From Stackebrandtia albiflava (GTDB lineage: Bacteria; Actinomycetota; Actinomycetes; Mycobacteriales; Micromonosporaceae), in contig NZ_VLLL01000005.1 in assembly GCF_007994225.1 (NCBI RefSeq), forward strand, positions 1,096,081 through 1,160,080: a DNA stretch of 64,000 nt, given 5' to 3'. The translations under genes were made by a program, and so were the position numbers. The notes under the pieces are model-generated. The model ran no database searches and had not been told where the DNA came from. It was given only the letters and a program-made list of their open reading frames with translations. Shown piece by piece: positions 1-64,000 of this stretch; position 1 is the stretch's first letter; every line of letters begins with the position of its first letter.

Positions 1-173
1 CCCCGGTGGTCGAGCAGTTCGAGGATCCGTCCGCCGAGGCCGCCGGCCTTGGCGACCTCCCGGCGTCGCGGGTACTTCTCCAGCACCAACGGCCGGACTC
101 CGGCCAAGGCCAGTTCCCCCGCCAGCATCAGGCCGACCGGCCCGGCCCCCACGACGATCACGTCCACGTCCAT
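1..173 (-). CDS. FAD-dependent oxidoreductase (monooxygenase type), N-terminal fragment
   Basis: The reading frame starts at the ATG at 171-173 and runs off the left edge, so only about 57 residues are visible. It opens with MDVDVIVVGAGPVG, the beta-alpha-beta dinucleotide fold with GxGxxG typical of PHBH-type FAD monooxygenases, followed by LMLAGELALAG and a basic stretch (EKYPRRR) in the usual position. The substrate cannot be predicted from this piece. It is divergent from the TetR gene at 281, and the gap between them holds two copies of a palindrome, so it is the probable target of that repressor (inference). What could change the call is the missing C-terminal part. Confidence 0.8.
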   Translation of the reverse strand, partial: MDVDVIVVGAGPVGLMLAGELALAGVRPLVLEKYPRRREVAKAGGLGGRILELLDHR

Positions 174-193
174 GTCTCTTCCTCCTCATGAAA

Positions 194-267
194 CGGCACG
201 TGCCGTGCCGCTGGAGTAGCGTGCCCCATGCGCCGTGCCGCTGTCAAGTACGGCACGTGCCGTGCCG
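194..267. promoter_or_regulatory. Two palindromic operators between the oxidoreductase and tetR
   Basis: CGGCACGTGCCGTGCCG occurs identically at 194-210 and 251-267. Its core GGCACGTGCC is a perfect 10-bp palindrome, and a half copy (CGCCGTGCCG) lies at 231-240. The copies flank both start codons of the divergent pair, the usual place for TetR binding sites. Binding by the neighbouring TetR is inferred. Confidence 0.65.
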
Positions 268-280
268 ATAGGATCACTAC

Positions 281-856
281 ATGACCAGCACCTCCCGCCG
301 TGGACACGACCGCACCGAGGCCATCATGCGGACCATGTTGGAACTCGGTCGGGAGACCGGCTACGCCAGGCTCAGCATCGAAGCGGTCGCCAGACGCGCG
401 GGCGTCGGCAAACACACCGTCTACCGGCGGTGGACGTCCAAGGGCGCCCTCCTACTCGACTCCCTGTTGTCCCTTCACCGGCACGACCTCGACTACCCCG
501 ACACCGGCGACGTCCGCGCCGACCTGCGCGCGCAGATCCACCGGGTCGCCGACCTCATGACCGCACCGCCCTTCGGCCCACTGTTCCGCGCACTCGTCGC
601 CGAGGCGCAACACGACCCCGACGTCGCCACCGCACTCCACGCACAGTTCACCCGGCCGCAGGAGGAGAGGACCGTCGCCCGGTTGAACACGGCCCGCGAC
701 CGGGGCGAACTGTCACCCGACTTCGATCTGGACCTGGCGATGGCGATCCTGTCCGGACCGCTCTACTTCCGTTTCCTGATCACGAGGGAACCGTTGACCC
801 ACGAGTACGTCGACCAGGTCCTCGACGCACTCTTCGCCGGAATGGGACCACGTTGA
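281..856 (+). CDS. TetR/AcrR family transcriptional repressor
   Basis: 191 residues, a normal length for the family. The N-terminal helix-turn-helix (about residues 12-58) contains the family pattern ARLSIEAVARRAGVGKHTVY followed by RRW and a KGALL helix. The rest is an alpha-helical ligand-binding domain of the TetR_C type. It is divergent from the FAD oxidoreductase, with palindromic repeats in the gap, which suggests autoregulation plus control of that enzyme. The inducer is unknown. The start ATG at 281 directly follows the second operator copy, so a bound repressor would block its own transcription start. Confidence 0.9.
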   Translation: MTSTSRRGHDRTEAIMRTMLELGRETGYARLSIEAVARRAGVGKHTVYRRWTSKGALLLDSLLSLHRHDLDYPDTGDVRADLRAQIHRVADLMTAPPFGPLFRALVAEAQHDPDVATALHAQFTRPQEERTVARLNTARDRGELSPDFDLDLAMAILSGPLYFRFLITREPLTHEYVDQVLDALFAGMGPR

Positions 857-939
857 GACCTGCGGCACCACGCCACGACCGACCGCGCACCGAATCGGCG
901 GCCGGAGCACACCCCGCCCCGCGTGGCAAAATCGGCCGA

Positions 940-3900
940 GTGCGCATCGGGATACTCGGACCGTTCCAGGTTCGGACTGACGACGGCGGCACCGCCGACA
1001 TACCGGGTGCCAGGCTGCGCGCACTGCTGACCGCCCTCGCGCTCCGGCCGGGTCACGTCGTGCCCAAGTCGACGCTGGTCGACTGGATCTGGGGCGCCAG
1101 CCCACCCTCCGACGCCGCCAACGCCCTGCAACGCCTGGTGTCCCGGCTGCGTAAGGCCCTGCCCGACGGCACCGTCGAGGGGCACCCGGACGGCTACCGC
1201 CTGGCGGTGGAACCCGACGACGTCGACGCCGTCCGGTTCGAACACCTCCTCTCCCAGGCCCGCGACGCGGAGAACCCGGTGCGGGCGGACCTGCTGCGGC
1301 AGGCCCTCGCGCTGTGGCGCGGCGACGCCCTCCAGGACGTGGGACCGCCCGACGACGCCGCCCGCGACGCGGTCACCACCCGGCTGGAACGACTGCGCCT
1401 CACCGCGCTGGAAGACCGGTTCGACGCCGAGATCGGTCTCGGCCGCGGCGCCGACACGGTGACCGAACTGACCGACCTGGTGGCCGCCCACCCGGTGCGG
1501 GAACGACTCGCCGCCGCCCTGATGCGCGCCCTCGCCGCGGCCGGCCGCGACAACGAGGCGCTCGCCGTGTACCAACGCACCAGGGAGGCGCTTGCCGACG
1601 CGCTCGGCGCCGACCCGTCGCCGGAACTCGCCGCCCTGCACGTCGCCCTGCTGCGAGGTGAGGCGGGTCCCCGGACGGAGCCGTCCAGGACCAACCTCCG
1701 CGCCGAGCTGACCAGCTACATCGGCAAGGAGGCGGACGTCGCCGCCGTCGCCGCGCTCGTCACCGCCCATCGGCTCACCACCCTGACCGGGCCGGGCGGC
1801 TCGGGGAAGACGAGGCTGGCCGCCGAGACGGCACGCACCCTCACGGACGACAGACCCGGCGGGATCCGGCTGGTGGAACTGGCCGCGATCGGCGCGGACG
1901 GCGACGTGACACAGGCGACACTGGCCGCGCTCGGGCTGCGGGACACACTGCTGGGCCAGACCTCCCCGACCGAACCGGTCGACCGGCTCGTCGCCGCGAT
2001 CCGCGACCGTGAGCTACTCCTGATCCTCGACAACTGCGAGCACGTGATCGAGGCGGCCGCGGCACTCGCCCACCGACTCCTCGGGGACTGCCGGGGCCTG
2101 CGAATCCTGGCGACGAGCCGCGAACCGCTGGGTATCACCGGTGAGGCACTGTGGCCGGTCGCGCCCCTGGCCCTGCCCGGACCCGACGCCTCCGCCACCG
2201 AGATCGCCGCGGCGCCCGCCATCCGGCTGCTGTGGGACCGGGCGAGCGCGGTACGCCACGGCTTCACCGCCGACCCCGGCACGCTCGCCACCATGGCGCG
2301 GATCTGCCAGGCGCTCGACGGGATGCCGCTGGCGATCGAGCTCGCGGCGGCCAGGCTGCGCACCATGTCCGTGGGCCAACTCGCCACCCGACTCGACGAC
2401 CGGTTCCGGCTGCTCACCGGCGGCAGCCGCACCGCCCTGCCCCGGCACAGGACGCTGCGGGCGATGGTCGACTGGAGCTGGGAACTGCTGTCGGACGCCG
2501 AACGGACCGTTCTGCGCCGTCTGTCGGTGTTCGCCGGCGGCGCGAGCCTGGAAGCCGCCGAACAGGTCTGCTCCGGAGACTCCGTCGCCCCCGAGCAGGT
2601 GCTGGAACTGCTCACCTCGCTGACCGAGAAGTCGCTGCTCGTGACCACCGGCGACGACGCGCCACGCCACCGGATGCTCGGCACGATCAAGGAGTACGCC
2701 GCGCAGCGCCTGGCCGAGGCCGGGGAGACCGAGACGATCCGCCGCGCGCACCTCGACTACTACACCGTGCTCACCGAGACCGCCGACCCGCACCTGCGTG
2801 GCGCCGAGCAGTTGACCTGGCTCGCCGTGCTCGCCGCCGAACACGACGACATCTCCGCGGCGATGCGCGGTGCACTGGCGGCGGGCGAGGCGCAACCGGC
2901 GATGCGGCTGGCGGCGGGCGCCGGGTGGTACTGGTGGTTCAGCGGCCACAAGACCGAGGGCGTCGAGCTGATCAACGCCGCCGCCGCCATGCCGGGCGAG
3001 GTGACCGACGAGACCCGGGCACTGGTGTACGGGCTGGTCGGGATGTTCGCCAGCTCGGGGCGCGCCGACGCGCGCGACGCGGCCGAGTGGATCCACCAGA
3101 CGTACACGCTGCGGGAGCGCAGCCGGCGGCCGCATCCGTTGTTGGCCCTGGTCGTGCCGTTGGAACGGATCCTGCGGCGGCCCGGCGATTTCGTCACCGC
3201 GTGGGAACCGCTGCTGGACAACGAGGACCCGTGGATACGGGCACTCGCCCGGCTCCACATGGGTAAGTCACATGTGGTGCTGGGGGACGCCGGACACGAG
3301 GCCGACACGCACCTGCGGGCCGCACTCACCGAGTTCCGCGCGATCGGCGACCGCTTCGGCATCTCCTTCGCACTGACCGAACTCGCCGACCGGATCGCGG
3401 TGCGCGGCCGGTTCACGGAGGCCGGTGAGTGCTACGAACAGGCGATCGCGGTGGTGACCGAGGTCGGTTCGGTCGAGGACGTCATCCGGATGCGGGCCAG
3501 GCAGGCGCAACTCCACCGGTTGGCGGGCGACCCGGAGGCCGCCGCGGCCGCCATGGCCGAGGCCGAACGACAGGCCGCACAGGTGACCTGGCTCGAATCC
3601 CTCGTGGAACTGGCCTTCGCGAAGGCGGACCTGGCGCGCTGGGACGGCGACGCGGAGGAGGCGCGCAGGCAGCTCACCGCGGCGATGACGATGCTCGGCG
3701 ACCAGGCGCGGCAGCCCGGGATCCAGGTGGTCAACCACCACCTGCTGGGCTGCCTCGCCGACGACCTGGACGAGGCCCGGCGACACCACGCGGCCGCCTA
3801 CCGGGCCGCCGCCGAGACCGGTTACGCGCCGACGCTCGCGCACGTGGTCGTCGGGATCGCCGACCTCGCCCTACGCCGCGACGACCCGGCACAGGCCGTC

Positions 3901-4077
3901 AGGTTGCTCACCGCCGCCACCGTCCTGCACGGGCTGCGGGACCGTTCCGACCCCGACGTGGATCGCGTCGAGGCGGCGGCACGACACCGCCTCGACGACA
4001 CGGAGTTCGCCGAGGCGGTGCGGGAGGGCGGGACGACCCCGCCGGATGAACTGGTGGCCGTCACGCTCGCTTCTTGA
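940..4077 (+). CDS. SARP/BTAD-type regulator with NB-ARC-like ATPase and TPR region
   Basis: 1045 residues from the GTG at 940 (VRIGILGPFQ); the frame is open further upstream, but homology-like sequence begins here. Domains: winged-helix Trans_reg_C (about 1-90), bacterial transcriptional activation domain (95-240), an NTPase with Walker A GPGGSGKT at 284-291 and an LDNCEH Walker-B-like motif near 365, then a long helical TPR-like C-terminus. This is the AfsR-like architecture that couples nucleotide hydrolysis to transcription activation. Its 3' end overlaps the convergent ABC permease gene by 17 bp. The gene it regulates is not evident; the nearby tetR and ABC exporter are candidates. Confidence 0.88.
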   Translation: MRIGILGPFQVRTDDGGTADIPGARLRALLTALALRPGHVVPKSTLVDWIWGASPPSDAANALQRLVSRLRKALPDGTVEGHPDGYRLAVEPDDVDAVRFEHLLSQARDAENPVRADLLRQALALWRGDALQDVGPPDDAARDAVTTRLERLRLTALEDRFDAEIGLGRGADTVTELTDLVAAHPVRERLAAALMRALAAAGRDNEALAVYQRTREALADALGADPSPELAALHVALLRGEAGPRTEPSRTNLRAELTSYIGKEADVAAVAALVTAHRLTTLTGPGGSGKTRLAAETARTLTDDRPGGIRLVELAAIGADGDVTQATLAALGLRDTLLGQTSPTEPVDRLVAAIRDRELLLILDNCEHVIEAAAALAHRLLGDCRGLRILATSREPLGITGEALWPVAPLALPGPDASATEIAAAPAIRLLWDRASAVRHGFTADPGTLATMARICQALDGMPLAIELAAARLRTMSVGQLATRLDDRFRLLTGGSRTALPRHRTLRAMVDWSWELLSDAERTVLRRLSVFAGGASLEAAEQVCSGDSVAPEQVLELLTSLTEKSLLVTTGDDAPRHRMLGTIKEYAAQRLAEAGETETIRRAHLDYYTVLTETADPHLRGAEQLTWLAVLAAEHDDISAAMRGALAAGEAQPAMRLAAGAGWYWWFSGHKTEGVELINAAAAMPGEVTDETRALVYGLVGMFASSGRADARDAAEWIHQTYTLRERSRRPHPLLALVVPLERILRRPGDFVTAWEPLLDNEDPWIRALARLHMGKSHVVLGDAGHEADTHLRAALTEFRAIGDRFGISFALTELADRIAVRGRFTEAGECYEQAIAVVTEVGSVEDVIRMRARQAQLHRLAGDPEAAAAAMAEAERQAAQVTWLESLVELAFAKADLARWDGDAEEARRQLTAAMTMLGDQARQPGIQVVNHHLLGCLADDLDEARRHHAAAYRAAAETGYAPTLAHVVVGIADLALRRDDPAQAVRLLTAATVLHGLRDRSDPDVDRVEAAARHRLDDTEFAEAVREGGTTPPDELVAVTLAS

Positions 4078-4801
4078 ACGTCGCGCTCGCCCACAGGTAA
4101 CCGATCAGTGCGATGCCGACGCACCACGCGACGGCGGCGACCACGTCACCGGTCTGAGGCGCGCCGTTCAACAGGCCGCGCAGGCTCTCGATGATCGGCG
4201 TGAACGGCTGGTACCGCGCGAACTCACGGAGCCCGGCACCCATCATCTCCGCCGGGACCAGCGCGCTGCTGAAGAACGGCAGCATGACCATCGGTACGGC
4301 GGCCATCCCGGCGTTCTCCGGCGACTTGGCCGCCATCCCCAGCGCGATCGTGATCCAGCTCGCGGCCAGGCCGAGCAGCAGGATCATTCCCGCGACGCCG
4401 AGCCAGTCGAGCAGACCGGCCGCCGGGGCGAAGCCCATGGCCAGTGCCACCCCGACGAGGGCGGCGTTGGCGACCAGGTTCGTCGCCACACCGGTGATGA
4501 CGTGTCCGTTGAGGACGGCGTCCCGGGAGACGTCCATGACCTTGAACCGGTTGATGATCCCCTTGGTCATGTCGGAGTTCACGGCCGTCGCGGTGGCGCC
4601 GAGTCCATAACAGACGGCCATGATCATCAGACCCGGTGTCGCGTAGTCGACGTAGTCGACGCCGACACTGAACGCGTCGCCGAACATGTACACGAACATG
4701 ACCAGCAACAGGATCGGCATGAGGATCGAGTTGAACAGCGACATCGGGTTACGTGCGATGTGGGTGAGGTTGCGGCGCAACATGACTGTCGAGTGGTTCA
4801 T
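4061..4801 (-). CDS. ABC-2 type exporter permease (DrrB-like)
   Basis: 246 residues with about six hydrophobic segments and the ABC-2 permease pattern: an N-terminal cytoplasmic stretch (LRRNLTHIARNP), a first membrane helix, and the conserved region around GIINRFKVMDVSRDAVL. It forms the membrane half of an exporter with the ATPase encoded immediately upstream; the ATPase stop and permease start share the four bases ATGA, so they are translationally coupled. DrrAB-like pairs commonly export drugs or lipids; the substrate here is unknown. The last 17 bp overlap the convergent SARP gene. Confidence 0.9.
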   Translation of the reverse strand: MNHSTVMLRRNLTHIARNPMSLFNSILMPILLLVMFVYMFGDAFSVGVDYVDYATPGLMIMAVCYGLGATATAVNSDMTKGIINRFKVMDVSRDAVLNGHVITGVATNLVANAALVGVALAMGFAPAAGLLDWLGVAGMILLLGLAASWITIALGMAAKSPENAGMAAVPMVMLPFFSSALVPAEMMGAGLREFARYQPFTPIIESLRGLLNGAPQTGDVVAAVAWCVGIALIGYLWASATFKKRA

Positions 4802-5733
4802 TTCGCGGGCTCCGTGGTGTGGCCGGTCAGGGCGAGGAAGACGTCGTCGAGGTCGGGGGTGTGGACGGAGAACTCCTCGGCGGCGAGCGAGTTCCCGTCG
4901 AGCCTGTCCAGCAGGGCGCGCAGCGACCTCGTCCCGGTGTCGCCCGGGATCCGCAGCGCCAGCGCCTCGTCGTCCCGGGTGGATCCGGGGAACAGGACCG
5001 CGGCGGCGGTGAGGTCGGCGGAGGAGGCGAACCGCAGCCGCACGTGCGTTCCGGGGATGCGGCGTTTCAACTCGTCCGGTGTGCCCTGTGCGACGATCCG
5101 GCCCTGGTCGAGCACCGCGATCCGGTCCGCGAGCTGGTCGGCCTCCTCCAGGTACTGCGTGGTGAGGAAGATCGTCACGCCGTCGGCCACCAGGTCACGG
5201 ATGATCGTCCACATGGTACGCCGGCTGCGCGGGTCCAGACCCGTGGTCGGCTCGTCGAGGAAGATGACGCGGGGCTCCCCGACCAGGGTCATCGCCAGGT
5301 CGAGCTTCCGCCGCATCCCACCGGAGTAGGTCGAGACGGGCTTGCCCGCCGCCTCCGTGAGGTCGAACCGTTCCAACAGGTCGTCGATGATCCGTCGGCC
5401 GCGGCCGGTCTTCGGGCCGAGGTCCACCATGAGTCGCAGGTTCTCCCGGCCGGTCAACAGCTCGTCCACCGCCGCGAACTGCCCGGTGACACCGATCGCC
5501 GCCCGTACCGACCTGGCATCGGTCCGGGCGTCGTGCCCGGCCACACGGACGGTGCCGCCGTCCGCCGTCACCAGCGTGCTCAGCACGTTCACCGTCGTCG
5601 TCTTGCCGGCGCCGTTGGGGCCCAGGAGGGAGAAGATCGTGCCGGCTCGGACGTCCAGGTCGATGCCGTCGAGCACCACCTTGTCCTTGTACGCCTTGCG
5701 CAGTCCGGAGACCGCTATCGCTGAAGTCGTCAT
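4798..5733 (-). CDS. ABC transporter ATP-binding protein (DrrA-like)
   Basis: 311 residues from the ATG at 5731-5733; an in-frame GTG exists 10 codons upstream, and neither has a strong Shine-Dalgarno. Walker A is GPNGAGKTT, the signature is YSGGMRRKLDLAMTL and Walker B is VIFLDEPTTGLDP. The C-terminal extension after the nucleotide-binding domain (HTPDLDDVFLALTG) is the DrrA-family tail. It powers the permease encoded downstream in the same two-gene operon. Substrate unknown. Confidence 0.92.
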   Translation of the reverse strand: MTTSAIAVSGLRKAYKDKVVLDGIDLDVRAGTIFSLLGPNGAGKTTTVNVLSTLVTADGGTVRVAGHDARTDARSVRAAIGVTGQFAAVDELLTGRENLRLMVDLGPKTGRGRRIIDDLLERFDLTEAAGKPVSTYSGGMRRKLDLAMTLVGEPRVIFLDEPTTGLDPRSRRTMWTIIRDLVADGVTIFLTTQYLEEADQLADRIAVLDQGRIVAQGTPDELKRRIPGTHVRLRFASSADLTAAAVLFPGSTRDDEALALRIPGDTGTRSLRALLDRLDGNSLAAEEFSVHTPDLDDVFLALTGHTTEPAK

Positions 5734-5949
5734 GCGGGCAACTGTCGCCCCCGCCGCTGACACCAGGCTGACGCCACCCTGACACGGCGGCTGACACGCC
5801 CGGAGCCCGGCGACGGCGGCCCGTTCCGGGTGGCGACTCAGGCGCCGAACCCGCCGGATTCGTCCGGATGCCGCCGCCCGGCGCCGAGACGACGGCGGCC
5901 CGGTAGCGGCCCCACCGCCGGGCTTCGTGGTTCCTCGGGGTGTGGGGCT

Positions 5950-6303
5950 TCAGGGCTTCGTGGTGAGGAGGATGAAGAGTACGCCCAGGAGTCCGATGAA
6001 CATGGCGACCACACCCGCGATCACCGCGTTCCTCCCCTCCCGGCGCTTGCGCACGGGGACGGTGGGTTCGGGGAGCGGAGGATGGCCGATCCGGATCCAG
6101 CCCTTGCGTTCCAGCTCGTAGAACTTGTGCCACAGTTCGGCCCCGTCGTCGATGTCGAGTGTCACGACGGCGGCGTCGTGGCCGGTCTTGTACATCTCCC
6201 ACCGCCAGTCGCCGTCCGGAAGCCGCGAGATGACGTTCCGGATGCCGGACTCGTGAGTCCACATACCGGTGAGGTCGGGGAATCGGGCGTCGGGGGTCTC
6301 CAT
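5950..6303 (-). CDS. Small C-terminally anchored membrane protein of unknown function
   Basis: 117 residues from METPDARF at 6301-6303; an upstream GTG would add 15 unconvincing residues. A soluble N-terminal part rich in aromatic residues (WRWEMYKTGHD, LWHKFYELERKGW) is followed by a basic stretch (VRKRREGR) and one C-terminal membrane helix (about 92-114). The basic residues before the helix suggest that the N-terminal part is cytoplasmic. I do not recognise the family. The nearest upstream feature is repeat cassette A. Confidence 0.65.
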   Translation of the reverse strand: METPDARFPDLTGMWTHESGIRNVISRLPDGDWRWEMYKTGHDAAVVTLDIDDGAELWHKFYELERKGWIRIGHPPLPEPTVPVRKRREGRNAVIAGVVAMFIGLLGVLFILLTTKP

Positions 6304-6378
6304 GACGGCACCGTAACGACCCGGCACCACCCGCCCGCACCCCACCACCCCGCCCCGCCTCTTTCCGCCTCCCCCTTC

Positions 6379-6531
6379 CGCTTGGTCCCCGCCCCGTCGC
6401 GCTTGGTCCCCGCCCCGTCGCGCTTGGTCCCCGCCGTTGCGGATCCGTACGCCTGAAATGCGGCATACGTACCGTTATGTCTGGCAATGGCGGGGACCAA
6501 GCGCACAACGGCGGGGACCAAGCGGTTCAAG
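6379..6531. repeat. 21-bp repeat cassette A (inverted arrays around a conserved core)
   Basis: Three tandem 21-bp units on the left (6379-6399, 6400-6420, 6421-6441; CGCTTGGTCCCCGCCCCGTCG and variants) face two units of opposite orientation on the right (6490-6510, 6511-6531; GCGGGGACCAAGCG...). Between the arms lies a core ending in TATGTCTGGCAATG that recurs in cassette B. The arms could pair into a long hairpin. It lies downstream of the AhpD-like gene and upstream of the 5950-6303 gene. Confidence 0.8.
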
Positions 6532-6549
6532 GGGGAGGGAGGGGAGGGG

Positions 6550-7056
6550 TCAGGCGCGCCACTGCTCCGCCGGCGGCCGGCCGGGGAGGGGGCGACCGAT
6601 GAGCGCCAACGGGATGAAGAACGACACCTGCCCGATCGCCATGGCCAGCGTCGCGATCCCCTTGTCGTCGTAGTGCCGGGCCGCCTCCGCGTACAGCGCG
6701 TCGGTCACCCGCTCGCCGGGGACGCCCGGGATCAGGACCGCCTCCACGAGCGCCAACGCGACCCGTTCGGCGTCGGTGAAGTACGGGGCGTCCCGCCAGG
6801 ACGCCACGGCGGTGATGCGTTCCTCGGTCTCGCCGGCCTGCCGCAGGTTCCCGGTGTGCAGGACCGTCAGGTAGGTGTTGCCGACGATCTGTCCGGCCCG
6901 CAGTTGCACGAGGCCGATCGTCGTACGCGGGACGGCGCCGTTGCCGACGGCCTTGAACAGTGCGGCACCGACCTCGTTCAGTTCGGGGACGAGCGCGCCC
7001 GGGTTCGGCAGGCGGGACTCGGCGTCGTCTCGGCGGATCGTCGCGGTGGTGTTCAC
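6550..7056 (-). CDS. AhpD/carboxymuconolactone decarboxylase-like protein lacking all cysteines
   Basis: 168 residues with the all-helical CMD/AhpD pattern, including the region QIVGNTYLTVLHTGNLR (56-72) where family members normally carry CxxC...H. Here the two cysteine positions are N60 and L63, while H67 is kept; the whole protein has no cysteine. Peroxidase or disulfide chemistry is therefore unlikely. CMD-type proteins are classic partners of ECF41 sigma factors, and an ECF41 gene lies at 9861. A matching promoter (GGTCACC-N16-CGTC) sits 40 bp before the start codon. It is probably a member of that sigma factor's regulon; biochemical role unknown. Confidence 0.8.
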   Translation of the reverse strand: MNTTATIRRDDAESRLPNPGALVPELNEVGAALFKAVGNGAVPRTTIGLVQLRAGQIVGNTYLTVLHTGNLRQAGETEERITAVASWRDAPYFTDAERVALALVEAVLIPGVPGERVTDALYAEAARHYDDKGIATLAMAIGQVSFFIPLALIGRPLPGRPPAEQWRA

Positions 7057-7095
7057 GTGTGGTGTTCCCTTCTCGTCGTTCGGTTTCGTTTCTCT

Positions 7096-7122
7096 GACGA
7101 CCGGGAGTGGGGCGAGGTGACC
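7096..7122 (-). promoter_or_regulatory. ECF41-type promoter of the CMD-like gene
   Basis: On the minus strand GGTCACC (7122-7116) is followed after exactly 16 bp by CGTC (7099-7096). The same two boxes with the same spacing occur on both strands between 9758 and 9823 beside the sigma factor gene. As I recall, SigJ/ECF41 promoters are of the form (T)GTCACA-N16-CGTC. Confidence 0.7.
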
Positions 7123-7153
7123 GGGACGCCGGTGACCCGCCCCACTCCCGGTC

Positions 7154-8566
7154 TCACGGATTCGCGTCCCGCCGCGGCAGGAGCACCGCCGCGGCGAGGA
7201 CCGCGACCAGGTAGAAGCCGCCCGCTCCGAGCATCCCGGCGGCGTAGCCCTCGGTGAGGGCGGTGGCCGGCGCGGTCCCCGGCGGTTGCGCGGCGGTGGT
7301 GGACACCGCGATCCCGGCGAGCACGGCCAGGCCGAGCGCGCCTCCGACCTGTTGACTCGTGTTGATCAGTCCTGATGCGACACCCGAGTCCCTGGGTTCC
7401 ACGCCCCGCACACCGCCGATCGTCGCGGCCACGAAACCGATGCCCAGACCGACACCCGCGACCAGCTGGGCCGGCAACAACACCAGCAGCGGGTTCTGGC
7501 CCGGGGTGAGTAGGCTGAACCAGCCCATACAGGCGGCGGCGGTCGCCATCCCGATCACCATGACGTTCCGGGTGGAGGTACGGGACTGCAGCCGCGGTCC
7601 GAGCACACCCGAACCGATGCCGATCCCGATCGCGAACGGCAGGTAGGCCAGGCCCGTCACGATGGGGGTGAACCGTTCGACGGACTGCATGTAGAGGGTC
7701 AGGAAGTAGAACGTCGCGAGCTGGCCGGCCCCCATGAGCAGCATGAGCAGATTCGCGCCGGATCTGGCCCGGTCCCACAGGACCCGCGCCGGCAGCATCG
7801 GACTACGCGACGCGCGCTGGATCGCCCAGAACGCACCGGACAGCACGACGGCCGCCGCACCGAATCCCATTACCGTTCCGTCGCCGAGACCGTGGGAGCC
7901 GGCCCGGTTGACGGCGTAGACCAGCGAGCCGAGGGCGAGGGTCACCGTGATCGCACCGGGAAGGTCGATTCCGCCGCGTTCCCGCGTCCCCGGTGAGAGG
8001 AAACCGGTACCGGCCAGGATCGCAAGGGCGATGGGGATGTTGACGAACATGATCCACTGCCAGCCGAACCACTCGGTGAGCGCGCCGCCCAGCAGCAGGC
8101 CGACCACTGAGCCCAGGCCGCCCATGGCTCCGTAGACGCCCAGCGCCCGGTTCCGCCGCGGCCCGGCGGGGAACGTGTCGGCGAGCAGCGACAGTGCCGC
8201 GGGCGCGACGATCGCCGCACCGACACCCTGCAGAACCCTCGCGGCGATGAGGACTCCGCCGTCGGTCGCCAGGCCGCCCAGCAGCGACGCCGCCGAGAAC
8301 ACCACCAGACCGACGCGGAACAGCCTGCGGCGGCCGAACAGGTCGCCCGCCCGGCCACCCGCCAACAGCAGTCCCCCGAACGCGAGCGCGTAGGCGGTGA
8401 GGACCCAGCCCAGGTCCGCGTCGGCCATGCCGAGACCGCGTCCGATGACGGGTAGCCCCACGGTGACGATCGTGCCGTCCATCACCATGAGGAGCTGCGC
8501 GGCGGCGATGACCGTCAGGGCCACACCGGGCGAACGCACGACGTCCTTCTCCGTCTGTGTATACAA
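7154..8566 (-). CDS. MFS drug exporter, DHA2 family (14 TM)
   Basis: 470 residues with about 14 membrane helices. Family motifs are present: MDGTIVTVGLPVI in helix 1 (DHA2 D-x-T-I-V-N-V-A-L-P type), GGRAGDLFGRRRLF between helices 2 and 3 (motif A), and a helix 5 antiporter motif around GAMGGLGSVVGLLLGG. Proton-driven efflux of small hydrophobic compounds is the family role. It lies 9 bp downstream of the serine hydrolase gene, so the two form an operon expected to be read from the ECF41-type promoter at 9758-9784. Confidence 0.92.
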   Translation of the reverse strand: MYTQTEKDVVRSPGVALTVIAAAQLLMVMDGTIVTVGLPVIGRGLGMADADLGWVLTAYALAFGGLLLAGGRAGDLFGRRRLFRVGLVVFSAASLLGGLATDGGVLIAARVLQGVGAAIVAPAALSLLADTFPAGPRRNRALGVYGAMGGLGSVVGLLLGGALTEWFGWQWIMFVNIPIALAILAGTGFLSPGTRERGGIDLPGAITVTLALGSLVYAVNRAGSHGLGDGTVMGFGAAAVVLSGAFWAIQRASRSPMLPARVLWDRARSGANLLMLLMGAGQLATFYFLTLYMQSVERFTPIVTGLAYLPFAIGIGIGSGVLGPRLQSRTSTRNVMVIGMATAAACMGWFSLLTPGQNPLLVLLPAQLVAGVGLGIGFVAATIGGVRGVEPRDSGVASGLINTSQQVGGALGLAVLAGIAVSTTAAQPPGTAPATALTEGYAAGMLGAGGFYLVAVLAAAVLLPRRDANP

Positions 8567-8575
8567 GGGATACTC

Positions 8576-9724
8576 CTATCGGGACGTGACGGCGTCGTGG
8601 ACGGCGGCGGCGAGCCGGTCGTGTTCGGGATACGACCAGCCGAATCCGAAACTGCGGCGGGTGTATCCGAAGGCGATGCCGCTGCGGGGGTCGGCGAAGG
8701 ACTCCGATCCGGCGGAGCCGTCGTGTCCGAACGCCTTCGCGGACAGGAACGGGTAGCGCAGTCCCTTGGCCTGGAACCCGAGGGCGTAGGCGCCGTCCGG
8801 CCCGCGCACCAGATCGCCACCCACGCAGTGCAACTGCGAGAACTCGGCGACGGTCTCGGCTGACAGCAACGGCGGCGCACCGTCCACTCCCCACACCGCC
8901 GCCGCGTAGAGCCGCGCGAGCCCCCGCGCGCTTCCGACTCCACCGGCCGACGCCTGACCGTGCGCGCGTACCGATCGGGCGTTGGCGAAGGCGACCTGGT
9001 CCAGGGGCGGAGTCCCGTCGAGTCCGTAGCCGATCCCGGTGATGCTGTACGGCCCCGGCACGTTCCGCCAGAACGCGGCCTCCTGCTCCGGGGTCGCCGT
9101 CCACCGGCGGACGGGAAGGAAACGGGGCTCCTCCGATTCCGGCAACCCGAGGTGGAGGTCGAGGTCGTACGGGATGCGGACCCGTTCCTCATACACCTGT
9201 TGAAGGGTCTGCCCGGTGATGCGCCGGACCACTTCGGACAGCATCGCGAAGGTGACGAATCCGCCGTAGCCGTATCCGGTGCCGTGCCGCCAGAACGGGC
9301 GCTGTGGTGCCAGCCGCCGCGCGATCCCGGCGTCGTCCACCAGTTCCTCGGCGGTGAAGCCGTCGTCCACACCGATGAGACCGGAACGGTGGGTGAGCAC
9401 GTCCCGCACCGTGATCGCGGACTTGCCGGCCGCCGCGAACTCCGGCCAGTGTGCGGCCACCGGCACGTCCAGGTCCAGGACGCCCTCCTGCGCCAGCAGC
9501 GCCGCCACCACGGTCGCGGCGCCCTTCGTGGACGAGTAGACGGCGGTGAGCGTGGTCCCGGTGGCCTCCGGACCCGCCCACAGGTCCACGACCGGGCGGC
9601 CGCGCAGGTACACCGCGAGCTGGGAGTCGACCGGCGCCTCATGCGCGGCGACGACCTCGGCGTACACGTCCCGGACTCCCGCGAAGCCGTCCTCGACGGT
9701 GCCGCGTACTTCTCTGTCGTTCAT
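8576..9724 (-). CDS. Serine hydrolase of the beta-lactamase/EstB family
   Basis: 382 residues from MNDREVRG at 9722-9724; the frame stays open further upstream, but the protein-like sequence starts here. The SxxK nucleophile motif is S64-S-T-K67 in AVYSSTKGAA, and HGTGYGYGGFV carries the tyrosine-containing second motif of this family. No signal peptide, so probably a cytoplasmic esterase rather than a secreted beta-lactamase. First gene of a two-gene operon with the MFS pump. An ECF41-type promoter lies 33 bp upstream. Confidence 0.88.
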   Translation of the reverse strand: MNDREVRGTVEDGFAGVRDVYAEVVAAHEAPVDSQLAVYLRGRPVVDLWAGPEATGTTLTAVYSSTKGAATVVAALLAQEGVLDLDVPVAAHWPEFAAAGKSAITVRDVLTHRSGLIGVDDGFTAEELVDDAGIARRLAPQRPFWRHGTGYGYGGFVTFAMLSEVVRRITGQTLQQVYEERVRIPYDLDLHLGLPESEEPRFLPVRRWTATPEQEAAFWRNVPGPYSITGIGYGLDGTPPLDQVAFANARSVRAHGQASAGGVGSARGLARLYAAAVWGVDGAPPLLSAETVAEFSQLHCVGGDLVRGPDGAYALGFQAKGLRYPFLSAKAFGHDGSAGSESFADPRSGIAFGYTRRSFGFGWSYPEHDRLAAAVHDAVTSR

Positions 9725-9757
9725 GATCGAGACCTTTCGTGGAGATGGTGACGTCAT

Positions 9758-9784
9758 GACGGCCCGACGACCGGACAGGTGACC
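9758..9784 (-). promoter_or_regulatory. ECF41-type promoter of the hydrolase-MFS operon
   Basis: Minus strand: GGTCACC at 9784-9778, then 16 bp, then CGTC at 9761-9758. Same boxes and spacing as at 7096-7122 and 9797-9823. Confidence 0.7.
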
Positions 9785-9796
9785 CGAAGCGGTGAC

Positions 9797-9823
9797 GGTC
9801 ACCTTCCGGGGACCCGGTTCGTC
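9797..9823 (+). promoter_or_regulatory. ECF41-type autoregulatory promoter of the sigma factor gene
   Basis: Plus strand: GGTCACC at 9797-9803, 16 bp, CGTC at 9820-9823, about 37 bp before the sigma factor start codon at 9861. It suggests positive autoregulation. Confidence 0.7.
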
Positions 9824-9860
9824 AGTGCTGCGGAACAGTCGAGATGAAGGGGACGTGCAG

Positions 9861-10733
9861 ATGACACCGCAGGACTTCCTGGCCGCACGGTTCGAGGACC
9901 ACCGTGGCCACTTGAGGGCCGTCGCGTACCGGATGCTGGGCTCGCTGACCGAGGCCGACGACGCCGTCCAGGAGGCGTGGCTGCGGCTCGCGCGCAGCGG
10001 TGCCGACGGGATCGACAACCTCGGGGGCTGGCTGACCACCGTCGTCGGCCGGGTGTGCCTGGACATGCTCCGCAGCCGGCGGCGACGAGGTGAGGAACCG
10101 TGGGACGACCGCCTGCCCGACCCGGTCGTCGCCCGGGAGGACGGCGGCGACCCGGAGCAGCAGGCGCTGCTCGCCGACTCGGTGGGGATGGCGCTGCTCG
10201 TGGTGCTGGAGTCGTTGAGTCCCGCCGAACGGCTCGCGTTCGTGCTGCACGACATGTTCGGTCTGCCGTTCGAGCAGATCGCCCCGATCGTCGACAGGTC
10301 ACCCGCGACCGCGAAGAAGCTCGCCAGCCGGGCGCGCATCCGGGTGCGCGGCGAGGCGCCGACCCCGGATCCGGACCCGGCCGGTCAACGCCGGGTGGTG
10401 GACGCGTTCCTCGCGGCGGCACGCGGCGGCGACTTCGACGCGTTGCTGGCGGTGCTCGACCCCGAGGTGGTGTTGCGGGCCGACGGCGGTGTGCTCACCG
10501 GCGGTGTCCGGGTGGTTCAGGGCGCGGCGGCGGTCGCCGGGCGGCTGGACACCTTCCACCGGATGGCGACGGCGGCCGACACCCGTCCGGTGCTGGTCAA
10601 CGGGGTCGCGGGCCTGGTGAACCGGGTCGACGGCGCGGTCTTCTCGGTCATGAGTTTCACCGTCGCGGACGGGAGAATCGCCGCCATCGACATCCTCTCC
10701 GACCCGGAAAGGCTCGCCCGGCTGAGCCTGTGA
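9861..10733 (+). CDS. ECF41 (SigJ-like) RNA polymerase sigma factor with SnoaL-like C-terminal domain
   Basis: 290 residues from the ATG at 9861, preceded by an AAGGGGA ribosome site; an upstream in-frame ATG at 9792 would add 23 residues overlapping the promoter boxes. Sigma region 2 spans about 5-75 (RAVAYRMLGSLTEADDAVQE), region 4 about 110-165 (SPAERLAFVLHDMFG, FEQIAPIVDRSPATAKKLAS). The C-terminal 110 residues form the SnoaL-like domain of ECF41 factors, ending with SDPERL where the family has an NPDKL-like motif. There is no anti-sigma gene next to it, as expected since this extension regulates activity. Its probable targets are the CMD gene, the hydrolase-MFS operon and itself. Confidence 0.92.
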   Translation: MTPQDFLAARFEDHRGHLRAVAYRMLGSLTEADDAVQEAWLRLARSGADGIDNLGGWLTTVVGRVCLDMLRSRRRRGEEPWDDRLPDPVVAREDGGDPEQQALLADSVGMALLVVLESLSPAERLAFVLHDMFGLPFEQIAPIVDRSPATAKKLASRARIRVRGEAPTPDPDPAGQRRVVDAFLAAARGGDFDALLAVLDPEVVLRADGGVLTGGVRVVQGAAAVAGRLDTFHRMATAADTRPVLVNGVAGLVNRVDGAVFSVMSFTVADGRIAAIDILSDPERLARLSL

Positions 10734-10829
10734 CGGAACCGGCACCGGAACCCAGACTGGCGCCGGAATCGGCACCCGGCCCATCTCCCGAAACCGACCA
10801 CCACCCCTACCCGCCCTCCCCTCTTATTC

Positions 10830-10982
10830 CGCTTGGTCCCCGCCAGGTCCTGCTTGGTCCCCGCTGCGAGAGACACACACGCGCGAAATGCGTGTTAGAT
10901 ACCTATATGTCTGGCAATGCCGGGGACCAAGCGCCACGGGGCGGGGACCGAGCGCACACCGGCGGGGACCGAGCGGTTCCGG
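10830..10982. repeat. 21-bp repeat cassette B (inverted arrays around a conserved core)
   Basis: Two 21-bp units on the left (10830-10850, 10851-10871; CGCTTGGTCCCCGC...) and three inverted units on the right (10920-10940, 10941-10961, 10962-10982; GCGGGGACCRAGCG...). The core contains GAAATGCG and TATGTCTGGCAATG, shared with cassette A. The right arm shares a perfect 38-bp repeat with cassette C. Confidence 0.8.
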
Positions 10983-11028
10983 GGGAAGATCGTCGAGAGA
11001 AGAGAGAGCGAAGGCCGAAGACCTCGGT

Positions 11029-11676
11029 TCAGGCCCGGCCGGACGGCGAACGGCGTTCCCGTGGCACGTTGTGTGGCAGCGGCGTGTCCGTGAACCGGTT
11101 CGCGGCCTCACGCAGTCGCTCCACGACGACACCGCCGGGGTAGCGACTGAAGAGTGCGTGATCGCCACGGTGGTAACAATCCCAGTAACTGACGGCCCGC
11201 GCCGCCACGGACGCGAAGAACTCCCGGTCTTCGGCGAGGAACCGGCCGTACGTCTCGGATCGGTCGCGCCACCATTCTGTTGTGGACACCACCGTCGCGA
11301 TCATCCGGACGATCTCGATGACGTACTCCCCCACCGGACGGATCACGAACGGCGCCGCCCAGGGATGTTCGCAGTCGAGGATCCGCGCGAGACTGCGCTG
11401 CCGTACTCGACCGTCGTGATGCCGGGTGTACCAGCAGTCCAATATCGCGCGTTGGACGGATGAGAGCGACCGATACGCGGCTCGGTCCACTTCGTCGGGA
11501 TACCAACGGTAGGGGAAACGCAGCTCCTCGCCCACCATCCGGAAGGTGACCACTCCGGCCGACATCCGGTACGGGTGCCACGCCGGCAGCACGGCCGCCA
11601 CCGACGCGGCATCATCACGCAGTGCCGCGGGGAAGGCGGCCGTGACATCGGTCGTCGTGTTCGGGTAGTCGGTCAC
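11029..11676 (-). CDS. Hypothetical protein, bracketed by repeats
   Basis: 215 residues with no membrane segment and no motif I recognise. The sequence is rich in aromatic residues (FPYRWYPDEVDRAAYR, EWWRDRSETYGRF, SYWDCYHRGDHALFSRYPGG) and has two short cysteine-containing patches (LDCWYTRHHDG, RILDCEHPW). It is the only gene between a perfect 38-bp direct repeat (10942-10979 and 11696-11733). Its 3' end faces the sigma factor gene. Protein-like composition and clean codon structure support a real gene; function unknown. Confidence 0.6.
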   Translation of the reverse strand: MTDYPNTTTDVTAAFPAALRDDAASVAAVLPAWHPYRMSAGVVTFRMVGEELRFPYRWYPDEVDRAAYRSLSSVQRAILDCWYTRHHDGRVRQRSLARILDCEHPWAAPFVIRPVGEYVIEIVRMIATVVSTTEWWRDRSETYGRFLAEDREFFASVAARAVSYWDCYHRGDHALFSRYPGGVVVERLREAANRFTDTPLPHNVPRERRSPSGRA

Positions 11677-11694
11677 GGCAACACATTAGAGCCG

Positions 11695-11736
11695 CCGGGG
11701 ACCGAGCGCACACCGGCGGGGACCGAGCGGTTCGGG
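11695..11736. repeat. 21-bp repeat cassette C (two units, right-arm type only)
   Basis: Two 21-bp units (11695-11715, 11716-11736) of GGGGACCGAGCG type. The stretch 11696-11733 is identical to 10942-10979 of cassette B. No left arm or core is present here. Confidence 0.8.
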
Positions 11737-11808
11737 AGCGGGTGGGAGGGTGCGGGAGCGCAGCGGTGCGCGGGGAGGGGGAAGGCGGTGGGCTGTTAGC
11801 GTGCGGCG

Positions 11809-12465
11809 GTGGAACTCTTCACGCGCTCCTGGGCGGCGTTGCGGGCGGCCGTCGCCGAACTGGACGACGAGGACTTCGCCCGGCCGTCCGGCTGCACCGG
11901 CTGGCTGGTGCGTGACCTGGTGTGCCACCTGGTGATCGACGCGCAGGACGTCCTGATAACCCTGGTGACCCCCAGCCAGGCGGCGACGACCCACGACGCG
12001 GCGGGGTACTGGAAGATCACCGGGACGCCGCCCACCGGCGACGATCCACTCGACGCACTGACCGTCCGGCTCGCCGCCGCGTACCGGGACCCGGCGCTGC
12101 TGAGGTTCCACCTCGACGACGTCGGTTCCGCCGCCGGGCGGGCGGCGGAGCTCGCCGACCCGGGGCTCCGCGTCGCCACCCAGGACATGGTGCTCACCGC
12201 GGGCGACTACCTGTCGGCCTACGTTCTGGAGTGGACACTCCATCACCTGGACCTGATCTCGCACCTGCCGGACTCGCAGCCCCCGGCCGCCGACGCGCTC
12301 GCCCATTCCCGACGGTTGCTGGAGTCAGCCACGGGCGTGACCTTCCCGGCGTCGTTGTCCGACTCGGACGTGTTGACGGTGGGTACCGGCCGGCGCGTAC
12401 CGACCGGTGCGGAACGGGCCGCGCTCGGCGACCTCGCCGGCCGGCTGCCGTTCGTGGTCGGCTGA
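11809..12465 (+). CDS. Maleylpyruvate isomerase N-terminal/DinB-like domain protein
   Basis: 218 residues from a GTG start. The N-terminal pattern LFTRSWAALRAAVAELDDEDFARPSGCTGWLVRDLVCHLVID matches the mycothiol-dependent maleylpyruvate isomerase (MDMPI_N) four-helix domain, with metal-ligand-like histidines (CHLVID at about 45 and WTLHHLD at about 145). In actinobacteria such proteins act as mycothiol S-transferases or metal-dependent hydrolases; the substrate is unknown. Its 3' end converges with the MFS gene and a short hairpin lies between them. Confidence 0.75.
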   Translation: MELFTRSWAALRAAVAELDDEDFARPSGCTGWLVRDLVCHLVIDAQDVLITLVTPSQAATTHDAAGYWKITGTPPTGDDPLDALTVRLAAAYRDPALLRFHLDDVGSAAGRAAELADPGLRVATQDMVLTAGDYLSAYVLEWTLHHLDLISHLPDSQPPAADALAHSRRLLESATGVTFPASLSDSDVLTVGTGRRVPTGAERAALGDLAGRLPFVVG

Positions 12466-12496
12466 CCGCCGGCGCCGCCCTCCGGCACACCGCATC

Positions 12497-12517
12497 CTCC
12501 GTCCATAGACGACGGAG
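12497..12517. terminator. Hairpin between convergent genes
   Basis: CTCCGTC (12497-12503) pairs with GACGGAG (12511-12517) around a 7-base loop, between the DinB-like and MFS stop codons. No U-tract. Confidence 0.45.
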
Positions 12518-12520
12518 CGC

Positions 12521-13792
12521 TCAGCCGTGCTCGCGCAACGGCGCGGGCAACCTCCCCGGTTCCGCGCGCGTCGTCCTGCGCCACAACAGGAGCAGGCACG
12601 CGATCACACCGAGTGCCACCGTCGCCAGCCCGGAGGCCCCGAGCGTCGCCCGGGGACCCCACGCCGCCGTCAGCGGTCCACCGAGCGCGGTACCGATGGG
12701 CGAGGCGGTGAGCAGGGCGGCGCTGCGGGCGGCCAGCATCGCCGCCAGGTGTCGCGGCGGCGACTTCTCCTGCATGAGGGTCACCGACAACGCGATGAAC
12801 GGCCCGTACACGAGACCGCCCAGCGTGAACGCGGCGACGGTGACGAGCGTGGACGCGCCGAGCCCGAACGGCCACAGTGCCAGGCCCCAGAGGATGACGA
12901 TGGCGACCGTCACCGGCCACAACGGCAGCCTCCGCAACGCGCCGACGGCCAGGCCGCCCAGTACCGCGCCGATCCCGAACAGCATCCAGTACGCGCCCAG
13001 CAGGGTCCCGGGCGCGTGGAGGTCCTCGGTCACGTGCAGCGGCAACGCGACCTCGACCGGCCCGTACAACAGGTTGAAGAACCACGTGAGCGCCAACAGG
13101 CCGAGCAGTTCGGGATGCGACCGCAGCAACGCGAAGCCACCGCGGGCGCCGGATCCGTCGACGGGCGCGGCGGCGCTCGGCGCCTCCGGCAGACGCAGCC
13201 GGACCACGACCACGGCCAGGAAGACGTAGGTCAGGGCGTCCAGGCCCAACACCAGCGCCGGGTCGATCCAGGTCACGAGCACCCCGGCGAGGGCGGGACC
13301 GGCGATCGTCGCAGCGAAGTTCAGGGTGGTGACGAGTGTGTTGGCGGCCAACCGGTCCTGCTCCGGAAGCAGCTCGGCCAGGAGGGTGTACTTTCCGGCG
13401 CTGCCCCAGGCGTGCAGCAGCGACGAGACCGCCAACAACGCCACGTACAACGGCAGGCTGAGCAGGCCGGTCAGCCAGGCGATCGGGACGAGGCCGAGAA
13501 CCACGCCGCGCAGGACGTTGTCGGCCAACAGCAGCCGCCGGGCGGGCAGCCGTCGCAGTCGCCTACCGAACACCAGGGCACCCACCACGCCGGGAAGGGT
13601 GTAGGCGGCGACCGCGCCGCCTACCCAGAGCCCGGCCGTGTCCTCGGGCGCGAGGGAGATCGCGAGCCATGCGACGGCGACGAAGCTGATCCCGTCGCCG
13701 AGGTAGGAGACGCCGAAGCCGGTCAGCAGCCGCCGGAACACCCGGTTCCGCAGTACGGGACGGTATGCGGCGGGGACGAGACGTCGGAACAT
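12521..13792 (-). CDS. MFS transporter (EntS/MFS_3-like, 12 TM)
   Basis: 423 residues with about 12 membrane helices. The N-terminal sequence FRRLLTGFGVSYLGDGISFV and the VFGRRLRRLPARRLLLADN motif between helices 2 and 3 are of the MFS_3 type, which includes siderophore and macrolide exporters. No regulator is next to it and no substrate can be named. A VOC-family gene lies upstream on the same strand, separated by a strong hairpin, so it is probably transcribed alone. Confidence 0.88.
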   Translation of the reverse strand: MFRRLVPAAYRPVLRNRVFRRLLTGFGVSYLGDGISFVAVAWLAISLAPEDTAGLWVGGAVAAYTLPGVVGALVFGRRLRRLPARRLLLADNVLRGVVLGLVPIAWLTGLLSLPLYVALLAVSSLLHAWGSAGKYTLLAELLPEQDRLAANTLVTTLNFAATIAGPALAGVLVTWIDPALVLGLDALTYVFLAVVVVRLRLPEAPSAAAPVDGSGARGGFALLRSHPELLGLLALTWFFNLLYGPVEVALPLHVTEDLHAPGTLLGAYWMLFGIGAVLGGLAVGALRRLPLWPVTVAIVILWGLALWPFGLGASTLVTVAAFTLGGLVYGPFIALSVTLMQEKSPPRHLAAMLAARSAALLTASPIGTALGGPLTAAWGPRATLGASGLATVALGVIACLLLLWRRTTRAEPGRLPAPLREHG

Positions 13793-13821
13793 CGGGCTCC
13801 TCGTTCACGGGACGGGCACCG

Positions 13822-13864
13822 CCCGGGGCCGCACGGTGGGCGGTGCCCCCCGTGCGGCCCCGGG
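13822..13864 (-). terminator. Rho-independent-type hairpin after the VOC gene
   Basis: A 15-bp perfect stem (13822-13836 with 13850-13864; CCCGGGGCCGCACGG and its complement) around a 13-base loop, beginning 8 bp after the VOC stop codon on the minus strand. Confidence 0.75.
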
Positions 13865-13871
13865 CCGGGGT

Positions 13872-14279
13872 TCAGGGACGGTTGATGCGGATCTGGTTGC
13901 CGGCCGGGTCGCGGAAGGCGCAGTCGCGCACCCCGTAAGGCTGGTCGGTGGGTTCCTGCACCACCTCGGCGCCCGCCGCCGCGACCCGTTCGAAGACGGA
14001 GTCGAGGTCCTGAGCCGACAGCACGAGGGTCGCGAAGGTCCCCTTGGCCATCATCTCCCGGATGACGCCGCGTTCGGCCTCGGTGACGCCCGGGTCGGCC
14101 TGCGGCGGATAGAGGACGACGGAGGTCTCCGGCTGGCCGGGCGGCCCGACGGTCAACCACCTCATGTCGCCGAAGGCGACGTCGTTGCGCACCTCGAAGC
14201 CGAGGACGTCACGGTAGAACGCCAGGGCGGCCTCTCCGTCGTCGTGTGGAAGGAACGAGTGGTGGATCTTCATCTCCAT
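13872..14279 (-). CDS. VOC (glyoxalase/bleomycin-resistance/dioxygenase) family protein
   Basis: 135 residues from MEMKIHHSF at 14277-14279; the open frame upstream is not protein-like. It shows the paired beta-alpha-beta-beta-beta pattern of VOC proteins: SFLPHDDGEAALAFYRDVLGFEV at the N-terminus and RDCAFRDPAGNQIRINRP at the C-terminus. Members bind a metal and include antibiotic-binding proteins and epimerases; no specific reaction can be assigned. Monocistronic, closed by a strong hairpin. Confidence 0.88.
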   Translation of the reverse strand: MEMKIHHSFLPHDDGEAALAFYRDVLGFEVRNDVAFGDMRWLTVGPPGQPETSVVLYPPQADPGVTEAERGVIREMMAKGTFATLVLSAQDLDSVFERVAAAGAEVVQEPTDQPYGVRDCAFRDPAGNQIRINRP

Positions 14280-14521
14280 GCCCCCCACCGTATTGACGGG
14301 GACGGGGCGGGGGCTTCTCGATTCCTGACCGGTTCGTGCGGGGAGGGCCGGTGACCGTGACGGCGCGGGTACGGACGTCCGGGTGTCCTGTGGACAATAC
14401 GGCGCGGCCGTCGTGACCAGCGGCGACGTGGGCGTCACCGCCGCCTCGGGTTGCAATGTGCCCGGTCACGATCGGTCCGGCGACGGGCGGGCGGCGACCC
14501 GTGTGACGCCATACTGGCGCG

Positions 14522-15481
14522 ATGGCGCTGGAGGCTCTGGGACTGGACACGGCGCAGACCGCCGTGTACCGGGTCGTGGTGGAGCGCCGGGCGATGGCGG
14601 CGGCGGAGGCACTGGCGACGACCGGTCTGCCGGAGTCCCGGTTCACCGCGGCGGTCGACGGGCTGGTGGCGATCGGACTGCTGCACACCGACCCGTCGCG
14701 GCCGGGTCTGTTGATCGCGTCCCCACCGGACCTGACCGGTGTGACCCTGCTGTTGGAACGGAGCCGGGAACTGCATCGCGCCCGGGTCGCGTTGACCGAG
14801 TTGGCGGCGCGGTACCGGGACGCGCCGAACTACGCCGATCCGCTGGTGGAGGTGCTTCCGGGGCTGGAGGTGAGTCGTCGGCTGTCGGAGATCCAGAGTC
14901 AGGCGGAGCAGGAGGTCCTGATCGTGGACGCCCCGCCGTATCTGACGGTGGACGACTCGAACCCGGTCCAGATCGTCCAGATGCGGGCCGGGGTGACGTA
15001 CCGGACGATCTACGACCGGTTGGCGTTGGCGGCGACGGGCGGGCTGGAACGCATCGCGAGGTTCGTCGACGCCGGGGAGCAGGCGAGGGTCATGGACCAC
15101 ACGCCCGCCAAGATGATGATCGTCGACCGCCGTTGGGCGATGCTGCCGCAGCAACGGCACATCGTGCTCAGTGAGTGCGGCAGCGTGCTGGTTCATCGTT
15201 CGCCGCTGCTGGACTCGCTGCTGGCACTGTTCGACGTGTTGTGGATGTCGGCGCTTCCCATGGCGGAGACCGGATCGGATCACATCCTTTCGGCGGAGGA
15301 CAACCGCCTACTCGTCCTGCTGTTGACCGGTTTCACCGACGAGGCGATCTGCCGGCAGCTCGGCGTCGCCAAGCGCACGGTGGCGCGCCGGGTGAAGCAG
15401 CTCATGGCGCGGGCGGGAGCCGAGACCCGCATGCAGTTGGGCTTCCAGGCGGCCCGCCTGGGGTGGATCACCGCGCCGTGA
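14522..15481 (+). CDS. Transcriptional regulator with TrmB-like N-terminus and LuxR-type C-terminal HTH
   Basis: 319 residues. The N-terminal 70 residues resemble a TrmB winged helix (GLDTAQTAVYRVVVERR, LPESRFTAAVDGLVAIGLL). A middle domain (about 100-240) resembles the phospholipase-D-like sensor part found in such regulators. The C-terminus (about 255-315) is a LuxR HTH: LSAEDNRLLVLLLTGFTDEAICRQLGVAKRTVARRVKQL. CATACT lies 6 bp before the ATG, consistent with a leaderless transcript. It sits directly upstream of a secreted subtilase gene, 132 bp away, a pairing seen in other actinomycetes. Confidence 0.85.
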   Translation: MALEALGLDTAQTAVYRVVVERRAMAAAEALATTGLPESRFTAAVDGLVAIGLLHTDPSRPGLLIASPPDLTGVTLLLERSRELHRARVALTELAARYRDAPNYADPLVEVLPGLEVSRRLSEIQSQAEQEVLIVDAPPYLTVDDSNPVQIVQMRAGVTYRTIYDRLALAATGGLERIARFVDAGEQARVMDHTPAKMMIVDRRWAMLPQQRHIVLSECGSVLVHRSPLLDSLLALFDVLWMSALPMAETGSDHILSAEDNRLLVLLLTGFTDEAICRQLGVAKRTVARRVKQLMARAGAETRMQLGFQAARLGWITAP

Positions 15482-15613
15482 TCGCGGCGGCACCGCCGGC
15501 GTTCACCGTGGTGACATCTTCATGCCACTGGCAACGAGTTGCCAGTCGAATGTATTGAAGATCCTTCACGTCTCCTGAACGATCGAGCGGCAACCACCCC
15601 TCTAGGAGTCATG

Positions 15614-18600
15614 ATGTCCCCTGTCCGACTACGGCGGAGGTTCGGCCTGTGCGCCGTCGCCGCCGTGATCACCGTGGCGGTGCTGCCCGTGCCCGCCACC
15701 GCCGATCCCGGGCCAGACCCGTCCGCCACCGACCCGGGCGACGTCGCCTGGCCGGCGAGCCTGCCCGACACCGCCGACGTCACCCTGGTGACCGGAGACC
15801 GGGTCGAGGTCCGCACCAACGCCGACGGCCGCACCGCCGTCACCGTCACCCCCGTGAACGGCTCCGGTGTCTTCCACACCAGGACCGACCCGGACGGCGA
15901 ACTCTACGTCTACCCCGCCGACGTCGGCCGCCACGTCGCCGACGGCCTGCTCGACCCCGAACTGTTCAACGTGACCGGGCTGGTCCGGGACGGATACGAC
16001 GACGCCGGGACCGACTCGGTGCCGGTCATCGTGGACTACCGGGGTGAACCGTCCGTGAAGACGCTGACGGCCCGCACCGCCGAACTGCCGGGTACCGAAC
16101 CGGCGGCACCGCTGACGAGCCTCGGCGCGTCGGCGACCCGGGTGGAGAAGGACGACGCCGCCGACTTCTACGAGACGCTGACCGACGACTCCCGCGTCGA
16201 ACGGGTCTGGCTGGACCGGAAGATCCGGATTCGACTCGACGACAGCGTGCCGCTGATCGGGGCGCCCGTCGCCTGGGAGAGCGGCCTGGACGGCACCGGC
16301 GTCACCGTCGCCGTCCTGGACACCGGTTACGACGTGAACCATCCCGACCTCGCCGACGCCGTCGTGGGAGCGAAGAGCTTCATCGAGGGTGAGACCGTTC
16401 AGGACGGCAACGGCCACGGCACCCACGTCGCCGGGACGGTCGCCGGATCCGGCGCCGCCTCGGACGGAACCCACACCGGCGTCGCCCCCGGGGCGGACCT
16501 GCTCATCGGGAAGGTCCTCGACGACACCGGCAGCGGCCTGCTCTCCGGTGCCGTCGTCGGTGCCGAGTGGGCGATCGCCCAGGGTGCCGACGTCATCAGC
16601 ATGAGCCTGGGCGCCAAGACGGCGCACGCGTCCGACCCGATCAGCGAGGCCGTGGACGCCCTCTCCGAGGAGACCGGCGTGCTGTTCGTCATCGCGGCCG
16701 GCAACGAGGGCCAGAACATCCTCGGCAGTCCGGGCGTCGCCTCCCGCGCGCTCACCGTCGGAGCCACCGACGACCACGACGTCGTGGCGGACTTCTCCAG
16801 CCGCGGCCCACGCGCCGACGGCGTCCTCAAACCGGAGATCTCCGCACCGGGCGTCGGAATCGTCGCGCCGCGCGCCGCCGGAACGGCCATGGGCACCCCG
16901 GTGGACGAGTACTACACCAGCGCGAACGGTACGTCGATGGCCACGCCGCACGTGGCGGGCGCGGCGGCGATCCTGGCGCAGCAGCACCCCGAGTGGCGTG
17001 CCGGGGAACTCAAGGACGCCCTGGTGTCCACGTCCCGCACCCTGTGGGACCAGAGCCTCCACGACGTCGGATCGGGCCGGCTGGACGTCGCGGCGGCGGT
17101 GACCGCACAGGTCCACGCCACCGGTGTCGCCGAGTTCGGCACCGTCACCGTCGACGACGGCACGCGGGAGGAGACCGTCACCTACACCAACTCCGGTGAC
17201 ACGGACGTGACGCTCGACCTGTCGCTCGACATGGGCCGGGACCTCGAAGTGCTGCCGGGCGCCGTCTCGGTGTCGGCGGAGTCCGTCACGGTCCCCGCCG
17301 GTGGCACCGCCGAGGTGGTCGTCGGTCTCGACGCCACGTTGGACGAGTACGGCGTCTACGGCGGCAACCTCGTCGCGACCGGTGGCGACTCGGTGATCTC
17401 CACGGCGATCCACTACGTGAAGGAGGTGCCGCGTCAGGCCGTCACGGTCGAGGTCCTCAACCGGCGGGGTGAGGCCCCCACGGAGGCCGAGATCATCCTG
17501 TTCGAACTGACCGGCAAGGCCCGGGTGGCCGCGCAGGCGCAGCTGTTCGACGGCTCGGCGCACACGTTCCAGGTACCGGCGGGCGACTACGCGGTCGCCG
17601 TGAGGATCGTCCAGAAGGACCAGATCTTCGGGTTCGGCCAGGACACCGACTACTACTTCGAACCGGAGGTGCCCGTCACCGGGGACCTCACCCTCACCGC
17701 GGACGCCCGCGAGGCGGTCGACATCTCGGCGCGTGTCGAGGGTGAACGCCGGCGACTCCAGGGCGAGAGCATCGTGGTGCTCGGGCACCGTGAACGCGAG
17801 GACGGCGTCGGCGTGACCTTCGGGCACATCGCCTCCACCGCCGGCAGCGACGCGGTGTACGGCGCCATCCCGTCCCGGACGACGGCGGTGCACGGCACCT
17901 TCTCGTTCAGCGCCGACATCGGCCTGGCCACCCCCACCTACACCGGGGAACTACGGGTGGGCCGGGAACGCAGCACCCTCCCGCTGGTCACCGACCAACT
18001 GATGGACCGGTTCGACGGGAAGCGGCAGTACATCGCGATGCCGGTGGGCGCCGGTGAGGACGCCGACTACGAGGGCACGGACGTGACGGGTGCCCTGGTG
18101 GTGATCACGGCCGGTTTCGACATGGCCAAGGTGGACCGGGCGGCGGCCAACGGCGCGTCGGCGGTGATGTTCGCCCGTGACGACGACGCGGCGCCCCTGG
18201 ACCTGCTGTACCTGGGCGCGGCGAAGATCCCGGTGCTGGGCGCCCCCTACGGCACCTCGGCCGCGCTGCGTGAGGCCGCCGCCACGGGGAGACCCTTCGG
18301 TGTCACCGTGGAGGGCCACCTCGACGAGTCGGTCGGCTACCTCGTCCCGTTGGACGTCTCCGGTGCCGTCCCCTCGGACCTGACCGTGGAGGTGGACAGG
18401 CGGGACTTCGCCGAACTGGAGAACGACGTCCGCGCGTCCGGCGACTCGCAGGTCACCGTCGAGGCCCTGCACACCTGGCGGGACGGACAGACCGACTCGT
18501 ACCAGGTGACGACCTTCGGGTACGCCCCCTCGGAACGCTCCGAACACCTCTACGCCGCCGGGATGACCTACCAGCAGTACCTCGGGACGACGCTCTCGGC

Positions 18601-19366
18601 GGGGCCGAGCCTCTACGACGTGCCACGCGGATACCGTGCCGGGCACGAGTACGAGTCGGACTGGTTCCACGGGCCGCTGGTGCCGGGCGGTGATCCCGCG
18701 TCGGCGTGCGCGTTCTGCCGCACCGACGACACGATCGGCTTCGACGTCGTCCCGGTTACCGACGGCGACACCGGCCACTTCGGATCCGCGCCCACCTCGG
18801 TCACGTATCACCGGGACGGCGTGCAGGTGCCCGGAGTGGAGTCGCTCGCCGTCCCGGGAACCGCCGAGTACCGGGTGGACGCCGTGACGGTGCCCTACAC
18901 CTCACCGGCGGCGCCGTTGTGGACGCGGATCGACACCTCCTGGACCTTCGTCTCCGGCGCCCCCGGGACCGGCACGATCGACGGTTGCGGAGAGGTGTTC
19001 GAAGACCCGGCGGGTTGCGCGGCCCTGCCGGTGATCCTCACCGGTTTCGACATGGACCTCGACGCGCACAACTCGGCACGGGCCGACAAGCGGTTCCGGT
19101 TCGACCTGCTGACCGACCGCGCGGCCGGTTTCACCGGTGACCCCGACGTCGCCGGCGTCTCCGTCGAGGTGTCCTATGACGACGGTGAGACCTGGGTCGG
19201 AGCCGACAAGGTGAAGCACGACCGCCGGGGCGGCGAGCACGCCGTCACGGTGGCCCACCCGGACGTCTCCGCCACGAACGGATTCGTGTCGCTGCGGATC
19301 GCCGTCTGGGACGACGCGGGCAACCGCACCGAACAGACCGTCATCCGGGCGTACGCGCTGCGCTGA
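15614..19366 (+). CDS. Secreted S8 family serine peptidase (subtilase)
   Basis: 1250 residues from the second of two adjacent ATGs (15611, 15614), chosen because AGGAG at 15604-15608 is spaced best for it. Signal peptide: basic VRLRRRFG, hydrophobic core AVAAVITVAVLPVPATA, cleavage near ATA-DP. The catalytic triad is visible: D236 (VAVLDTGYD), H268 (GHGTHVAGT) and S441 (GTSMATPHVAGAA), with the oxyanion Asn in AAGNEG. A PA-like segment lies in the C-terminal half (GALVVITAGFDMAKVDRAAA), followed by beta-rich domains. Secreted protease of unknown target; a strong hairpin ends the transcript. Confidence 0.93.
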   Translation: MSPVRLRRRFGLCAVAAVITVAVLPVPATADPGPDPSATDPGDVAWPASLPDTADVTLVTGDRVEVRTNADGRTAVTVTPVNGSGVFHTRTDPDGELYVYPADVGRHVADGLLDPELFNVTGLVRDGYDDAGTDSVPVIVDYRGEPSVKTLTARTAELPGTEPAAPLTSLGASATRVEKDDAADFYETLTDDSRVERVWLDRKIRIRLDDSVPLIGAPVAWESGLDGTGVTVAVLDTGYDVNHPDLADAVVGAKSFIEGETVQDGNGHGTHVAGTVAGSGAASDGTHTGVAPGADLLIGKVLDDTGSGLLSGAVVGAEWAIAQGADVISMSLGAKTAHASDPISEAVDALSEETGVLFVIAAGNEGQNILGSPGVASRALTVGATDDHDVVADFSSRGPRADGVLKPEISAPGVGIVAPRAAGTAMGTPVDEYYTSANGTSMATPHVAGAAAILAQQHPEWRAGELKDALVSTSRTLWDQSLHDVGSGRLDVAAAVTAQVHATGVAEFGTVTVDDGTREETVTYTNSGDTDVTLDLSLDMGRDLEVLPGAVSVSAESVTVPAGGTAEVVVGLDATLDEYGVYGGNLVATGGDSVISTAIHYVKEVPRQAVTVEVLNRRGEAPTEAEIILFELTGKARVAAQAQLFDGSAHTFQVPAGDYAVAVRIVQKDQIFGFGQDTDYYFEPEVPVTGDLTLTADAREAVDISARVEGERRRLQGESIVVLGHREREDGVGVTFGHIASTAGSDAVYGAIPSRTTAVHGTFSFSADIGLATPTYTGELRVGRERSTLPLVTDQLMDRFDGKRQYIAMPVGAGEDADYEGTDVTGALVVITAGFDMAKVDRAAANGASAVMFARDDDAAPLDLLYLGAAKIPVLGAPYGTSAALREAAATGRPFGVTVEGHLDESVGYLVPLDVSGAVPSDLTVEVDRRDFAELENDVRASGDSQVTVEALHTWRDGQTDSYQVTTFGYAPSERSEHLYAAGMTYQQYLGTTLSAGPSLYDVPRGYRAGHEYESDWFHGPLVPGGDPASACAFCRTDDTIGFDVVPVTDGDTGHFGSAPTSVTYHRDGVQVPGVESLAVPGTAEYRVDAVTVPYTSPAAPLWTRIDTSWTFVSGAPGTGTIDGCGEVFEDPAGCAALPVILTGFDMDLDAHNSARADKRFRFDLLTDRAAGFTGDPDVAGVSVEVSYDDGETWVGADKVKHDRRGGEHAVTVAHPDVSATNGFVSLRIAVWDDAGNRTEQTVIRAYALR

Positions 19367-19389
19367 CGTTCCATCGCTCCACCGTTCCA

Positions 19390-19424
19390 CCGCGCCGACC
19401 GGGATACCGTCCCGGTCGGCGCGG
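19390..19424 (+). terminator. Terminator hairpin after the subtilase gene
   Basis: 15-bp perfect stem (CCGCGCCGACCGGGA at 19390-19404 with 19410-19424), 5-base loop, 23 bp after the stop codon. No U-tract, as is usual at this GC content. Confidence 0.75.
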
Positions 19425-19469
19425 TCGTGCCGGGCGACGCGGGGAGGCCGAAGTCATGCCCCGGCGCGC

Positions 19470-20312
19470 TCAGGGCCGGGAGGTCCGCGCGCCGGTGATC
19501 AGGTGCCGGCTCAGCCGGAATCCGGGATGACGCCCGGCCGTGATCGTCTCCCGGACCGTCCACACCAGTCTCGGGCTGCTCCAGGACTGCGACGGCTTGT
19601 TCAACGCGAACCCGCCTCCGAGTGTCACGGCCGCGTGCGCCGCCAGGCCGGTGGCGTCTCGCCACACCAGCACCACCCCGGGCTCGGCGTCCCGGCCGGG
19701 ACCGGCGACCGGAACGGTCCGCGCGGCGATCCACCGCTCGAACGGGTCCTGGAACATCCACACCGACTCCGCGCCGGGGACGCCGGCGGCCGCCATCACG
19801 GTGCCGAAGCAGTTCGGGCCGGATCCGGCCGCGAAGGTCCCGGCGAGCCGGGCCGCCTCCGGCAGCACGGGTGCGGCGGGCACCCACACGGCGGGCGGCA
19901 CCTCGCGGTGGCGGCTAGCCGCGACCCCGGACTCCACGTACGCCCGGACCGGTCCGTTCCCCACCCGGCCCAGCAGTGACGGCCACCAGGGGAACCGCGC
20001 GCCGGAGGCGGGAATCCCGTCGGGCAGGTCGCGTCGCCGCCCGAAGGAGGCGCGGTCGTCCAGCAACACCCGCCGGGCACGGGGGTCGACGCGGTAGTAC
20101 GACGGCTCGTCGAGCCAGATCCATTCACCGCCGTACATATGGAACGTGTCGCGCACCTCCGCCGATGCCACCGACCGGTGCCCGGGCGGCAACGCCGAGG
20201 CGAGTTCCTCCGACAGACCACCGACCCGGAACGGCTGCACCGGGGGCGCGAACCATCGGGACCAGGCGGCGAGAAGGTCGTCGGAGACGGCGATACCCAG
20301 CACGTGCGGCAT
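19470..20312 (-). CDS. Uncharacterised protein with conserved-looking Cys and His motifs
   Basis: 280 residues from MPHVLGIAVSD at 20310-20312. No signal peptide or membrane helix. Two motifs stand out: SGPNCFGTVMAAAG (central) and AAHAAVTLGGGFALNKPSQSW (C-terminal third). A Cys followed later by a His in such settings is reminiscent of papain-like cysteine enzymes (NlpC/P60 or transglutaminase-like), but this is inference; the family is not one I can name. It is separated from its upstream neighbours by a hairpin. Confidence 0.65.
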   Translation of the reverse strand: MPHVLGIAVSDDLLAAWSRWFAPPVQPFRVGGLSEELASALPPGHRSVASAEVRDTFHMYGGEWIWLDEPSYYRVDPRARRVLLDDRASFGRRRDLPDGIPASGARFPWWPSLLGRVGNGPVRAYVESGVAASRHREVPPAVWVPAAPVLPEAARLAGTFAAGSGPNCFGTVMAAAGVPGAESVWMFQDPFERWIAARTVPVAGPGRDAEPGVVLVWRDATGLAAHAAVTLGGGFALNKPSQSWSSPRLVWTVRETITAGRHPGFRLSRHLITGARTSRP

Positions 20313-20356
20313 CCGGTGACGGTAACCGACTGCCCGATTCCGCGCCGGTGACCGGG

Positions 20357-20379
20357 GTGGCGCCGGAGGCCGGCGCCAC
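20357..20379 (-). terminator. Hairpin after the ArsR-SRPBCC operon
   Basis: 10-bp perfect stem (GTGGCGCCGG at 20357-20366 with 20370-20379), 3-base loop, 8 bp beyond the SRPBCC stop codon on the minus strand. Confidence 0.6.
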
Positions 20380-20386
20380 GGTCCGG

Positions 20387-20854
20387 TCAGCCTGCCACGC
20401 GGGTGAAGGCCGTCATCGTGCCGGCCCAGCCGCCGGCGGAGTCGAAGACCTCGTACATGGCGTCCGCCCGGTCGCCGAAGCGTTCGAGGTGGCGGTGGGC
20501 AAGTGTCACCAGGCAGCCGCCGTCCGGTTCGGGGGTGAAGTGCAACTCGACGAGGGTCTCGAAGTCGGGGTCGTACCGCCATTCGGCGGTGATCTGCCAG
20601 GTCAGGACGAGCCGGTGCGGCGGCGCCCACTCGACCACCCGGCCCCAGCGGCACTCCACGCCGTCCTCGCCGCGTTCGTACCAGCGCCCGCCGACGTGGG
20701 GTTCCACGACGACGGCGGCCTGGGGGCTGTCGCCGATCGAGTGGTCCCGGGGCCAGAAGTCCGCCATCCGTTCGGTGAAGAGCGCGAAGGCCTTCGCCGG
20801 TTCGCACGGCACACGGACGCTACGGCGCACGGTCATCTCGGTGGTCTCGGTCAT
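20387..20854 (-). CDS. SRPBCC (AHSA1-like) domain protein
   Basis: 155 residues with the START/AHSA1 pattern: RSVRVPCEPAKAFALFTERM at the start, a beta-rich middle, and DSAGGWAGTMTAF in the C-terminal helix. Its ATG overlaps the stop of the upstream ArsR gene (ATGA), a very common actinobacterial pairing in which the regulator controls a small hydrophobic-ligand-binding protein. Ligand unknown. Confidence 0.88.
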   Translation of the reverse strand: MTETTEMTVRRSVRVPCEPAKAFALFTERMADFWPRDHSIGDSPQAAVVVEPHVGGRWYERGEDGVECRWGRVVEWAPPHRLVLTWQITAEWRYDPDFETLVELHFTPEPDGGCLVTLAHRHLERFGDRADAMYEVFDSAGGWAGTMTAFTRVAG

Positions 20855-21213
20855 GAGGGGTTCCCTTCTGTCGGGTGCGGGCCGGGTTCGTCCCGGCCGG
20901 CTGATGCGGCGTGGGTCTCCTCGGCGAGGTCCGCGAAGCGGTGCAACACGATTCCCCAGAAGCCGTCGAGGTAGTCGCGCAGTGCCCGCAGCCCGGCCGG
21001 ATCGACGCGGTAGATGCGGCGGGTCCCGGCGACGTGCTCGCTGACGAGCCGGGCGTCCTTGAGGACGCGGAGGTGCTGGGACACCGCGGGGCGCGATATC
21101 GGCATCCGGGCGGCGAGCACCCCGACCGGCGACTCCTGCTCCGCGAGGTGTTCGAGGATGAGACGCCTGCTCGCGTCGCCCAGGGCGTCCAGTACCACGT
21201 CGGCCGTCACCAT
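20851..21213 (-). CDS. ArsR family transcriptional regulator
   Basis: 120 residues. Winged-helix pattern typical of ArsR: VLDALGDASRRLILEHLAE, PVGVLAARMPISRPAVSQHL, KDARLVSEHVAGTRRIYRVD. No metal-binding cysteines, so it is of the non-metal subgroup that partners SRPBCC proteins. TAGACT lies 7 bp upstream of the ATG, so a leaderless transcript is likely. Two 17-bp direct repeats overlap this promoter and are the probable autoregulatory operator. Confidence 0.92.
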   Translation of the reverse strand: MVTADVVLDALGDASRRLILEHLAEQESPVGVLAARMPISRPAVSQHLRVLKDARLVSEHVAGTRRIYRVDPAGLRALRDYLDGFWGIVLHRFADLAEETHAASAGRDEPGPHPTEGNPS

Positions 21214-21247
21214 AACGGTAAGTCTACACGAACGGTAAGTCTGGACG
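21214..21247 (-). promoter_or_regulatory. ArsR operator/promoter: 17-bp direct repeat
   Basis: AACGGTAAGTCTACACG (21214-21230) and AACGGTAAGTCTGGACG (21231-21247) are adjacent direct repeats ending at the ArsR start codon. On the minus strand each contains AGACTTACCGTT, and the proximal one supplies TAGACT as a -10 box. Confidence 0.6.
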
Positions 21248-21334
21248 AACCATCGGGGCGGGCCCGAGATTCCTCGAAACCCTCCCGACCTGCGGTTTCG
21301 CCCACTCGAACGGGGGCCGCAGCCGCCACGGCGG

Positions 21335-21363
21335 TTGTGATCGGGCGCCCATCCGCCTACACT
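21335..21363 (+). promoter_or_regulatory. Housekeeping-type promoter of the riboswitch-terC transcript
   Basis: TTGTGA (21335-21340), 17-bp spacer, TACACT (21358-21363). The predicted start falls at about 21370, exactly where the riboswitch aptamer begins. Confidence 0.6.
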
Positions 21364-21370
21364 GGCGGGC

Positions 21371-21480
21371 GAGGGGAGTACTTTCTCGGGCCTACTCGGT
21401 CAGTACGGCACCCATGTGTGACCCCGGGAGGCCGCCCGAGATCTCTCGGGTGAAGGAGACCTCGAACCGAGTTCGAGGAG
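21371..21480 (+). promoter_or_regulatory. yybP-ykoY (manganese) riboswitch upstream of terC
   Basis: The leader shows the class's ordered signatures: GAGGGGAGTA at 21371-21380, GGTCAGTACGGC around 21398-21409, and CTCGGGTGAAGGAGACC at about 21445-21462. Paired arms lie between them. A hairpin CTCGAAC-cga-GTTCGAG (21461-21477) follows directly and covers the first half of the GAGGAG ribosome site (21475-21480), so control is probably translational. TerC-type exporters are a standard target of this riboswitch, which senses Mn2+. Identified by motif recall, not by covariance search. Confidence 0.85.
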
Positions 21481-21485
21481 TCTTC

Positions 21486-22487
21486 ATGTCTTATTCCACC
21501 GCCCAGGCGGCGGAGACCACGTCCATCGCGTCACCGCTGCTGTGGGGCGTCAGCATCGCGGCCCTGCTCGCGCTGATCGCTCTCGACTTCGTGGTGACCC
21601 ACAAGCCGCACCGGGTGTCCACCCGCGAGGCGATCGGGTGGAGCGTCTTCTACCTGGCGTTGCCGATGTTGTTCACGCTGTGGCTGTGGACGGCGTACGG
21701 CGGCGGCGTGGGCCTCGACTTCCTGACCGGTTTCGTGGTCGAGAAGTCCCTGTCGGTCGACAACCTGTTCGTCTTCATGCTGCTGCTCAGCGGGTTCGCC
21801 GTACCACTGGAACTGCGTCAGCGGGTCCTGCTGTTCGGCATCGTCGGCGCCATAGCCCTGCGCGGCGTCTTCATCGCCGCGGGCGCGGCCGTCCTGGAGG
21901 CCGGCACCTGGGCCTTCCTCCTCTTCGGGGTGATCCTGCTGGTCTCGGCGGCCAAGATGCTGCACGGCGCGATCACCGGCGGCGATCAGCAGAAGGACGT
22001 GCATCAGTTCCGTTCGGTGCGGATGTTGCGCCGCCTGACCCCGGTCACCGACGACTACCGGGGGTCCCGGCTCACGGTCCTGGAGAACGGGCGGCGGGCG
22101 TTGACGCCGCTGGCGGTGGTGGTGGTGGCCGTGTTCGCCGCCGACATCGTCTTCGCGGTGGACTCCGTACCGGCCGTCTACGGCATCACCGCCGACCCGT
22201 ACCTGGTCCTGATGACCAACGCGTTCGCCCTGCTGGGCCTGCGCGCCCTGTACTTCGTCCTGGAGACCACGCTGGCGAAGCTGCGCCACCTCAACCACGG
22301 TCTGTCGATCATCCTGGCGTTCATCGGCGTGAAGCTGGTGCTGCACTGGGCGCACGGTTTCTGGCCGCAGGTCCCGGAGATCCCGACGCCCGTCTCGCTC
22401 GGCGTGATCGTGGCCGTGTTGGGCGTGGTCACCGCGACGAGCCTGACCTCCCGGCGCCGGGAGACGACACGAGTGGGGAGCCGATGA
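21486..22487 (+). CDS. TerC family integral membrane protein (probable Mn2+ exporter)
   Basis: 333 residues from the ATG at 21486, preceded by GAGGAG. About eight or nine membrane helices with the TerC pattern: GVGLDFLTGFVVEKSLSVDNLFVF early and VFAADIVFAVDSVPAVYGIT later; the paired acidic residues (E/D in SVDNLF and D in FAVDSVPA) are the expected metal-binding positions. Members preceded by a manganese riboswitch export Mn2+ or help load exported metalloenzymes. A 37-codon ORF overlaps its stop codon. Confidence 0.9.
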   Translation: MSYSTAQAAETTSIASPLLWGVSIAALLALIALDFVVTHKPHRVSTREAIGWSVFYLALPMLFTLWLWTAYGGGVGLDFLTGFVVEKSLSVDNLFVFMLLLSGFAVPLELRQRVLLFGIVGAIALRGVFIAAGAAVLEAGTWAFLLFGVILLVSAAKMLHGAITGGDQQKDVHQFRSVRMLRRLTPVTDDYRGSRLTVLENGRRALTPLAVVVVAVFAADIVFAVDSVPAVYGITADPYLVLMTNAFALLGLRALYFVLETTLAKLRHLNHGLSIILAFIGVKLVLHWAHGFWPQVPEIPTPVSLGVIVAVLGVVTATSLTSRRRETTRVGSR

Positions 22488-22597
22488 TGATCATCGCGAT
22501 TCTGGAAGTGGTGGCATGGGTGATCGTGGTGGTGTCACTCGCGATCTCCTGCCTGGTACTGATGAACTGCCGACCGCCACGGGGACGCCCCAGGTGA
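22484..22597 (+). CDS. 37-residue single-span membrane micro-protein coupled to terC
   Basis: ATGATGATC begins 3 bp before the end of terC, so the start overlaps the TGA stop of terC. The product MMIIAILEVVAWVIVV continues as one hydrophobic helix to about residue 26 and ends in a basic tail (NCRPPRGRPR). Overlap, start placement and composition argue for translation by coupling. It could be a small regulatory subunit of the exporter; no homologue is known to me. Confidence 0.6.
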   Translation: MMIIAILEVVAWVIVVVSLAISCLVLMNCRPPRGRPR

Positions 22598-22606
22598 GGT
22601 GGCCGG

Positions 22607-23377
22607 TCAGGACCCCCGCCGGTCGCGCAGTGCCGGGAAGTCGTCCCGGTACCGCGCGACCGTGGCGGGGTCCACCTCCTCCGTCAGGACGGTCTCGGTC
22701 TCGGCGGCCTTGACGAGGACTCGGCCCGCCGGGTCGACGATCTGGCTGTCGCCGGCGTAGTCGAGGCCGGAGGGTTCGGCGCCGACCCGGTTGACGCCGA
22801 CCACGTACGCCTGGTTCTCGATGGCCCTCGCGGCGAGCAGGGTGTTCCAGTGGTTCCGGCGCGCCCTCGGCCAGTTGGCGATGACGACGTAGCAGTCGGT
22901 GTGGTCGGCCAGCCGCCAGAACCAGTCGGCGAACCGCAGGTCGTAGCAGATGAAGAGGCTGACCGAGAGACCGTCGACGTCGACGGTGAGGGTCTCCGCG
23001 CCCGGCGAGTAGTGCCGGTCCTCCCCCGCGTGACTGAACGGGTGGAGCTTCTCGTAGCGGTGGACGCCGCCGTCGGGGGCGACGACCAGGCCGGTGTTGG
23101 TGGGAAGGGCCGCGCCCGGCGCGCGTTGCGGCACGGAGGCGATCAGCCACACGTCCAGCCGCCGCGCCAGGTCCACGAGGAAGCGTTCGCTGTCGCCGCC
23201 GGGCGGCTCGGCGATCCGGTCGGCGGTGGCTATCGCGAAGCCGGTGGAGTACATCTCCGCCAGCACGACGACTCGGGCGCCGGAGGCCGCGGCCTCGGCG
23301 ATCACGGGTTCCAGCCGCCGCCGGTTCTCCTCCGGTCGCTCCCAGAGGATGTCGTGCTGCACTGCGGCGATCTTCAC
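22607..23377 (-). CDS. Carbon-nitrogen hydrolase (nitrilase superfamily, omega-amidase-like)
   Basis: 256 residues from the GTG at 23375-23377 (VKIAAVQHDILW), with GAAGGG upstream as ribosome site. The full catalytic triad is visible: E41 (VVLAEMYSTGF), K110 (YEKLHPF) and C144 (FICYDLRFADWF). The Glu-Met-Tyr and CYDLRF contexts are those of the YafV/Nit2 omega-amidase branch, which hydrolyses alpha-keto acid amides in metabolite repair. Substrate is inferred from motif context only. Convergent with terC across a 9-bp gap. Confidence 0.9.
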   Translation of the reverse strand: MKIAAVQHDILWERPEENRRRLEPVIAEAAASGARVVVLAEMYSTGFAIATADRIAEPPGGDSERFLVDLARRLDVWLIASVPQRAPGAALPTNTGLVVAPDGGVHRYEKLHPFSHAGEDRHYSPGAETLTVDVDGLSVSLFICYDLRFADWFWRLADHTDCYVVIANWPRARRNHWNTLLAARAIENQAYVVGVNRVGAEPSGLDYAGDSQIVDPAGRVLVKAAETETVLTEEVDPATVARYRDDFPALRDRRGS

Positions 23378-23447
23378 GTGGCGACCCTTCGTTGCGTCGG
23401 TGGCCGTGGCCGGCGTGACGAGGATATCCGCGTCGCACCGGCCGATG

Positions 23448-23476
23448 CCGAAGACGGCCTCAGAGGCCGTCTTCGG
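23448..23476. terminator. Perfect 13-bp hairpin in the 23378-23625 gap
   Basis: CCGAAGACGGCCT (23448-23460) pairs perfectly with 23464-23476 around CAG. It lies about 150 bp beyond the stop of the membrane protein at 23626-24048. The 12-mer GAAGACGGCCTC from its left arm is repeated at 23615-23626 next to that stop. A second weaker stem surrounds 23530-23570 (GGAGTC...GACTCC). No other gene seen in this gap. Confidence 0.5.
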
Positions 23477-23625
23477 TCCTCGGTCGTCGCGAACGGTGTT
23501 CCTGTCGAGTGCATTCGCAAGGCGGAGGAGTCCCCGCGTACCGGTGTTGTACGCGGAGACTCCGACAACGCCGCGAGGTGCCGACCGGGCGAAGCGCAGC
23601 AGAACAGCAGGATCGAAGACGGCCT

Positions 23626-24048
23626 CTAGTGCCGCCCGCGCAGCATGACGACGAGCATCAACGGCAGCATGGCCAGGTGGCCGAGCAGGTCCAGGGTGCC
23701 CGCGGAGATGAGACCGAGCCACAGCGCCGGGAACAGCGGTACGGCGGGCGCGAACATGGCGGCGGACATCTCCAGGCCGGCGCGCCACGAGTGGCCCCGC
23801 AGTCGCATCCACAGGACCATGCCCACGGACATGTCGAGGGCCGCTTTGAGGAAGGCCACCTCGGTGAGGTCGAGGAAGGCGGGCCTGCCGCCGGCGAGGG
23901 CGGCCAGCGCGTCGGTGGCGGCGCCCAGCAGGAACATCCCGGCGACCATGGCCAGGATCATCTCCAGGTAGTGGCCGAGGAAGCGGAGGTCGCGGTACCA
24001 CGGCCGGGCGGCGTGGGACTCGGTGGTGGAGGGTTCGGTGCCGGTCAT
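23626..24048 (-). CDS. Four-helix membrane protein of unknown function
   Basis: 140 residues from MTGTEPSTTES at 24046-24048, with GAGGAG 6 bp upstream. After a polar N-terminus there are four hydrophobic helices (about 25-48, 58-75, 88-108, 112-135) with short loops such as RLRGHSWRAGLEM. Similar small four-span proteins are common in actinobacterial genomes without an assigned role. No operon partner: the upstream gap to YceI holds a terminator. Confidence 0.7.
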   Translation of the reverse strand: MTGTEPSTTESHAARPWYRDLRFLGHYLEMILAMVAGMFLLGAATDALAALAGGRPAFLDLTEVAFLKAALDMSVGMVLWMRLRGHSWRAGLEMSAAMFAPAVPLFPALWLGLISAGTLDLLGHLAMLPLMLVVMLRGRH

Positions 24049-24215
24049 CGTGGACTCCTCGCTGCGCTCCCACACCGACGCGCGGGTCGCGTCGTACGGG
24101 GTGGGGGTATCTGATGGAGTCCACTCTGCCGACGGCCGGCCGGAATCGTCAGTGCCGTCACAGCCCCCACTTCCGTGAGGACGTCATCGTTCGGCATGAC
24201 GTCCGTCATGCGGGC

Positions 24216-24243
24216 GCGGCCGCCGTGTCACCACGGCGGCCGC
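24216..24243 (-). terminator. Terminator hairpin after the YceI gene
   Basis: 12-bp perfect stem (GCGGCCGCCGTG at 24216-24227 with 24232-24243), loop TCAC, 15 bp beyond the YceI stop codon on the minus strand. Confidence 0.7.
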
Positions 24244-24258
24244 CGCACCGATGCCGGA

Positions 24259-24816
24259 TCAGGCGCTCTTGATCGCGGAGACGTCGAATTCCAGGGTGAT
24301 CTTCTCGGAGACCAGCACCCCGCCGGTCTCCAGCGCGGCGTTGAAGTTCACGCCGAAGTCACTGCGGTTGAGGGACGCCTTGCCCTCGAAGCCGACGCGC
24401 TGGTTGCCGTACGGGTCCTGGGAGGCACCGATGTACTCGAAGGCGATGGTGATCGGCTTGGTGACGCCCTTGATCGTCAGGTCACCCGTCATCTTGTAGT
24501 CGGTCTCGTCGATCTGCTCGACGCCGGTGGACTTGAAGGTGATGGTCGGGTAGGTGGGGGCGTCGAAGAAGTCGTTGTTGCGCAGGTGCGCGTCACGCTG
24601 TTCGTTGCGCGTGTCGACGCTGGCCACCTGGATCGTCACCTCGGCGGTGGAGTTGGCGGGGTTGTCGAAGTCGAGGCGGCCGGTCCCCTCGAACTCGGTG
24701 AATCCACCGCGGACCTTGGTCACCATGGCGTGGCGGGCGGTGAAGCCGAGCCGGCTGTGGGACGGGTCGAGCGTGTAGACGCCGGTCAGAGCGGGGTCGA
24801 GGATGGTCGAGGTCAT
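24259..24816 (-). CDS. YceI family protein (lipocalin-like isoprenoid-binding fold)
   Basis: 185 residues, the normal length for cytoplasmic YceI proteins. Family signatures: GVYTLDPSHSRLGFTARHAMVTKVRGGF at the N-terminus, SVDTRNEQRDAHLRNNDFFD in the middle, and MTGDLTIKGVTKPI. No signal peptide. The fold is a barrel that binds polyprenyl ligands; cellular role unclear. It is divergent from a MarR gene with shared palindromic operators, so it is the likely repressor target and would be induced by the MarR ligand. Confidence 0.93.
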   Translation of the reverse strand: MTSTILDPALTGVYTLDPSHSRLGFTARHAMVTKVRGGFTEFEGTGRLDFDNPANSTAEVTIQVASVDTRNEQRDAHLRNNDFFDAPTYPTITFKSTGVEQIDETDYKMTGDLTIKGVTKPITIAFEYIGASQDPYGNQRVGFEGKASLNRSDFGVNFNAALETGGVLVSEKITLEFDVSAIKSA

Positions 24817-24844
24817 GTGAGGTCACTCCCGTGGGATCGCGATA

Positions 24845-24891
24845 CTTGCTGATGCGTCAGCAAATATAGCAAATAATGCTGACGTGTCAAC
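24845..24891. promoter_or_regulatory. MarR operators between yceI and marR
   Basis: TTGCTGATGCGTCAGCAA (24845-24862) has perfect 7-bp arms around 4 bp. TGCTGACGTGTCAACA (24876-24891) is a second, imperfect copy. The AT-rich stretch between them (AAATATAGCAAATAAT) stands out against the surrounding GC and probably carries the divergent -10 boxes. Confidence 0.7.
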
Positions 24892-24910
24892 AACCCGGTA
24901 GGATCGACAC

Positions 24911-25381
24911 ATGACCGAACCCCGCTGGCTCGACGACCGGGAGCAGTGCGCGTGGCGCGCCTATCAACACATGCAACGGGACCTGGCCGCGGCCCTCGAA
25001 CGACAACTGACCCGGGACTCCGCCCTCTCCGGGGCCGACTACGAGCTGCTGGTCGTGCTGTCGGAGACCGAGGGGCACCGACTGCGCGCCAGGGAACTCC
25101 GCAACGCCGTCCGCTGGGACCGCAGCCGCCTCGCGCACCAGGTCCGCCGGATGGAGAACCGTGGACTGCTCCGCCGGACCGAATGCGAGACCGACGCGCG
25201 CGGCACCATGGTCGAGTTGACCGACGCCGGGCGGGCCGCCATCGAGGCCGCCGCCCCCGGACACGTCGAGACCGTCCGCCGGTACTTCGTCGACCTGCTC
25301 GACGCCGAGGAGACGGCGACGCTGCGCGCGGTGGCCGAGCGGGTCGTACGACGCATCCACGCCGATGACGAGGAATGCTGA
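24911..25381 (+). CDS. MarR family transcriptional regulator
   Basis: 156 residues with the MarR winged helix: LSGADYELLVVLSETEGHRLRARELRNAV, WDRSRLAHQVRRMENRGLLRR, then the wing DARGTMVELTDAGRAAI. The helices at both ends form the dimer interface. Likely represses itself and the divergent yceI through the two palindromes in the gap. Ligand unknown. Confidence 0.92.
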   Translation: MTEPRWLDDREQCAWRAYQHMQRDLAAALERQLTRDSALSGADYELLVVLSETEGHRLRARELRNAVRWDRSRLAHQVRRMENRGLLRRTECETDARGTMVELTDAGRAAIEAAAPGHVETVRRYFVDLLDAEETATLRAVAERVVRRIHADDEEC

Positions 25382-25798
25382 CCCCTCCCCCGTTCGGCGC
25401 GATCACACCGGCCCCCGCAGTCACTCCGCCTCACGTGTTCGGTCGGTAGGTCAACCCAAGGGCCACGCCCGGCTGGCCGAAGAGAGTGCGCGATTCGCCC
25501 TTCCGGCGACTGTTCACTTCCGCCACGGAGGCTTACAGTGGACTACAACCCGGTACCTCCCCCGGGACGACCAGCCGCAACCGGTCGGAGGCGATCACCC
25601 GCGACGCCTCGACAGCCGTAACACATAGACTTCATCACCAGGTTCGTCCGTGAGCCGGGCATCTCCCGGACGGACCGCCCTCACCGGCACGGTCCTCCAA
25701 CAGCGGGCCGGTGGGACATGGCCTGGGATGGAAGGGCTCGAGACCTTTCGTCCCAGGCCCTTTACGTGCCCGGGTGGCGGGCCGTACAGTCACCCCTC
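25382..25798 (+). other. 417-bp gene-free gap, possible small RNA with terminator
   Basis: No convincing protein is encoded here. It contains a promoter-like TTCACT-N15-TACAGT around 25512-25538, several short inverted repeats (for example CCGGGCATCTCCCGG near 25656), and a long hairpin at 25720-25759. This fits an untranslated RNA of about 220 nt, but no known RNA class was recognised. Confidence 0.35.
25720..25759 (+). terminator. Long hairpin upstream of the epimerase promoter
   Basis: GGCCTGGGA pairs with TCCCAGGCC with further pairing inside (GGAAGG with CCTTTC) and the loop GCTCGAGA. It is followed by CTTTACG. It lies before the epimerase -10 box, so it should end something upstream or act as an insulator. 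Confidence 0.6.
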
Positions 25799-26758
25799 AT
25801 GCGCATCCTGATCCTCGGCGGCACCTCCTTCGTCGGCCGCGCCATCGGTGAGGCCGCCCTCCGCCACGGCGCCCACCTCACCCTCTTCACCCGGGGCCGC
25901 ACCGGAACCGACCTGTTCCCCGAGGCGACCCGCCTGACCGGCGACCGCGACACCGACGACTACCGGTCGCTGCGCGAGGGCGAGTGGGACGCTGTCGTGG
26001 ACGTGAGCGGCTACGTGCCGCGCCACGTCGCGGGCGCCGTCGAGGCACTGGGCGACCGGGTCGGACGCCACGTCTTCATCTCCAGCCACGCCGTCTACCG
26101 CCGGGAGGGCGTCGAGGGTGAGTCCGACGAGTCCACGCCGCTGCGCCCCGAACGCCGCGACACCGAGGAACTGACCGAGGACACCTACGGCCCGCTCAAG
26201 GTCGCGTGCGAGTCCGACCTGCGGGCCGCCTACGGCGACCGGTCGAGCGTCGTCCGTTGCGGCCGGGTCGCGGGCCCGCACGACAACCAGGACGCGTTCA
26301 CGTACTGGGTGCGCCGCGCCTCGCTGGGCGGCCGGGTCGCACTGCCGGGTGTCCCGGAGCAACCGGTCCAGGTAGTCGACTCCCGAGACGTCGCCGAACT
26401 GGTGCTGCGGCTGATAGAGACCGGCCGGGGAGGCGCGTTCAACGCCAGCGGACCGGCCGAACCGACCACCCTCGGTGGCCTGATCCACACCTGCGCCGAG
26501 GCGGCCGGCACCGAGGTGGAGGTCGTACCGGTGCCCGTCGAGGCGGCGCCGTTCCTGTTCCCGCTGGTGCGCCGGGAGTCGATGTGGTCGACGCAACGCC
26601 GCAGCAGCGCCAGGGCCCGCGCCGCCGGGATGCCCGCGACACCGCTGGCGGTGACGGCGGCCGACGTCCTGGCGTGGGACCGCGAACGCGGCCTTCCACC
26701 GCTGGCACACGGTTTCACCGCCGAACAGGAGGCCGCGCTGCTGGCCGCCCACGCCTGA
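25799..26758 (+). CDS. NAD-dependent epimerase/dehydratase family protein
   Basis: 319 residues from the ATG at 25799 (MRILILGGTSFVG). Atypical SDR with the N-terminal GGTSFVGR NAD-binding motif, GDRDTDDYRSL (link to the adenosine ring) and VVDVSGYVPRHV. The strict YxxxK is replaced by TYGPLKVACE, where Y and K are kept. TACAGT 8 bp before the ATG suggests a leaderless mRNA. Substrate unknown, probably a nucleotide sugar or isoflavone-type ligand. Confidence 0.85.
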   Translation: MRILILGGTSFVGRAIGEAALRHGAHLTLFTRGRTGTDLFPEATRLTGDRDTDDYRSLREGEWDAVVDVSGYVPRHVAGAVEALGDRVGRHVFISSHAVYRREGVEGESDESTPLRPERRDTEELTEDTYGPLKVACESDLRAAYGDRSSVVRCGRVAGPHDNQDAFTYWVRRASLGGRVALPGVPEQPVQVVDSRDVAELVLRLIETGRGGAFNASGPAEPTTLGGLIHTCAEAAGTEVEVVPVPVEAAPFLFPLVRRESMWSTQRRSSARARAAGMPATPLAVTAADVLAWDRERGLPPLAHGFTAEQEAALLAAHA

Positions 26759-26793
26759 CGCGCCGACCGGGCCGGGTCCGTCCGAGGGACGCG

Positions 26794-27382
26794 TTAACCG
26801 CCTGGTCGGCGCCTCCGTCCTCCGGGATGTGCCCGGACGCGCCCGCCACTGGGCGCGGGTGATCTCGTACCAGACCTCACCGTGTTCGGTGCCGGGCAGC
26901 GGGTCGTCGAACTCCTCGTGGAAGGTGCGGACGTACCGCAGCCCGCACTTCTCCATCACCCGCCGGGACGCCCGGTTGACCGACATGGTCTGCGCGGTGA
27001 CCCGGTCGGCCGCCAGGTCCGTGAACGCCAGATCCACCAGCGCCGTCCCGCCCTCGGTCGCCAACCCACCGCCCCAGGCGTCGCGGCGCAACCGGTAACC
27101 CAGGCTCGGTGACGCGAGGTCGTCCCCGTCGGGACGCAGCCCGAACCAGCCGACGAACCGGCCGGTGTGGTCCTCGACCACGAGACGGCCGTGCCCCGGC
27201 CGGCGACGGTGCTCCGCGATCAGCTCCTCGATCTCGGCGGCGACCGCCTCCCGGGACGGCGGACGCCGATCCAGGTACCGCATGACTCCGGGATCGGCGT
27301 TCAAGGCGACGCACCGGTCCACGTCGTCGCGGGTGATGGGCCGAAGCGTCAGCCGGGCGGTACACAGTCGGAGATCGTCCAC
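26794..27382 (-). CDS. GNAT family N-acetyltransferase whose reading frame lacks its natural stop
   Basis: About 185 residues show the RimJ/RimL-type GNAT pattern: LCTARLTLRPITRDDVDRCV, GYRLRRDAWGGGLATEGG (acetyl-CoA loop) and SVNRASRRVMEKCGLRYVRTF. It should transfer acetyl from acetyl-CoA to an amine or protein N-terminus. Homology-like sequence ends near ITRAQWRARPG, yet the frame stays open for another 340 codons, antisense through the whole epimerase gene, to 25790. A TAA at 26796-26794 is out of frame by one base. I end the feature at that TAA; a small frameshift near the 3' end, or a genuine run-on product, would both explain it. Confidence 0.6.
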
Positions 27383-27460
27383 GCCGGGAGGCTATCGGCG
27401 CCCCGACCGGGCCGCCACCGCGTTTCACCACGGCGCGGCGTCGGCACGACCGTCGCAAAG

Positions 27461-27493
27461 GGAAACCCCAGGCCGGTTCCGGCCTGGGGTTCC
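27461..27493 (-). terminator. Terminator of tRNA-Gly
   Basis: GGAAACCCCAGGCC (27461-27474) pairs with GGCCTGGGGTTCC (27481-27493) with one bulged A, directly 3' of the tRNA on the minus strand. It is followed on that strand by CCCTTTG. Confidence 0.75.
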
Positions 27494-27497
27494 GTCG

Positions 27498-27571
27498 TGG
27501 AGCGGATGACGGGAATCGAACCCGCGTAATCAGTTTGGAAGACTGAGGCTCTACCATTGAGCTACATCCGC
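27498..27571 (-). tRNA. tRNA-Gly (anticodon UCC)
   Basis: The minus strand gives a full cloverleaf: acceptor GCGGATG...CATCCGC, D-arm AGCTCAATGGTAGAGC, anticodon loop CTTCCAA (anticodon TCC), and T-arm GGGTTCGATTCCC. The discriminator is T and CCA is encoded at 27500-27498. Length 71 nt plus CCA, as expected for tRNA-Gly. Confidence 0.97.
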
Positions 27572-27636
27572 CTTGCCGTCGCGAGACGGCGGTATACAGA
27601 TTAACCGGCCCGTCACGGCCGCCGCCACCGGGTATG

Positions 27637-28161
27637 TCACTCCGCCGCACTCTTGAGCTCCGTCATGGTGAACAGCGCGGTCAGGTCCACCCCCTCGGCG
27701 GCCAACGCGGCCTGGCCACCGGCCTGTCGGTCGATGACGCACAATGCCCGCGCCACCGTCGCGCCCTCGTCTCGCAACTGTCCCGCCGAGGCCGCCACCT
27801 GGCCTCCCGACGTCACGACGTCCTCGACTATCAGCAGCCGCCGCCCCGCGACGTCACCGCCCTCGGCCAGTCGCCGGGTGCCGTAGGTCTTGGCGGTCTT
27901 GCGGACGAACACCGCCGGGATCCCCGTCACCCGCGACAGCGCGACCGCGATCGGCACACCGCCCAGTTCCAGTCCGGCGAGAGCGTCGACCCCGTCGCCC
28001 ACCAGCGGCGCCAGCGCCTCGGCGATGTCGTGGAGGAGCACCGGGTCGGACTCGAACCGGTACTTGTCGAAGTACTCGGCGGCCACCGCGCCCGAGCGCA
28101 GTGTGAACTCACCGGTCAGGTGTGCGGTGCGGAAGATACGGGCGGCCAGCGATGCGGACAT
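27637..28161 (-). CDS. pyrE: Orotate phosphoribosyltransferase
   Basis: 174 residues. The PRPP-binding motif LLIVEDVVTSGGQV is intact, with the upstream FVRKTAKTYGTRR loop (catalytic lysine region) and LAGLELGGVPIAVAL. It converts orotate and PRPP to orotidine 5'-phosphate in pyrimidine synthesis. The gene stands alone here, apart from the other pyr genes, as in many actinomycetes. It is the first gene upstream of tRNA-Gly on this strand. Confidence 0.95.
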   Translation of the reverse strand: MSASLAARIFRTAHLTGEFTLRSGAVAAEYFDKYRFESDPVLLHDIAEALAPLVGDGVDALAGLELGGVPIAVALSRVTGIPAVFVRKTAKTYGTRRLAEGGDVAGRRLLIVEDVVTSGGQVAASAGQLRDEGATVARALCVIDRQAGGQAALAAEGVDLTALFTMTELKSAAE

Positions 28162-28200
28162 GACCGTTGAGGTTAGCCGGTCGGGGGCCGGATACGCCGC

Positions 28201-28231
28201 CGGGCGACCCGCCGTCGTGGCGGGTCGCCCG
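28201..28231 (-). terminator. Terminator after the dioxygenase gene
   Basis: 13-bp perfect stem CGGGCGACCCGCC (28201-28213) with 28219-28231, loop GTCGT, 25 bp beyond the stop codon on the minus strand. Confidence 0.75.
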
Positions 28232-28255
28232 GGGATGGTGCGCGTCGGGACCGGG

Positions 28256-29131
28256 TCACGCCTTCAGCGGCGGGTTGTCCGGGTTGAAGAGGTCGCGCTC
28301 GGCCAGCCAGTTGTACAGCGGCACGTCCTTGGGGTAGTGGCCCCACTGGTGGTCGCCGTCGCCGTTCCCGAACGCGCCCAGCAGCTGCTTCTGGACGTCG
28401 TCGAGGTCGTTCCACCACGGCTGGTTCGGCAGGTCGGCGACCTCGTCGCGGATGTGGATCCAGCGCGGCAGGTAGCCGAGGAAGACCACCTTGCGCGTGA
28501 AGTCGGAGTAGTTGTTCGACCGGGCGTGCCAGATGCGGCGGTCGAAGAAGATCGCGTCACCGGGTTCGGCGGTGACCTCGATGGCGCCCTCGGGGTCGGG
28601 CCACTCCATGTTGCGGTTCGGCGGCCCCTGGATCCAGTTGGTCAGGTGGCTGCCCGGGACGACCTTGAGGTTGCCGCGGCCGGGTTCGGACACGTCCGAC
28701 AGCCAGTAGGCCACCTTCACCGAGACGCGGGGGCGCGGGTCGGTCTCCAGTTCGCGGTTCTGGCGTCCGCCGTCCTGGTGCCATTCGAAGCGCGGCGGCT
28801 TCTGGACCCGGATCGGGGGGTGGACGTCGAAATGCGAGTGGTAAATGTGGATGTTCCATCCGATCATTTCCCAGACGAACGGAAACGTCTTCGGGTGGTT
28901 GATCAGACCCGCCAATTCGTGGCAGTTGGTGACAGCGCTGAGCTTGTGCAGCGAGCCGTCGATTCCGAGGTTTCCGGCCGCCTTCTCACGGTCGTACGCC
29001 CGGTCGATCGCGGCGCTGTAGTGCGCCACCTCATCGGGGTTCAGAACGCCTTTGAGCATGATGTACCCGTCGCGCTCGAAAGCCTCGCGCTGTTCGGGAG
29101 TCATCCTCACATCTTGTGTCAGCGTACTCAC
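28256..29131 (-). CDS. Phytanoyl-CoA dioxygenase family Fe(II)/2-oxoglutarate oxygenase
   Basis: 291 residues. The facial triad is visible: H-x-D in FEWHQDGGRQNRE and the distal His in FFDRRIWHARSNNYSD, whose downstream Arg (about TRKVVF) would bind 2-oxoglutarate. N-terminal EAFERDGYIMLKGVLNPDEV is the usual PhyH start. Such enzymes hydroxylate small molecules including ectoine and natural products; no ectoine genes are adjacent, so the substrate is open. Codon use at its 5' end (GAATTC-poor, more A/T third bases at 28860-29230) is slightly atypical for the window. Confidence 0.88.
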   Translation of the reverse strand: MSTLTQDVRMTPEQREAFERDGYIMLKGVLNPDEVAHYSAAIDRAYDREKAAGNLGIDGSLHKLSAVTNCHELAGLINHPKTFPFVWEMIGWNIHIYHSHFDVHPPIRVQKPPRFEWHQDGGRQNRELETDPRPRVSVKVAYWLSDVSEPGRGNLKVVPGSHLTNWIQGPPNRNMEWPDPEGAIEVTAEPGDAIFFDRRIWHARSNNYSDFTRKVVFLGYLPRWIHIRDEVADLPNQPWWNDLDDVQKQLLGAFGNGDGDHQWGHYPKDVPLYNWLAERDLFNPDNPPLKA

Positions 29132-29253
29132 GCTTTGTGCCTTCCGGGAGGGGATGTCCGGTGAATAGACCGCGGAAATGCGATTCTACGTTGCCTCGTG
29201 AAGCCACCGGTTCTCGGTGATTCATACCACGTCACGGCGTGTCGCCGAAACGG

Positions 29254-30843
29254 TCACAACAGGTTCTTCAACCAATTGATCGCATTGGCGATGAATGCGA
29301 CATTGCTGAGGAAACCGATACCGGTGACGACCAGGAATACACCGGCCGCCAAATGCGACAGACGGGCCGTTCTACGGTTTCGTTTGAACAATCGCACCAA
29401 CACGAGAGTGCCGACGAGACGCGCCATCGCGAACACCGCCCCCGCCACGACGAGCACGAGGACGAAGTACAGCACCAGCGGCAACATGTTGTCCCGTTGG
29501 TTGGCGAACGCCCACACACCCCAGCAGATGAACGCGAACACCGCGCCGACGATGGAGAACTCACCGCCGCCGGACAGGGCCGCCAGCTTGCCGTCGGGGC
29601 CGCGCCACGGCCTGCGCGGCTCGGCGGGCCGCTGTGGGGCCGGCTCGTGCACGGTGGTGGCCGGTTCGGCGCGCGGCCGGGTCGGCACCGCCACGCCACG
29701 CCCGTACCGGTTCCCGGGTGGGGCGGCGGGCGAGACCGAGGCGGTCGCCATGATCGTCGCGGTGCGGGGGGTGGCGTCGGCCGAGGCGGCGCCGCCCAGT
29801 CGCATCGTCTGCGGAAGTCGACCGGTCGCCGCGAGCAGATCCGGTGCGGTGGCGGGTTCGCGGTGGTCGGGGGCCGGCGGCCGCCGGGTCGCCGCGCTGG
29901 GTGCGCCGCCCCAGTCCACGCCGATGTCGGGGGTGTCGGCGGCACGCATCAGCGTCGCCAGCTCTCCGATCCAGTGGTCCAGGTGCGAGGTCGGCGGCCG
30001 GTCCCGCGGGTCGTCGGACAACGGGGCGAGCAGGTGGTCGCGCAGCCGGGGGTTGGCCTCCACGACCGGATGCCGCCGCAACGCGGACACGCTCGGGGAG
30101 TCGCCGGTGGCGGACTCGATGCGCGGCTGCGTCCCGGTCACCAGGTAGAACGCGACGGCGCCGAAGCCGTGGACGTCGTAGGACGGCCCCACCCGTCCGG
30201 CGCGGGCCTCCGGCCCGGCCGCCTCGGGTGTGTAGGAGATGGTCGTCATGTGCGTCGGCTGCGAGTAACGGGCACCGGTGAAGTCGATGACCCGGGCCTC
30301 ACCCGACGGCATGACGATCACATTGGACGGTTTGATGTCCATGTGGAGGGCCGGGTGGATGTCGGGCGAGTTCGGGCGGTGCATGGCGTCCAGCACCCCC
30401 GCGATCGTCCGCAGCACCGAGATCGCCTGCACCCGCGGGTGCGAGGGGTTCCGCAGCAGTTGCTTGAGGTCGCTGCCCGGCAGGTACTCCAACACCTGGT
30501 ACGGGACCAGGTTGGTGGCGGCGGGGGCGTCCGGCCGGTGCGGCGGCGGCCCGTAGAACGCGTCGATGCGGCGGCAGATCCCCGTGACGCCCCGGCTGTC
30601 CAGGTCCATGTGGACGGCGTCGCCCTTGTCCCACGAACGGTACTGGGCCTCCAGCGGCCGCTGCCGGTCCGGCCGGAACACCTTCAGGCTGACCGGCGCC
30701 GAGGAGATGCCCCCCGACTGCCGGACCGCCTTGTACACGTCCGCCTGACCGCCCGAACCCAGCCGCGACAGCAGCCGGAAACTCTTGCTCGACTCCGGGA
30801 GCGGATCGGCCGGACCGCACACGAGGTCCAGGGTTTCCGCCAT
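29254..30843 (-). CDS. Membrane-anchored Ser/Thr protein kinase-like protein
   Basis: 529 residues from MAETLDL at 30841-30843, with GGGAGG 4 bp upstream. The kinase domain (about 20-310) has the glycine loop GSGGQADV (29-36), the lysine of VSLKVF (K54), a catalytic loop HMDIKPSN (H167, D169) and a metal loop DFTGA in place of DFG (D187). A proline/alanine-rich linker (320-420) leads to three or four C-terminal membrane helices with a basic loop (RLFKRNRRTAR). It should phosphorylate proteins at the inner membrane face; activity is uncertain because of DFT. Substrate unknown. Confidence 0.82.
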   Translation of the reverse strand: MAETLDLVCGPADPLPESSKSFRLLSRLGSGGQADVYKAVRQSGGISSAPVSLKVFRPDRQRPLEAQYRSWDKGDAVHMDLDSRGVTGICRRIDAFYGPPPHRPDAPAATNLVPYQVLEYLPGSDLKQLLRNPSHPRVQAISVLRTIAGVLDAMHRPNSPDIHPALHMDIKPSNVIVMPSGEARVIDFTGARYSQPTHMTTISYTPEAAGPEARAGRVGPSYDVHGFGAVAFYLVTGTQPRIESATGDSPSVSALRRHPVVEANPRLRDHLLAPLSDDPRDRPPTSHLDHWIGELATLMRAADTPDIGVDWGGAPSAATRRPPAPDHREPATAPDLLAATGRLPQTMRLGGAASADATPRTATIMATASVSPAAPPGNRYGRGVAVPTRPRAEPATTVHEPAPQRPAEPRRPWRGPDGKLAALSGGGEFSIVGAVFAFICWGVWAFANQRDNMLPLVLYFVLVLVVAGAVFAMARLVGTLVLVRLFKRNRRTARLSHLAAGVFLVVTGIGFLSNVAFIANAINWLKNLL

Positions 30844-30991
30844 GCTGCCTCCCACTGCGCCGATCGTCCGGACATCAAGACTAGCCCCGGCGGGCCAACA
30901 CGAACCGGGACGAACCGGCGCGGACCGTCCGACCCGCCCATACCTCCCGGACGCCCGGGACCGGCACGGCGGGTGACCGGCGCACCGGTGG

Positions 30992-31474
30992 TCAGTCGTT
31001 CAGCGGCGGCAACTCCCCGGTCCGCTCGTATTCGGTGAGTTGCCCGATGCGCCGCGCGTGACGCTTCTCGCCCGAGAACGGCACGGCGAGAAACTCCGTC
31101 ACGATCGCTACGGCCTCCGCCTCGGAGTGCATCCGCGCGCCGACACCGATCAGGTTGGCGTCGTTGTGCTCCCGCGCCAGCCGGGCGGTCTCGGGGCTCC
31201 ACGCCAACGCCGCCCGGGCGCCGGGCACCTTGTTGGCGGCGATCTGCTCGCCGTTGCCGGAGCCGCCCATCACGACGCCGAGACTGCCGGGATCGGCGAC
31301 CACCGCGGCGGCGGTCGCCAGGCAGTACGGCGGGTAGTCGTCTTGGGCGTCGAACGCGTGCGGACCGATGTCTACGACGTCGTGCCCCTGCGACGCCAGG
31401 TGGCGCGCCAACGCTCCCTTGAGCTCGTATCCGGCGTGATCACTGCCGAGGTAGACCCGCATGCCGGACATCAT
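30992..31474 (-). CDS. rpiB: Ribose-5-phosphate isomerase B
   Basis: 160 residues from the ATG at 31472-31474, whose bases overlap the upstream stop codon (ATGA), so the two genes are coupled. RpiB signatures: VYLGSDHAGYELKGAL and VMGGSGNGEQIAANKVPGA. The loop carries Glu rather than the Cys of E. coli RpiB, as in the mycobacterial enzymes, where the acidic residue is the catalytic base. Interconverts ribose 5-phosphate and ribulose 5-phosphate in the pentose phosphate pathway. Confidence 0.93.
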   Translation of the reverse strand: MMSGMRVYLGSDHAGYELKGALARHLASQGHDVVDIGPHAFDAQDDYPPYCLATAAAVVADPGSLGVVMGGSGNGEQIAANKVPGARAALAWSPETARLAREHNDANLIGVGARMHSEAEAVAIVTEFLAVPFSGEKRHARRIGQLTEYERTGELPPLND

Positions 31475-32667
31475 CGCAGGTCCGCGAGGACCAGGCCCGC
31501 CCGGGCTTTGGGTGTGAACCAGGTGCTCTTGCGGGGCAGCTTGAGCCGTTCGAGGTTCACAAAGATGAAGTCCTCCACCGACACCGGTGCGATGAGGACG
31601 GCCGCGACCGCCCCACCGGAGTCGACCTGTTCCGCCAGCCAGCCCGGCGGATAGTCGCCTCCGACGTAGGTGATGCGGGGGTCGCCGGCGTCCATCGCCA
31701 GCACCTCCCGGAACACCACGGCCTCGACACGGGCGTGATCGAGCCGGTCCACGACGGTGCCGGTCCCCTCGGGAAGCCGCACCGCGTAGGTGGTGCCCTC
31801 GGTGTACAGGTGGACGACTCCCGGCTCGGCGGGGGTGTCCAGCGGCCCGGACACGGTGGTCACCGTGGCACCGCGGCGGGTCAACGCGTCGGCCAGCTCG
31901 CCACCGGTGATCGGCATCCGGTTCAGCAACCGGTGGTACGGCTGGATAGTCACGGACTCGGGGGTGGTCACGACCGCCAGGAAACGCGGCAGCCCGCCGA
32001 CCTGCGCCGCCAGCGAACGGTGGTTGCCGTCGGCGACGATCAGCTCGCCACCGCCCGCCAACTCGCACAACCGGTCCTGCTGCGGCCCGGCCGGGACCGG
32101 CCAGATCTCGTGGCGGCGGCCCTGCGGGTCGACGTCGGTCACGGCGGGCGGTCCCGCGCACGCCTCGGTCAGCGCCGCCTGCAGTTCCTCCACCTTGGCG
32201 TTCTGCACCAGCAGCACCGGCGACAACAGGTGGCCGAGCCGTTCGTTGAGGGCGGCGCGCTGCCGCACCTTCTCGATGAACACGTCCTCGTTGCGGATGA
32301 CGCGCCCGGGCTCCTCCGCGGAGGTGGAGATCTCGTCGGTGTCGACCATGCAGAACAGCCCGTACGCGGTGTGTCCGTCGTCACCGCTGATGCGGTACGC
32401 GACCACCACCTGTGACGCGGGGGCGAACCGGCCCGTCTCCTGGAGCGCGGAGAGCCGCTCGACGGCGGCGGGCAGCGCCGCGGTGAAGTCGAGGCCGGCG
32501 GCGCGGGCCTCCGGTGTGCGGTCGGGCATCTCCACGGCCAGCATGGACGTGGGATTGGCCTCGATGATGCGCGTGATCTTCGACTCGTCGGCGAACTCGT
32601 CGTAGTTCTGCGCGCCGGTGCCTCCGGTGGACAACCAGGCCTGTTCTATCGGGTGTGCTGCGGTCAC
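31471..32667 (-). CDS. DUF1015 family protein
   Basis: 398 residues from the GTG at 32665-32667 (VTAAHPIEQAW). Family features: QNYDEFADESKITRIIEANPTSMLAVEMP, DGHTAYGLFCMVD, and ELIVADGNHRSLAAQ, the conserved DGHHR-like segment. Widespread in bacteria, biochemical role not established to my knowledge; HTF-type motifs suggest a serine/phosphoserine-related enzyme but that is uncertain. TACTCT just upstream of the GTG hints at a leaderless transcript. It is the first gene of an operon with rpiB and divergent from pepN. Confidence 0.85.
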   Translation of the reverse strand: MTAAHPIEQAWLSTGGTGAQNYDEFADESKITRIIEANPTSMLAVEMPDRTPEARAAGLDFTAALPAAVERLSALQETGRFAPASQVVVAYRISGDDGHTAYGLFCMVDTDEISTSAEEPGRVIRNEDVFIEKVRQRAALNERLGHLLSPVLLVQNAKVEELQAALTEACAGPPAVTDVDPQGRRHEIWPVPAGPQQDRLCELAGGGELIVADGNHRSLAAQVGGLPRFLAVVTTPESVTIQPYHRLLNRMPITGGELADALTRRGATVTTVSGPLDTPAEPGVVHLYTEGTTYAVRLPEGTGTVVDRLDHARVEAVVFREVLAMDAGDPRITYVGGDYPPGWLAEQVDSGGAVAAVLIAPVSVEDFIFVNLERLKLPRKSTWFTPKARAGLVLADLR

Positions 32668-32776
32668 CGCTAGAGAGTAACCAAGTCCGATACCCGGCCG
32701 GGCAACCCCGCGTCTGACCACCCGACATGCCACACTCGGCAGACAGCCAAACACGATTACCCAAGGGAGCTGCACC

Positions 32777-35314
<2,538 letters not shown>

Positions 35315-35330
35315 CCGGCCGGAACACGGC

Positions 35331-35361
35331 GGCGGGGCCGGGCGACACGCCCGGCCCCGCC
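35331..35361. terminator. Bidirectional terminator between pepN and the DUF4143 ATPase
   Basis: 14-bp perfect stem (GGCGGGGCCGGGCG at 35331-35344 with 35348-35361), 3-base loop. It lies 16 bp from each of the two convergent stop codons and is followed by GTTCCGTTC. Confidence 0.8.
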
Positions 35362-35377
35362 GTTCCGTTCACCCCGG

Positions 35378-36643
35378 TCACGGCCGGGCCGGCAACCGCC
35401 GGTGCCCCCACAGCGCCGACAGCGGAAGCGCCAGGATGCCGTCTCCGAACGACACGCTCTGTGAACCCAGGTGCAACAGGATTCCCGCCCGGAACCGCTC
35501 CCCCAGGCGGTCCCGCAACCAGCGCAGACCAGCGGCACCGGCGGCGGTCGGCGACGCGGTCGCCTTCACCTCGATGCCGACCACCCCTCCGTCGGGCGCC
35601 TCCAGGATGAAGTCGATCTCTCTGCCGTCGGCGGCACGAAGGTGCGACAAGGTGATCCGCGCCCGGGTGTTGGCGATCGCCTTGACGAGTTCGGTGGCCA
35701 CGAAGGTCTCCAGCAGCGGGCCGAGCAGCGGGTCACCCGGGGTCGCGATCCGGTCGCGTTCGGCACCCATCAGGTGCGCGGCCAGGCCCGAATCCGAGGG
35801 GTACAACTTGGGACTCTTCGTCAGCCTGACACTCAGCCGGTTCGACCACGCCGGGACCCGCAGCGTCAGATACACCATGTCCAGATAAGACAGATAGTTC
35901 CGGGTGGTCTCCCGGCTGGTGTCGATGCCACGGGCGAGGTTGGCCGTCATACTGATCCCACCCGAGTGCGCGGCTATCAACGCGAGCAGACGCGGCAGCG
36001 CCTCGGCGTGCGCCACCGATGCGAAGTCCCGGATGTCGCGGTTGATGACCGTGGTCAGGTAACCGTCGTACCAGGCGCCGCGCGCGACATCCGACCTCAG
36101 CGAGAGCGGCTCGGGGAAACCGCCGGCCAGGACGACGTCCAGGTATTCGTCGCGCCGCCAATCCGATTCCCGGGCGAACGCCGCGGCGTCGGAGAACATC
36201 GCCGCCGGGAATCCGCCGGCGTCACCGGTCCGCTCGGCCATACTGAACGGCCACAGGTCCACGAAGACCGCTCGCCCGGCCAGCGACTCGGACAGGTGGG
36301 GAACGGTGAGGAAGCGGCTGGAGCCCGACAGGATGAAGCGGCCCGGCCGGGTGTCTTCATCGACGACGATCTTTATGGCCCGCACCAAGGCGTCTCCACC
36401 ACGCTGCACCTCGTCGATCAACCGCGGCGAAGCGCCGTAACGCGCGAATGTCAACGGGTCGTCCCTGGCGGCCTGCCGGTTGGTCTCGTCATCGAGGCTT
36501 CGATAAGCGGTACCGTCGCGGCCTTGGAACTGCCGCAACAAGGTGGTCTTGCCGGACTGCCGGGGACCTCCGATGATCACGACCCGCAGTTCGGTGGTCA
36601 ATTCCGTGACCAGCGGCTGCACCGCGCGCGTTATCAAGCTCAT
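35378..36643 (-). CDS. AAA-type ATPase with DUF4143 domain
   Basis: 421 residues from the ATG at 36641-36643, chosen for its AGGA 5 bp upstream; in-frame ATGs at 36655 and 36685 are alternatives. Walker A is GGPRQSGKTTL, followed by the AAA_14 motifs YRSLDDETNRQAA, PRLIDEVQR (Walker B) and RFILSGSSRFL. The C-terminal DUF4143 region contains a nuclease-like motif, GREIDFILEAPDG...VVGIEVKA, resembling the D...ExK core. These ATPases are widespread, often horizontally mobile, and of unknown role. Repeated boxes upstream are described separately. Confidence 0.88.
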   Translation of the reverse strand: MSLITRAVQPLVTELTTELRVVIIGGPRQSGKTTLLRQFQGRDGTAYRSLDDETNRQAARDDPLTFARYGASPRLIDEVQRGGDALVRAIKIVVDEDTRPGRFILSGSSRFLTVPHLSESLAGRAVFVDLWPFSMAERTGDAGGFPAAMFSDAAAFARESDWRRDEYLDVVLAGGFPEPLSLRSDVARGAWYDGYLTTVINRDIRDFASVAHAEALPRLLALIAAHSGGISMTANLARGIDTSRETTRNYLSYLDMVYLTLRVPAWSNRLSVRLTKSPKLYPSDSGLAAHLMGAERDRIATPGDPLLGPLLETFVATELVKAIANTRARITLSHLRAADGREIDFILEAPDGGVVGIEVKATASPTAAGAAGLRWLRDRLGERFRAGILLHLGSQSVSFGDGILALPLSALWGHRRLPARP

Positions 36644-36701
36644 CGAGGTCCTCATGTGCCGTCGTTCCGTCAGCGACGGGTCCATGCTAGCCGCTGAGCC
36701 T

Positions 36702-36801
36702 GAAATGTGGCAGGTGACTTTCCGGAAATCCGACAGGTCGGTTGCCGGAAATCCGGCAGGTGACTTGCCGGATTTCCGAAAGGTGAGGTGTCGGAATCCG
36801 C
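36702..36801. repeat. Array of CCGGAAATCCG boxes upstream of the DUF4143 ATPase
   Basis: Four boxes at about 22-24-bp spacing: TCCGGAAATCCG (36722-36733), GCCGGAAATCCG (36745-36756), its inverted form CCGGATTTCCG (36769-36779), and a decayed copy TCGGAATCCG near 36792. They alternate with CAGGTGACTT-type spacers. The second and third pair as an 11-bp stem (36747-36757 with 36769-36779). Confidence 0.75.
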
Positions 36802-36957
36802 ATGGCCACGTCACATTCCGGCGCGAACCGCCGTCGAGGCGCGTGACGGAGACGGTGCGGCGTACCGGCGCGGCACGCACCGGCCCCGTCGGGCGGCGCA
36901 GTGGAGCAGTAGGTTCGGGGACGGCCCGTAGGGGTGTCGCGCGACGGAGGAGGGTGA

Positions 36958-37500
36958 ATGCGGTATCTGGCGTTGCTCAGAGGCGTCAACGTGGGTGGGC
37001 ACAACAAGCTGCCGATGGCGGAACTGCGTGCGCTGTGCGGTGAGCTGGGCTGGCGGAACGTCGGCACCTATATCCAGTCCGGCAACGTGGTGTTCGACGC
37101 GGACGGGTCCACCGCACGGGTCCGGGACGACCTGGCGTCCGGAATCGCCGAACGCTTCGGGTTCCGGCCCGCCGTCGTACTGCGCGACGTCGCGGGACTC
37201 GACGCCGCGATGGCCGCCAACCCGTTCACCGACCGGGATCTCGATCCGGCGAAGCTCACGGTCACCTTCCTGGCGGAGCCGGTGCCCGAGTCGGTGCGGG
37301 CCGCCGTGACCGTACCCCCGGGGCTTCCGGAGCAGGCCGCCGCGACCCGCACCGAACTGTACGTCTACTACCCCGACGGCATGGGCCGGTCGAAACTCGA
37401 CCGCTCGCCGTTCTGGAAACCGCTGGCGGGAACGGTGACCACCACCCGCAACTGGCGCACCGTCCTGAAACTGCGCGACATGCTGGCGGCGGTGGACTGA
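36958..37500 (+). CDS. DUF1697 family protein
   Basis: 180 residues. The family start MRYLALLRGVNVGGHNKLPM and the NVGTYIQSGNVVFDADG segment are diagnostic, and the C-terminal GRSKLDRSPFWKPL with TTRNWRTVLKLRDML completes the family pattern. It is a small alpha/beta protein of unknown biochemical role, usually encoded alone, as here. GGAGGA precedes the ATG. Confidence 0.93.
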   Translation: MRYLALLRGVNVGGHNKLPMAELRALCGELGWRNVGTYIQSGNVVFDADGSTARVRDDLASGIAERFGFRPAVVLRDVAGLDAAMAANPFTDRDLDPAKLTVTFLAEPVPESVRAAVTVPPGLPEQAAATRTELYVYYPDGMGRSKLDRSPFWKPLAGTVTTTRNWRTVLKLRDMLAAVD

Positions 37501-37583
37501 ACCGCCACCGGGCTCGCGGAGCCGGCCTTGGCGGCATCCGACGCGGTGCGGAGACGGCAACGCGGCGCCGCTAGGCTGCCGCC

Positions 37584-38039
37584 ATGCCGTTGAGCGACAC
37601 CGACATCAGCACCGCGCTCACCGACGACGCCCATCTGGGGGCGCCGTACCCGGGCCGCTGGAACGTCCCGCCGTATCCCGACGTGGACCTCGCGGGCGGC
37701 ACCGGTGCGGTGGTCGCCGACGATCCCGGTATCAGCGTGCTGGCAGTCGACCGGGCCGACGGCCGCCTCCTGCTCGTCACCGACGACGGCGTCCACCCCG
37801 TCAACGGCTCACTGTCCGCGTTCGTCGCCTGCGCCCGCGAGTACCTGGAGGCCCGGGACGCCGTCACCGAGATCGAGGACGAGGGCGACGCGGAGTGGGA
37901 CGAGGACGGTGAGGAGGACGCCGTCGCACAGATCGGCCTGGATCTCCACCGCAGATTCGAGGCCATCGACCCGGTGGCGGTCGCGGACGAGAACGACTTC
38001 TGGGCGGTGGCCGCCGAGGAGCTCGGCTACGGCATGTGA
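37584..38039 (+). CDS. Acidic hypothetical protein (possibly SUKH-like)
   Basis: 151 residues, strongly acidic in the last third (EIEDEGDAEWDEDGEEDA). The central part GISVLAVDRADGRLLLVTDDGVHPVNGSLSAFVACAREYLEARDAV resembles the core of SMI1/KNR4 (SUKH) proteins, which include immunity proteins, but the match is weak. TAGGCT 6 bp before the ATG suggests leaderless expression. No toxin gene adjoins it. Confidence 0.6.
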   Translation: MPLSDTDISTALTDDAHLGAPYPGRWNVPPYPDVDLAGGTGAVVADDPGISVLAVDRADGRLLLVTDDGVHPVNGSLSAFVACAREYLEARDAVTEIEDEGDAEWDEDGEEDAVAQIGLDLHRRFEAIDPVAVADENDFWAVAAEELGYGM

Positions 38040-38101
38040 CCGCCGCGCGGACGTCTTACGCCCAGGCCGCCAGGACCTCGTCCGGCCCCCACACCAGATC
38101 G

Positions 38102-38458
38102 CTACTCCTGCGGCTCGGTGAGCATCGGGCCGAGCGGCCGGCCGGCCAGGATGTGGAGGTGTGCGTGCATGACCTCCTGGCCCGAGTCGGGGCCGGTGTT
38201 GAACAGCAGCCGGTAACCGGCGTCGGCGAACTCCTGGGCGACGGCGATCTCGCCCGCCTCCCGAAGCAGTTCACCGGCCAGCCGCGGGTCGTCCCGCGCC
38301 ATGTCGAAGGCGGTGTCGTAGTGCCGCTTGGGGATGACCAGGATGTGCTGCGGAGCCTTGGGATCGATGTCCCTGAACGCCAGGACCTCCTCGGCGTCGG
38401 CCACGACGGTGGCCGGAACGTCTCCGGCGACGATCTTGCAGAACAGACAGTCGGTCAT
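38102..38458 (-). CDS. HIT family (histidine triad) protein
   Basis: 118 residues from MTDCLFCKI at 38456-38458. The triad motif HAHLHIL follows QEVM, and the N-terminal zinc-type CLFCKIVAGDVPA is typical of the Hint branch. Hint proteins hydrolyse adenosine phosphoramidates. TAACAT upstream suggests a leaderless mRNA. Gene order HIT-dnaJ-hrcA on one strand is a common actinobacterial arrangement. Confidence 0.94.
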   Translation of the reverse strand: MTDCLFCKIVAGDVPATVVADAEEVLAFRDIDPKAPQHILVIPKRHYDTAFDMARDDPRLAGELLREAGEIAVAQEFADAGYRLLFNTGPDSGQEVMHAHLHILAGRPLGPMLTEPQE

Positions 38459-38546
38459 CCCCACATGTTACGTACCCGCCACGAGACGTCCCGGAAACGC
38501 CCGCCGCCCCGGAACGCGCCGGATCCGAGGCGGTGTGGGCGCCGGG

Positions 38547-39704
38547 TCAGCCGTGTCCGTTGAACGCGTCCCGCATCCGGGAGAAGAAGCCGTTGCCCTT
38601 GGAGGTCTCCACGATGTCCTCGCCGCGCATCTCGGCCAGCTCGTGCAACAGCCGCTCCTGTTCCGCGTCGAGTTTGGTGGGTGTGCGGATGTCCAGGTGC
38701 ACGTAGAGGTCGCCCCGCACGTCGCCACCGCGCAACACCGGCACCCCGGCGCCCCGGATCCGCAGCGTGGAGCCCGGTTGCGTACCGGCGTGCACGTCGA
38801 TCTGCTCTTCGCCGTCCAACGTCGTGACCGTGAGCCGGGTGCCCAGCGCGGCCGCCGTCATCGGCAGCTTCAGCTTGCAGTGCAGGTCGTCGCCCTCCCG
38901 CGTGAAGACGTCGTGCGGTTTCTCCCGGATCTCCACGTATAGGTCGCCGGGCGGCCCGGCACCGGGGCCCACCTCGCCCTGACCGGCCAAGCGGATGCGC
39001 ATCCCGTTCTCGACGCCCGGCGGGATCTTCACCGTCATCTTGCGCCGGGTGGGGACCCTGCCCTCGCCGCCACACTTGGCGCACGGGCGAGTGATCACGG
39101 TACCGAAACCGCTGCACGTCGGGCAGGGACGCGCCGTGACCACCTGACCGAGGATCGTCCGCTGCACGCTCTGCACCTCACCGGCGCCCGCGCAGGTGTC
39201 ACAGGTGACCGGCTGCGAACCGTCGGCGGTGCCCACGCCCTCGCAGCTGCTGCACACCACGGCCGTGTCGACCGTGATCGGGGTCTCCATCCCGAACGCG
39301 GCCTCCTTGAGTTCCAGGTCCAGTCGCAGCACCGCGTCGGATCCGGGCCGCTTCCGCGAACGCGGCCCCCTGGCCGCTCCGCCCATGCCGCCGCCGAAGA
39401 AGGCGTCCATGATGTCCTGGAACCCCATGAACGGCCCGGCGGCACCCGCCCCGCCACCGCCGCCACCGGCGGCCAACGGGTCACCGCCGAGGTCGACGAT
39501 CTGCCGCTTCTGCGGGTCCGACAACACCTCGAACGCGGCGTTGATCTCCTTGAACTTCTCCTGCGCCTCCGGGGCCGGATTGACGTCGGGGTGGAACTCC
39601 CGCGCCAGTTTGCGGTACGCCCGTTTGAGGTCGTCCGGCGTGGCGTCGCGCGCGACGCCGAGAATCGCGTAATAGTCCTTGGCCACGTGTGCTCTCGATG
39701 TCAT
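38547..39704 (-). CDS. dnaJ: Chaperone DnaJ (second actinobacterial type, hrcA-linked)
   Basis: 385 residues; a GTG at 39684-39686 (VAKDYYAILGV) is an alternative start. J-domain about 7-73 with the HPD motif, Gly-rich linker, then four CxxCxGxG zinc motifs (CSSCEGVG, CDTCAGAG, CPTCSGFG, CAKCGGEG) and the C-terminal substrate-binding domains. It stimulates DnaK ATPase and presents unfolded proteins. It follows hrcA by 27 bp and is therefore under the CIRCE operator. Confidence 0.95.
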   Translation of the reverse strand: MTSRAHVAKDYYAILGVARDATPDDLKRAYRKLAREFHPDVNPAPEAQEKFKEINAAFEVLSDPQKRQIVDLGGDPLAAGGGGGGAGAAGPFMGFQDIMDAFFGGGMGGAARGPRSRKRPGSDAVLRLDLELKEAAFGMETPITVDTAVVCSSCEGVGTADGSQPVTCDTCAGAGEVQSVQRTILGQVVTARPCPTCSGFGTVITRPCAKCGGEGRVPTRRKMTVKIPPGVENGMRIRLAGQGEVGPGAGPPGDLYVEIREKPHDVFTREGDDLHCKLKLPMTAAALGTRLTVTTLDGEEQIDVHAGTQPGSTLRIRGAGVPVLRGGDVRGDLYVHLDIRTPTKLDAEQERLLHELAEMRGEDIVETSKGNGFFSRMRDAFNGHG

Positions 39705-39731
39705 TCGAAGGATTGGGAAGTTCCACGGCGG

Positions 39732-40754
39732 TCAGTTCTGCGCCAGGATCTCGCTGACGTACCTCGCCACCGTACGCACCGCCGCGATGGTACCGGGGTA
39801 GTCCATTCTGGTCGGGCCGACGACGCCGAGACCGCCGACGACGGATCCAGCCGGACCATACCCGGTGCTGACCACCGAGGTACCGTCCAAGCCGACGATG
39901 TCGTTCTCCTCACCGATGGTGATGCGCAGTGTGGCTCCGGAGTCGATCTCGCCGAGCAGTTTCAGCAGTACGACCTCCTCCTCCAGCGCCTCCAGGATGG
40001 GACGCAGCGAACCGGAGAAGTCGAGGGCGTGCCGGGTCAGGTTGGCGGTACCCGCGAGCGCGATGCGTTCCTCACCGCGTTCCACCAACGTCTCCAACAG
40101 CACCGTGGACAGCGTAGTCATCGCGGGCCGCAACTGCGGCGACGACTCGTCCACCAGCGCCTGGATCTCCATCGGCGTCTCGGTGAGCCGCACCCCCACG
40201 AGCTTGTCGTTGACCAGCGACCGAAGTGTCAGCACGTCCTCGTCGGAGACGTCGGCCGGGAAGTCCACGATCCGCTGTTCGACCCGGCCGGTGTCGGTGA
40301 TCATCACCAGCATCAACCGGCCCGGCGCGAGCCTGACCAGTTCGAGGTGCCTGACGCTGGAACGCGACAGGCTCGGGTACTGGACCACGGCGACCTGCCT
40401 GGTCAGTTGCGCCAACAGCCGCACCGTGCGGTGGACGACGTCGTTGAGGTCCACGGCCTCGTCGAGGAAGCGGTGGACGGCGCGCCGTTCGGCGGCCGTC
40501 AACGGCTTGATCTTGCTGAGCCGGTCCACGAACAACCGGTACCCCTTGTTGGTGGGTACCCGGCCCGCGCTGGTGTGCGGCTGCCGGATGTACCCCTCCT
40601 CCTCGAGGAAGGCCATGTCGTTGCGGATGGTCGCCGAGGACACGCCGAGGGCGTGCCGGCTCACGAGCGACTTCGATCCGACCGGCTCCTGGGTGAGGAC
40701 GTAGTCCTCGACAATGGCACGCAGCACGTCGAGCCGACGATCACCCATCGACAT
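39732..40754 (-). CDS. hrcA: Heat-inducible transcription repressor HrcA
   Basis: 340 residues from [11 protein letters not shown] (ATG at 40752-40754). Winged helix at the N-terminus ([32 protein letters not shown]), GAF-like middle, and the C-terminal dimerisation part. It binds CIRCE and represses heat-shock genes with GroE as co-factor. A CIRCE element lies directly upstream, so it controls its own hrcA-dnaJ operon. Confidence 0.96.
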
Positions 40755-40786
40755 CGCGTAGACCACCTCCAGGGGCTCGGCGGGTT

Positions 40787-40814
40787 CTGGCACTCAAAGC
40801 TGTCGAGTGCCAAG
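40787..40814 (-). promoter_or_regulatory. CIRCE operator of hrcA-dnaJ
   Basis: TGGCACTC (40788-40795), 9-bp spacer, GAGTGCCA (40805-40812): the CIRCE inverted repeat with the canonical spacing and one substitution per arm relative to TTAGCACTC, 33 bp upstream of the hrcA start. Confidence 0.93.
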
Positions 40815-40865
40815 CCTACCCGGTCAGCGCGCGGCGACTCCGGGGCGCGGTGCCACCTGTGAGGG

Positions 40866-41444
40866 ATGCGCACGGGAAGTAGCGTGAAGGATGTGACCTA
40901 TCCGCACCACCACTACGACTCCTCGCCGCCCGACCCGGGGTCGTACGGTCAGTACCAGGGATACCCCGACGGCGGCTACATCCCGCCCGGGTACCCGCCG
41001 CCGGGCCACCCGCCGTACGGTGCCTACCAGCAACCCGGCTACGGCGGTATCACGCCGCAGGAGCTCAGCGACGCCGCCACCGCGAACTACCTCGGCCTGG
41101 CCTGCCTGCTCAGCCCCGCCTTCGGCTGGATCGGCGCACTCGTCTACCGCAACAACGCCGGCGAGCGCTCGCAGTTCGTGCGTTCCAGCGCCACCAACGC
41201 GTTGAACTTCCACCTGTCGATCCTGGTCTACCTCGTCGCCGGCTTCATCGGAATGTGCGCGGTCTCGGTGATCCTCGGCGTGCTGACCCCCGACGGGGTC
41301 GGTTTCCTGGTGTGGTTCCTGGTGGTCCCGCTGGTGCTGGGACTGCTGATATGGCAGATCGTCGCGAGCTGCGTCGGCGCGGCACACGCCAACCGCGGCG
41401 AGGTGTTCCGGTATCCGGGTGCAATCCGGATGGTGAAGAACTGA
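40866..41444 (+). CDS. DUF4870-like membrane protein with Pro/Gly/Tyr-rich N-terminus
   Basis: 192 residues; the exact start is uncertain (ATG at 40866, GTGs at 40884 and 40893). The first 60 residues are low-complexity and rich in P, G, Y and Q (YIPPGYPPPGHPPYG). A DUF4870-type core follows, with NYLGLACLLSPAFGWIGALVY, the conserved SQFVRSSATNALNFH and about three or four membrane helices. Unknown function. Its last codons and stop are part of a 29-bp sequence repeated three times. Confidence 0.85.
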   Translation: MRTGSSVKDVTYPHHHYDSSPPDPGSYGQYQGYPDGGYIPPGYPPPGHPPYGAYQQPGYGGITPQELSDAATANYLGLACLLSPAFGWIGALVYRNNAGERSQFVRSSATNALNFHLSILVYLVAGFIGMCAVSVILGVLTPDGVGFLVWFLVVPLVLGLLIWQIVASCVGAAHANRGEVFRYPGAIRMVKN

Positions 41445-41510
41445 CGGGGTCCATCCGGATGGTCAAGAACTGACGGGTGCGATCCGGATGGTGAAGAACC
41501 GGCCGGTCGG
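41424..41510. repeat. 29-bp tandem triplication across the DUF4870 gene stop codon
   Basis: ATCCGGATGGTGAAGAACTG starts at 41424, 41453 (one mismatch) and 41482 (decaying at the end), a constant 29-bp period. The first copy encodes the final residues IRMVKN and the stop. Confidence 0.85.
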
Positions 41511-41511
41511 C

Positions 41512-42669
41512 TCAGTCCTGTGGCACGAGCAGGCCGCCGGAGGGGTCGACGGTGACGCCCGCCGGGCCGAAGTCGGCGGCCAACTCGTTGAAGTCGGCGA
41601 AGGCGCCGCCGGAGGGGTCGGACACCGGGTAGCCTCCGTCGACCATGTGGGTCGCCGTAACCGATCCGGTGACGAACTCGCCGTCGGCGGTCGTCGTGAC
41701 CTTCAATACGGCGCCCCGCCCGAGGGCGCCCTCCGAGGCGAGGACACCGTAACCGGCGAAGTTGCCCAGGCTGTGCGCGATGATCCTGCCCTTGTAGAAC
41801 TCGATGCCGCGCAGCACGTGGGGACCGTGCCCGATCACCAGGTCCGCACCCGCGTCCACGGCGGTGTGCCCCACCTGGAGGGAGTCGCCGCGCGACTCCC
41901 CGTAGAACTCCTCGGGCGCGCCCGTGACGTGTCGCGCGTCGGTGCCCTCCGCGCCGATGTGCATGCTGAGGACCACGACGTCGGCGCGGGCGTCGGCCGC
42001 CGACACCAAGGCCGACACCGCCTGGAGGTCCAGCAGGTTCGTGTAGAAGTCGTACGCGGCGACTCCCACGACCGCGACGGTGACGCCGTCGTCGGTCTCC
42101 AACTCGGTGATCTCGCCCTTCATGCCCGAGAGCGGGATCCCGACCGCCGCCAACGCGTCCCTGGTGTCGGTCACCCCCGCGGGGCCGGCATCGTAGCCGT
42201 GGTTGTTGGCGATGTTGAGGACGTCGAATCCGGCGTCGGCGAGGATCGGCGCGTACTCCGGCGGCATCCGGATGTACTCGCACGCGGTGTCGTCGACGCA
42301 CTTGGAGAAGTCGCTGCGGGTCGACAGCGGGCCCTCCAGGTTGCCGAACACGACGTCGCCGGTGAGTTCGTCCGCGACGCCGTCGAAGAAGCCCTCGCCG
42401 CCACCGGGCGGCAGCGCGTGGGGGTGGTCGCCCATGATCGTGTCACCGACCGCCGCGAGGTCCACGGTCGTCGCGACCGGGTCGTCCGGGTCGGTGTCGG
42501 CGACCGGTGAGGGGCCGGCCCCCGGAGACAGCGTCGCCGTGGCGGGGCCGGGCGCGACCAGCGCCATGGCCGAGACGATCACGGCGAGCGTCGCGACGAC
42601 GACGCCGGCGATCATGACGGCCGGGTGGCGGAGGACGTCGGGCAGAGAGGAGTAGAGGGGACGGTTCAT
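41512..42669 (-). CDS. CapA family protein (poly-gamma-glutamate synthesis type metallophosphatase fold)
   Basis: 385 residues. A single N-terminal membrane anchor (about 18-38) is followed by the PGA_cap domain: VDLAAVGDTIMGD (first metal site), VFGNLEGPLS, LNIANNHGYDAG (NNH motif), VVVLSMHIGAEG and IGHGPHVLRGIEFYKGRIIAHSLGNF. The metal-binding residues are all present. CapA proteins act on extracellular polymers or peptidoglycan-linked glutamate chains; no capBC genes are nearby, so the substrate is unknown. Confidence 0.92.
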   Translation of the reverse strand: MNRPLYSSLPDVLRHPAVMIAGVVVATLAVIVSAMALVAPGPATATLSPGAGPSPVADTDPDDPVATTVDLAAVGDTIMGDHPHALPPGGGEGFFDGVADELTGDVVFGNLEGPLSTRSDFSKCVDDTACEYIRMPPEYAPILADAGFDVLNIANNHGYDAGPAGVTDTRDALAAVGIPLSGMKGEITELETDDGVTVAVVGVAAYDFYTNLLDLQAVSALVSAADARADVVVLSMHIGAEGTDARHVTGAPEEFYGESRGDSLQVGHTAVDAGADLVIGHGPHVLRGIEFYKGRIIAHSLGNFAGYGVLASEGALGRGAVLKVTTTADGEFVTGSVTATHMVDGGYPVSDPSGGAFADFNELAADFGPAGVTVDPSGGLLVPQD

Positions 42670-42712
42670 GCGGGCCTCACGCGGGGGGGTGTCGCAGGGG
42701 CGGGGGCCGCGG

Positions 42713-43933
42713 TCAGTCCAGGAGGTCCCGCACCACCGCGTCGGCCAGCAACCGACCGCGCAGAGTCAGCCGGAGTAGGCCGCTGGACAGGGCGCCGGTG
42801 TCCAGAAGGCCGTCGGCGGCCAACCGCGTGGCGGCGGCCGGGCCACGGCCCTGTAGCGACGTTACCGGCATTCCGTCGGCCAGTCGCGACCTCAACAGCA
42901 GATCTTCCACATATCGTTGGTCCGCCGTGAGGATCTCGCGACCTTGCGCCGGGGACAGCCCCTGTGCCAGTCGCTCACCGTAACGCGACGGATGCTTGAC
43001 GTTCCACCAGCGCACGCCTGCGATGTGACTATGCGCACCCGGGCCGAAACCCCACCAGTCGCCGCCGGTCCAGTACAGCAGGTTGTGGCGGCACCGTGCC
43101 GCGTCGTCGCGCGCCCAGTTCGACACCTCGTACCAGGTCAGGCCCGCCGCCGACAGGACCTCCTCCGCCATCAGGTAGCGGTCGGCGGCGACGTCGTCGC
43201 TGGGCCGGGGCAGGTCACCGCGCCGGACCTTCGCCGCGAGGGCCGTGCCGTCCTCCACGATGAGGGAGTACGCCGACACGTGATCCACGCCGGTGCCGAC
43301 GGCGGCGTGGAGGCTCGCGGCGAAGTCCTCGGGCCGTTCGCCGGGGGTCCCGTAGATGAGGTCGAGGTTGACGTGGTCGAATCCGGCGTCCCGTGCCTCG
43401 GCCACCGCTTCCAACGCCCTACCCGGGGTGTGGCGGCGGTCGAGGGTCGCCAGGACGCCCGGCGCCGTGGACTGCATCCCCAGTGACACCCGGTTGAACC
43501 CGCCGGCGCGCAGCCGGCGCAGATAGTCCGGATCGACCGACTCGGGGTTGGCCTCGGTGGTGATCTCGGCGTCGGGGGCGAGTCCGAACGCGGCGTCGAT
43601 CTCGGCGACGACGCCCGACAACGCCTCCGGCGTCAACAGGGTGGGCGTACCTCCGCCGAAGAACACCGTCGACACCTTCGGGACGGCGCCGCCCACGACA
43701 CGCCGGGCCAGGGCGATCTCCCGGCCGACCAGGGCCGCGTAGTCGTCGCGGGTGACACCGCCGCCCAGCTCGGCGGCCGTGTAGGTGTTGAAGTCGCAGT
43801 ACCCGCAGCGGGACGCGCAGAACGGAACGTGCACATAGACACCGAAACCGCGCTCTCCGGCCCCGGCCAGTGCCGACTCGGGCAACCGGCCGTCGTCGGG
43901 AGCGGGTTCACCGTCTGGCAAAGCGGAAGGCAC
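42713..43933 (-). CDS. hemW: Heme chaperone HemW (radical SAM, coproporphyrinogen III oxidase-like)
   Basis: 406 residues from the GTG at 43931-43933 (VPSALPDGEP), which matches the usual actinobacterial start better than the ATG at 43952-43954. Radical SAM cysteines C39, C43 and C46 in HVPFCASRCGYCDF, then FFGGGTPTLL, and the HemW C-terminal domain. HemW members lack the extra cysteine of true HemN and act in heme delivery. The 5' end abuts the divergent enoyl-CoA hydratase gene. Confidence 0.93.
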   Translation of the reverse strand: MPSALPDGEPAPDDGRLPESALAGAGERGFGVYVHVPFCASRCGYCDFNTYTAAELGGGVTRDDYAALVGREIALARRVVGGAVPKVSTVFFGGGTPTLLTPEALSGVVAEIDAAFGLAPDAEITTEANPESVDPDYLRRLRAGGFNRVSLGMQSTAPGVLATLDRRHTPGRALEAVAEARDAGFDHVNLDLIYGTPGERPEDFAASLHAAVGTGVDHVSAYSLIVEDGTALAAKVRRGDLPRPSDDVAADRYLMAEEVLSAAGLTWYEVSNWARDDAARCRHNLLYWTGGDWWGFGPGAHSHIAGVRWWNVKHPSRYGERLAQGLSPAQGREILTADQRYVEDLLLRSRLADGMPVTSLQGRGPAAATRLAADGLLDTGALSSGLLRLTLRGRLLADAVVRDLLD

Positions 43934-43952
43934 GGGTATTACGGTACGTCCC

Positions 43953-44732
43953 ATGCAAGAGGACAACCCAGACGAGTTGGTCACATACACCGTGGACCGG
44001 GGTGTGGCCACCGTGACGCTGAACAGCGACGCCAACCGCAACGCCCTGTCCACACCGTTGATGCGGCAGCTCCTGGACCGGTTCTCCGCCGCCGCGGAGG
44101 ACCCGCTGGTGAGGGTCGTGGTGTTGAGCCACGCGGGGCGGGTGTTCTGCTCCGGCGCCGACCTGAAGGAGACCGCCGCCGCCCGGGAGGCCGGTGAGGT
44201 CCCGGCGGCGCTGCTGACCGACGTGCTCGCCGCGATGTGGGAGTTCGACAAACCGGTCGTGGCGCGGGTCGCGGGACCGGCCCGGGCGGGCGGCCTGGGG
44301 CTGATCGCGGCCGCCGACATCGCGGTGTGCGCGGCGGAGGCCACGTTCGCGTTCACCGAGGTGCGCATCGGGGTCGTCCCGGCCGTGATCTCGGCGACGG
44401 TGCTTCCGAGGTTGCGTCCGCGTGACGCCGCGGAGTTCTACCTGACCGGGGCGGTGTTCGACGGCCGCCGGGCCGAGTCGATCGGCCTGGTGACCCGCGC
44501 GGTCCCCGCCGTGGACGTCGACATCGCCGTCGCCGGTTACGCCGAGGACCTGGTCCGGGGTGCTCCCGGTGCGCTCGCGGGCGCGAAACGCCTACTGCGC
44601 GCCGGACGGGACGACATCCGCACGGAACTGTCGGGGCTGGCGAAGCTGTCCGCGGAGTACTTCCTGTCCGAGGAGGGCCGGGAGGGTGTCGCGGCGTATG
44701 CCGAGAAGCGGGATCCCGCCTGGCTGCCGTGA
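43953..44732 (+). CDS. Enoyl-CoA hydratase/isomerase family protein
   Basis: 259 residues. Crotonase pattern: GVATVTLNSDANRNALS, VFCSGADLKE (oxyanion loop), and the second oxyanion segment near AGPARAGGLGLIAAADI. One catalytic Glu position (around FTEVRIGVVPAVI) is kept as Glu; the other is less clear, so hydratase versus isomerase cannot be decided. TACGGT 7 bp before the ATG indicates a leaderless transcript whose promoter overlaps the hemW start region. Confidence 0.9.
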   Translation: MQEDNPDELVTYTVDRGVATVTLNSDANRNALSTPLMRQLLDRFSAAAEDPLVRVVVLSHAGRVFCSGADLKETAAAREAGEVPAALLTDVLAAMWEFDKPVVARVAGPARAGGLGLIAAADIAVCAAEATFAFTEVRIGVVPAVISATVLPRLRPRDAAEFYLTGAVFDGRRAESIGLVTRAVPAVDVDIAVAGYAEDLVRGAPGALAGAKRLLRAGRDDIRTELSGLAKLSAEYFLSEEGREGVAAYAEKRDPAWLP

Positions 44733-44873
44733 CGTGACCTGTCGCGTCCGCCGGGCCGCCGAACTGCGACGACGCCGAGGCGTCCACAGTCGGTGACCCT
44801 GCGTGCCCGAGGGGTTCGCCGCCGGTGCGTACTATCGAAGTCGGTCTGCGGCAACCAATCGAGAGGACGGCGT

Positions 44874-45707
44874 ATGCGGGTTCGCCACGTACTTGTCACC
44901 GCCGGGGTGCTCGCCACTACGGCGGCCCTGACGGCCGGCTGTGGTGACTTCTCGGATTTCGGCTCGTACCAGAGGGACTGCACGATCACCGTCGGTGAAC
45001 AGTCGGTCAACCTCGACGAGGAACAGGCCGCGAACGCGGCGACGGTCACCGCGGTCGGTCTGCGCCGGGGCATCTCCGACCGGGGCCTGGTCGTGGCGTT
45101 GGCGACGGCCTGGCAGGAGTCCAAACTGCACAACATCGACTACGGCGACCGGGATTCGCTGGGGCTGTTCCAGCAGCGGCCGAGTCAGGGGTGGGGTACC
45201 GAGGAGCAGATCATGGATCCCCGGTACGCGGCCGAGGTGTTCTACGACCACCTGGAACGGGTGCCCGGCTGGGAGGACATGCGGGTGACCGACGCGGCGC
45301 AGGCGGTGCAGCGCAGCGCCTACCCGGAGGAGTACGAGCAGTGGGCCGACGACTCGCAGATCATGGTGTCGGCCTACACCGGCAGCGCCGACGGGGCGTT
45401 GAGCTGCCGGGCCGTCGAGGACGGTGAGACCCGGTCGGCGACCGTGGCGGCGTTGTCGCAGTCGCTTCGCCACGACTGGGGTGAGGACACCATCTACACC
45501 GAGGACGGCGCGAAGCTGTCGGTGCCGGTCAACACCCCGCAGGACGGCTGGCGGTACGCGGCCTGGCTGGTCGCGCACTCCCACGGCCACGGCGTGACCA
45601 CCGTGGAGTACGACGGCACGACGTGGCGGGCGGAGGCCGGGAAGTGGGCGGCGTCCGAATCGGAGTCGAAGGATCCGCACCGGGTGATCGCCACGGTGAC
45701 CGGCTGA
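44874..45707 (+). CDS. Lipoprotein with a lysozyme/transglycosylase-like domain
   Basis: 277 residues from the ATG at 44874 with GAGAGGA upstream. Signal peptide with lipobox LTAG-C (about residue 22). The central part GLVVALATAWQESKLHNIDYGDRDSLGLFQQRPSQGWG resembles lytic transglycosylases (catalytic-type Glu in QESK; LGLFQQRPS). It may cleave or bind peptidoglycan at the outer membrane face; activity is inferred. TACTAT around 44829 is a plausible -10 box. Its stop touches the convergent phosphotransferase stop without a gap. Confidence 0.8.
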   Translation: MRVRHVLVTAGVLATTAALTAGCGDFSDFGSYQRDCTITVGEQSVNLDEEQAANAATVTAVGLRRGISDRGLVVALATAWQESKLHNIDYGDRDSLGLFQQRPSQGWGTEEQIMDPRYAAEVFYDHLERVPGWEDMRVTDAAQAVQRSAYPEEYEQWADDSQIMVSAYTGSADGALSCRAVEDGETRSATVAALSQSLRHDWGEDTIYTEDGAKLSVPVNTPQDGWRYAAWLVAHSHGHGVTTVEYDGTTWRAEAGKWAASESESKDPHRVIATVTG

Positions 45708-46676
45708 TCAGTCCCTGGGGAACAACCGCTCCCAACGGGACAGTGCCGCCGTGAACTCCGGCAGGCGGTGCAGCCGTTCGGCGGCGGTCTCGCCCACGGC
45801 GGGATCGTGGCCGGGGGCGGGGTCGGTGTCGGCGGTCAACCGATCCGTGAGACGGCCCAGCATGAGGCCCATCCGGCGGGCGAGGAGACCCGGTCCGGGT
45901 GGCAGGGCCGGTCCGCCGGCGGCACGGTACGCCCTCACCGTGCGGACGATCCGTTCCGGGTCGGGCCTTCCGCCGGCCATCGCGAAGTTCAACGCCCCGT
46001 GCGCCAGGACGAGCGGCGCGCTGTCGGGGCCGGACTGGTCCCAGTCCACCAGGAGCGGCCCCTCGGCGGTGACGACGACGTTCCACGGTTCCACGTCGGG
46101 GTGGCTGACCGCGTAGGGGCCGAACCGGGCGAACGCGGCCTCCACGTCGTCCATGACCCCCCACAGCAACGGAAGCCGCTCGGCCAGCGGACCCGCCCAC
46201 GGCCGCCCGGCACGACGGCCCCGCTCCAGCCACACGGTCCACCTGTCGCGGTCGGCCGTGCCGTACCACAGCGGTGCCGGTGTGGCGGTCTCCACCGGCC
46301 GGATCCGGTGCACGGCGGCCAGAACACCACCCAACCATCCACTCAGGTCGGGTGCCGGACCGGTCGCCGCCTCCACCCACTCGTGAACGGTGACCGGTCC
46401 GAGGTCACCGACCGGCGCGGCCGTCACCATCGCGGTGTCGAACGGGAGTACCGGTGCGGGCATGGGGATCCCGGCGCGGTGGGCCGCCAACTCGAACCGC
46501 ATGCCGTCGGCGGTCCGGTCGTCCCGGTGGCCCAGCCGTTTGACGAAGTACGTGCCCTCGTCGGTGGTGAGCCGCCACGTCGGAAAACCCGGCCTGCCGC
46601 CGGTGGCCCGGACCTCGATCACCGACCGCCCGACCGGGAACCGTTCCACGATCTCCGCCAGCGCCACCACCGTCAT
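45708..46676 (-). CDS. Aminoglycoside phosphotransferase (APH) family protein
   Basis: 322 residues. The kinase-like core shows VSHPDVEPWNVVVTAEG (the HxDxxxxN catalytic loop) and LLVDWDQSGPD (metal-binding Asp), with an upstream TYFVKRLGH lysine segment. APH-family proteins phosphorylate antibiotics, choline or other alcohols; no substrate can be named. Encoded alone and convergent with the lipoprotein gene. Confidence 0.88.
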   Translation of the reverse strand: MTVVALAEIVERFPVGRSVIEVRATGGRPGFPTWRLTTDEGTYFVKRLGHRDDRTADGMRFELAAHRAGIPMPAPVLPFDTAMVTAAPVGDLGPVTVHEWVEAATGPAPDLSGWLGGVLAAVHRIRPVETATPAPLWYGTADRDRWTVWLERGRRAGRPWAGPLAERLPLLWGVMDDVEAAFARFGPYAVSHPDVEPWNVVVTAEGPLLVDWDQSGPDSAPLVLAHGALNFAMAGGRPDPERIVRTVRAYRAAGGPALPPGPGLLARRMGLMLGRLTDRLTADTDPAPGHDPAVGETAAERLHRLPEFTAALSRWERLFPRD

Positions 46677-46748
46677 TCCGGCAGCCTACCGGCGACCCGA
46701 CTCACGGTGCGGCGGCGAGGATCCGGGCGAAGGACGCGCCGGGCCGGG

Positions 46749-47201
46749 TCAGCGGCCGCTGCGCAGCAGGCCCCGGAACCCGAACACCAGCAGGATCGCG
46801 CCACCGACCAGTCCCACGCCGGTCGCCAGTGTGGCCCAACCGTTCTCGGGGACGTCGGCGCGCGTCCAACTGTCGGAGAACCGTCCGGCGTTGACCATCG
46901 GGAAGCTGCCGCCCACGTCGTCCGGGGTGAAGTGGGAACCGCCCATCACCTGGTCGTAGCGGTCACCGGACTCGGTCTCGATGGTGACGTCGCACCGCCA
47001 CCAGTAGCCCACGCCGGACAGTCCGAGCGGGCCGACCTCCTCGCAGTGTTCGACCATGGCGGTGGCGTGCGCGCGGTCCGACAGGTCCGCGCCCTGCATG
47101 CCGCCACGGAAGTTCATCGCCGTCCATCCGCCGACCGCCAGCACCACCCCGGCCAGGATGGGTAGCAGAACCGGTGTCTTGTCCGCGCCACCTGCCGCCA
47201 T
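46749..47201 (-). CDS. Two-span membrane protein of unknown function
   Basis: 150 residues. Membrane helices at about 12-30 and 122-142 enclose a soluble loop of about 90 residues with one Cys pair (EHCEEVG, WWRCDVTIE), possibly a disulfide, so the loop is probably outside the membrane. The soluble part is beta-rich (DVTIETESGDRYDQVMG). Family not recognised. Confidence 0.7.
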   Translation of the reverse strand: MAAGGADKTPVLLPILAGVVLAVGGWTAMNFRGGMQGADLSDRAHATAMVEHCEEVGPLGLSGVGYWWRCDVTIETESGDRYDQVMGGSHFTPDDVGGSFPMVNAGRFSDSWTRADVPENGWATLATGVGLVGGAILLVFGFRGLLRSGR

Positions 47202-47226
47202 GGCAGCCGATGGTAGCCAATCCGGG

Positions 47227-47331
47227 TCACCGGCGGTCGCCGGGCGGGCTCGGCGGTTCGCCGGTCGGCAGGCCCATGCCCACGATGGACACCGCGTCGG
47301 TGCCCGTCAGCCGCAGGATCGGCATGGCCTT
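47227..47331 (-). other. Possible gene fragment or small ORF
   Basis: A short minus-strand frame reads VDKAMPILRLTGTDAVSIVG and ends at 47227. The segment looks protein-like between two real genes but has no start-site evidence; it may be a decayed 3' end. The rest of 47202-47389 holds nothing I recognise. Confidence 0.25.
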
Positions 47332-47389
47332 GTCGACCGACTCCCCTGCGCCCCGGCCGGGGCGTCGCACCGAGGTGACCGCGGAGGGC

Positions 47390-48487
47390 TCAGTGGAACT
47401 CGATGCGGGTCTCCGACTCGGGCGCGGCGAACCGGGCCAGCTCCTCGAGGCGGGCCACGAGTTCGTCGGTGCCGCCACTCGTCAACTCCGCGAACGGTTC
47501 GACCCACAGCCGGGTGAGGTCACGGCTCCGGTCGGCCCGCCACGCCCCGGCCACCCGGCCGTCCACGAGGTACGTGCCGCGGATGACCGCGTTGGGACCG
47601 AACGCCCGTTTCTCCTCCGCCTTGCCCATGACGCGGCTCTTGTCGGCGTGGCTGAGCAGCAGGTTGTCGAACGGCCCCACCAGCGTCACCGGTACCGGCG
47701 TGTCCGGGTCGGGCAGCGCGGTGCCCGCCACGTCGAAGAGTTCGCGGCCGTCGGGGTCGCGGTACACCGTCAACCGGTCTCCCAGCCGGGTGAACAGTTC
47801 CCGGGTGCGGGTCAGGGAGGACCATCTCTGGAAGTCCGCCACGCTCGCCGGGCCGAAGGCCGCCAGGTACCGCAGCAGCAGTTCGGTCGCGGGTGGCTCG
47901 GACTCCTCGGGACGGTCCAACCACTGCGCCGCCCACGCGTACCGCAGGCCACCGCCCTCGCCCCACACGCCGCGCGGCGGCACCTGCACCAGCGGGATGA
48001 GACACCGCAGCCCGTACGCCAGCGAGTTCCCCTCGTAACCGGGGAACCGGGCGGCGAGCCGCTCGGCGATCTCGTCGTTGTGCAGCGGGCCGTCCGCCAA
48101 CAGGTCTCGCCCGGCCTGCGCGAGTTCCCCGGGGTCCACTCCGACGATCTTGCGACCGTTCTGGCTGCCGTTGAACAGTGTCCGGGTCAGGAACGGCTGG
48201 ATGAGCGCCCGCAGCGGCATGCAGTCCTCGGCCCCGATGAGGTGGATGGTGCCGCGCATCAGCACCACCCGCACCACCGACCGGTCGCGCAGCGCCGAGG
48301 TCAGTTCCGCCTGCCGGAACCCCTCGATCCTGGTCCACAACTGGTAGTAGGGCGGGTCGCCGAGTTGGGCCTGCAATCCGAGTAGGCGCGCGGTCATCCG
48401 TTGCGGCGTGGTGCGGGTCCTGCGCAGCAGTCCCTGCCGGTCGAGCAGCGCCCGGTTCAGGGCGCGGCGGCTCAGCGTCGTCTGCAT
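47390..48487 (-). CDS. Winged-helix protein of the AlkZ-like DNA glycosylase superfamily (HTH_42)
   Basis: 365 residues from MQTTLSRRAL at 48485-48487 with GAGGATG upstream. The N-terminal part contains RLLGLQAQLGDPPYYQLW; the Q39-A-Q41 signature matches the QxQ catalytic motif of the AlkZ branch, which unhooks DNA crosslinks from natural products. Further family segments: RVVLMRGTIHLIGAEDC and LVGPFDNLLLSHADKSRV. In producers such genes give self-resistance; here it lies beside an MFS pump gene, which fits but does not prove a resistance role. Confidence 0.82.
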   Translation of the reverse strand: MQTTLSRRALNRALLDRQGLLRRTRTTPQRMTARLLGLQAQLGDPPYYQLWTRIEGFRQAELTSALRDRSVVRVVLMRGTIHLIGAEDCMPLRALIQPFLTRTLFNGSQNGRKIVGVDPGELAQAGRDLLADGPLHNDEIAERLAARFPGYEGNSLAYGLRCLIPLVQVPPRGVWGEGGGLRYAWAAQWLDRPEESEPPATELLLRYLAAFGPASVADFQRWSSLTRTRELFTRLGDRLTVYRDPDGRELFDVAGTALPDPDTPVPVTLVGPFDNLLLSHADKSRVMGKAEEKRAFGPNAVIRGTYLVDGRVAGAWRADRSRDLTRLWVEPFAELTSGGTDELVARLEELARFAAPESETRIEFH

Positions 48488-48564
48488 GTTCACATCCTCG
48501 GGTATCGGGGTCGGGGTGGGGACGGCGGTGGGGCGGTGACCGGTGTCGGTCACCGCCCCTGCCG

Positions 48565-50025
48565 TCACGCGGTGGGCTGCCGCCGGGGGAGGGTGAATCC
48601 GGCCGCGAACCCGGCCAACAGGATCACCACGGTCGCGCCCAGACTCAGCATCGTCGCCGCCATGAGGCCGTCCGCGTCGCCGGTGAAGGTGCCGAAGAAG
48701 ACGCTGCCCAGCACCGCCACTCCGAACGAGGCACCCAACTGCTGGACCGCCGACAGGGTTCCCGCCGCCGAACCGATCTCGGTCACCGACACCGCCTGCA
48801 TCACCGAGTCGAAGTATCTGCCCATGAACAGCGCCGACCCGACACCGGCCAGCACGAGGCCGGGAGTCAACTGGTACCAGGCCAGTCCGGTGCCGGCGGT
48901 ACCGACGGTCACCATGAGCACGACGATCCCGGCGGCGTTGATCAGGGCTCCGGCCAGCAGCGTCGCGCGGCCGTACCTGGCGAGCCGGTCGAGGAACGCC
49001 ATCGTCCCTCCCATCGCCACGGCGAACGGGATCATCGCGGCGGCGGCCGCGATCGGGCTGAACGCGAGGCCGACCTGGAGGTGGAGGGTCATGACGAATC
49101 CCAGCCCGGCCATGGCGGCCATCAGGAGGACACCGAGGACGAGGCCGCCGTTGAACGCGCGTTTACGGAACAGGCTCGGCACGACCAGGACGTCACCGCC
49201 GCGACGCGACTTGCGGACCTGGTGGACGGCGAATCCGGCGAACAGCGCGAGCGAGACGGCCATCATCAGGAACGACCACAGTGGCCAGCCGGCCTCCCTG
49301 CCCTGCACCAGCGGGTAGATCAGGGTCACGCCGGCGGTGGAGGCCAGCAGCGCACCGGTCAGGTCGAGGCGTCCTCCCGTGGTGCCCCGGTCGCGGGGCA
49401 GCAATCGGGCGGCCAGCAGCACGATGGCGACGCCGATGGGCAGGTTGATCAGGAAGATGGACCGCCACCCGGTTCCGAAGGCGTCCAGGTCGATGAGCCA
49501 TCCGGCCAGGCTCGGTCCCCCGATCGCGGCCACACCCATGATCGGGCCGGCCAGGCCGAACGCCTTCTGCGTCTCGTGCGGCGGGAACATCGCCTTGATG
49601 AGCGCGAACACCTGCGGCACCATCGCGGCACCGCACAGGCCCTGCAGGACCCGCGCGGCCACGGCGGTGTCCGCCGACTGGCTCACCGCGACCAGCAGGG
49701 AGGCGGCGGTGAAACCGGCCGCGCCCCACAGGAACATCCGGCGGCGGCCCAGGATGTCGCCGAGCCGGGCGCCCAGCAGGAGACCGCCGACCATCGCCAG
49801 GGTGTAGGCCGCGGTGAGCCACTGGATGACGGCCGCGCCGCCGCCGAGTTCGGCCTGCATGGTGGGTCCGGCGACACCGGTGACACTGGAGTCGAGTAGT
49901 TCCATGGCGCTTCCTGCCATGACGACGCCGAGGGCGGCCCATCGCCACCGGTAGGGGGCGGGCGTGTGTCGTCCCGCCGTGTCGTCGCGGGTGAGGGGTT
50001 CGGCGGGGGCTTCGAGGATCGCCAC
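48565..50025 (-). CDS. MFS drug exporter, DHA2/EmrB family
   Basis: 486 residues with 14 membrane helices. Motifs: ELLDSSVTGVAGPTMQAEL in helix 1 and LLLGARLGDILGRRRMFLWG between helices 2 and 3. The substrate is unknown. It lies upstream of the AlkZ-like gene on the same strand with a 77-bp gap, so the two may be co-transcribed. The WYL regulator gene is divergent across 246 bp and is the probable controller. Confidence 0.92.
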   Translation of the reverse strand: MAILEAPAEPLTRDDTAGRHTPAPYRWRWAALGVVMAGSAMELLDSSVTGVAGPTMQAELGGGAAVIQWLTAAYTLAMVGGLLLGARLGDILGRRRMFLWGAAGFTAASLLVAVSQSADTAVAARVLQGLCGAAMVPQVFALIKAMFPPHETQKAFGLAGPIMGVAAIGGPSLAGWLIDLDAFGTGWRSIFLINLPIGVAIVLLAARLLPRDRGTTGGRLDLTGALLASTAGVTLIYPLVQGREAGWPLWSFLMMAVSLALFAGFAVHQVRKSRRGGDVLVVPSLFRKRAFNGGLVLGVLLMAAMAGLGFVMTLHLQVGLAFSPIAAAAAMIPFAVAMGGTMAFLDRLARYGRATLLAGALINAAGIVVLMVTVGTAGTGLAWYQLTPGLVLAGVGSALFMGRYFDSVMQAVSVTEIGSAAGTLSAVQQLGASFGVAVLGSVFFGTFTGDADGLMAATMLSLGATVVILLAGFAAGFTLPRRQPTA

Positions 50026-50271
50026 TGTGTCTCCTGTCGGTGTGGTCTGTCGTGCCTCACTGGCACACCGGAGACGCTACGGACGATTGCGGACGGTTCC
50101 GGTCCTCGATGTCACCCCCGGGTTCGCGGATTTCGCGCCCCCGGCATGACCTGCGCCGCCGTCTTCGGCGAACCGGCATGAGGACCGTCACACCACCGCG
50201 GCCACCGCGATCCGCCCGCCCGGCCGGATCGCGGACGGCGGGTGTCCTCGATGCCTGGCATGCTCGGAGGC

Positions 50272-51216
50272 ATGCTTCCCACCTCCGCGCGACTCCTCAA
50301 ACTGCTGTCCCTGCTGCAGGCACACCGGGAATGGTCGGGCGGTGACCTGGCCACCCGCCTGGAGGTGGACGTGCGCACCGTCCGCCGCGACGTCGCCAAG
50401 CTCCGGGCGCTGGGCTACCCGGTTCACGCGGCGCCCGGCGTGGCGGGCGGCTACCAACTGGGTGCCGGCGCGAAGATGCCGCCGCTGCTGCTCGACGACG
50501 AGGAGGCCGTGGCGGTCGCACTCGGGTTGCGCACCGCCGCCGGCGGCTCCATCACCGGCATCGAGGAGAGCTCGGTACGGGCGTTGGCCAAACTGGAACA
50601 GGTGTTGCCGTCACGGTTGCGGCGCCGGGTGAACACCCTTCAGGCCGTGACGATGTCCACCGCGCGCAGCGACACGCCGGTCGACGCGACGCACCTGACC
50701 GTGATCGCCACCGCCGCCCGTGACCGGCAGCGCCTGCGGTTCGAGTACCGGTCCCACGACGGCACCGCCAGTGTCCGTAACGTCGAACCGCACCGTCTCG
50801 TCCACACCGGATACCGGTGGTACCTGATGGCCTGGGACGTCGACCGGCAGGACTGGCGCAACTTCCGGGTCGACCGGATGATCCCCCGCACCCAGACCGG
50901 TCCCGGCTTCGACGCCCGGGACGTACCGGAGTTCGACATCGGGGACTTCGACGCCTGGCGCAACGCACGGTTCCAGGCCCGCATCGCCCTGGCGGCCCCG
51001 GCGCAGGAGATCGCGGCCCGGGTGCCGCAACGATGGGGCGCGGTGGAGGCGGTCGACGACCGCGGTTGCGTCCTGCACACCGGCGCCGACCGGCTGGAGG
51101 ACCTGTTGACGTGGCTCCTCTACCTGGACGTGGACTTCGTGATCCACGAACCGGCCGAGTTGCGTGACCACGTGTCCGCCGTCCGCGACCGGATGGACCG
51201 GGCGGTGCGGCACTGA
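50272..51216 (+). CDS. WYL domain transcriptional regulator
   Basis: 314 residues from MLPTSARLLKLLSLLQ (ATG at 50272); in-frame ATGs at 50251 and 50260 are alternatives. N-terminal winged helix (WSGGDLATRLEVDVRTVRRDVAKLRALGYPV), a linker, then a WYL domain with RWYLMAWDVDRQDWRNFRVDRM (the W-Y-L motif itself reads WYL here). WYL domains bind nucleic acids or small ligands. Divergent from the MFS pump; unusually long region between them (246 bp) holds no recognised site. Confidence 0.92.
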   Translation: MLPTSARLLKLLSLLQAHREWSGGDLATRLEVDVRTVRRDVAKLRALGYPVHAAPGVAGGYQLGAGAKMPPLLLDDEEAVAVALGLRTAAGGSITGIEESSVRALAKLEQVLPSRLRRRVNTLQAVTMSTARSDTPVDATHLTVIATAARDRQRLRFEYRSHDGTASVRNVEPHRLVHTGYRWYLMAWDVDRQDWRNFRVDRMIPRTQTGPGFDARDVPEFDIGDFDAWRNARFQARIALAAPAQEIAARVPQRWGAVEAVDDRGCVLHTGADRLEDLLTWLLYLDVDFVIHEPAELRDHVSAVRDRMDRAVRH

Positions 51217-51221
51217 CCGGC

Positions 51222-53987
51222 TCAACCCGGTGGGTCCGCCGACCGGGCCAGCAGTTTGCGCGCCTCGGCGACGTCCTCTGCGTTGACCAGTTCCGGTTGC
51301 TCCAGCAGCACCTCCAGGTGCGTCCTGGCCTCGGCGGGGTCGCCGTGTTCCAGCAGGAACGCCCCCAATCGCAGGTGCGCGTGGCCCCGGAGCCTGCGGT
51401 TGTGGTCGTTCTCCAGCAGTCGCAGGCCCTGACGCAGGTGCCGGTTGGCCAGCACCGGCCGCCCCAGGGCCTGATGCGCCTCACCCAAGGCCAACTCCAC
51501 ATAGGAACGGCAGACGTCGGCGCTGATCCCCGACAACAGGACGTTGGCCTTGCGCAGCGGCTCCAGGGCCTCCGCCGCACGACCCGTCTTCAGACGGAGG
51601 TAGCCCAGATTCCGGTGGAGGGTCGCCTCCAGCCTCGGCAACCGCCGGTTGTTCGGCAACATCGCGATCGCCCGGTGGAGCGTGTGCGAGGCGTCGGCGT
51701 ACCGGCCGTGCTCCAGCTCCAGTTCCGCCAGGATCGAATGGCTCCACAGCCCGTCCCGTGCCCGGCCGAGCAACTGCGTCAACGAGATGGCCTTACGGAA
51801 GTGGGTGCGTGAGGCCACGAAGTTGCCCGCCAGGTAGTGCGCCAGGCCCAGGCCGTGGTTGACGCGCCACTGCCCCTCGCGGTCACCGATGCGCTGCGCC
51901 ATCGCCAGGACCGCGCCCAGCGACCGCACCCAGTCGGGGCGGCTGCCCCGACTCACCCACCAGTTCGTCATCCCCACGGTCAACTGCCAGCAGTGCGGCA
52001 GCCCCCGACGTTCGGCGTACCTTCCACATTCGACCAGATTCGCCGACTCCTCGTGCAGCCAGCCCATGGCCGCCGGTTTGGTGGCGAACAACCGCGACCG
52101 CTCCACCGGTCGCCGGATCGGCGGGAACTCCGGGCTGAGCGTCTGATACGCGGCGTCCACACGGGACACGTACCAGTCCAGCAGCCGCCGCGCCGCCGCC
52201 TCCCGCGACTCCACCGGATCCTCCACATCGGCGCGTTCGATCGCGAACATGCGCAACAGCACGTGGAACCGGTACACACCGGTGTCGGTGACCTCCAGCA
52301 GATGCGCCGTCGCCAACCGTTCCAACGCCGCGTCGGCCTGCGGCTCGGGCCAATCGGCCAGCCGGGCCGCGGTGTGGACGTTCACGGTCTCCACCGGTGC
52401 CACCGCGAGGATCCGCCACAACGAACGCAACCGCTCCGGCAACGCCCGGTAGGAGGCGTCGAACGCCGACCGGATCCCCGGGTCACCCGGCAGCCGCAAC
52501 CGGTCCAACCGGTCCGGGCCCGCCAACTCCGTGGCCAACACCGTCGTCGTCAACCGCCGGTCTCGGCGCAGCCGTTCGCCCACCAGCCGAAGCGCCACCG
52601 GCAGGCCGCTGCACAACCCCGCCACCCGCCGCAACGTCGCCTCGTCGCCCAGCCTGCCCCCGTCGACGAAGGTCCGCAGCAGCGACACCGACTCCCACGG
52701 TTCGAACGGCCCCAACGGGACCGAGAGCGCGTCGGTGCGGCCGGCGAGCCCCGGCAGCTCGGCGCGCGAGGTGATCAACACCAGGCACCCCGGCGTGCCC
52801 GGCAGCAACGGCAACACCTGCTCGGCGTCGGCCGCGTCGTCCAGCAGGATCAGCAACCGCCTGCCCGCCACCGTGCTGCGGAACCTTCCGGCCAGTTCGT
52901 CGGTGTCCTGCGGCTGCAGCCCCGGGGCGACCCCGAGACTGCGCATCAACTGTGACAACGCGGCGAACGGTTGCAACGCCGGGGAGGGACCGTGGGCCCG
53001 CAGGTTCACGTACAACGCGCCGTCGGGGAACCGGTCGGCCACCGAATGCGCGAACCGCACCGCCAGCGTGGTCTTGCCGCAGCCGGCGATGCCGTGCACC
53101 ACCGCGACGGTCCCGCCCGCGTCCTCGACGTGCTTGGTCAGTTCACGCAGCACCGGCTGCCTGCCGGTGAAGCTCGCCAGATCGCCCGGCAGCTCCGCCG
53201 GAGCGGGCATCGCGGGCAACGCCACCGGCGCGGCGGTACGGACCTCGCCGCCGGTGTCGTCGCCCCGCAGCAGTTCCCGGTGCAACCGGTTCAACCGCTC
53301 CCCCGGGTCCAGCCCCAACTCCTCGTTCAACCGGCCGCGGAACGCCTGGTAGACGTCCAGCGCCTCGATGCGGCGGCCACAGGCCCGCAGCGCCCGGATC
53401 AGCAACTCGGTCGGACGTTCCCGCAACGGGAACCCCGACGTCAGCGACGTCAGCTCGGCGATCGCCTCACGGTGCCGTCCCAGTTCCAGTTGCGCGGCGA
53501 GGCACTCCTCCGTCGCCACGACCCGCTGTTCGTCCAGATAGGCCGCCCGATGCACCAGCTCGGCGTGGCACACGTCGGCCAGGGCGTTCCCCCGCCACAA
53601 CGCCAGCGCACTCCGCCACAGGTCGACGGCCTCACCGGGCCGGTCCGGCATCGACCGCCGGGCCCGCGCCACGAGGTCCTCGAAGACGATGACGTCCACC
53701 GTGTCCTCGGGTGCCGTCAGCAACCGGTATCCCGACGCCTCGGTCAGCAACCCGGTACCACTGCCCTGCAACGCCTTCCGCAGCAGCGACACGCAGTGCT
53801 GCACCTGCCGGACGGCCGTGATGGGCGGCTGCTCCCACAACGCGTCCGCGATCCGGCTCACCGGGACGGTCCTTCCCGCGTCGAGCAGTAAAACCGCCAG
53901 CAACGCGCGCACCCGTTTGCCGGGCAACGACACCGGCGCTCCCGAGGCTTCGGAGACCTCCACATTGCCAAGGACGCGAAAATCCAT
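51222..53987 (-). CDS. SARP (BTAD) regulator with NB-ARC ATPase and TPR, of the peptide cluster
   Basis: 921 residues. Trans_reg_C winged helix (1-92), BTAD (95-240), NB-ARC with Walker A GIAGCGKTT (299-307), Walker B ILLDDAADA near 373 and RNBS-like LITSRAEL, a winged helix, and a TPR-rich C-terminus (about 620-910). It is divergent from six tandem peptide genes and is the obvious candidate activator of that operon. SARPs bind direct repeats near the -35 region; a candidate (GGCAACCGT at 54120 and 54159) lies in the gap. Typical of actinomycete secondary-metabolite clusters. Confidence 0.93.
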   Translation of the reverse strand: MDFRVLGNVEVSEASGAPVSLPGKRVRALLAVLLLDAGRTVPVSRIADALWEQPPITAVRQVQHCVSLLRKALQGSGTGLLTEASGYRLLTAPEDTVDVIVFEDLVARARRSMPDRPGEAVDLWRSALALWRGNALADVCHAELVHRAAYLDEQRVVATEECLAAQLELGRHREAIAELTSLTSGFPLRERPTELLIRALRACGRRIEALDVYQAFRGRLNEELGLDPGERLNRLHRELLRGDDTGGEVRTAAPVALPAMPAPAELPGDLASFTGRQPVLRELTKHVEDAGGTVAVVHGIAGCGKTTLAVRFAHSVADRFPDGALYVNLRAHGPSPALQPFAALSQLMRSLGVAPGLQPQDTDELAGRFRSTVAGRRLLILLDDAADAEQVLPLLPGTPGCLVLITSRAELPGLAGRTDALSVPLGPFEPWESVSLLRTFVDGGRLGDEATLRRVAGLCSGLPVALRLVGERLRRDRRLTTTVLATELAGPDRLDRLRLPGDPGIRSAFDASYRALPERLRSLWRILAVAPVETVNVHTAARLADWPEPQADAALERLATAHLLEVTDTGVYRFHVLLRMFAIERADVEDPVESREAAARRLLDWYVSRVDAAYQTLSPEFPPIRRPVERSRLFATKPAAMGWLHEESANLVECGRYAERRGLPHCWQLTVGMTNWWVSRGSRPDWVRSLGAVLAMAQRIGDREGQWRVNHGLGLAHYLAGNFVASRTHFRKAISLTQLLGRARDGLWSHSILAELELEHGRYADASHTLHRAIAMLPNNRRLPRLEATLHRNLGYLRLKTGRAAEALEPLRKANVLLSGISADVCRSYVELALGEAHQALGRPVLANRHLRQGLRLLENDHNRRLRGHAHLRLGAFLLEHGDPAEARTHLEVLLEQPELVNAEDVAEARKLLARSADPPG

Positions 53988-54313
53988 TGTGCTACCTCAG
54001 TTCGTCACGTGCGGCGTGGGATCACCGCGACGCCGAGGTGGGACACGACATCGCGGCCGGGGACTCCGGATGGTGACGCTCGGGGGCGGCGACGTCACGG
54101 CTTCTCCTTTCTACCGGGCGGCAACCGTTTTGCACGTCGGTCGATCGGACCGGTCTTCGGCAACCGTCCAGCCATTCCGATCACTGAATGCGATCGGCAC
54201 GAGACAGCGGCGAGGACCGATCGAGGACGACGCCGCCGACACTTGTGACACGCCGCGTCACCTCTCTCCACCCCGACGCGGCGACACAGGAACGTTCCAG
54301 CCGAGGAGAAGCC
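53988..54313 (+). promoter_or_regulatory. 326-bp divergent regulatory region of the peptide cluster
   Basis: No coding sequence is convincing here. GGCAACCGT is repeated at 54120-54128 and 54159-54167, and a palindrome GTGAC-N7-GTCAC lies at 54245-54261. The ribosome site GAGGAG at 54303-54308 serves the first peptide gene. The promoter of the whole peptide operon must lie in this region. Confidence 0.5.
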
Positions 54314-54412
54314 GTGAAGAAGATCCAGGTCCGCAAGACCGAGACCGTCCGCCTCACCAGCGCCGCCCAGCCGCTCTACGTCGGCGGCTGCGGCAGCGTG
54401 CCTCTCAAGTAG
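54314..54412 (+). CDS. Peptide precursor 1 (RiPP-like)
   Basis: 32 residues from a GTG start with GAGGAG 5 bp upstream. It opens (V/M)KKIQVRKTETVRLTSAAQ, continues PLY, then VGGC and ends GSVPLK. It is the only copy with V instead of A before GGC. First of six tandem genes with the same leader. One Cys per peptide. Confidence 0.85.
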   Translation: MKKIQVRKTETVRLTSAAQPLYVGGCGSVPLK

Positions 54413-54461
54413 GCCGTAGGCGATCACGCGTCATCCGACACCGGCGAGGAGGTGACCCGTC

Positions 54462-54560
54462 ATGAAGAAGATCCAGGTCCGCAAGACCGAGACCGTGCGC
54501 CTCACCAGCGCCGCCCAACCGCTGTACGCCGGCGGCTGCGGCAGCGTGCCTCTCAAGTAG
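54462..54560 (+). CDS. Peptide precursor 2 (RiPP-like)
   Basis: 32 residues. Leader identical to copy 1, tail AGGCGSVPLK. Start ATG preceded by GAGGAGGTGACCCGTC, a spacer that recurs before copies 3 and 5. Starts 148 bp after copy 1. Confidence 0.87.
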   Translation: MKKIQVRKTETVRLTSAAQPLYAGGCGSVPLK

Positions 54561-54609
54561 GCCGTAGGCGATCACGCGTCATCCGACACCGGCGAGGAGG
54601 TGACCCGTC

Positions 54610-54720
54610 ATGAAGAAGATCCAGGTCCGCAAGACCGAGACCGTGCGCCTCACCAGCGCCGCGCAACCGCTGTACGCCGGCGGCTGCGGCGGCGGCGGCA
54701 GTGTGCCCGTCCTGGCCTGA
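54610..54720 (+). CDS. Peptide precursor 3 (RiPP-like, extended tail)
   Basis: 36 residues. Same leader; the tail is AGGCGGGGSVPVLA, a Gly-rich extension after the Cys. Starts 148 bp after copy 2 behind the same spacer. Confidence 0.87.
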   Translation: MKKIQVRKTETVRLTSAAQPLYAGGCGGGGSVPVLA

Positions 54721-54762
54721 CCGGCCGCCTGACGTCCGACACCCCCGAGGAGGTGACCCGTC

Positions 54763-54861
54763 ATGAAGAAGATCCAGGTCCGCAAGACCGAGAGCGTCCG
54801 CCTCACCAGCGCCGCCCAACCGCTGTACGCCGGCGGCTGCGGCAGCGTGCCTCTCAAGTAG
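54763..54861 (+). CDS. Peptide precursor 4 (RiPP-like)
   Basis: 32 residues. Leader with one substitution (T11 to S: KTESVRLTS); tail AGGCGSVPLK. The spacer before it (54721-54762) differs from the others in its first half but keeps the GAGGAGGTGACCCGTC end. Confidence 0.87.
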   Translation: MKKIQVRKTESVRLTSAAQPLYAGGCGSVPLK

Positions 54862-54910
54862 GCCGTAGGCGATCACGCGTCATCCGACACCGGCGAGGAG
54901 GTGACCCGTC

Positions 54911-55012
54911 ATGAAGAAGATCCAGGTCCGCAAGACCGAGACCGTGCGCCTCACCAGCGCCGCCCAACCGCTGTACGCCGGCGGCTGCGACACGGTGCCC
55001 GTCCTGAAGTAG
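54911..55012 (+). CDS. Peptide precursor 5 (RiPP-like)
   Basis: 33 residues. Leader as in copies 2 and 3; the tail is AGGCDTVPVLK, in which Gly after the Cys is replaced by Asp. Starts 148 bp after copy 4. A strong hairpin follows 12 bp after its stop. Confidence 0.87.
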   Translation: MKKIQVRKTETVRLTSAAQPLYAGGCDTVPVLK

Positions 55013-55024
55013 ACGGCGCCCGGC

Positions 55025-55062
55025 CGGTCGCCGGGTGGTGAGACCACACCACCCGGCGACCG
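55025..55062 (+). terminator. Attenuator-like hairpin after peptide gene 5
   Basis: 14-bp perfect stem CGGTCGCCGGGTGG (55025-55038) with 55049-55062, 10-base loop. It lies inside the operon, between the five-gene array and the sixth peptide gene. Partial readthrough would lower expression of everything downstream. Confidence 0.7.
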
Positions 55063-55215
55063 CCCGGCGGCGACTGTTCACGTCGCCCGCGACGACACGC
55101 ACGGCGGGCCGGGCACGGTGCACACCGCGACGCCCGACACGTCGACACCTCGTCCAGACGAGGGTACCGGAACGCGCGCGACACCGTCCACAACAGAACT
55201 ACGGAGGTGAATCCG

Positions 55216-55335
55216 ATGAAGAAGATCATGGTGCGCCGCACCGAGACCGTGCGCCTCACCAGCGCCGCGCAACCGCTGTACGCCGGCGGCTGCGGCGGTG
55301 GGGGCCCCGTCTCGCCACCCGCGATGCAGCTCTGA
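55216..55335 (+). CDS. Peptide precursor 6 (RiPP-like, divergent)
   Basis: 39 residues. Leader MKKIMVRRTETVRLTSAAQ differs at two positions from copies 2, 3 and 5 (Q5M, K8R). It continues PLYAGGC and has the longest tail, GGGGPVSPPAMQL. It stands apart from the array behind a 203-bp gap with its own ribosome site (GGAGG 11 bp upstream), between two hairpins. Probably the ancestral single copy or a distinct variant. Confidence 0.85.
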   Translation: MKKIMVRRTETVRLTSAAQPLYAGGCGGGGPVSPPAMQL

Positions 55336-55367
55336 CGACCGCCCCGCCCGACGGCGGAACGGTGACA

Positions 55368-55398
55368 CCACCCGGCGGCTCCACGCGCCGCCGGGTGG
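55368..55398 (+). terminator. Attenuator-like hairpin before the membrane peptidase gene
   Basis: 12-bp perfect stem CCACCCGGCGGC (55368-55379) with 55387-55398, 7-base loop, 33 bp after the last peptide gene stop. Its arms share CCACCCGGCG with the hairpin at 55025-55062. Confidence 0.65.
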
Positions 55399-55435
55399 CA
55401 CCGCCCGCCCATCCGCCACACCGTGGGAGACCGCC

Positions 55436-56617
55436 ATGACCACCGCCGACCCGGCCGTCCTCGACCGGCCGGTCACCCTCCACCACCTCACCTTCCTCGA
55501 CGAGGGCGACGAGGTCACCGTCGGCCGCCCCGACAACGACACCTACATCCACCTCCCCGCCGACGGTGCCGCCCTGATCCGTCGCCTCGCCGCCGGCGAC
55601 ACCCCCCACCAGGCGGCCGACTGGTACCACCGCGAATACGGCGACACCGTCGACATGGCCGACTTCCTGGCGACCCTGGCCGAACTCGACTTCATCGCCG
55701 CCGACGCCGCCACCGCCGCCCCGCCACCCGCCGTGCGGTGGCGACGCCTGGGCGCCGTGGTGTTCTCCCGCTGGGCGATGGCCGGTTACGCCGTCCTCGT
55801 CGCCGCCATGTGCGTCGTCTGGGTCGTCCGCCCCGAGTTCGTGCCGCAGTACGCCCACGCCTTCTACACGCCCTCGCTGGTCGTGGTCATGCTGACCCTG
55901 TTCGTGGGACAGTTCCCGTTCCTGCTGCTGCACGAGGCCGCGCACGCCCTCGCCGGACGCCGCATCGGCCTGAACTCCCGGCTGCGGATCAGCCGCCGCC
56001 TCTACTTCATCGTCTTCGAGACCTCCATGGACGGACTGGTGTCCGTCCCACGCCGGTCACGCTACCTGCCGATCCTGGCCGGAGTGCTCGCCGACGCCGT
56101 GGCCACCGCGGTGCTGGTGCTGACCGCCGCGGCCGTGGGCGGCGTCGTCGCCGGCGCCTGCCTGGCGATCGCACTGACCAATCTGCTGCGGATGCTGTGG
56201 CAGTGCTACTTCTTCCTGCGCACCGACCTGTACTACCTCGTCGTCACCGTGCTGGGCTGCACCAACCTGCACACCGCCTCCCGTGATCTCCTCAAGCGGC
56301 GCGTCCTGCGGTTGCTGCGGCGGCCGGTGCCCGACGCCGTCCCCGTCGGTGAGGCCGACCGCCGGGCGGCCCGCTGGTACTCGTGGCTGCTGCCGCTCGG
56401 ATACGTGGCCCTGCTGTTCAGCCTCGGCTACGTCGTGATCCCCAGCCTCGTCCACGTCGTGGTCGAGGTCGTCGACCGGATACGGGAACAGGCGCCCCTG
56501 GCGGTCGTCGTCGACAGCCTCGTCGTCGCGCTACTCGTCTTCGGCCAGTTCGTCATCGCGGGAGTCCTGGCGCTGCGGCAACGCCGCCGGACCCGCACCG
56601 CGGCGGCCCACACCTAG
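55436..56617 (+). CDS. PqqD-like domain fused to an M50-type membrane zinc peptidase
   Basis: 393 residues from the ATG at 55436 with GGGAGA upstream. The N-terminal 90 residues resemble a PqqD-like RiPP recognition element (VTLHHLTFLDEGDEVTVGRPDNDTYIHLPADGAALIRRLAAG...ADFLATLAELDFI pattern of winged beta strands plus helices). Then come six or so membrane helices with the zinc motif H166-E-A-A-H170 and, in the last part, RTDLYYLVVTVLGCTNLH, aligned with the DGYY...NL segment that supplies the third ligand in peptide-metalloprotease members of this family (D264). Similar membrane peptidases (YydH-like) mature RiPPs. Here it should bind the precursor leader and cut it, at the GG-C junction by inference. 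Confidence 0.82.
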   Translation: MTTADPAVLDRPVTLHHLTFLDEGDEVTVGRPDNDTYIHLPADGAALIRRLAAGDTPHQAADWYHREYGDTVDMADFLATLAELDFIAADAATAAPPPAVRWRRLGAVVFSRWAMAGYAVLVAAMCVVWVVRPEFVPQYAHAFYTPSLVVVMLTLFVGQFPFLLLHEAAHALAGRRIGLNSRLRISRRLYFIVFETSMDGLVSVPRRSRYLPILAGVLADAVATAVLVLTAAAVGGVVAGACLAIALTNLLRMLWQCYFFLRTDLYYLVVTVLGCTNLHTASRDLLKRRVLRLLRRPVPDAVPVGEADRRAARWYSWLLPLGYVALLFSLGYVVIPSLVHVVVEVVDRIREQAPLAVVVDSLVVALLVFGQFVIAGVLALRQRRRTRTAAAHT

Positions 56618-56680
56618 CCGCAAGCCCCCGGGGCGCCGCCCACCGCGCTCACACACCGGATCCAGAGAAAGCAGGCGACC

Positions 56681-58768
56681 ATGACCGGAACCACCCACCT
56701 GTGGCTGCGACTCCCCCGCCGGGAGGACCTCCCCGCCGCCCTCGACGGCCTGGACCTCCCGCGACCGCTGACCGCGGCCCCGCTGAGCGCGCACCGCAGG
56801 CTTCGCGGCCCGTACACCTTCGGCGGTGAGCTGGCCCGCGAACTCACCCCGGGACTGCTGGCCACCGCGCCGGACCTGGTCCGGCTGCACGAGGTCACCC
56901 TCCTCACCCTGGCCCCCGAACTGCGCGACCACGTCGAGGCCACGAAGGAGACCCTGACCTCCCTCGCCGTCCCCGCCGAACGCACCCGTTTCTACTCGCG
57001 GCTGCGGACACTGCGGCTCGCACACGGCATGACCGCGCTACTGCGCGACCGCCCCCAGGACGGGCCGGTCAGCCTCGTCGTCCGCGACGCCCACCACGCG
57101 GACCCCACCGACGCCGAGCTCCTCGCGGTCTTGCTACGCCGGCTCGACCCGGAGCGCGTCCGGCTCGTGGTCTGCACCGGCCTCGACGAACTCGGCGAAC
57201 CCGTCACGCCGATGCCCGAGACGCTGCCCGAGGCACTGCACCGCCACGCCCACCGCGTCGACGCCATCGAATCCACACTGGACGAGGACGTCGACCCCGC
57301 CGCCTACGTCCACCGCGACGGGGTCGCCGACGATCCCCGGCTCGTCGAGGCGTACCTGGCCGCCGACCCCGCCGACCGCGCCCGGTGGCACGACGCACGC
57401 GCCGAACACCTCGAGACGGCCGGATTCGCCTGGCGACTCGGCGCCATCCCCTACCACCGCGAACACGGCGGCGACCCCGTCACCCACGCCGTCCCCGCGC
57501 TGCGGCTGGCACTGGACCACTGCATCGACGCCGGCTTCTACGACGCCACCGTCGATCTGGGCGAACGCGGCCGCCGGTACGTCGACGCCGACGGCGACGT
57601 CGAACAGTGGTGGGCGTTCACCACGAAGATGACCACCTCGCTCGCGGCGTTGGCGCGCGCCGAGGACGCCGAGCGCCTGTACGACGAGGCCCGCGCCGCC
57701 AGCACCTCCCCCGCCATACACCAACAGGCCGCCTACGCCACGGCGATGCTCTACACCCGGCACCACGAGACCGACGTCCGTGACGACCGGCTCGCCAAGG
57801 CGTGGATCAACCAGGCCATCGCGTTCGCCGCACTCGACCCCGACCCGCCGTCGCGGGCGTTCCACTCGGCGTTCTACCGCAACGGCCTCGCGCTCATCGA
57901 ACTCCACCTCGGCGACCCCCAGCAGGCGCTCGACCTGGTCGAGGACGGCCTGCGGCGACTCGACACCGGTCTCGACGCCGACCGGCACCGCCTGCACCGT
58001 TCGGTGCTGCGGTACAACCGGGCGCAGGTGCTGGCGGGCCTGGGCAGGGTCGCCGAGGCCCTCACCGACTACGACACCGTCATCGCGCTGGACCCCAACT
58101 ATCCCGAGTACCACTTCGACCGGGCGGCGCTGCTGCGGCGCCTCGGCAGGGACGACGACGCCCTGGCCGACTACGACGAGGCGATCCGGTTGTCCCCGCC
58201 GTTCCCGGAGGCGTACTTCAACCGGGCCGTGACCCGCGCCGGAACCGGGGACACCGCGGGCGCGCTCGCCGACCTGGCCGAGACCATCGCGCTCGACCCC
58301 GCCAACGTCGACGCATACGTCAACCGGGCCGAACTGCTCCTGGAGGCCGGTGACACCGGCGGAGCCGCCGCCGACGTCGCCGAAGGACTGCGGCGCGATC
58401 CCGAACGCCCCGAACTGCACGTGCTGGCCGGGCACCTCGCCGACGACGGCGCCGCCGCGCTGCGCTCTTACGACGAGGCGTTGCGGGTGTCGCCCGGGCA
58501 CGTCGCGGCGCTCACCGGGCGCGCCGAGATCCACTACCGGGACGGCAGACTCGTCGACGCGCTCGCGGATCTGGACACCGCCGTGATGCTCGACCCCGAC
58601 AACCCCGAGGCCCGGTTCAACCGCGCCGTGGTGGCGATGGACCTGGGCCGCACCGGTTTCGCGCTGGAGGATCTGGAACACGCCGACCGGGTCGCCCCGG
58701 GTGACGCCGACGTGTCCGAGCGGCTGCGACGCTGCCGGGAACTCGTCGCACAGGGGGTCACGTCATGA
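56681..58768 (+). CDS. TPR protein with a remnant NTPase domain
   Basis: 695 residues. Residues 100-175 resemble the second half of an AAA_16/STAND NTPase (SLVVRDAHHADPTDAELLAVLLRRLDPERVRLVVCTG, with a Walker-B-like DAHHAD at 136-141), but no Walker A is present, so ATP hydrolysis is unlikely. A helical middle is followed by about seven TPR units (430-690; for example ALTDYDTVIALDPNYPEYHFDRAALL). It is encoded between the peptidase and the flavin reductase and is probably a scaffold holding peptide and enzymes together. Its stop overlaps the next start (ATGA). Confidence 0.8.
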   Translation: MTGTTHLWLRLPRREDLPAALDGLDLPRPLTAAPLSAHRRLRGPYTFGGELARELTPGLLATAPDLVRLHEVTLLTLAPELRDHVEATKETLTSLAVPAERTRFYSRLRTLRLAHGMTALLRDRPQDGPVSLVVRDAHHADPTDAELLAVLLRRLDPERVRLVVCTGLDELGEPVTPMPETLPEALHRHAHRVDAIESTLDEDVDPAAYVHRDGVADDPRLVEAYLAADPADRARWHDARAEHLETAGFAWRLGAIPYHREHGGDPVTHAVPALRLALDHCIDAGFYDATVDLGERGRRYVDADGDVEQWWAFTTKMTTSLAALARAEDAERLYDEARAASTSPAIHQQAAYATAMLYTRHHETDVRDDRLAKAWINQAIAFAALDPDPPSRAFHSAFYRNGLALIELHLGDPQQALDLVEDGLRRLDTGLDADRHRLHRSVLRYNRAQVLAGLGRVAEALTDYDTVIALDPNYPEYHFDRAALLRRLGRDDDALADYDEAIRLSPPFPEAYFNRAVTRAGTGDTAGALADLAETIALDPANVDAYVNRAELLLEAGDTGGAAADVAEGLRRDPERPELHVLAGHLADDGAAALRSYDEALRVSPGHVAALTGRAEIHYRDGRLVDALADLDTAVMLDPDNPEARFNRAVVAMDLGRTGFALEDLEHADRVAPGDADVSERLRRCRELVAQGVTS

Positions 58769-59355
58769 CGCTCCTGGAGCCGGCGGGGGTAACCGCCCCC
58801 GCCGGCGCGGATCCGTCCCGGGCGCTGCGACGGGTGCTCGGCCACTTCGCGACCGGCGTCACCGTCGTCACGACCACCGACGCCTCCGGCGCGCCCGTGG
58901 GCCTGACCGTCAACTCGTTCACCTCGGTGTCACTGCGCCCGCCGATGGTGCTGTGGTGTCTACAACGGACCTCACGCAGCCGCGCCGCATTCCAGCGCAG
59001 CGGACACTACGCGGTCAACGTACTGGCGGAAGACCAACGGGACCTCGCGGGGCGGTTCGCCGGCGAACGGAGGCATGGCGCGGGCGAACGGAGACATGGC
59101 GCCGGCGAACCGGGGCACGGTGCGGACGGCGAACCGGACCGCTTCGCCGGAGTGGGTTGGCAGTTGGGTGTGGCGGGACAACCGATCCTCGACGGCGTCA
59201 GCGCCTGGCTGGTGTGCCGGTTGCAGGGCACCGGGATACCCGCCGGCGACCACATCGTCCTGTTCGGACGGGTGCTGGCGCACCGGGCGGGACAGGCGCC
59301 ACCGCTGGTGTTCGCGCACGGCCGCTACCGTCACCTCGACCCGCGGACCGGGTGA
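58765..59355 (+). CDS. Flavin reductase domain protein (HpaC-like)
   Basis: 196 residues. The FMN-binding split-barrel pattern is clear: ALRRVLGHFATGVTVVTT, GLTVNSFTSVSLRPPMVLWCL, FQRSGHYAVNVLAEDQ, and a C-terminal FAHGRYRHLDP. It should reduce FMN/FAD with NAD(P)H and hand it to a partner, or itself act on the peptide; no flavin-dependent partner is encoded nearby. Residues 100-124 are a heptapeptide repeat (GERRHGA twice, then GEPGHGA) encoded by a 21-bp tandem repeat at 59062-59124, an insertion rarely seen in this family. Translationally coupled to the TPR gene. Confidence 0.88.
   Translation: MTLLEPAGVTAPAGADPSRALRRVLGHFATGVTVVTTTDASGAPVGLTVNSFTSVSLRPPMVLWCLQRTSRSRAAFQRSGHYAVNVLAEDQRDLAGRFAGERRHGAGERRHGAGEPGHGADGEPDRFAGVGWQLGVAGQPILDGVSAWLVCRLQGTGIPAGDHIVLFGRVLAHRAGQAPPLVFAHGRYRHLDPRTG
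59062..59124 (+). repeat. 21-bp in-frame tandem repeat inside the flavin reductase gene
   Basis: GGCGAACGG starts at 59062 and 59083, GGCGAACCG at 59104, a 21-bp period. The units encode GERRHGA, GERRHGA and GEPGHGA. Confidence 0.85.
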
Positions 59356-59369
59356 CATACCGTGTCCGC

Positions 59370-59858
59370 ATGACCGACGCCTTCACTCTGCCGGAACCGT
59401 ACTCGCGTCTGTCGGTGAACCTCGCCGCCACCGGCGCACTCGTCACGGACCCCGACGGCCGGGTCCTGATGGTCAAGCCCCACCACAATCCGCATTGGAC
59501 GTTCCTCGGCGGGATGCTCGACACCGGTGAGACCCCCCGCGCCGGTTGCGGACGCGAGATCAAGGAGGAGATCGGCCTGGACCTGCCGGTCGGGCGGTTG
59601 CTGCTCGCCGACTGGGCGCCGCCGGAGGGGCGGCGGCCGCTGCCACTGGTGTACTTCCTGTTCGACTGCGGCACACTGCCGGGACTCGACGACGTCATCC
59701 TGCAGGAGGACGAACTGTCCGACATCGCGTTCCTGCCGCCCTCGGAGGCCGCGGCGCGACTGGCGCCCCACGTCGCCGCGCGGCTCCCCGCCGCCCTGGC
59801 CGCCCGCGACCATCACCGGACGGTGTGGCTGCCCGACGCCCCGACCCCGACGACCTGA
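59370..59858 (+). CDS. NUDIX hydrolase
   Basis: 162 residues from the ATG at 59370; TACCGT 6 bp upstream suggests its own leaderless transcript, though it is only 14 bp after the flavin reductase stop. The Nudix box is complete: GGMLDTGETPRAGCGREIKEEIGLDL holds G-x5-E-x7-REUxEExGU. Hydrolyses a nucleoside-diphosphate-linked substrate; it may be a house-cleaning enzyme rather than part of the peptide pathway. Confidence 0.92.
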   Translation: MTDAFTLPEPYSRLSVNLAATGALVTDPDGRVLMVKPHHNPHWTFLGGMLDTGETPRAGCGREIKEEIGLDLPVGRLLLADWAPPEGRRPLPLVYFLFDCGTLPGLDDVILQEDELSDIAFLPPSEAAARLAPHVAARLPAALAARDHHRTVWLPDAPTPTT

Positions 59859-59874
59859 GAGACCCGTACCGCCG

Positions 59875-60243
59875 CTAAGGTTCCACGATCTCGGCGTCGA
59901 CGACGTCCGGACCGGGGTCCGGGGCCGGGGCCGGCCGCCGGTCCATGGCGATGTAGGCGCTGCGGATCCGGTTCGGATCGGGCGTGGTCGTCAACTCCAG
60001 GGACTCGCCGTTGACGGCGGTCGCGGTGACCGTGGGCCGCGCGTCGACGGGCCGGGTACGCAGGAACGTCGCCACCGCCATCGCCAGGGTCGCCAGTTGC
60101 GGCGGGCTGGACACGGTGGCGGTCAACGACTCCCCGGTGAACCGGACACCCAGCTCGGCGGCCGACGGGATCCGCGCGATCCACGCGGACACGTCGGCCG
60201 CGACCGCCGCGCCGCCGGAGACCTCGACCGTGACATCGACCAT
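59875..60243 (-). CDS. Small protein resembling EACC1 (effector-associated constant component)
   Basis: 122 residues from MVDVTVEV at 60241-60243. The middle (ESLTATVSSPPQLATLAMAVATFLRTRP) followed by a strand with VTATAVNGESLEL resembles the EACC1 domain found beside bacterial conflict systems with caspase or trypsin effectors. No effector gene is present in the visible neighbourhood. The match is from memory and weak. Function unknown; convergent with the NUDIX gene. Confidence 0.5.
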   Translation of the reverse strand: MVDVTVEVSGGAAVAADVSAWIARIPSAAELGVRFTGESLTATVSSPPQLATLAMAVATFLRTRPVDARPTVTATAVNGESLELTTTPDPNRIRSAYIAMDRRPAPAPDPGPDVVDAEIVEP

Positions 60244-60254
60244 GACCGTCCTCC

Positions 60255-61223
60255 TCACACGTCACCACCATCCTGCCCCACGCCCTGACGCGGCATCACG
60301 GCCGTGACCCCGTCCGCCTTGTTCCGCTGGAACTGCGCCAACGCGAACCCGAAGTCCCGCATCCACGCGGGCGTGTCGTGCCGGTGCCAGGCGACCCCCA
60401 GGGCGAACCCCAGCCGCCGTCCCTCCCGGTCGTGGAGCCGGCGGGCGCGCAGGTCGAACCCCCGCATGTCGACGGTGTCGCCGAACACCGCCACACCCAG
60501 TCCGGCCTCCGCCAACGCCGCCAGGGTCTGTCCCACGTTGGAACGGTAGACGATGCGCGGGAACAACCCACTGGCCTCGCACTCCTGCATGAACACCCGT
60601 CCGGCGAGGAAACCGGTGCCGTTGACCACCAACGGGAACCGCACCAACTCGTCGACGGTGATGGTCTCGGCCCCGGTGTCGAGCGGGTGACCGGAAGGGA
60701 AGTACGCCGTCACCGTCAAGTGGGCCAACGGGATCGCCTCCAGTTCCTCGCCCACCGGCAACGGCACGATCGCCAGGTCGCACTCACCGTCGGCCAGCCG
60801 CTCCCGCAACTTCAGGGCGCCGTCCTCGATGACCTCTATCCCGACCTCGGGATGTGCCGGGATCCACTCGGCCAGGAACGGCGCCAGGTAGGAACCGGCG
60901 GCGGTGGCCGCCGCGCCGAGCCTGATGCGGGCCCGCCGCCCACCGGCGATGTCGCCGCGCATCGTCGCCAGCAGCGAACCGATGCGGTGCGCGTGATCGA
61001 CCAGTGCCGCCCCGGCGGGGGTCAACCGCGCGCCGCGGGGGCCGCGTTCGACCAGTCCGGCGCCCAGTTCACGTTCGAGTCGCGCGATGGTCCGTGAGAT
61101 CGCCGGCTGGGACGTGTACATGCGTTGCGCCGCGGCGCGGAAGCTCCCGGTGGACGCCACCGACAGGAACGTCTGCAGATCACGGAAAGTCAGATCACCT
61201 GATGCGCTAAACGTATCACTCAC
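60255..61223 (-). CDS. LysR family transcriptional regulator
   Basis: 322 residues from the GTG at 61221-61223 (VSDTFSASG); the frame is open further upstream but the protein-like part begins here. N-terminal HTH: LTFRDLQTFLSVASTGSFRAAAQRMYTSQPAISRTIARLERELGAGL. Effector domain of the PBP2 type. Divergent from the hydantoinase-like operon, which it probably activates; the effector is likely a substrate of that pathway. Confidence 0.92.
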   Translation of the reverse strand: MSDTFSASGDLTFRDLQTFLSVASTGSFRAAAQRMYTSQPAISRTIARLERELGAGLVERGPRGARLTPAGAALVDHAHRIGSLLATMRGDIAGGRRARIRLGAAATAAGSYLAPFLAEWIPAHPEVGIEVIEDGALKLRERLADGECDLAIVPLPVGEELEAIPLAHLTVTAYFPSGHPLDTGAETITVDELVRFPLVVNGTGFLAGRVFMQECEASGLFPRIVYRSNVGQTLAALAEAGLGVAVFGDTVDMRGFDLRARRLHDREGRRLGFALGVAWHRHDTPAWMRDFGFALAQFQRNKADGVTAVMPRQGVGQDGGDV

Positions 61224-61317
61224 AGGGTTAGTTGTAACACACGCGTTATCTTTACCTCGTAGCGTCGCTCTCACCAGGCCAAACGCGGCCGACACGAGTA
61301 CTCAGAGGAGCGTGATC

Positions 61318-62700
61318 ATGACCATGGACACGGTGATCACGGGGGCGCGCGTCGTCACCCCCGGCGGAATCGTCAACGCCGACGTAGGCATCGCCACCGG
61401 CCGCATCGCCTCGATGGCGCTCCCCGGAACGCTCACCGACGCCACCGAGACCATCGACGCCGCCGGGCTGACCCTCGTCCCCGGCTTCATCGACGTGCAC
61501 TCCCACCACCGCGAACCCGGGTTCACCCACAAGGAGGACATCGCGTCGGCCACCGCCGCCTGCGCGGCCGGCGGCGTCACCACGACGTTCGCCATGCCGA
61601 ACGTCTACCCGCCGCCCAACACCGTCGACGTCCTCGACGACATGTTCCGGCTCTACGAACGCTCCGCCGTCGTCAACTGGAACGTCAACCCCGCCGGGAC
61701 GATCCTCGAAGAGATCCCGAAACTCGCGCGACGGGGAATCGCCGCGTTCAAGGTGTTCATGGTCGTCGACACCGGCCGCGACTACCCCCACATGCCCGGC
61801 ATCGGCGTCCACGACCACGGCAGACTGCTCGCGATCATGGAGGCGTGCGCCGCCGCGGGCGTCCCCCTCATGGTCCACCCCCACGACCAGGCCCTCATGG
61901 ACCACATCGAACAGGGCTTCTGGGACCGCGGCGAACGCGACGCCCTCGCCTACGCCAAGGCCTACGCCGCCCACGACGGACTCATCTGGGACTCCGCGAT
62001 CGGCACACTGCTGCGGATGCAGGCCGCCACCGGTGTCCACCTGCACCTCCTCCACGTCCAGACCGCCGGCTCGATCGACATGATCCGCCGGGCCAAGGCA
62101 CGCGGCCAACACGTCACCGCCGAGATCAACCCGTGGGCGCTGTTCCTGGGACACAAGTGGGAGAACATCGAACGCCTCGGCTCCTACGCCCTGTCCTACT
62201 GGGTGCCCGAACAGCACACCCCGCACCTGTGGGAGGGACTGCGCGACGGCACCGTCGACGTCATCTCCACCGACCACGCCCCCCACACCCGTGAGGAGAA
62301 GGAGGTCGGCTGGGAGGACGGCTGGAAGGCACACACCGGCACCCCCTCCACCCAGTTCTACGCGCGCATGATGTTCGACGCCGCCCACCGGGGTGAACTG
62401 AGGCTCGAACGCGTCGTCGAACTGTGCGCGACCGCCCCCGCCCGCCGTTTCCACCTCGACGGCAAGGGCGAGATCGCGATCGGCGCCGACGCCGACCTCG
62501 TCCTGGTCGACACCGAACGCACCACCACCATCACCGACGACGAGGTACTCAGCAAGATCGGCTACACCCCCTACGCCGGGCAGACCTACACCGGACTCCC
62601 GGTGCGGACACTGGTCGCGGGAAAGACCGTCTTCCACGACGGAGTCGTCACCGGCGCCCCCGGCGGCGGAACCCAGAGCCGCCGCCGGAGCACCACATGA
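61318..62700 (+). CDS. Dihydroorotase/allantoinase/hydantoinase-family cyclic amidase
   Basis: 460 residues from the ATG at 61318 with GAGGAG 8 bp upstream. Amidohydrolase metal site: H61-S-H63 in IDVHSHHREPG, the bridging lysine K145 (FKVFMVV), H187/H189 (VHPHDQ), LHLLHVQT and the catalytic Asp in STDHAPH. Ring-opens a cyclic amide (hydantoin, dihydropyrimidine or allantoin); the exact ring is not decidable from sequence. First gene of an operon with an ABC importer, so the ring compound is probably imported as nitrogen source. Confidence 0.9.
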   Translation: MTMDTVITGARVVTPGGIVNADVGIATGRIASMALPGTLTDATETIDAAGLTLVPGFIDVHSHHREPGFTHKEDIASATAACAAGGVTTTFAMPNVYPPPNTVDVLDDMFRLYERSAVVNWNVNPAGTILEEIPKLARRGIAAFKVFMVVDTGRDYPHMPGIGVHDHGRLLAIMEACAAAGVPLMVHPHDQALMDHIEQGFWDRGERDALAYAKAYAAHDGLIWDSAIGTLLRMQAATGVHLHLLHVQTAGSIDMIRRAKARGQHVTAEINPWALFLGHKWENIERLGSYALSYWVPEQHTPHLWEGLRDGTVDVISTDHAPHTREEKEVGWEDGWKAHTGTPSTQFYARMMFDAAHRGELRLERVVELCATAPARRFHLDGKGEIAIGADADLVLVDTERTTTITDDEVLSKIGYTPYAGQTYTGLPVRTLVAGKTVFHDGVVTGAPGGGTQSRRRSTT

Positions 62701-63500
62701 GCCCCCCCACTCGCCGGGTGAGCCCGCTGTCATGGCTGGGCGGCGCCACCCGAGGCGCGTCGGTGACCCGCCTGCTGCTGTCACTCACCCTGTTCCTGGT
62801 GGTGTGGCAGGTGTCGGCGACGTACCTGATCGACAACCGGCTGCTCCTGGTGCCCGCGACCGAGGTCGCCGGCGCCCTCTACGACGAGATCGCCTCCGGC
62901 GAGTTCGCGCGCCACCTGGGCACCACCCTGCTCGAACTGGTGATCGCGTTCCCGCTGGCGGTCGTCGGCGGCTTCGTCATCGGGGCCGTCCTGGCCGGAA
63001 GCAAACCCGTCCGCCAGACCCTCGACCCGATACTGACCGCCCTGTACTCCCTGCCGATCGTGGCGCTGGCGCCGCTGTTCACCGCCGGCCTGGGATTCGG
63101 AGTCGCCAGCAAGGTCGCCGTGGTGATCCTCATGGCGATCTTCCCCGTCATCACCAACACCGACGCCGGGCTCCGCAGCGCCGAACCGGCCCTCATCGAG
63201 ACCGCCCGGTCCTACGGCGCCGGGCGCCTCCAGGTGCTGCGCACCGTGACCCTGCCGCACTCGGTGCCGTTCATCATCAGCGGCATCCGGGTCGCGTTCG
63301 CCCGCGCCCTGGTCGGCGTCATCGTCGCGGAGTTCTTCGGCGCGGTCGCCGGGTTCGGCTTCGCGATCGCCGCGGCCGCCCAGTCGTACCAGACGGCCCG
63401 GCTGCTCGGCTACGTCGTCGTGCTCGGCGTCGTCGGCCTGGTCGCCTCGATCGGCCTGACGGCCCTGGAACGGCGAATCGCCCCCTGGAAGGAGGACTGA
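62697..63500 (+). CDS. ABC importer permease (SsuC/TauC/ThiX-like)
   Basis: 267 residues with six membrane helices. The EAA loop is present: TARSYGAGRLQVLRTVTLPHSVPFIISGIRVA. Start overlaps the amidase stop (ATGA). The family imports sulfonates, nitrate-like anions, thiamine precursors or hydroxymethylpyrimidine; with the amidase upstream a pyrimidine/hydantoin is likely. Confidence 0.92.
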   Translation: MSPPTRRVSPLSWLGGATRGASVTRLLLSLTLFLVVWQVSATYLIDNRLLLVPATEVAGALYDEIASGEFARHLGTTLLELVIAFPLAVVGGFVIGAVLAGSKPVRQTLDPILTALYSLPIVALAPLFTAGLGFGVASKVAVVILMAIFPVITNTDAGLRSAEPALIETARSYGAGRLQVLRTVTLPHSVPFIISGIRVAFARALVGVIVAEFFGAVAGFGFAIAAAAQSYQTARLLGYVVVLGVVGLVASIGLTALERRIAPWKED

Positions 63501-63502
63501 CG

Positions 63503-64000
63503 ATGGATTTCACCCGACCGGGAGGCATCGTCGTCGACGGTGTCGGACTGACGTTCCACCCGCCGCGCCGAGACTCCGTGGTGGCGTTGGAGAACGTCGA
63601 CCTCACCGTCTCACCCGGTGAGTTCGTCTGCGTCGTGGGCGCGTCCGGCTCCGGCAAGTCGACCCTGTTGCGGCTACTGGACGGACTCATCACACCGACG
63701 ACCGGCACCATCACCGCCGGCGGTGAACCGGTGACCGGACCGAGCCCCGACCGCGCGATGGTCTTCCAGAGCGACAACCTGATGCCGTGGTCGACGGTCG
63801 TCGACAACGTCGCCTACGGGCTCGTCCTGGGCGGCATGAAACGCGCCCGGGCACGGCAGATCGCCACCACCCAACTGGAACGCGTCGGACTGGCCGACGC
63901 GGCACGGCTGTACCCCAGGCAACTGTCCGGCGGGATGCGGCAGCGCGTCAACATCGCGCGGGCGCTCGCGGTCGACCCCCAGGTACTCCTGCTGGACGAA
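63503..64000 (+). CDS. ABC importer ATP-binding protein, 5' part
   Basis: 166 residues visible, cut by the window edge right after Walker B. Walker A GASGSGKST, Q-loop MVFQSDNLMPW, signature LSGGMRQRVNIARAL, Walker B VLLLDE. GGAGGA precedes the ATG, 2 bp after the permease stop. Energises the permease. The substrate-binding protein gene is expected just outside the window. Confidence 0.93.
   Translation, partial: MDFTRPGGIVVDGVGLTFHPPRRDSVVALENVDLTVSPGEFVCVVGASGSGKSTLLRLLDGLITPTTGTITAGGEPVTGPSPDRAMVFQSDNLMPWSTVVDNVAYGLVLGGMKRARARQIATTQLERVGLADAARLYPRQLSGGMRQRVNIARALAVDPQVLLLDE

Follow-up and report, generated by a model that had tools for sequence, protein, structure and literature searches.

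The window analyzed here, a 64,000-nucleotide stretch of Stackebrandtia albiflava DNA, contains a peptide gene cassette that is real, conserved, and widely scattered in actinomycetes. We hold it reasonably probable that this is a RiPP-like, leader-dependent actinomycete peptide cassette: a SARP would activate transcription, an RRE would bind the leader, an M50 protease would cleave it, a TPR protein would serve as partner, and a flavin reductase would be optional. Our best reading of its place is a new RiPP-like class with a protease architecture nearest to that of the daptides. On the plus strand, six precursor genes are followed by the genes for an RRE-M50 protease, a TPR protein, and a flavin reductase, with the SARP gene divergent on the minus strand. 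The first-pass annotation had described the SARP, six peptides of 32-39 residues, the peptidase, the TPR protein, and the reductase, and all were found where it had placed them. As for the gene overlaps that it reported, the TPR and flavin reductase genes do overlap by 4 nt, but the M50 and TPR genes are separated by a 63-nt gap. The locus comprises:

51222..53987, minus strand: SARP regulator of 921 aa (winged helix, BTAD, NB-ARC, and TPR), divergent from the precursors
54200..54228, plus strand: candidate SARP site, heptamers CGAGACA, CGAGGAC, and CGAGGAC with 4-bp spacers, ~110 bp before precursor 1
54314..54412, plus strand: precursor 1, GTG start, 32 aa
54462..54560, plus strand: precursor 2, 32 aa
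54610..54720, plus strand: precursor 3, 36 aa
54763..54861, plus strand: precursor 4, 32 aa
54911..55012, plus strand: precursor 5, 33 aa
55012..55085, plus strand: strong hairpin following precursor 5, perhaps an attenuator (-53.7 kcal/mol, z -5.9)
55216..55335, plus strand: precursor 6, 39 aa
55336..55435, plus strand: hairpin separating precursor 6 from the protease gene, perhaps an attenuator (-52.8 kcal/mol, z -3.0; equally good folding in 3 of 200 shuffles)
55436..56617, plus strand: membrane metalloprotease of 393 aa, residues ~11-91 RRE, remainder site-2-protease-like with HEAAH
56681..58768, plus strand: TPR protein of 695 aa, N-terminal domain (HRRLRGPY, AAA_16-like second half) and C-terminal TPR superhelix
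58765..59355, plus strand: flavin reductase of 196 aa (PF01613), accessory

A purine-rich stretch lies upstream of the precursor ORFs. Opposite-strand ORFs across the precursor array (for example, 54431-54556) were taken as repeat shadows, and the mir-341 matches that alone were returned by Rfam, far below cut-off and over a GC hairpin, were taken as chance.

Separate searches of 397 genomes of the order with profiles of the protease, the TPR protein, and the precursor meet at one set of 28 loci, spread over 27 genomes. The main-clade protease sits beside a TPR gene at 28 of 28 loci in these genomes, the full-length-type TPR protein sits beside the protease at 28 of 29, and strong precursor matches, among the best 20 candidates per genome, lie beside the protease in 39 of 39 cases. 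The co-occurrence that had been proposed as a check is thereby borne out, with the protease, the TPR protein, and the precursor sharing loci in related genomes. A set of 51 loci, including the near-identical L043 and L056, was gathered mostly by protease similarity, so the independent counts are those of the profile searches in the 397 genomes and of the search with the TPR protein N-terminal domain alone. Across the 51 loci there is no conserved transporter, and no further gene family beyond the M50 protease, TPR protein, reductase, and SARP recurs in more than five. Two other origins were set aside: a defence system, for which the PADLOC matches were weak and none was to a convincing defence protein, and a phage origin, as the protease has no phage match.

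The precursors are leader-plus-core peptides, as first perceived in the window. The 51 loci yielded 83 precursors, 75 of them distinct, with at least one in each of the 51 loci examined and with a collecting pattern that would miss more divergent ones. Their leader follows the consensus MKKIxVRKxxxVRLT. Within five multi-copy loci, pN/pS is 0.22-0.57 in the leader versus 0.93-1.28 in tail codons 23-30, ratios by which the leaders are judged to be under purifying selection and the tails to change near-neutrally. The precursors are beyond chance because they are present in 51 of 51 loci, their leader is under purifying selection, and their strong matches all lie beside the protease; chance ORFs were rejected because the genes recur and because of their start sites and pN/pS. 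One of the 75 distinct precursors contains a 15-residue stretch of strong hydrophobicity, and a lipoprotein or Sec-type pheromone precursor was rejected on the 74 that lack it. We take the AGGC motif of the precursors to be without a lipobox.

The protease joins two parts. In its predicted model (AlphaFold, pLDDT 85), residues ~11-91 align with TbiB1 in complex with its leader (Z 10.1, rmsd 2.7, 81 aligned residues), with TfuB1 (Z 9.7), and with PqqD (Z 7.8), on a scale where 8hkr, the winged helix of a non-RiPP protein, scores Z 8.6; the Foldseek probability is 1.00, with E 0.08. By predicted fold, the first ~90 residues are clearly an RRE, and leader binding is predicted. For the remainder, the comparison with the site-2 protease mjS2P (3b4r) gives Z 6.8 over 123 residues, below the safe level of the tool, and we consider this part moderately supported as site-2-protease-like by predicted fold. 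The HExxH motif is invariant in 17 of 17 aligned proteases and falls inside a long helix of the model (residues 160-176). Pfam calls neither PqqD nor M50 in the window protein and matches both weakly in L040, a main-clade relative. The idea of an RRE-type N-terminus fused to a membrane protease has thus held up, clearly for the RRE and moderately for the protease part.

No partner in the cassette is more constant than the TPR protein, which occurs with the precursor even without the protease. At 17 loci of another genus, a precursor and a TPR protein stand without a protease or a reductase within 1.5 kb, and no SARP lies within the same distance. The protease is also missing at L079 and L136, and cleavage by it is therefore not universal. 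The C-terminal TPR superhelix of the window protein is present by fold comparison. Its N-terminal domain carries the HRRLRGPY motif, and strong matches to it, in a search of 200 genomes, are confined to cassette or two-gene loci. A profile search of the PDB with this domain gave no match, and fold searches were filled by TPR matches, none of which placed the domain. From a weak Pfam match to AAA_16 (1.4e-4, below cut-off) and a Walker A lysine absent in the alignment, we draw a weak link to AAA_16 and LAL proteins and suggest that the TPR protein may be degenerate and STAND/LAL-like. We tentatively raise a second reading, clearly less probable than the one given above, in which the minimal unit is the precursor with a pseudo-STAND TPR protein of its own family, and the protease, reductase, and SARP are add-ons. 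In this new kind of peptide system, the TPR protein would handle or sense the leader-bearing peptide, either within a peptide receptor system that uses the leader logic of RiPPs or within a new maturation class with Cys-aromatic chemistry. Should the TPR protein prove to be the true partner of the peptide, it would reveal a family of peptide-handling proteins overlooked by RiPP searches that start from known enzymes.

The same constancy bears on peptide signalling, in which cleavage of the precursor would release a pheromone, with the TPR protein as its RRNPP-like receptor, and the SARP, with its BTAD and TPR parts, would be the output. The most constant partner persists with the peptide alone; the tail of the two-gene form is near invariant (SGARRLWIEWCW in 16 of 17 loci) while its leader varies, and the Streptomyces loci carry one tail each, with little variation. 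Yet the window, L021, L022, L023, and L040 hold 6, 7, 6, 7, and 11 precursors with 5, 7, 6, 7, and 11 different tails, and such near-neutral change is odd for one signal. Pfam finds no DNA-binding domain or HTH in the TPR protein, the precursors have no evident secretion signal, given one strongly hydrophobic stretch in 75, and neither a conserved transporter nor, within 1.5 kb of the two-gene form, a SARP accompanies them. We regard signalling as unlikely.

Regulation of the precursors by the SARP is suggested by repeats in front of them. The regulator matches BTAD (137 bits) and NB-ARC (47 bits) in Pfam, with Trans_reg_C at 26.0 bits, just under the cut-off of 26.2; the AfsR model, with a cut-off of 1430, reaches 477 bits. 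SARP sites are direct heptamer repeats with 4-bp spacers, according to the portion of PMC3367932 available to us. A heptamer pattern written after the site had been seen matches once in the window, at 3 mismatches, and never in 100 shuffles; against the shuffled upstream region, the window repeat alone is not significant (p 0.08). Among the loci, triple heptamers stand ahead of the first precursor in 22 of 26 with a SARP versus 3 of 22 without one (near-duplicates L046, L050, and L056 dropped), for which p 1.3e-6 is too small because related loci were treated as independent and the search window and cut-off were chosen after the first test. The exceptions are L045, L062, L065, and L073, which have a SARP and no repeats, and L030, L075, and L076, which reach the repeat cut-off without a SARP. 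We regard these repeats as candidate SARP-type sites, predicted from sequence.

The tails raise the question of chemistry. The Cys noticed in the window tails is kept in 75 of 75 distinct precursors, and Cys and Tyr occur together in 74 of them, against a mean of 36.4 and a maximum of 49 in 5000 shuffles. Tyr is thus nearly as well kept as Cys; the first-pass annotation had passed over this, as it had the constancy of the TPR protein and the SARP-type sites. A Cys-Tyr crosslinked RiPP, in which a fixed Tyr and a floating Cys form a thioether-type bond aided by the reductase or by the TPR protein, would account for the single Tyr of 70 and the single Cys of 60 of the 75 distinct cores. It would also fit the position of the Tyr, which falls on residue 21-22 in 70 of 74 (on residue 22 in 62), with the closest Cys lying anywhere between 3 before it and 10 after it. 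However, no enzyme known for such a bond is encoded, and both residues persist at the 19 of 51 loci with no reductase beside the TPR gene, except for the core of L079, which has no Tyr. We judge this crosslink doubtful. The Cys-Tyr rule is broken outside the main clade: L135, which has the protease, and L136 have neither residue, and in L091-L108 Trp replaces Tyr.

The reductase itself is well identified, with a PF01613 match of 141 bits versus a cut-off of 27 and an invariant GDH motif, presumably the NADH-site motif, in 15 of 15 flavin reductases. It adjoins the TPR gene in 32 of 51 loci; since it is absent beside the other 19, one of which (L068) is truncated at the end of its contig, we consider it dispensable. 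L060 lacks it and L059 has it, with nearly identical precursors. A flavin-dependent step had been put forward as a core feature of the system, and on these absences the reductase was rejected as a core enzyme.

A scaffold-peptide pathway of the pearlin type, in which a small molecule would be built on the peptide or released from it by the M50 protease, is very improbable: the M50 proteases TglG and TmoG do release amino-acid products from scaffold peptides (available portion of PMC10885120), and distant protease relatives with similar leaders lie, by eye, in NRPS/PKS-like surroundings (L033, L036), but neither a PEARL-type enzyme nor another builder is conserved in the 51 loci, and the tails are long and varied, not one C-terminal residue.

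In the RiPP-like, leader-dependent reading that we prefer, the SARP would activate transcription via its triple heptamer sites, and the hairpins after the precursor genes may hold precursor output above enzyme output. The leader would dock in strand form on the RRE that the M50 protein carries; the same protein would cut the leader at the membrane, the likely cut lying between residues 15 and 22, and may also let the product out. The product would be a short tail whose Cys and aromatic residue, in the main clade, keep a constant spacing from the leader. The constancy of the TPR protein suggests a dedicated peptide partner, be it chaperone, presenter, or receptor. Where present, the optional reductase might supply reduced flavin, keep the Cys reduced, or feed an oxygenase encoded elsewhere. 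The tail may be modified, by Cys-Tyr joining or otherwise; it could also be unmodified, as there is no conserved modifying enzyme except the optional reductase and no transporter. Small and self-contained, with candidate regulator sites of its own, as many as eleven tails at a locus, and a very low number of genes, the cassette should transfer readily to a laboratory Streptomyces strain and would reveal what an RRE-protease is capable of without the usual modifying enzymes.

No characterized RiPP class was matched in model libraries or in the available portions of PMC10885120, PMC10036551, PMC3367932, PMC12224297, PMC8068269, PMC7794033, and PMC7470986, in agreement with the first-pass annotation. 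No account of the cassette was found in that part of the literature, and an earlier mention is possible, for example, in the supplementary figures of RRE-Finder. In RRNPP systems, a TPR receptor with an effector domain goes with a secreted cognate peptide; the cassette protein has a TPR superhelix and no HTH in Pfam, and 74 of 75 precursors have no strongly hydrophobic stretch. The FxSxx/HaaA cyclophane systems, known here from NCBIfam model names alone, also pair a TPR protein with a short precursor, but their model matches fall on the NB-ARC part of the SARP (206/1125 bits, far below cut-off) and not on the cassette TPR protein. The lasso B1 proteins TbiB1 and TfuB1 are closest in fold and sequence profile to residues ~11-91, but the RRE here is fused to a membrane protease. 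The lasso B2 protease and cyclase C, transglutaminase-like and asparagine-synthetase-like, respectively, are not among the ten region genes (Pfam) or the recurrent gene clusters of the 51 loci. The membrane M50 proteases EpeP (epipeptide), TglG, and TmoG (pearlin) likewise release RiPP products (available portion of PMC10885120); their radical SAM or PEARL partner, in contrast, is absent from the ten region genes and not conserved at the loci.

The daptides come closest in protease architecture. They differ in that a C-terminal Thr is found in 0 of the 75 distinct precursors here, and the aminotransferase, dehydrogenase, and methyltransferase families are not conserved at the 51 loci; a Pfam scan of the ten region genes finds no oxidative decarboxylase, aminotransferase, or methyltransferase. 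The daptide protease model NF041824 (cut-off 300) gives 49 bits in L037 and 26 in L036, both distant relatives of this protease, and leaves the window protein unmatched. The cassette has a TPR protein, and none is named in the available portion of the daptide description (PMC10036551). That same portion describes an intramembrane site-2 protease with an RRE fused at its N-terminus, along with short precursors that begin with a conserved motif, and it is this protease architecture, together with several short precursors sharing an N-terminal motif, that the cassette and the daptides have in common.

The first-pass annotation had described six genes for 32–39-residue peptides, an M50 protein, a TPR protein, a reductase and a divergent SARP regulator, and all of them were located in the window:

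51222–53987, divergent from the + strand genes, large SARP regulator
54314, 54462, 54610, 54763, 54911 and 55216 (starts), + strand, precursor ORFs 1–6, 32–39 residues
55012–55085, strong hairpin after precursor 5
55336–55435, strong hairpin after precursor 6, ahead of the protease gene
55436–56617, + strand, M50-type membrane protein, 3' of the precursor array
56681–58768, + strand, TPR protein, after the M50-type protein
58765–59355, + strand, flavin reductase, last cassette gene

Precursors 1–5 are spaced at 148–153 nt, and the units are up to 98% alike, indicating that the array expanded through recent duplication. The two hairpins fit attenuation between the precursor and protease genes. 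An EACC1 (effector-associated constant component) gene lies nearby at 59875–60258 (− strand); its family did not recur at the other loci when the genes of 51 loci were clustered.

On sequence grounds, the protease, TPR protein and precursors form a conserved cassette. When the called genes at the 51 loci, window included, were clustered, every locus had the TPR protein, 50 had the protease, 33 a flavin reductase (next to the TPR gene and on the same strand in 32) and 28 a SARP; no other family was present in more than five. These loci were mostly picked via the protease, and the fair counts are therefore those from 397 genomes of the order. In 51 of these genomes the protease profile had a match, with 28 loci in 27 genomes scoring at least 389 bits before a drop to 228 bits, and the TPR gene adjoins the protease at all 28. 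Conversely, the TPR profile picked out 29 loci of full-length type (split into two pieces in two cases), and the protease is present at 28, the exception being L079 in genome G329. All 39 precursor matches at E ≤1.6e-9 fall within the same 28 loci, the next best having E values of 8e-4 or weaker. The profile check proposed at first pass thus converges on one set of loci from three directions. In a search of 41 relatives, 16 genomes had some relative of the protease, distant clades included, and 17 loci came from scanning named genomes, spread over Candidatus Stackebrandtia, Phytomonospora, Kitasatospora, Lentzea, Streptomyces, Yinghuangia and Actinoplanes; in a phylum sample of 198 genomes, the main clade occurred only in the window's own genome.

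A pattern read directly from DNA recovered 83 precursors (75 distinct) in 51/51 loci, one each in 46 loci and 6 to 11 in the other five; Streptomyces loci carry a single precursor with a short tail. In the five multi-precursor loci, pN/pS is 0.22–0.57 across the leader (codons 2–15; highest in the window), 0–0.58 at codons 16–22 and 0.93–1.28 at tail codons 23–30, which bears out the near-invariant leader and variable tail. The tail cysteine noticed earlier is kept after the leader (...VRLT) in 75/75 distinct precursors, and 74/75 have a tyrosine and thus both residues, against a mean of 36.4 and a maximum of 49 in 5000 shuffles of the pooled core residues. The tyrosine sits at residue 22 in 62/74 and residue 21 in 8/74, and the nearest cysteine lies between 3 residues before and 10 after it. 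Tails rich in Cys (e.g. CYCYCCCCC) occur at a few loci. The sole precursor breaking the Cys+Tyr rule belongs to L079 (6656–8731, − strand), where a TPR gene accompanies a precursor-like ORF lacking the tail Tyr and the protease gene is missing; it looks like a decaying locus.

In the predicted protease model (pLDDT 85), the N-terminal part folds as a winged-helix domain, and its best PDB fold matches are RREs (TbiB1, Z 10.1; TfuB1, 9.7; TigE, 8.4; PqqD, 7.8), in line with the RRE anticipated at first pass. Foldseek gave a best E of 0.08 for this domain, and a PDB profile search returned only TbiB1 and TfuB1, weakly (E 0.48 and 0.88). The non-RiPP winged helix 8hkr scores Z 8.6, so the fold alone is no proof of leader binding. 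The rest of the protein is similar to mjS2P (Z 6.8), and HExxH is kept in 17/17 aligned proteases. The TPR protein model (pLDDT 92.7) shows a superhelix resembling the one in O-GlcNAc transferase (Z 21.5); in the N-domain that precedes it, the R-GPY, AD, E and RR positions are invariant. Among 200 genomes, the 16 N-domain matches of at least 169 bits lie only in cassette or two-gene loci, with three weak partial matches elsewhere. The reductase is a standard member of PF01613.

Weak precursor matches pointed to a two-gene form in another genus of the family. In these loci (L091–L108), a precursor with the near-invariant tail SGARRLWIEWCW lies directly 5' of a 571-aa TPR relative. Among 160 genomes, 18 full-length relatives of this shorter protein were found, 17 with the precursor just upstream and the 18th beginning at a contig end; the tail is identical in 16/17 precursors, with one change in the 17th. 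Protease, reductase and SARP had no match within about 1.5 kb of any of the 18 genes, nor in longer stretches of four loci (L080, L081, L121 and L122). A Nonomuraea locus (L136) likewise pairs a precursor with a TPR protein and no protease nearby; given these protease-free variants, peptide plus TPR protein is the widest common unit of the family, a partnership that is possibly new. On the Streptomyces plasmid NZ_CP109482.1 (L135), the protease and TPR protein are flanked by annotated IS4- and IS5-type transposase genes. Tails in L135 and L136 lack Cys and Tyr, which makes the Cys-aromatic rule a feature of the main clade and not of the whole family.

More distant RRE-M50 relatives (L031, L085, L087, L089, L037), with precursors of type RKLEKLETT (RKLDKIETT in L037), are another RiPP-like family; a ThiF-family protein is found next to them in L031 and L037. 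Other M50 relatives (L033, L035, L036, L084) accompany leader-like peptides, e.g. MKKLVVRKLExxKTSA...C, with neighbors that by eye are NRPS-like (L033), mixed oxidoreductases (L035), or PKS-like beside a DUF6039 protein (Pfam; L036).

Between the SARP and the precursors, positions 54200–54228 contain three heptamers separated by 4-bp spacers, an arrangement already described for SARP operators (PMC3367932). Taken alone, the window heptamers do not reach significance when compared with shuffles (p 0.08). Across 48 loci (near-duplicates L046, L050 and L056 dropped), triple repeats of 11-bp period occur 70–145 bp upstream of the first precursor in 22/26 SARP loci vs 3/22 others, a count that treats related loci as independent and uses a distance window and cut-off fixed after the window-alone result; other periods from 8 to 15 gave no difference at p below 0.08.

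Sequences and models show that the cassette is conserved, and they show its selection pattern, the RRE fold, the zinc motif and the SARP-type sites. In the most likely scheme, the protease RRE would bind the leader, the precursor would be cleaved at the membrane and the product exported, with the TPR protein as a putative partner of the peptide and the flavin reductase as a putative helper. The peptide may have a signaling role, given the frozen tail of the two-gene form. We favor a secreted natural product, based on the multi-copy free tails and SARP control. The cassette is real and RiPP-like, and the literature searched does not describe it. By their membership tests it falls outside the daptides, although it probably works like their RRE-protease step (PMC10036551).
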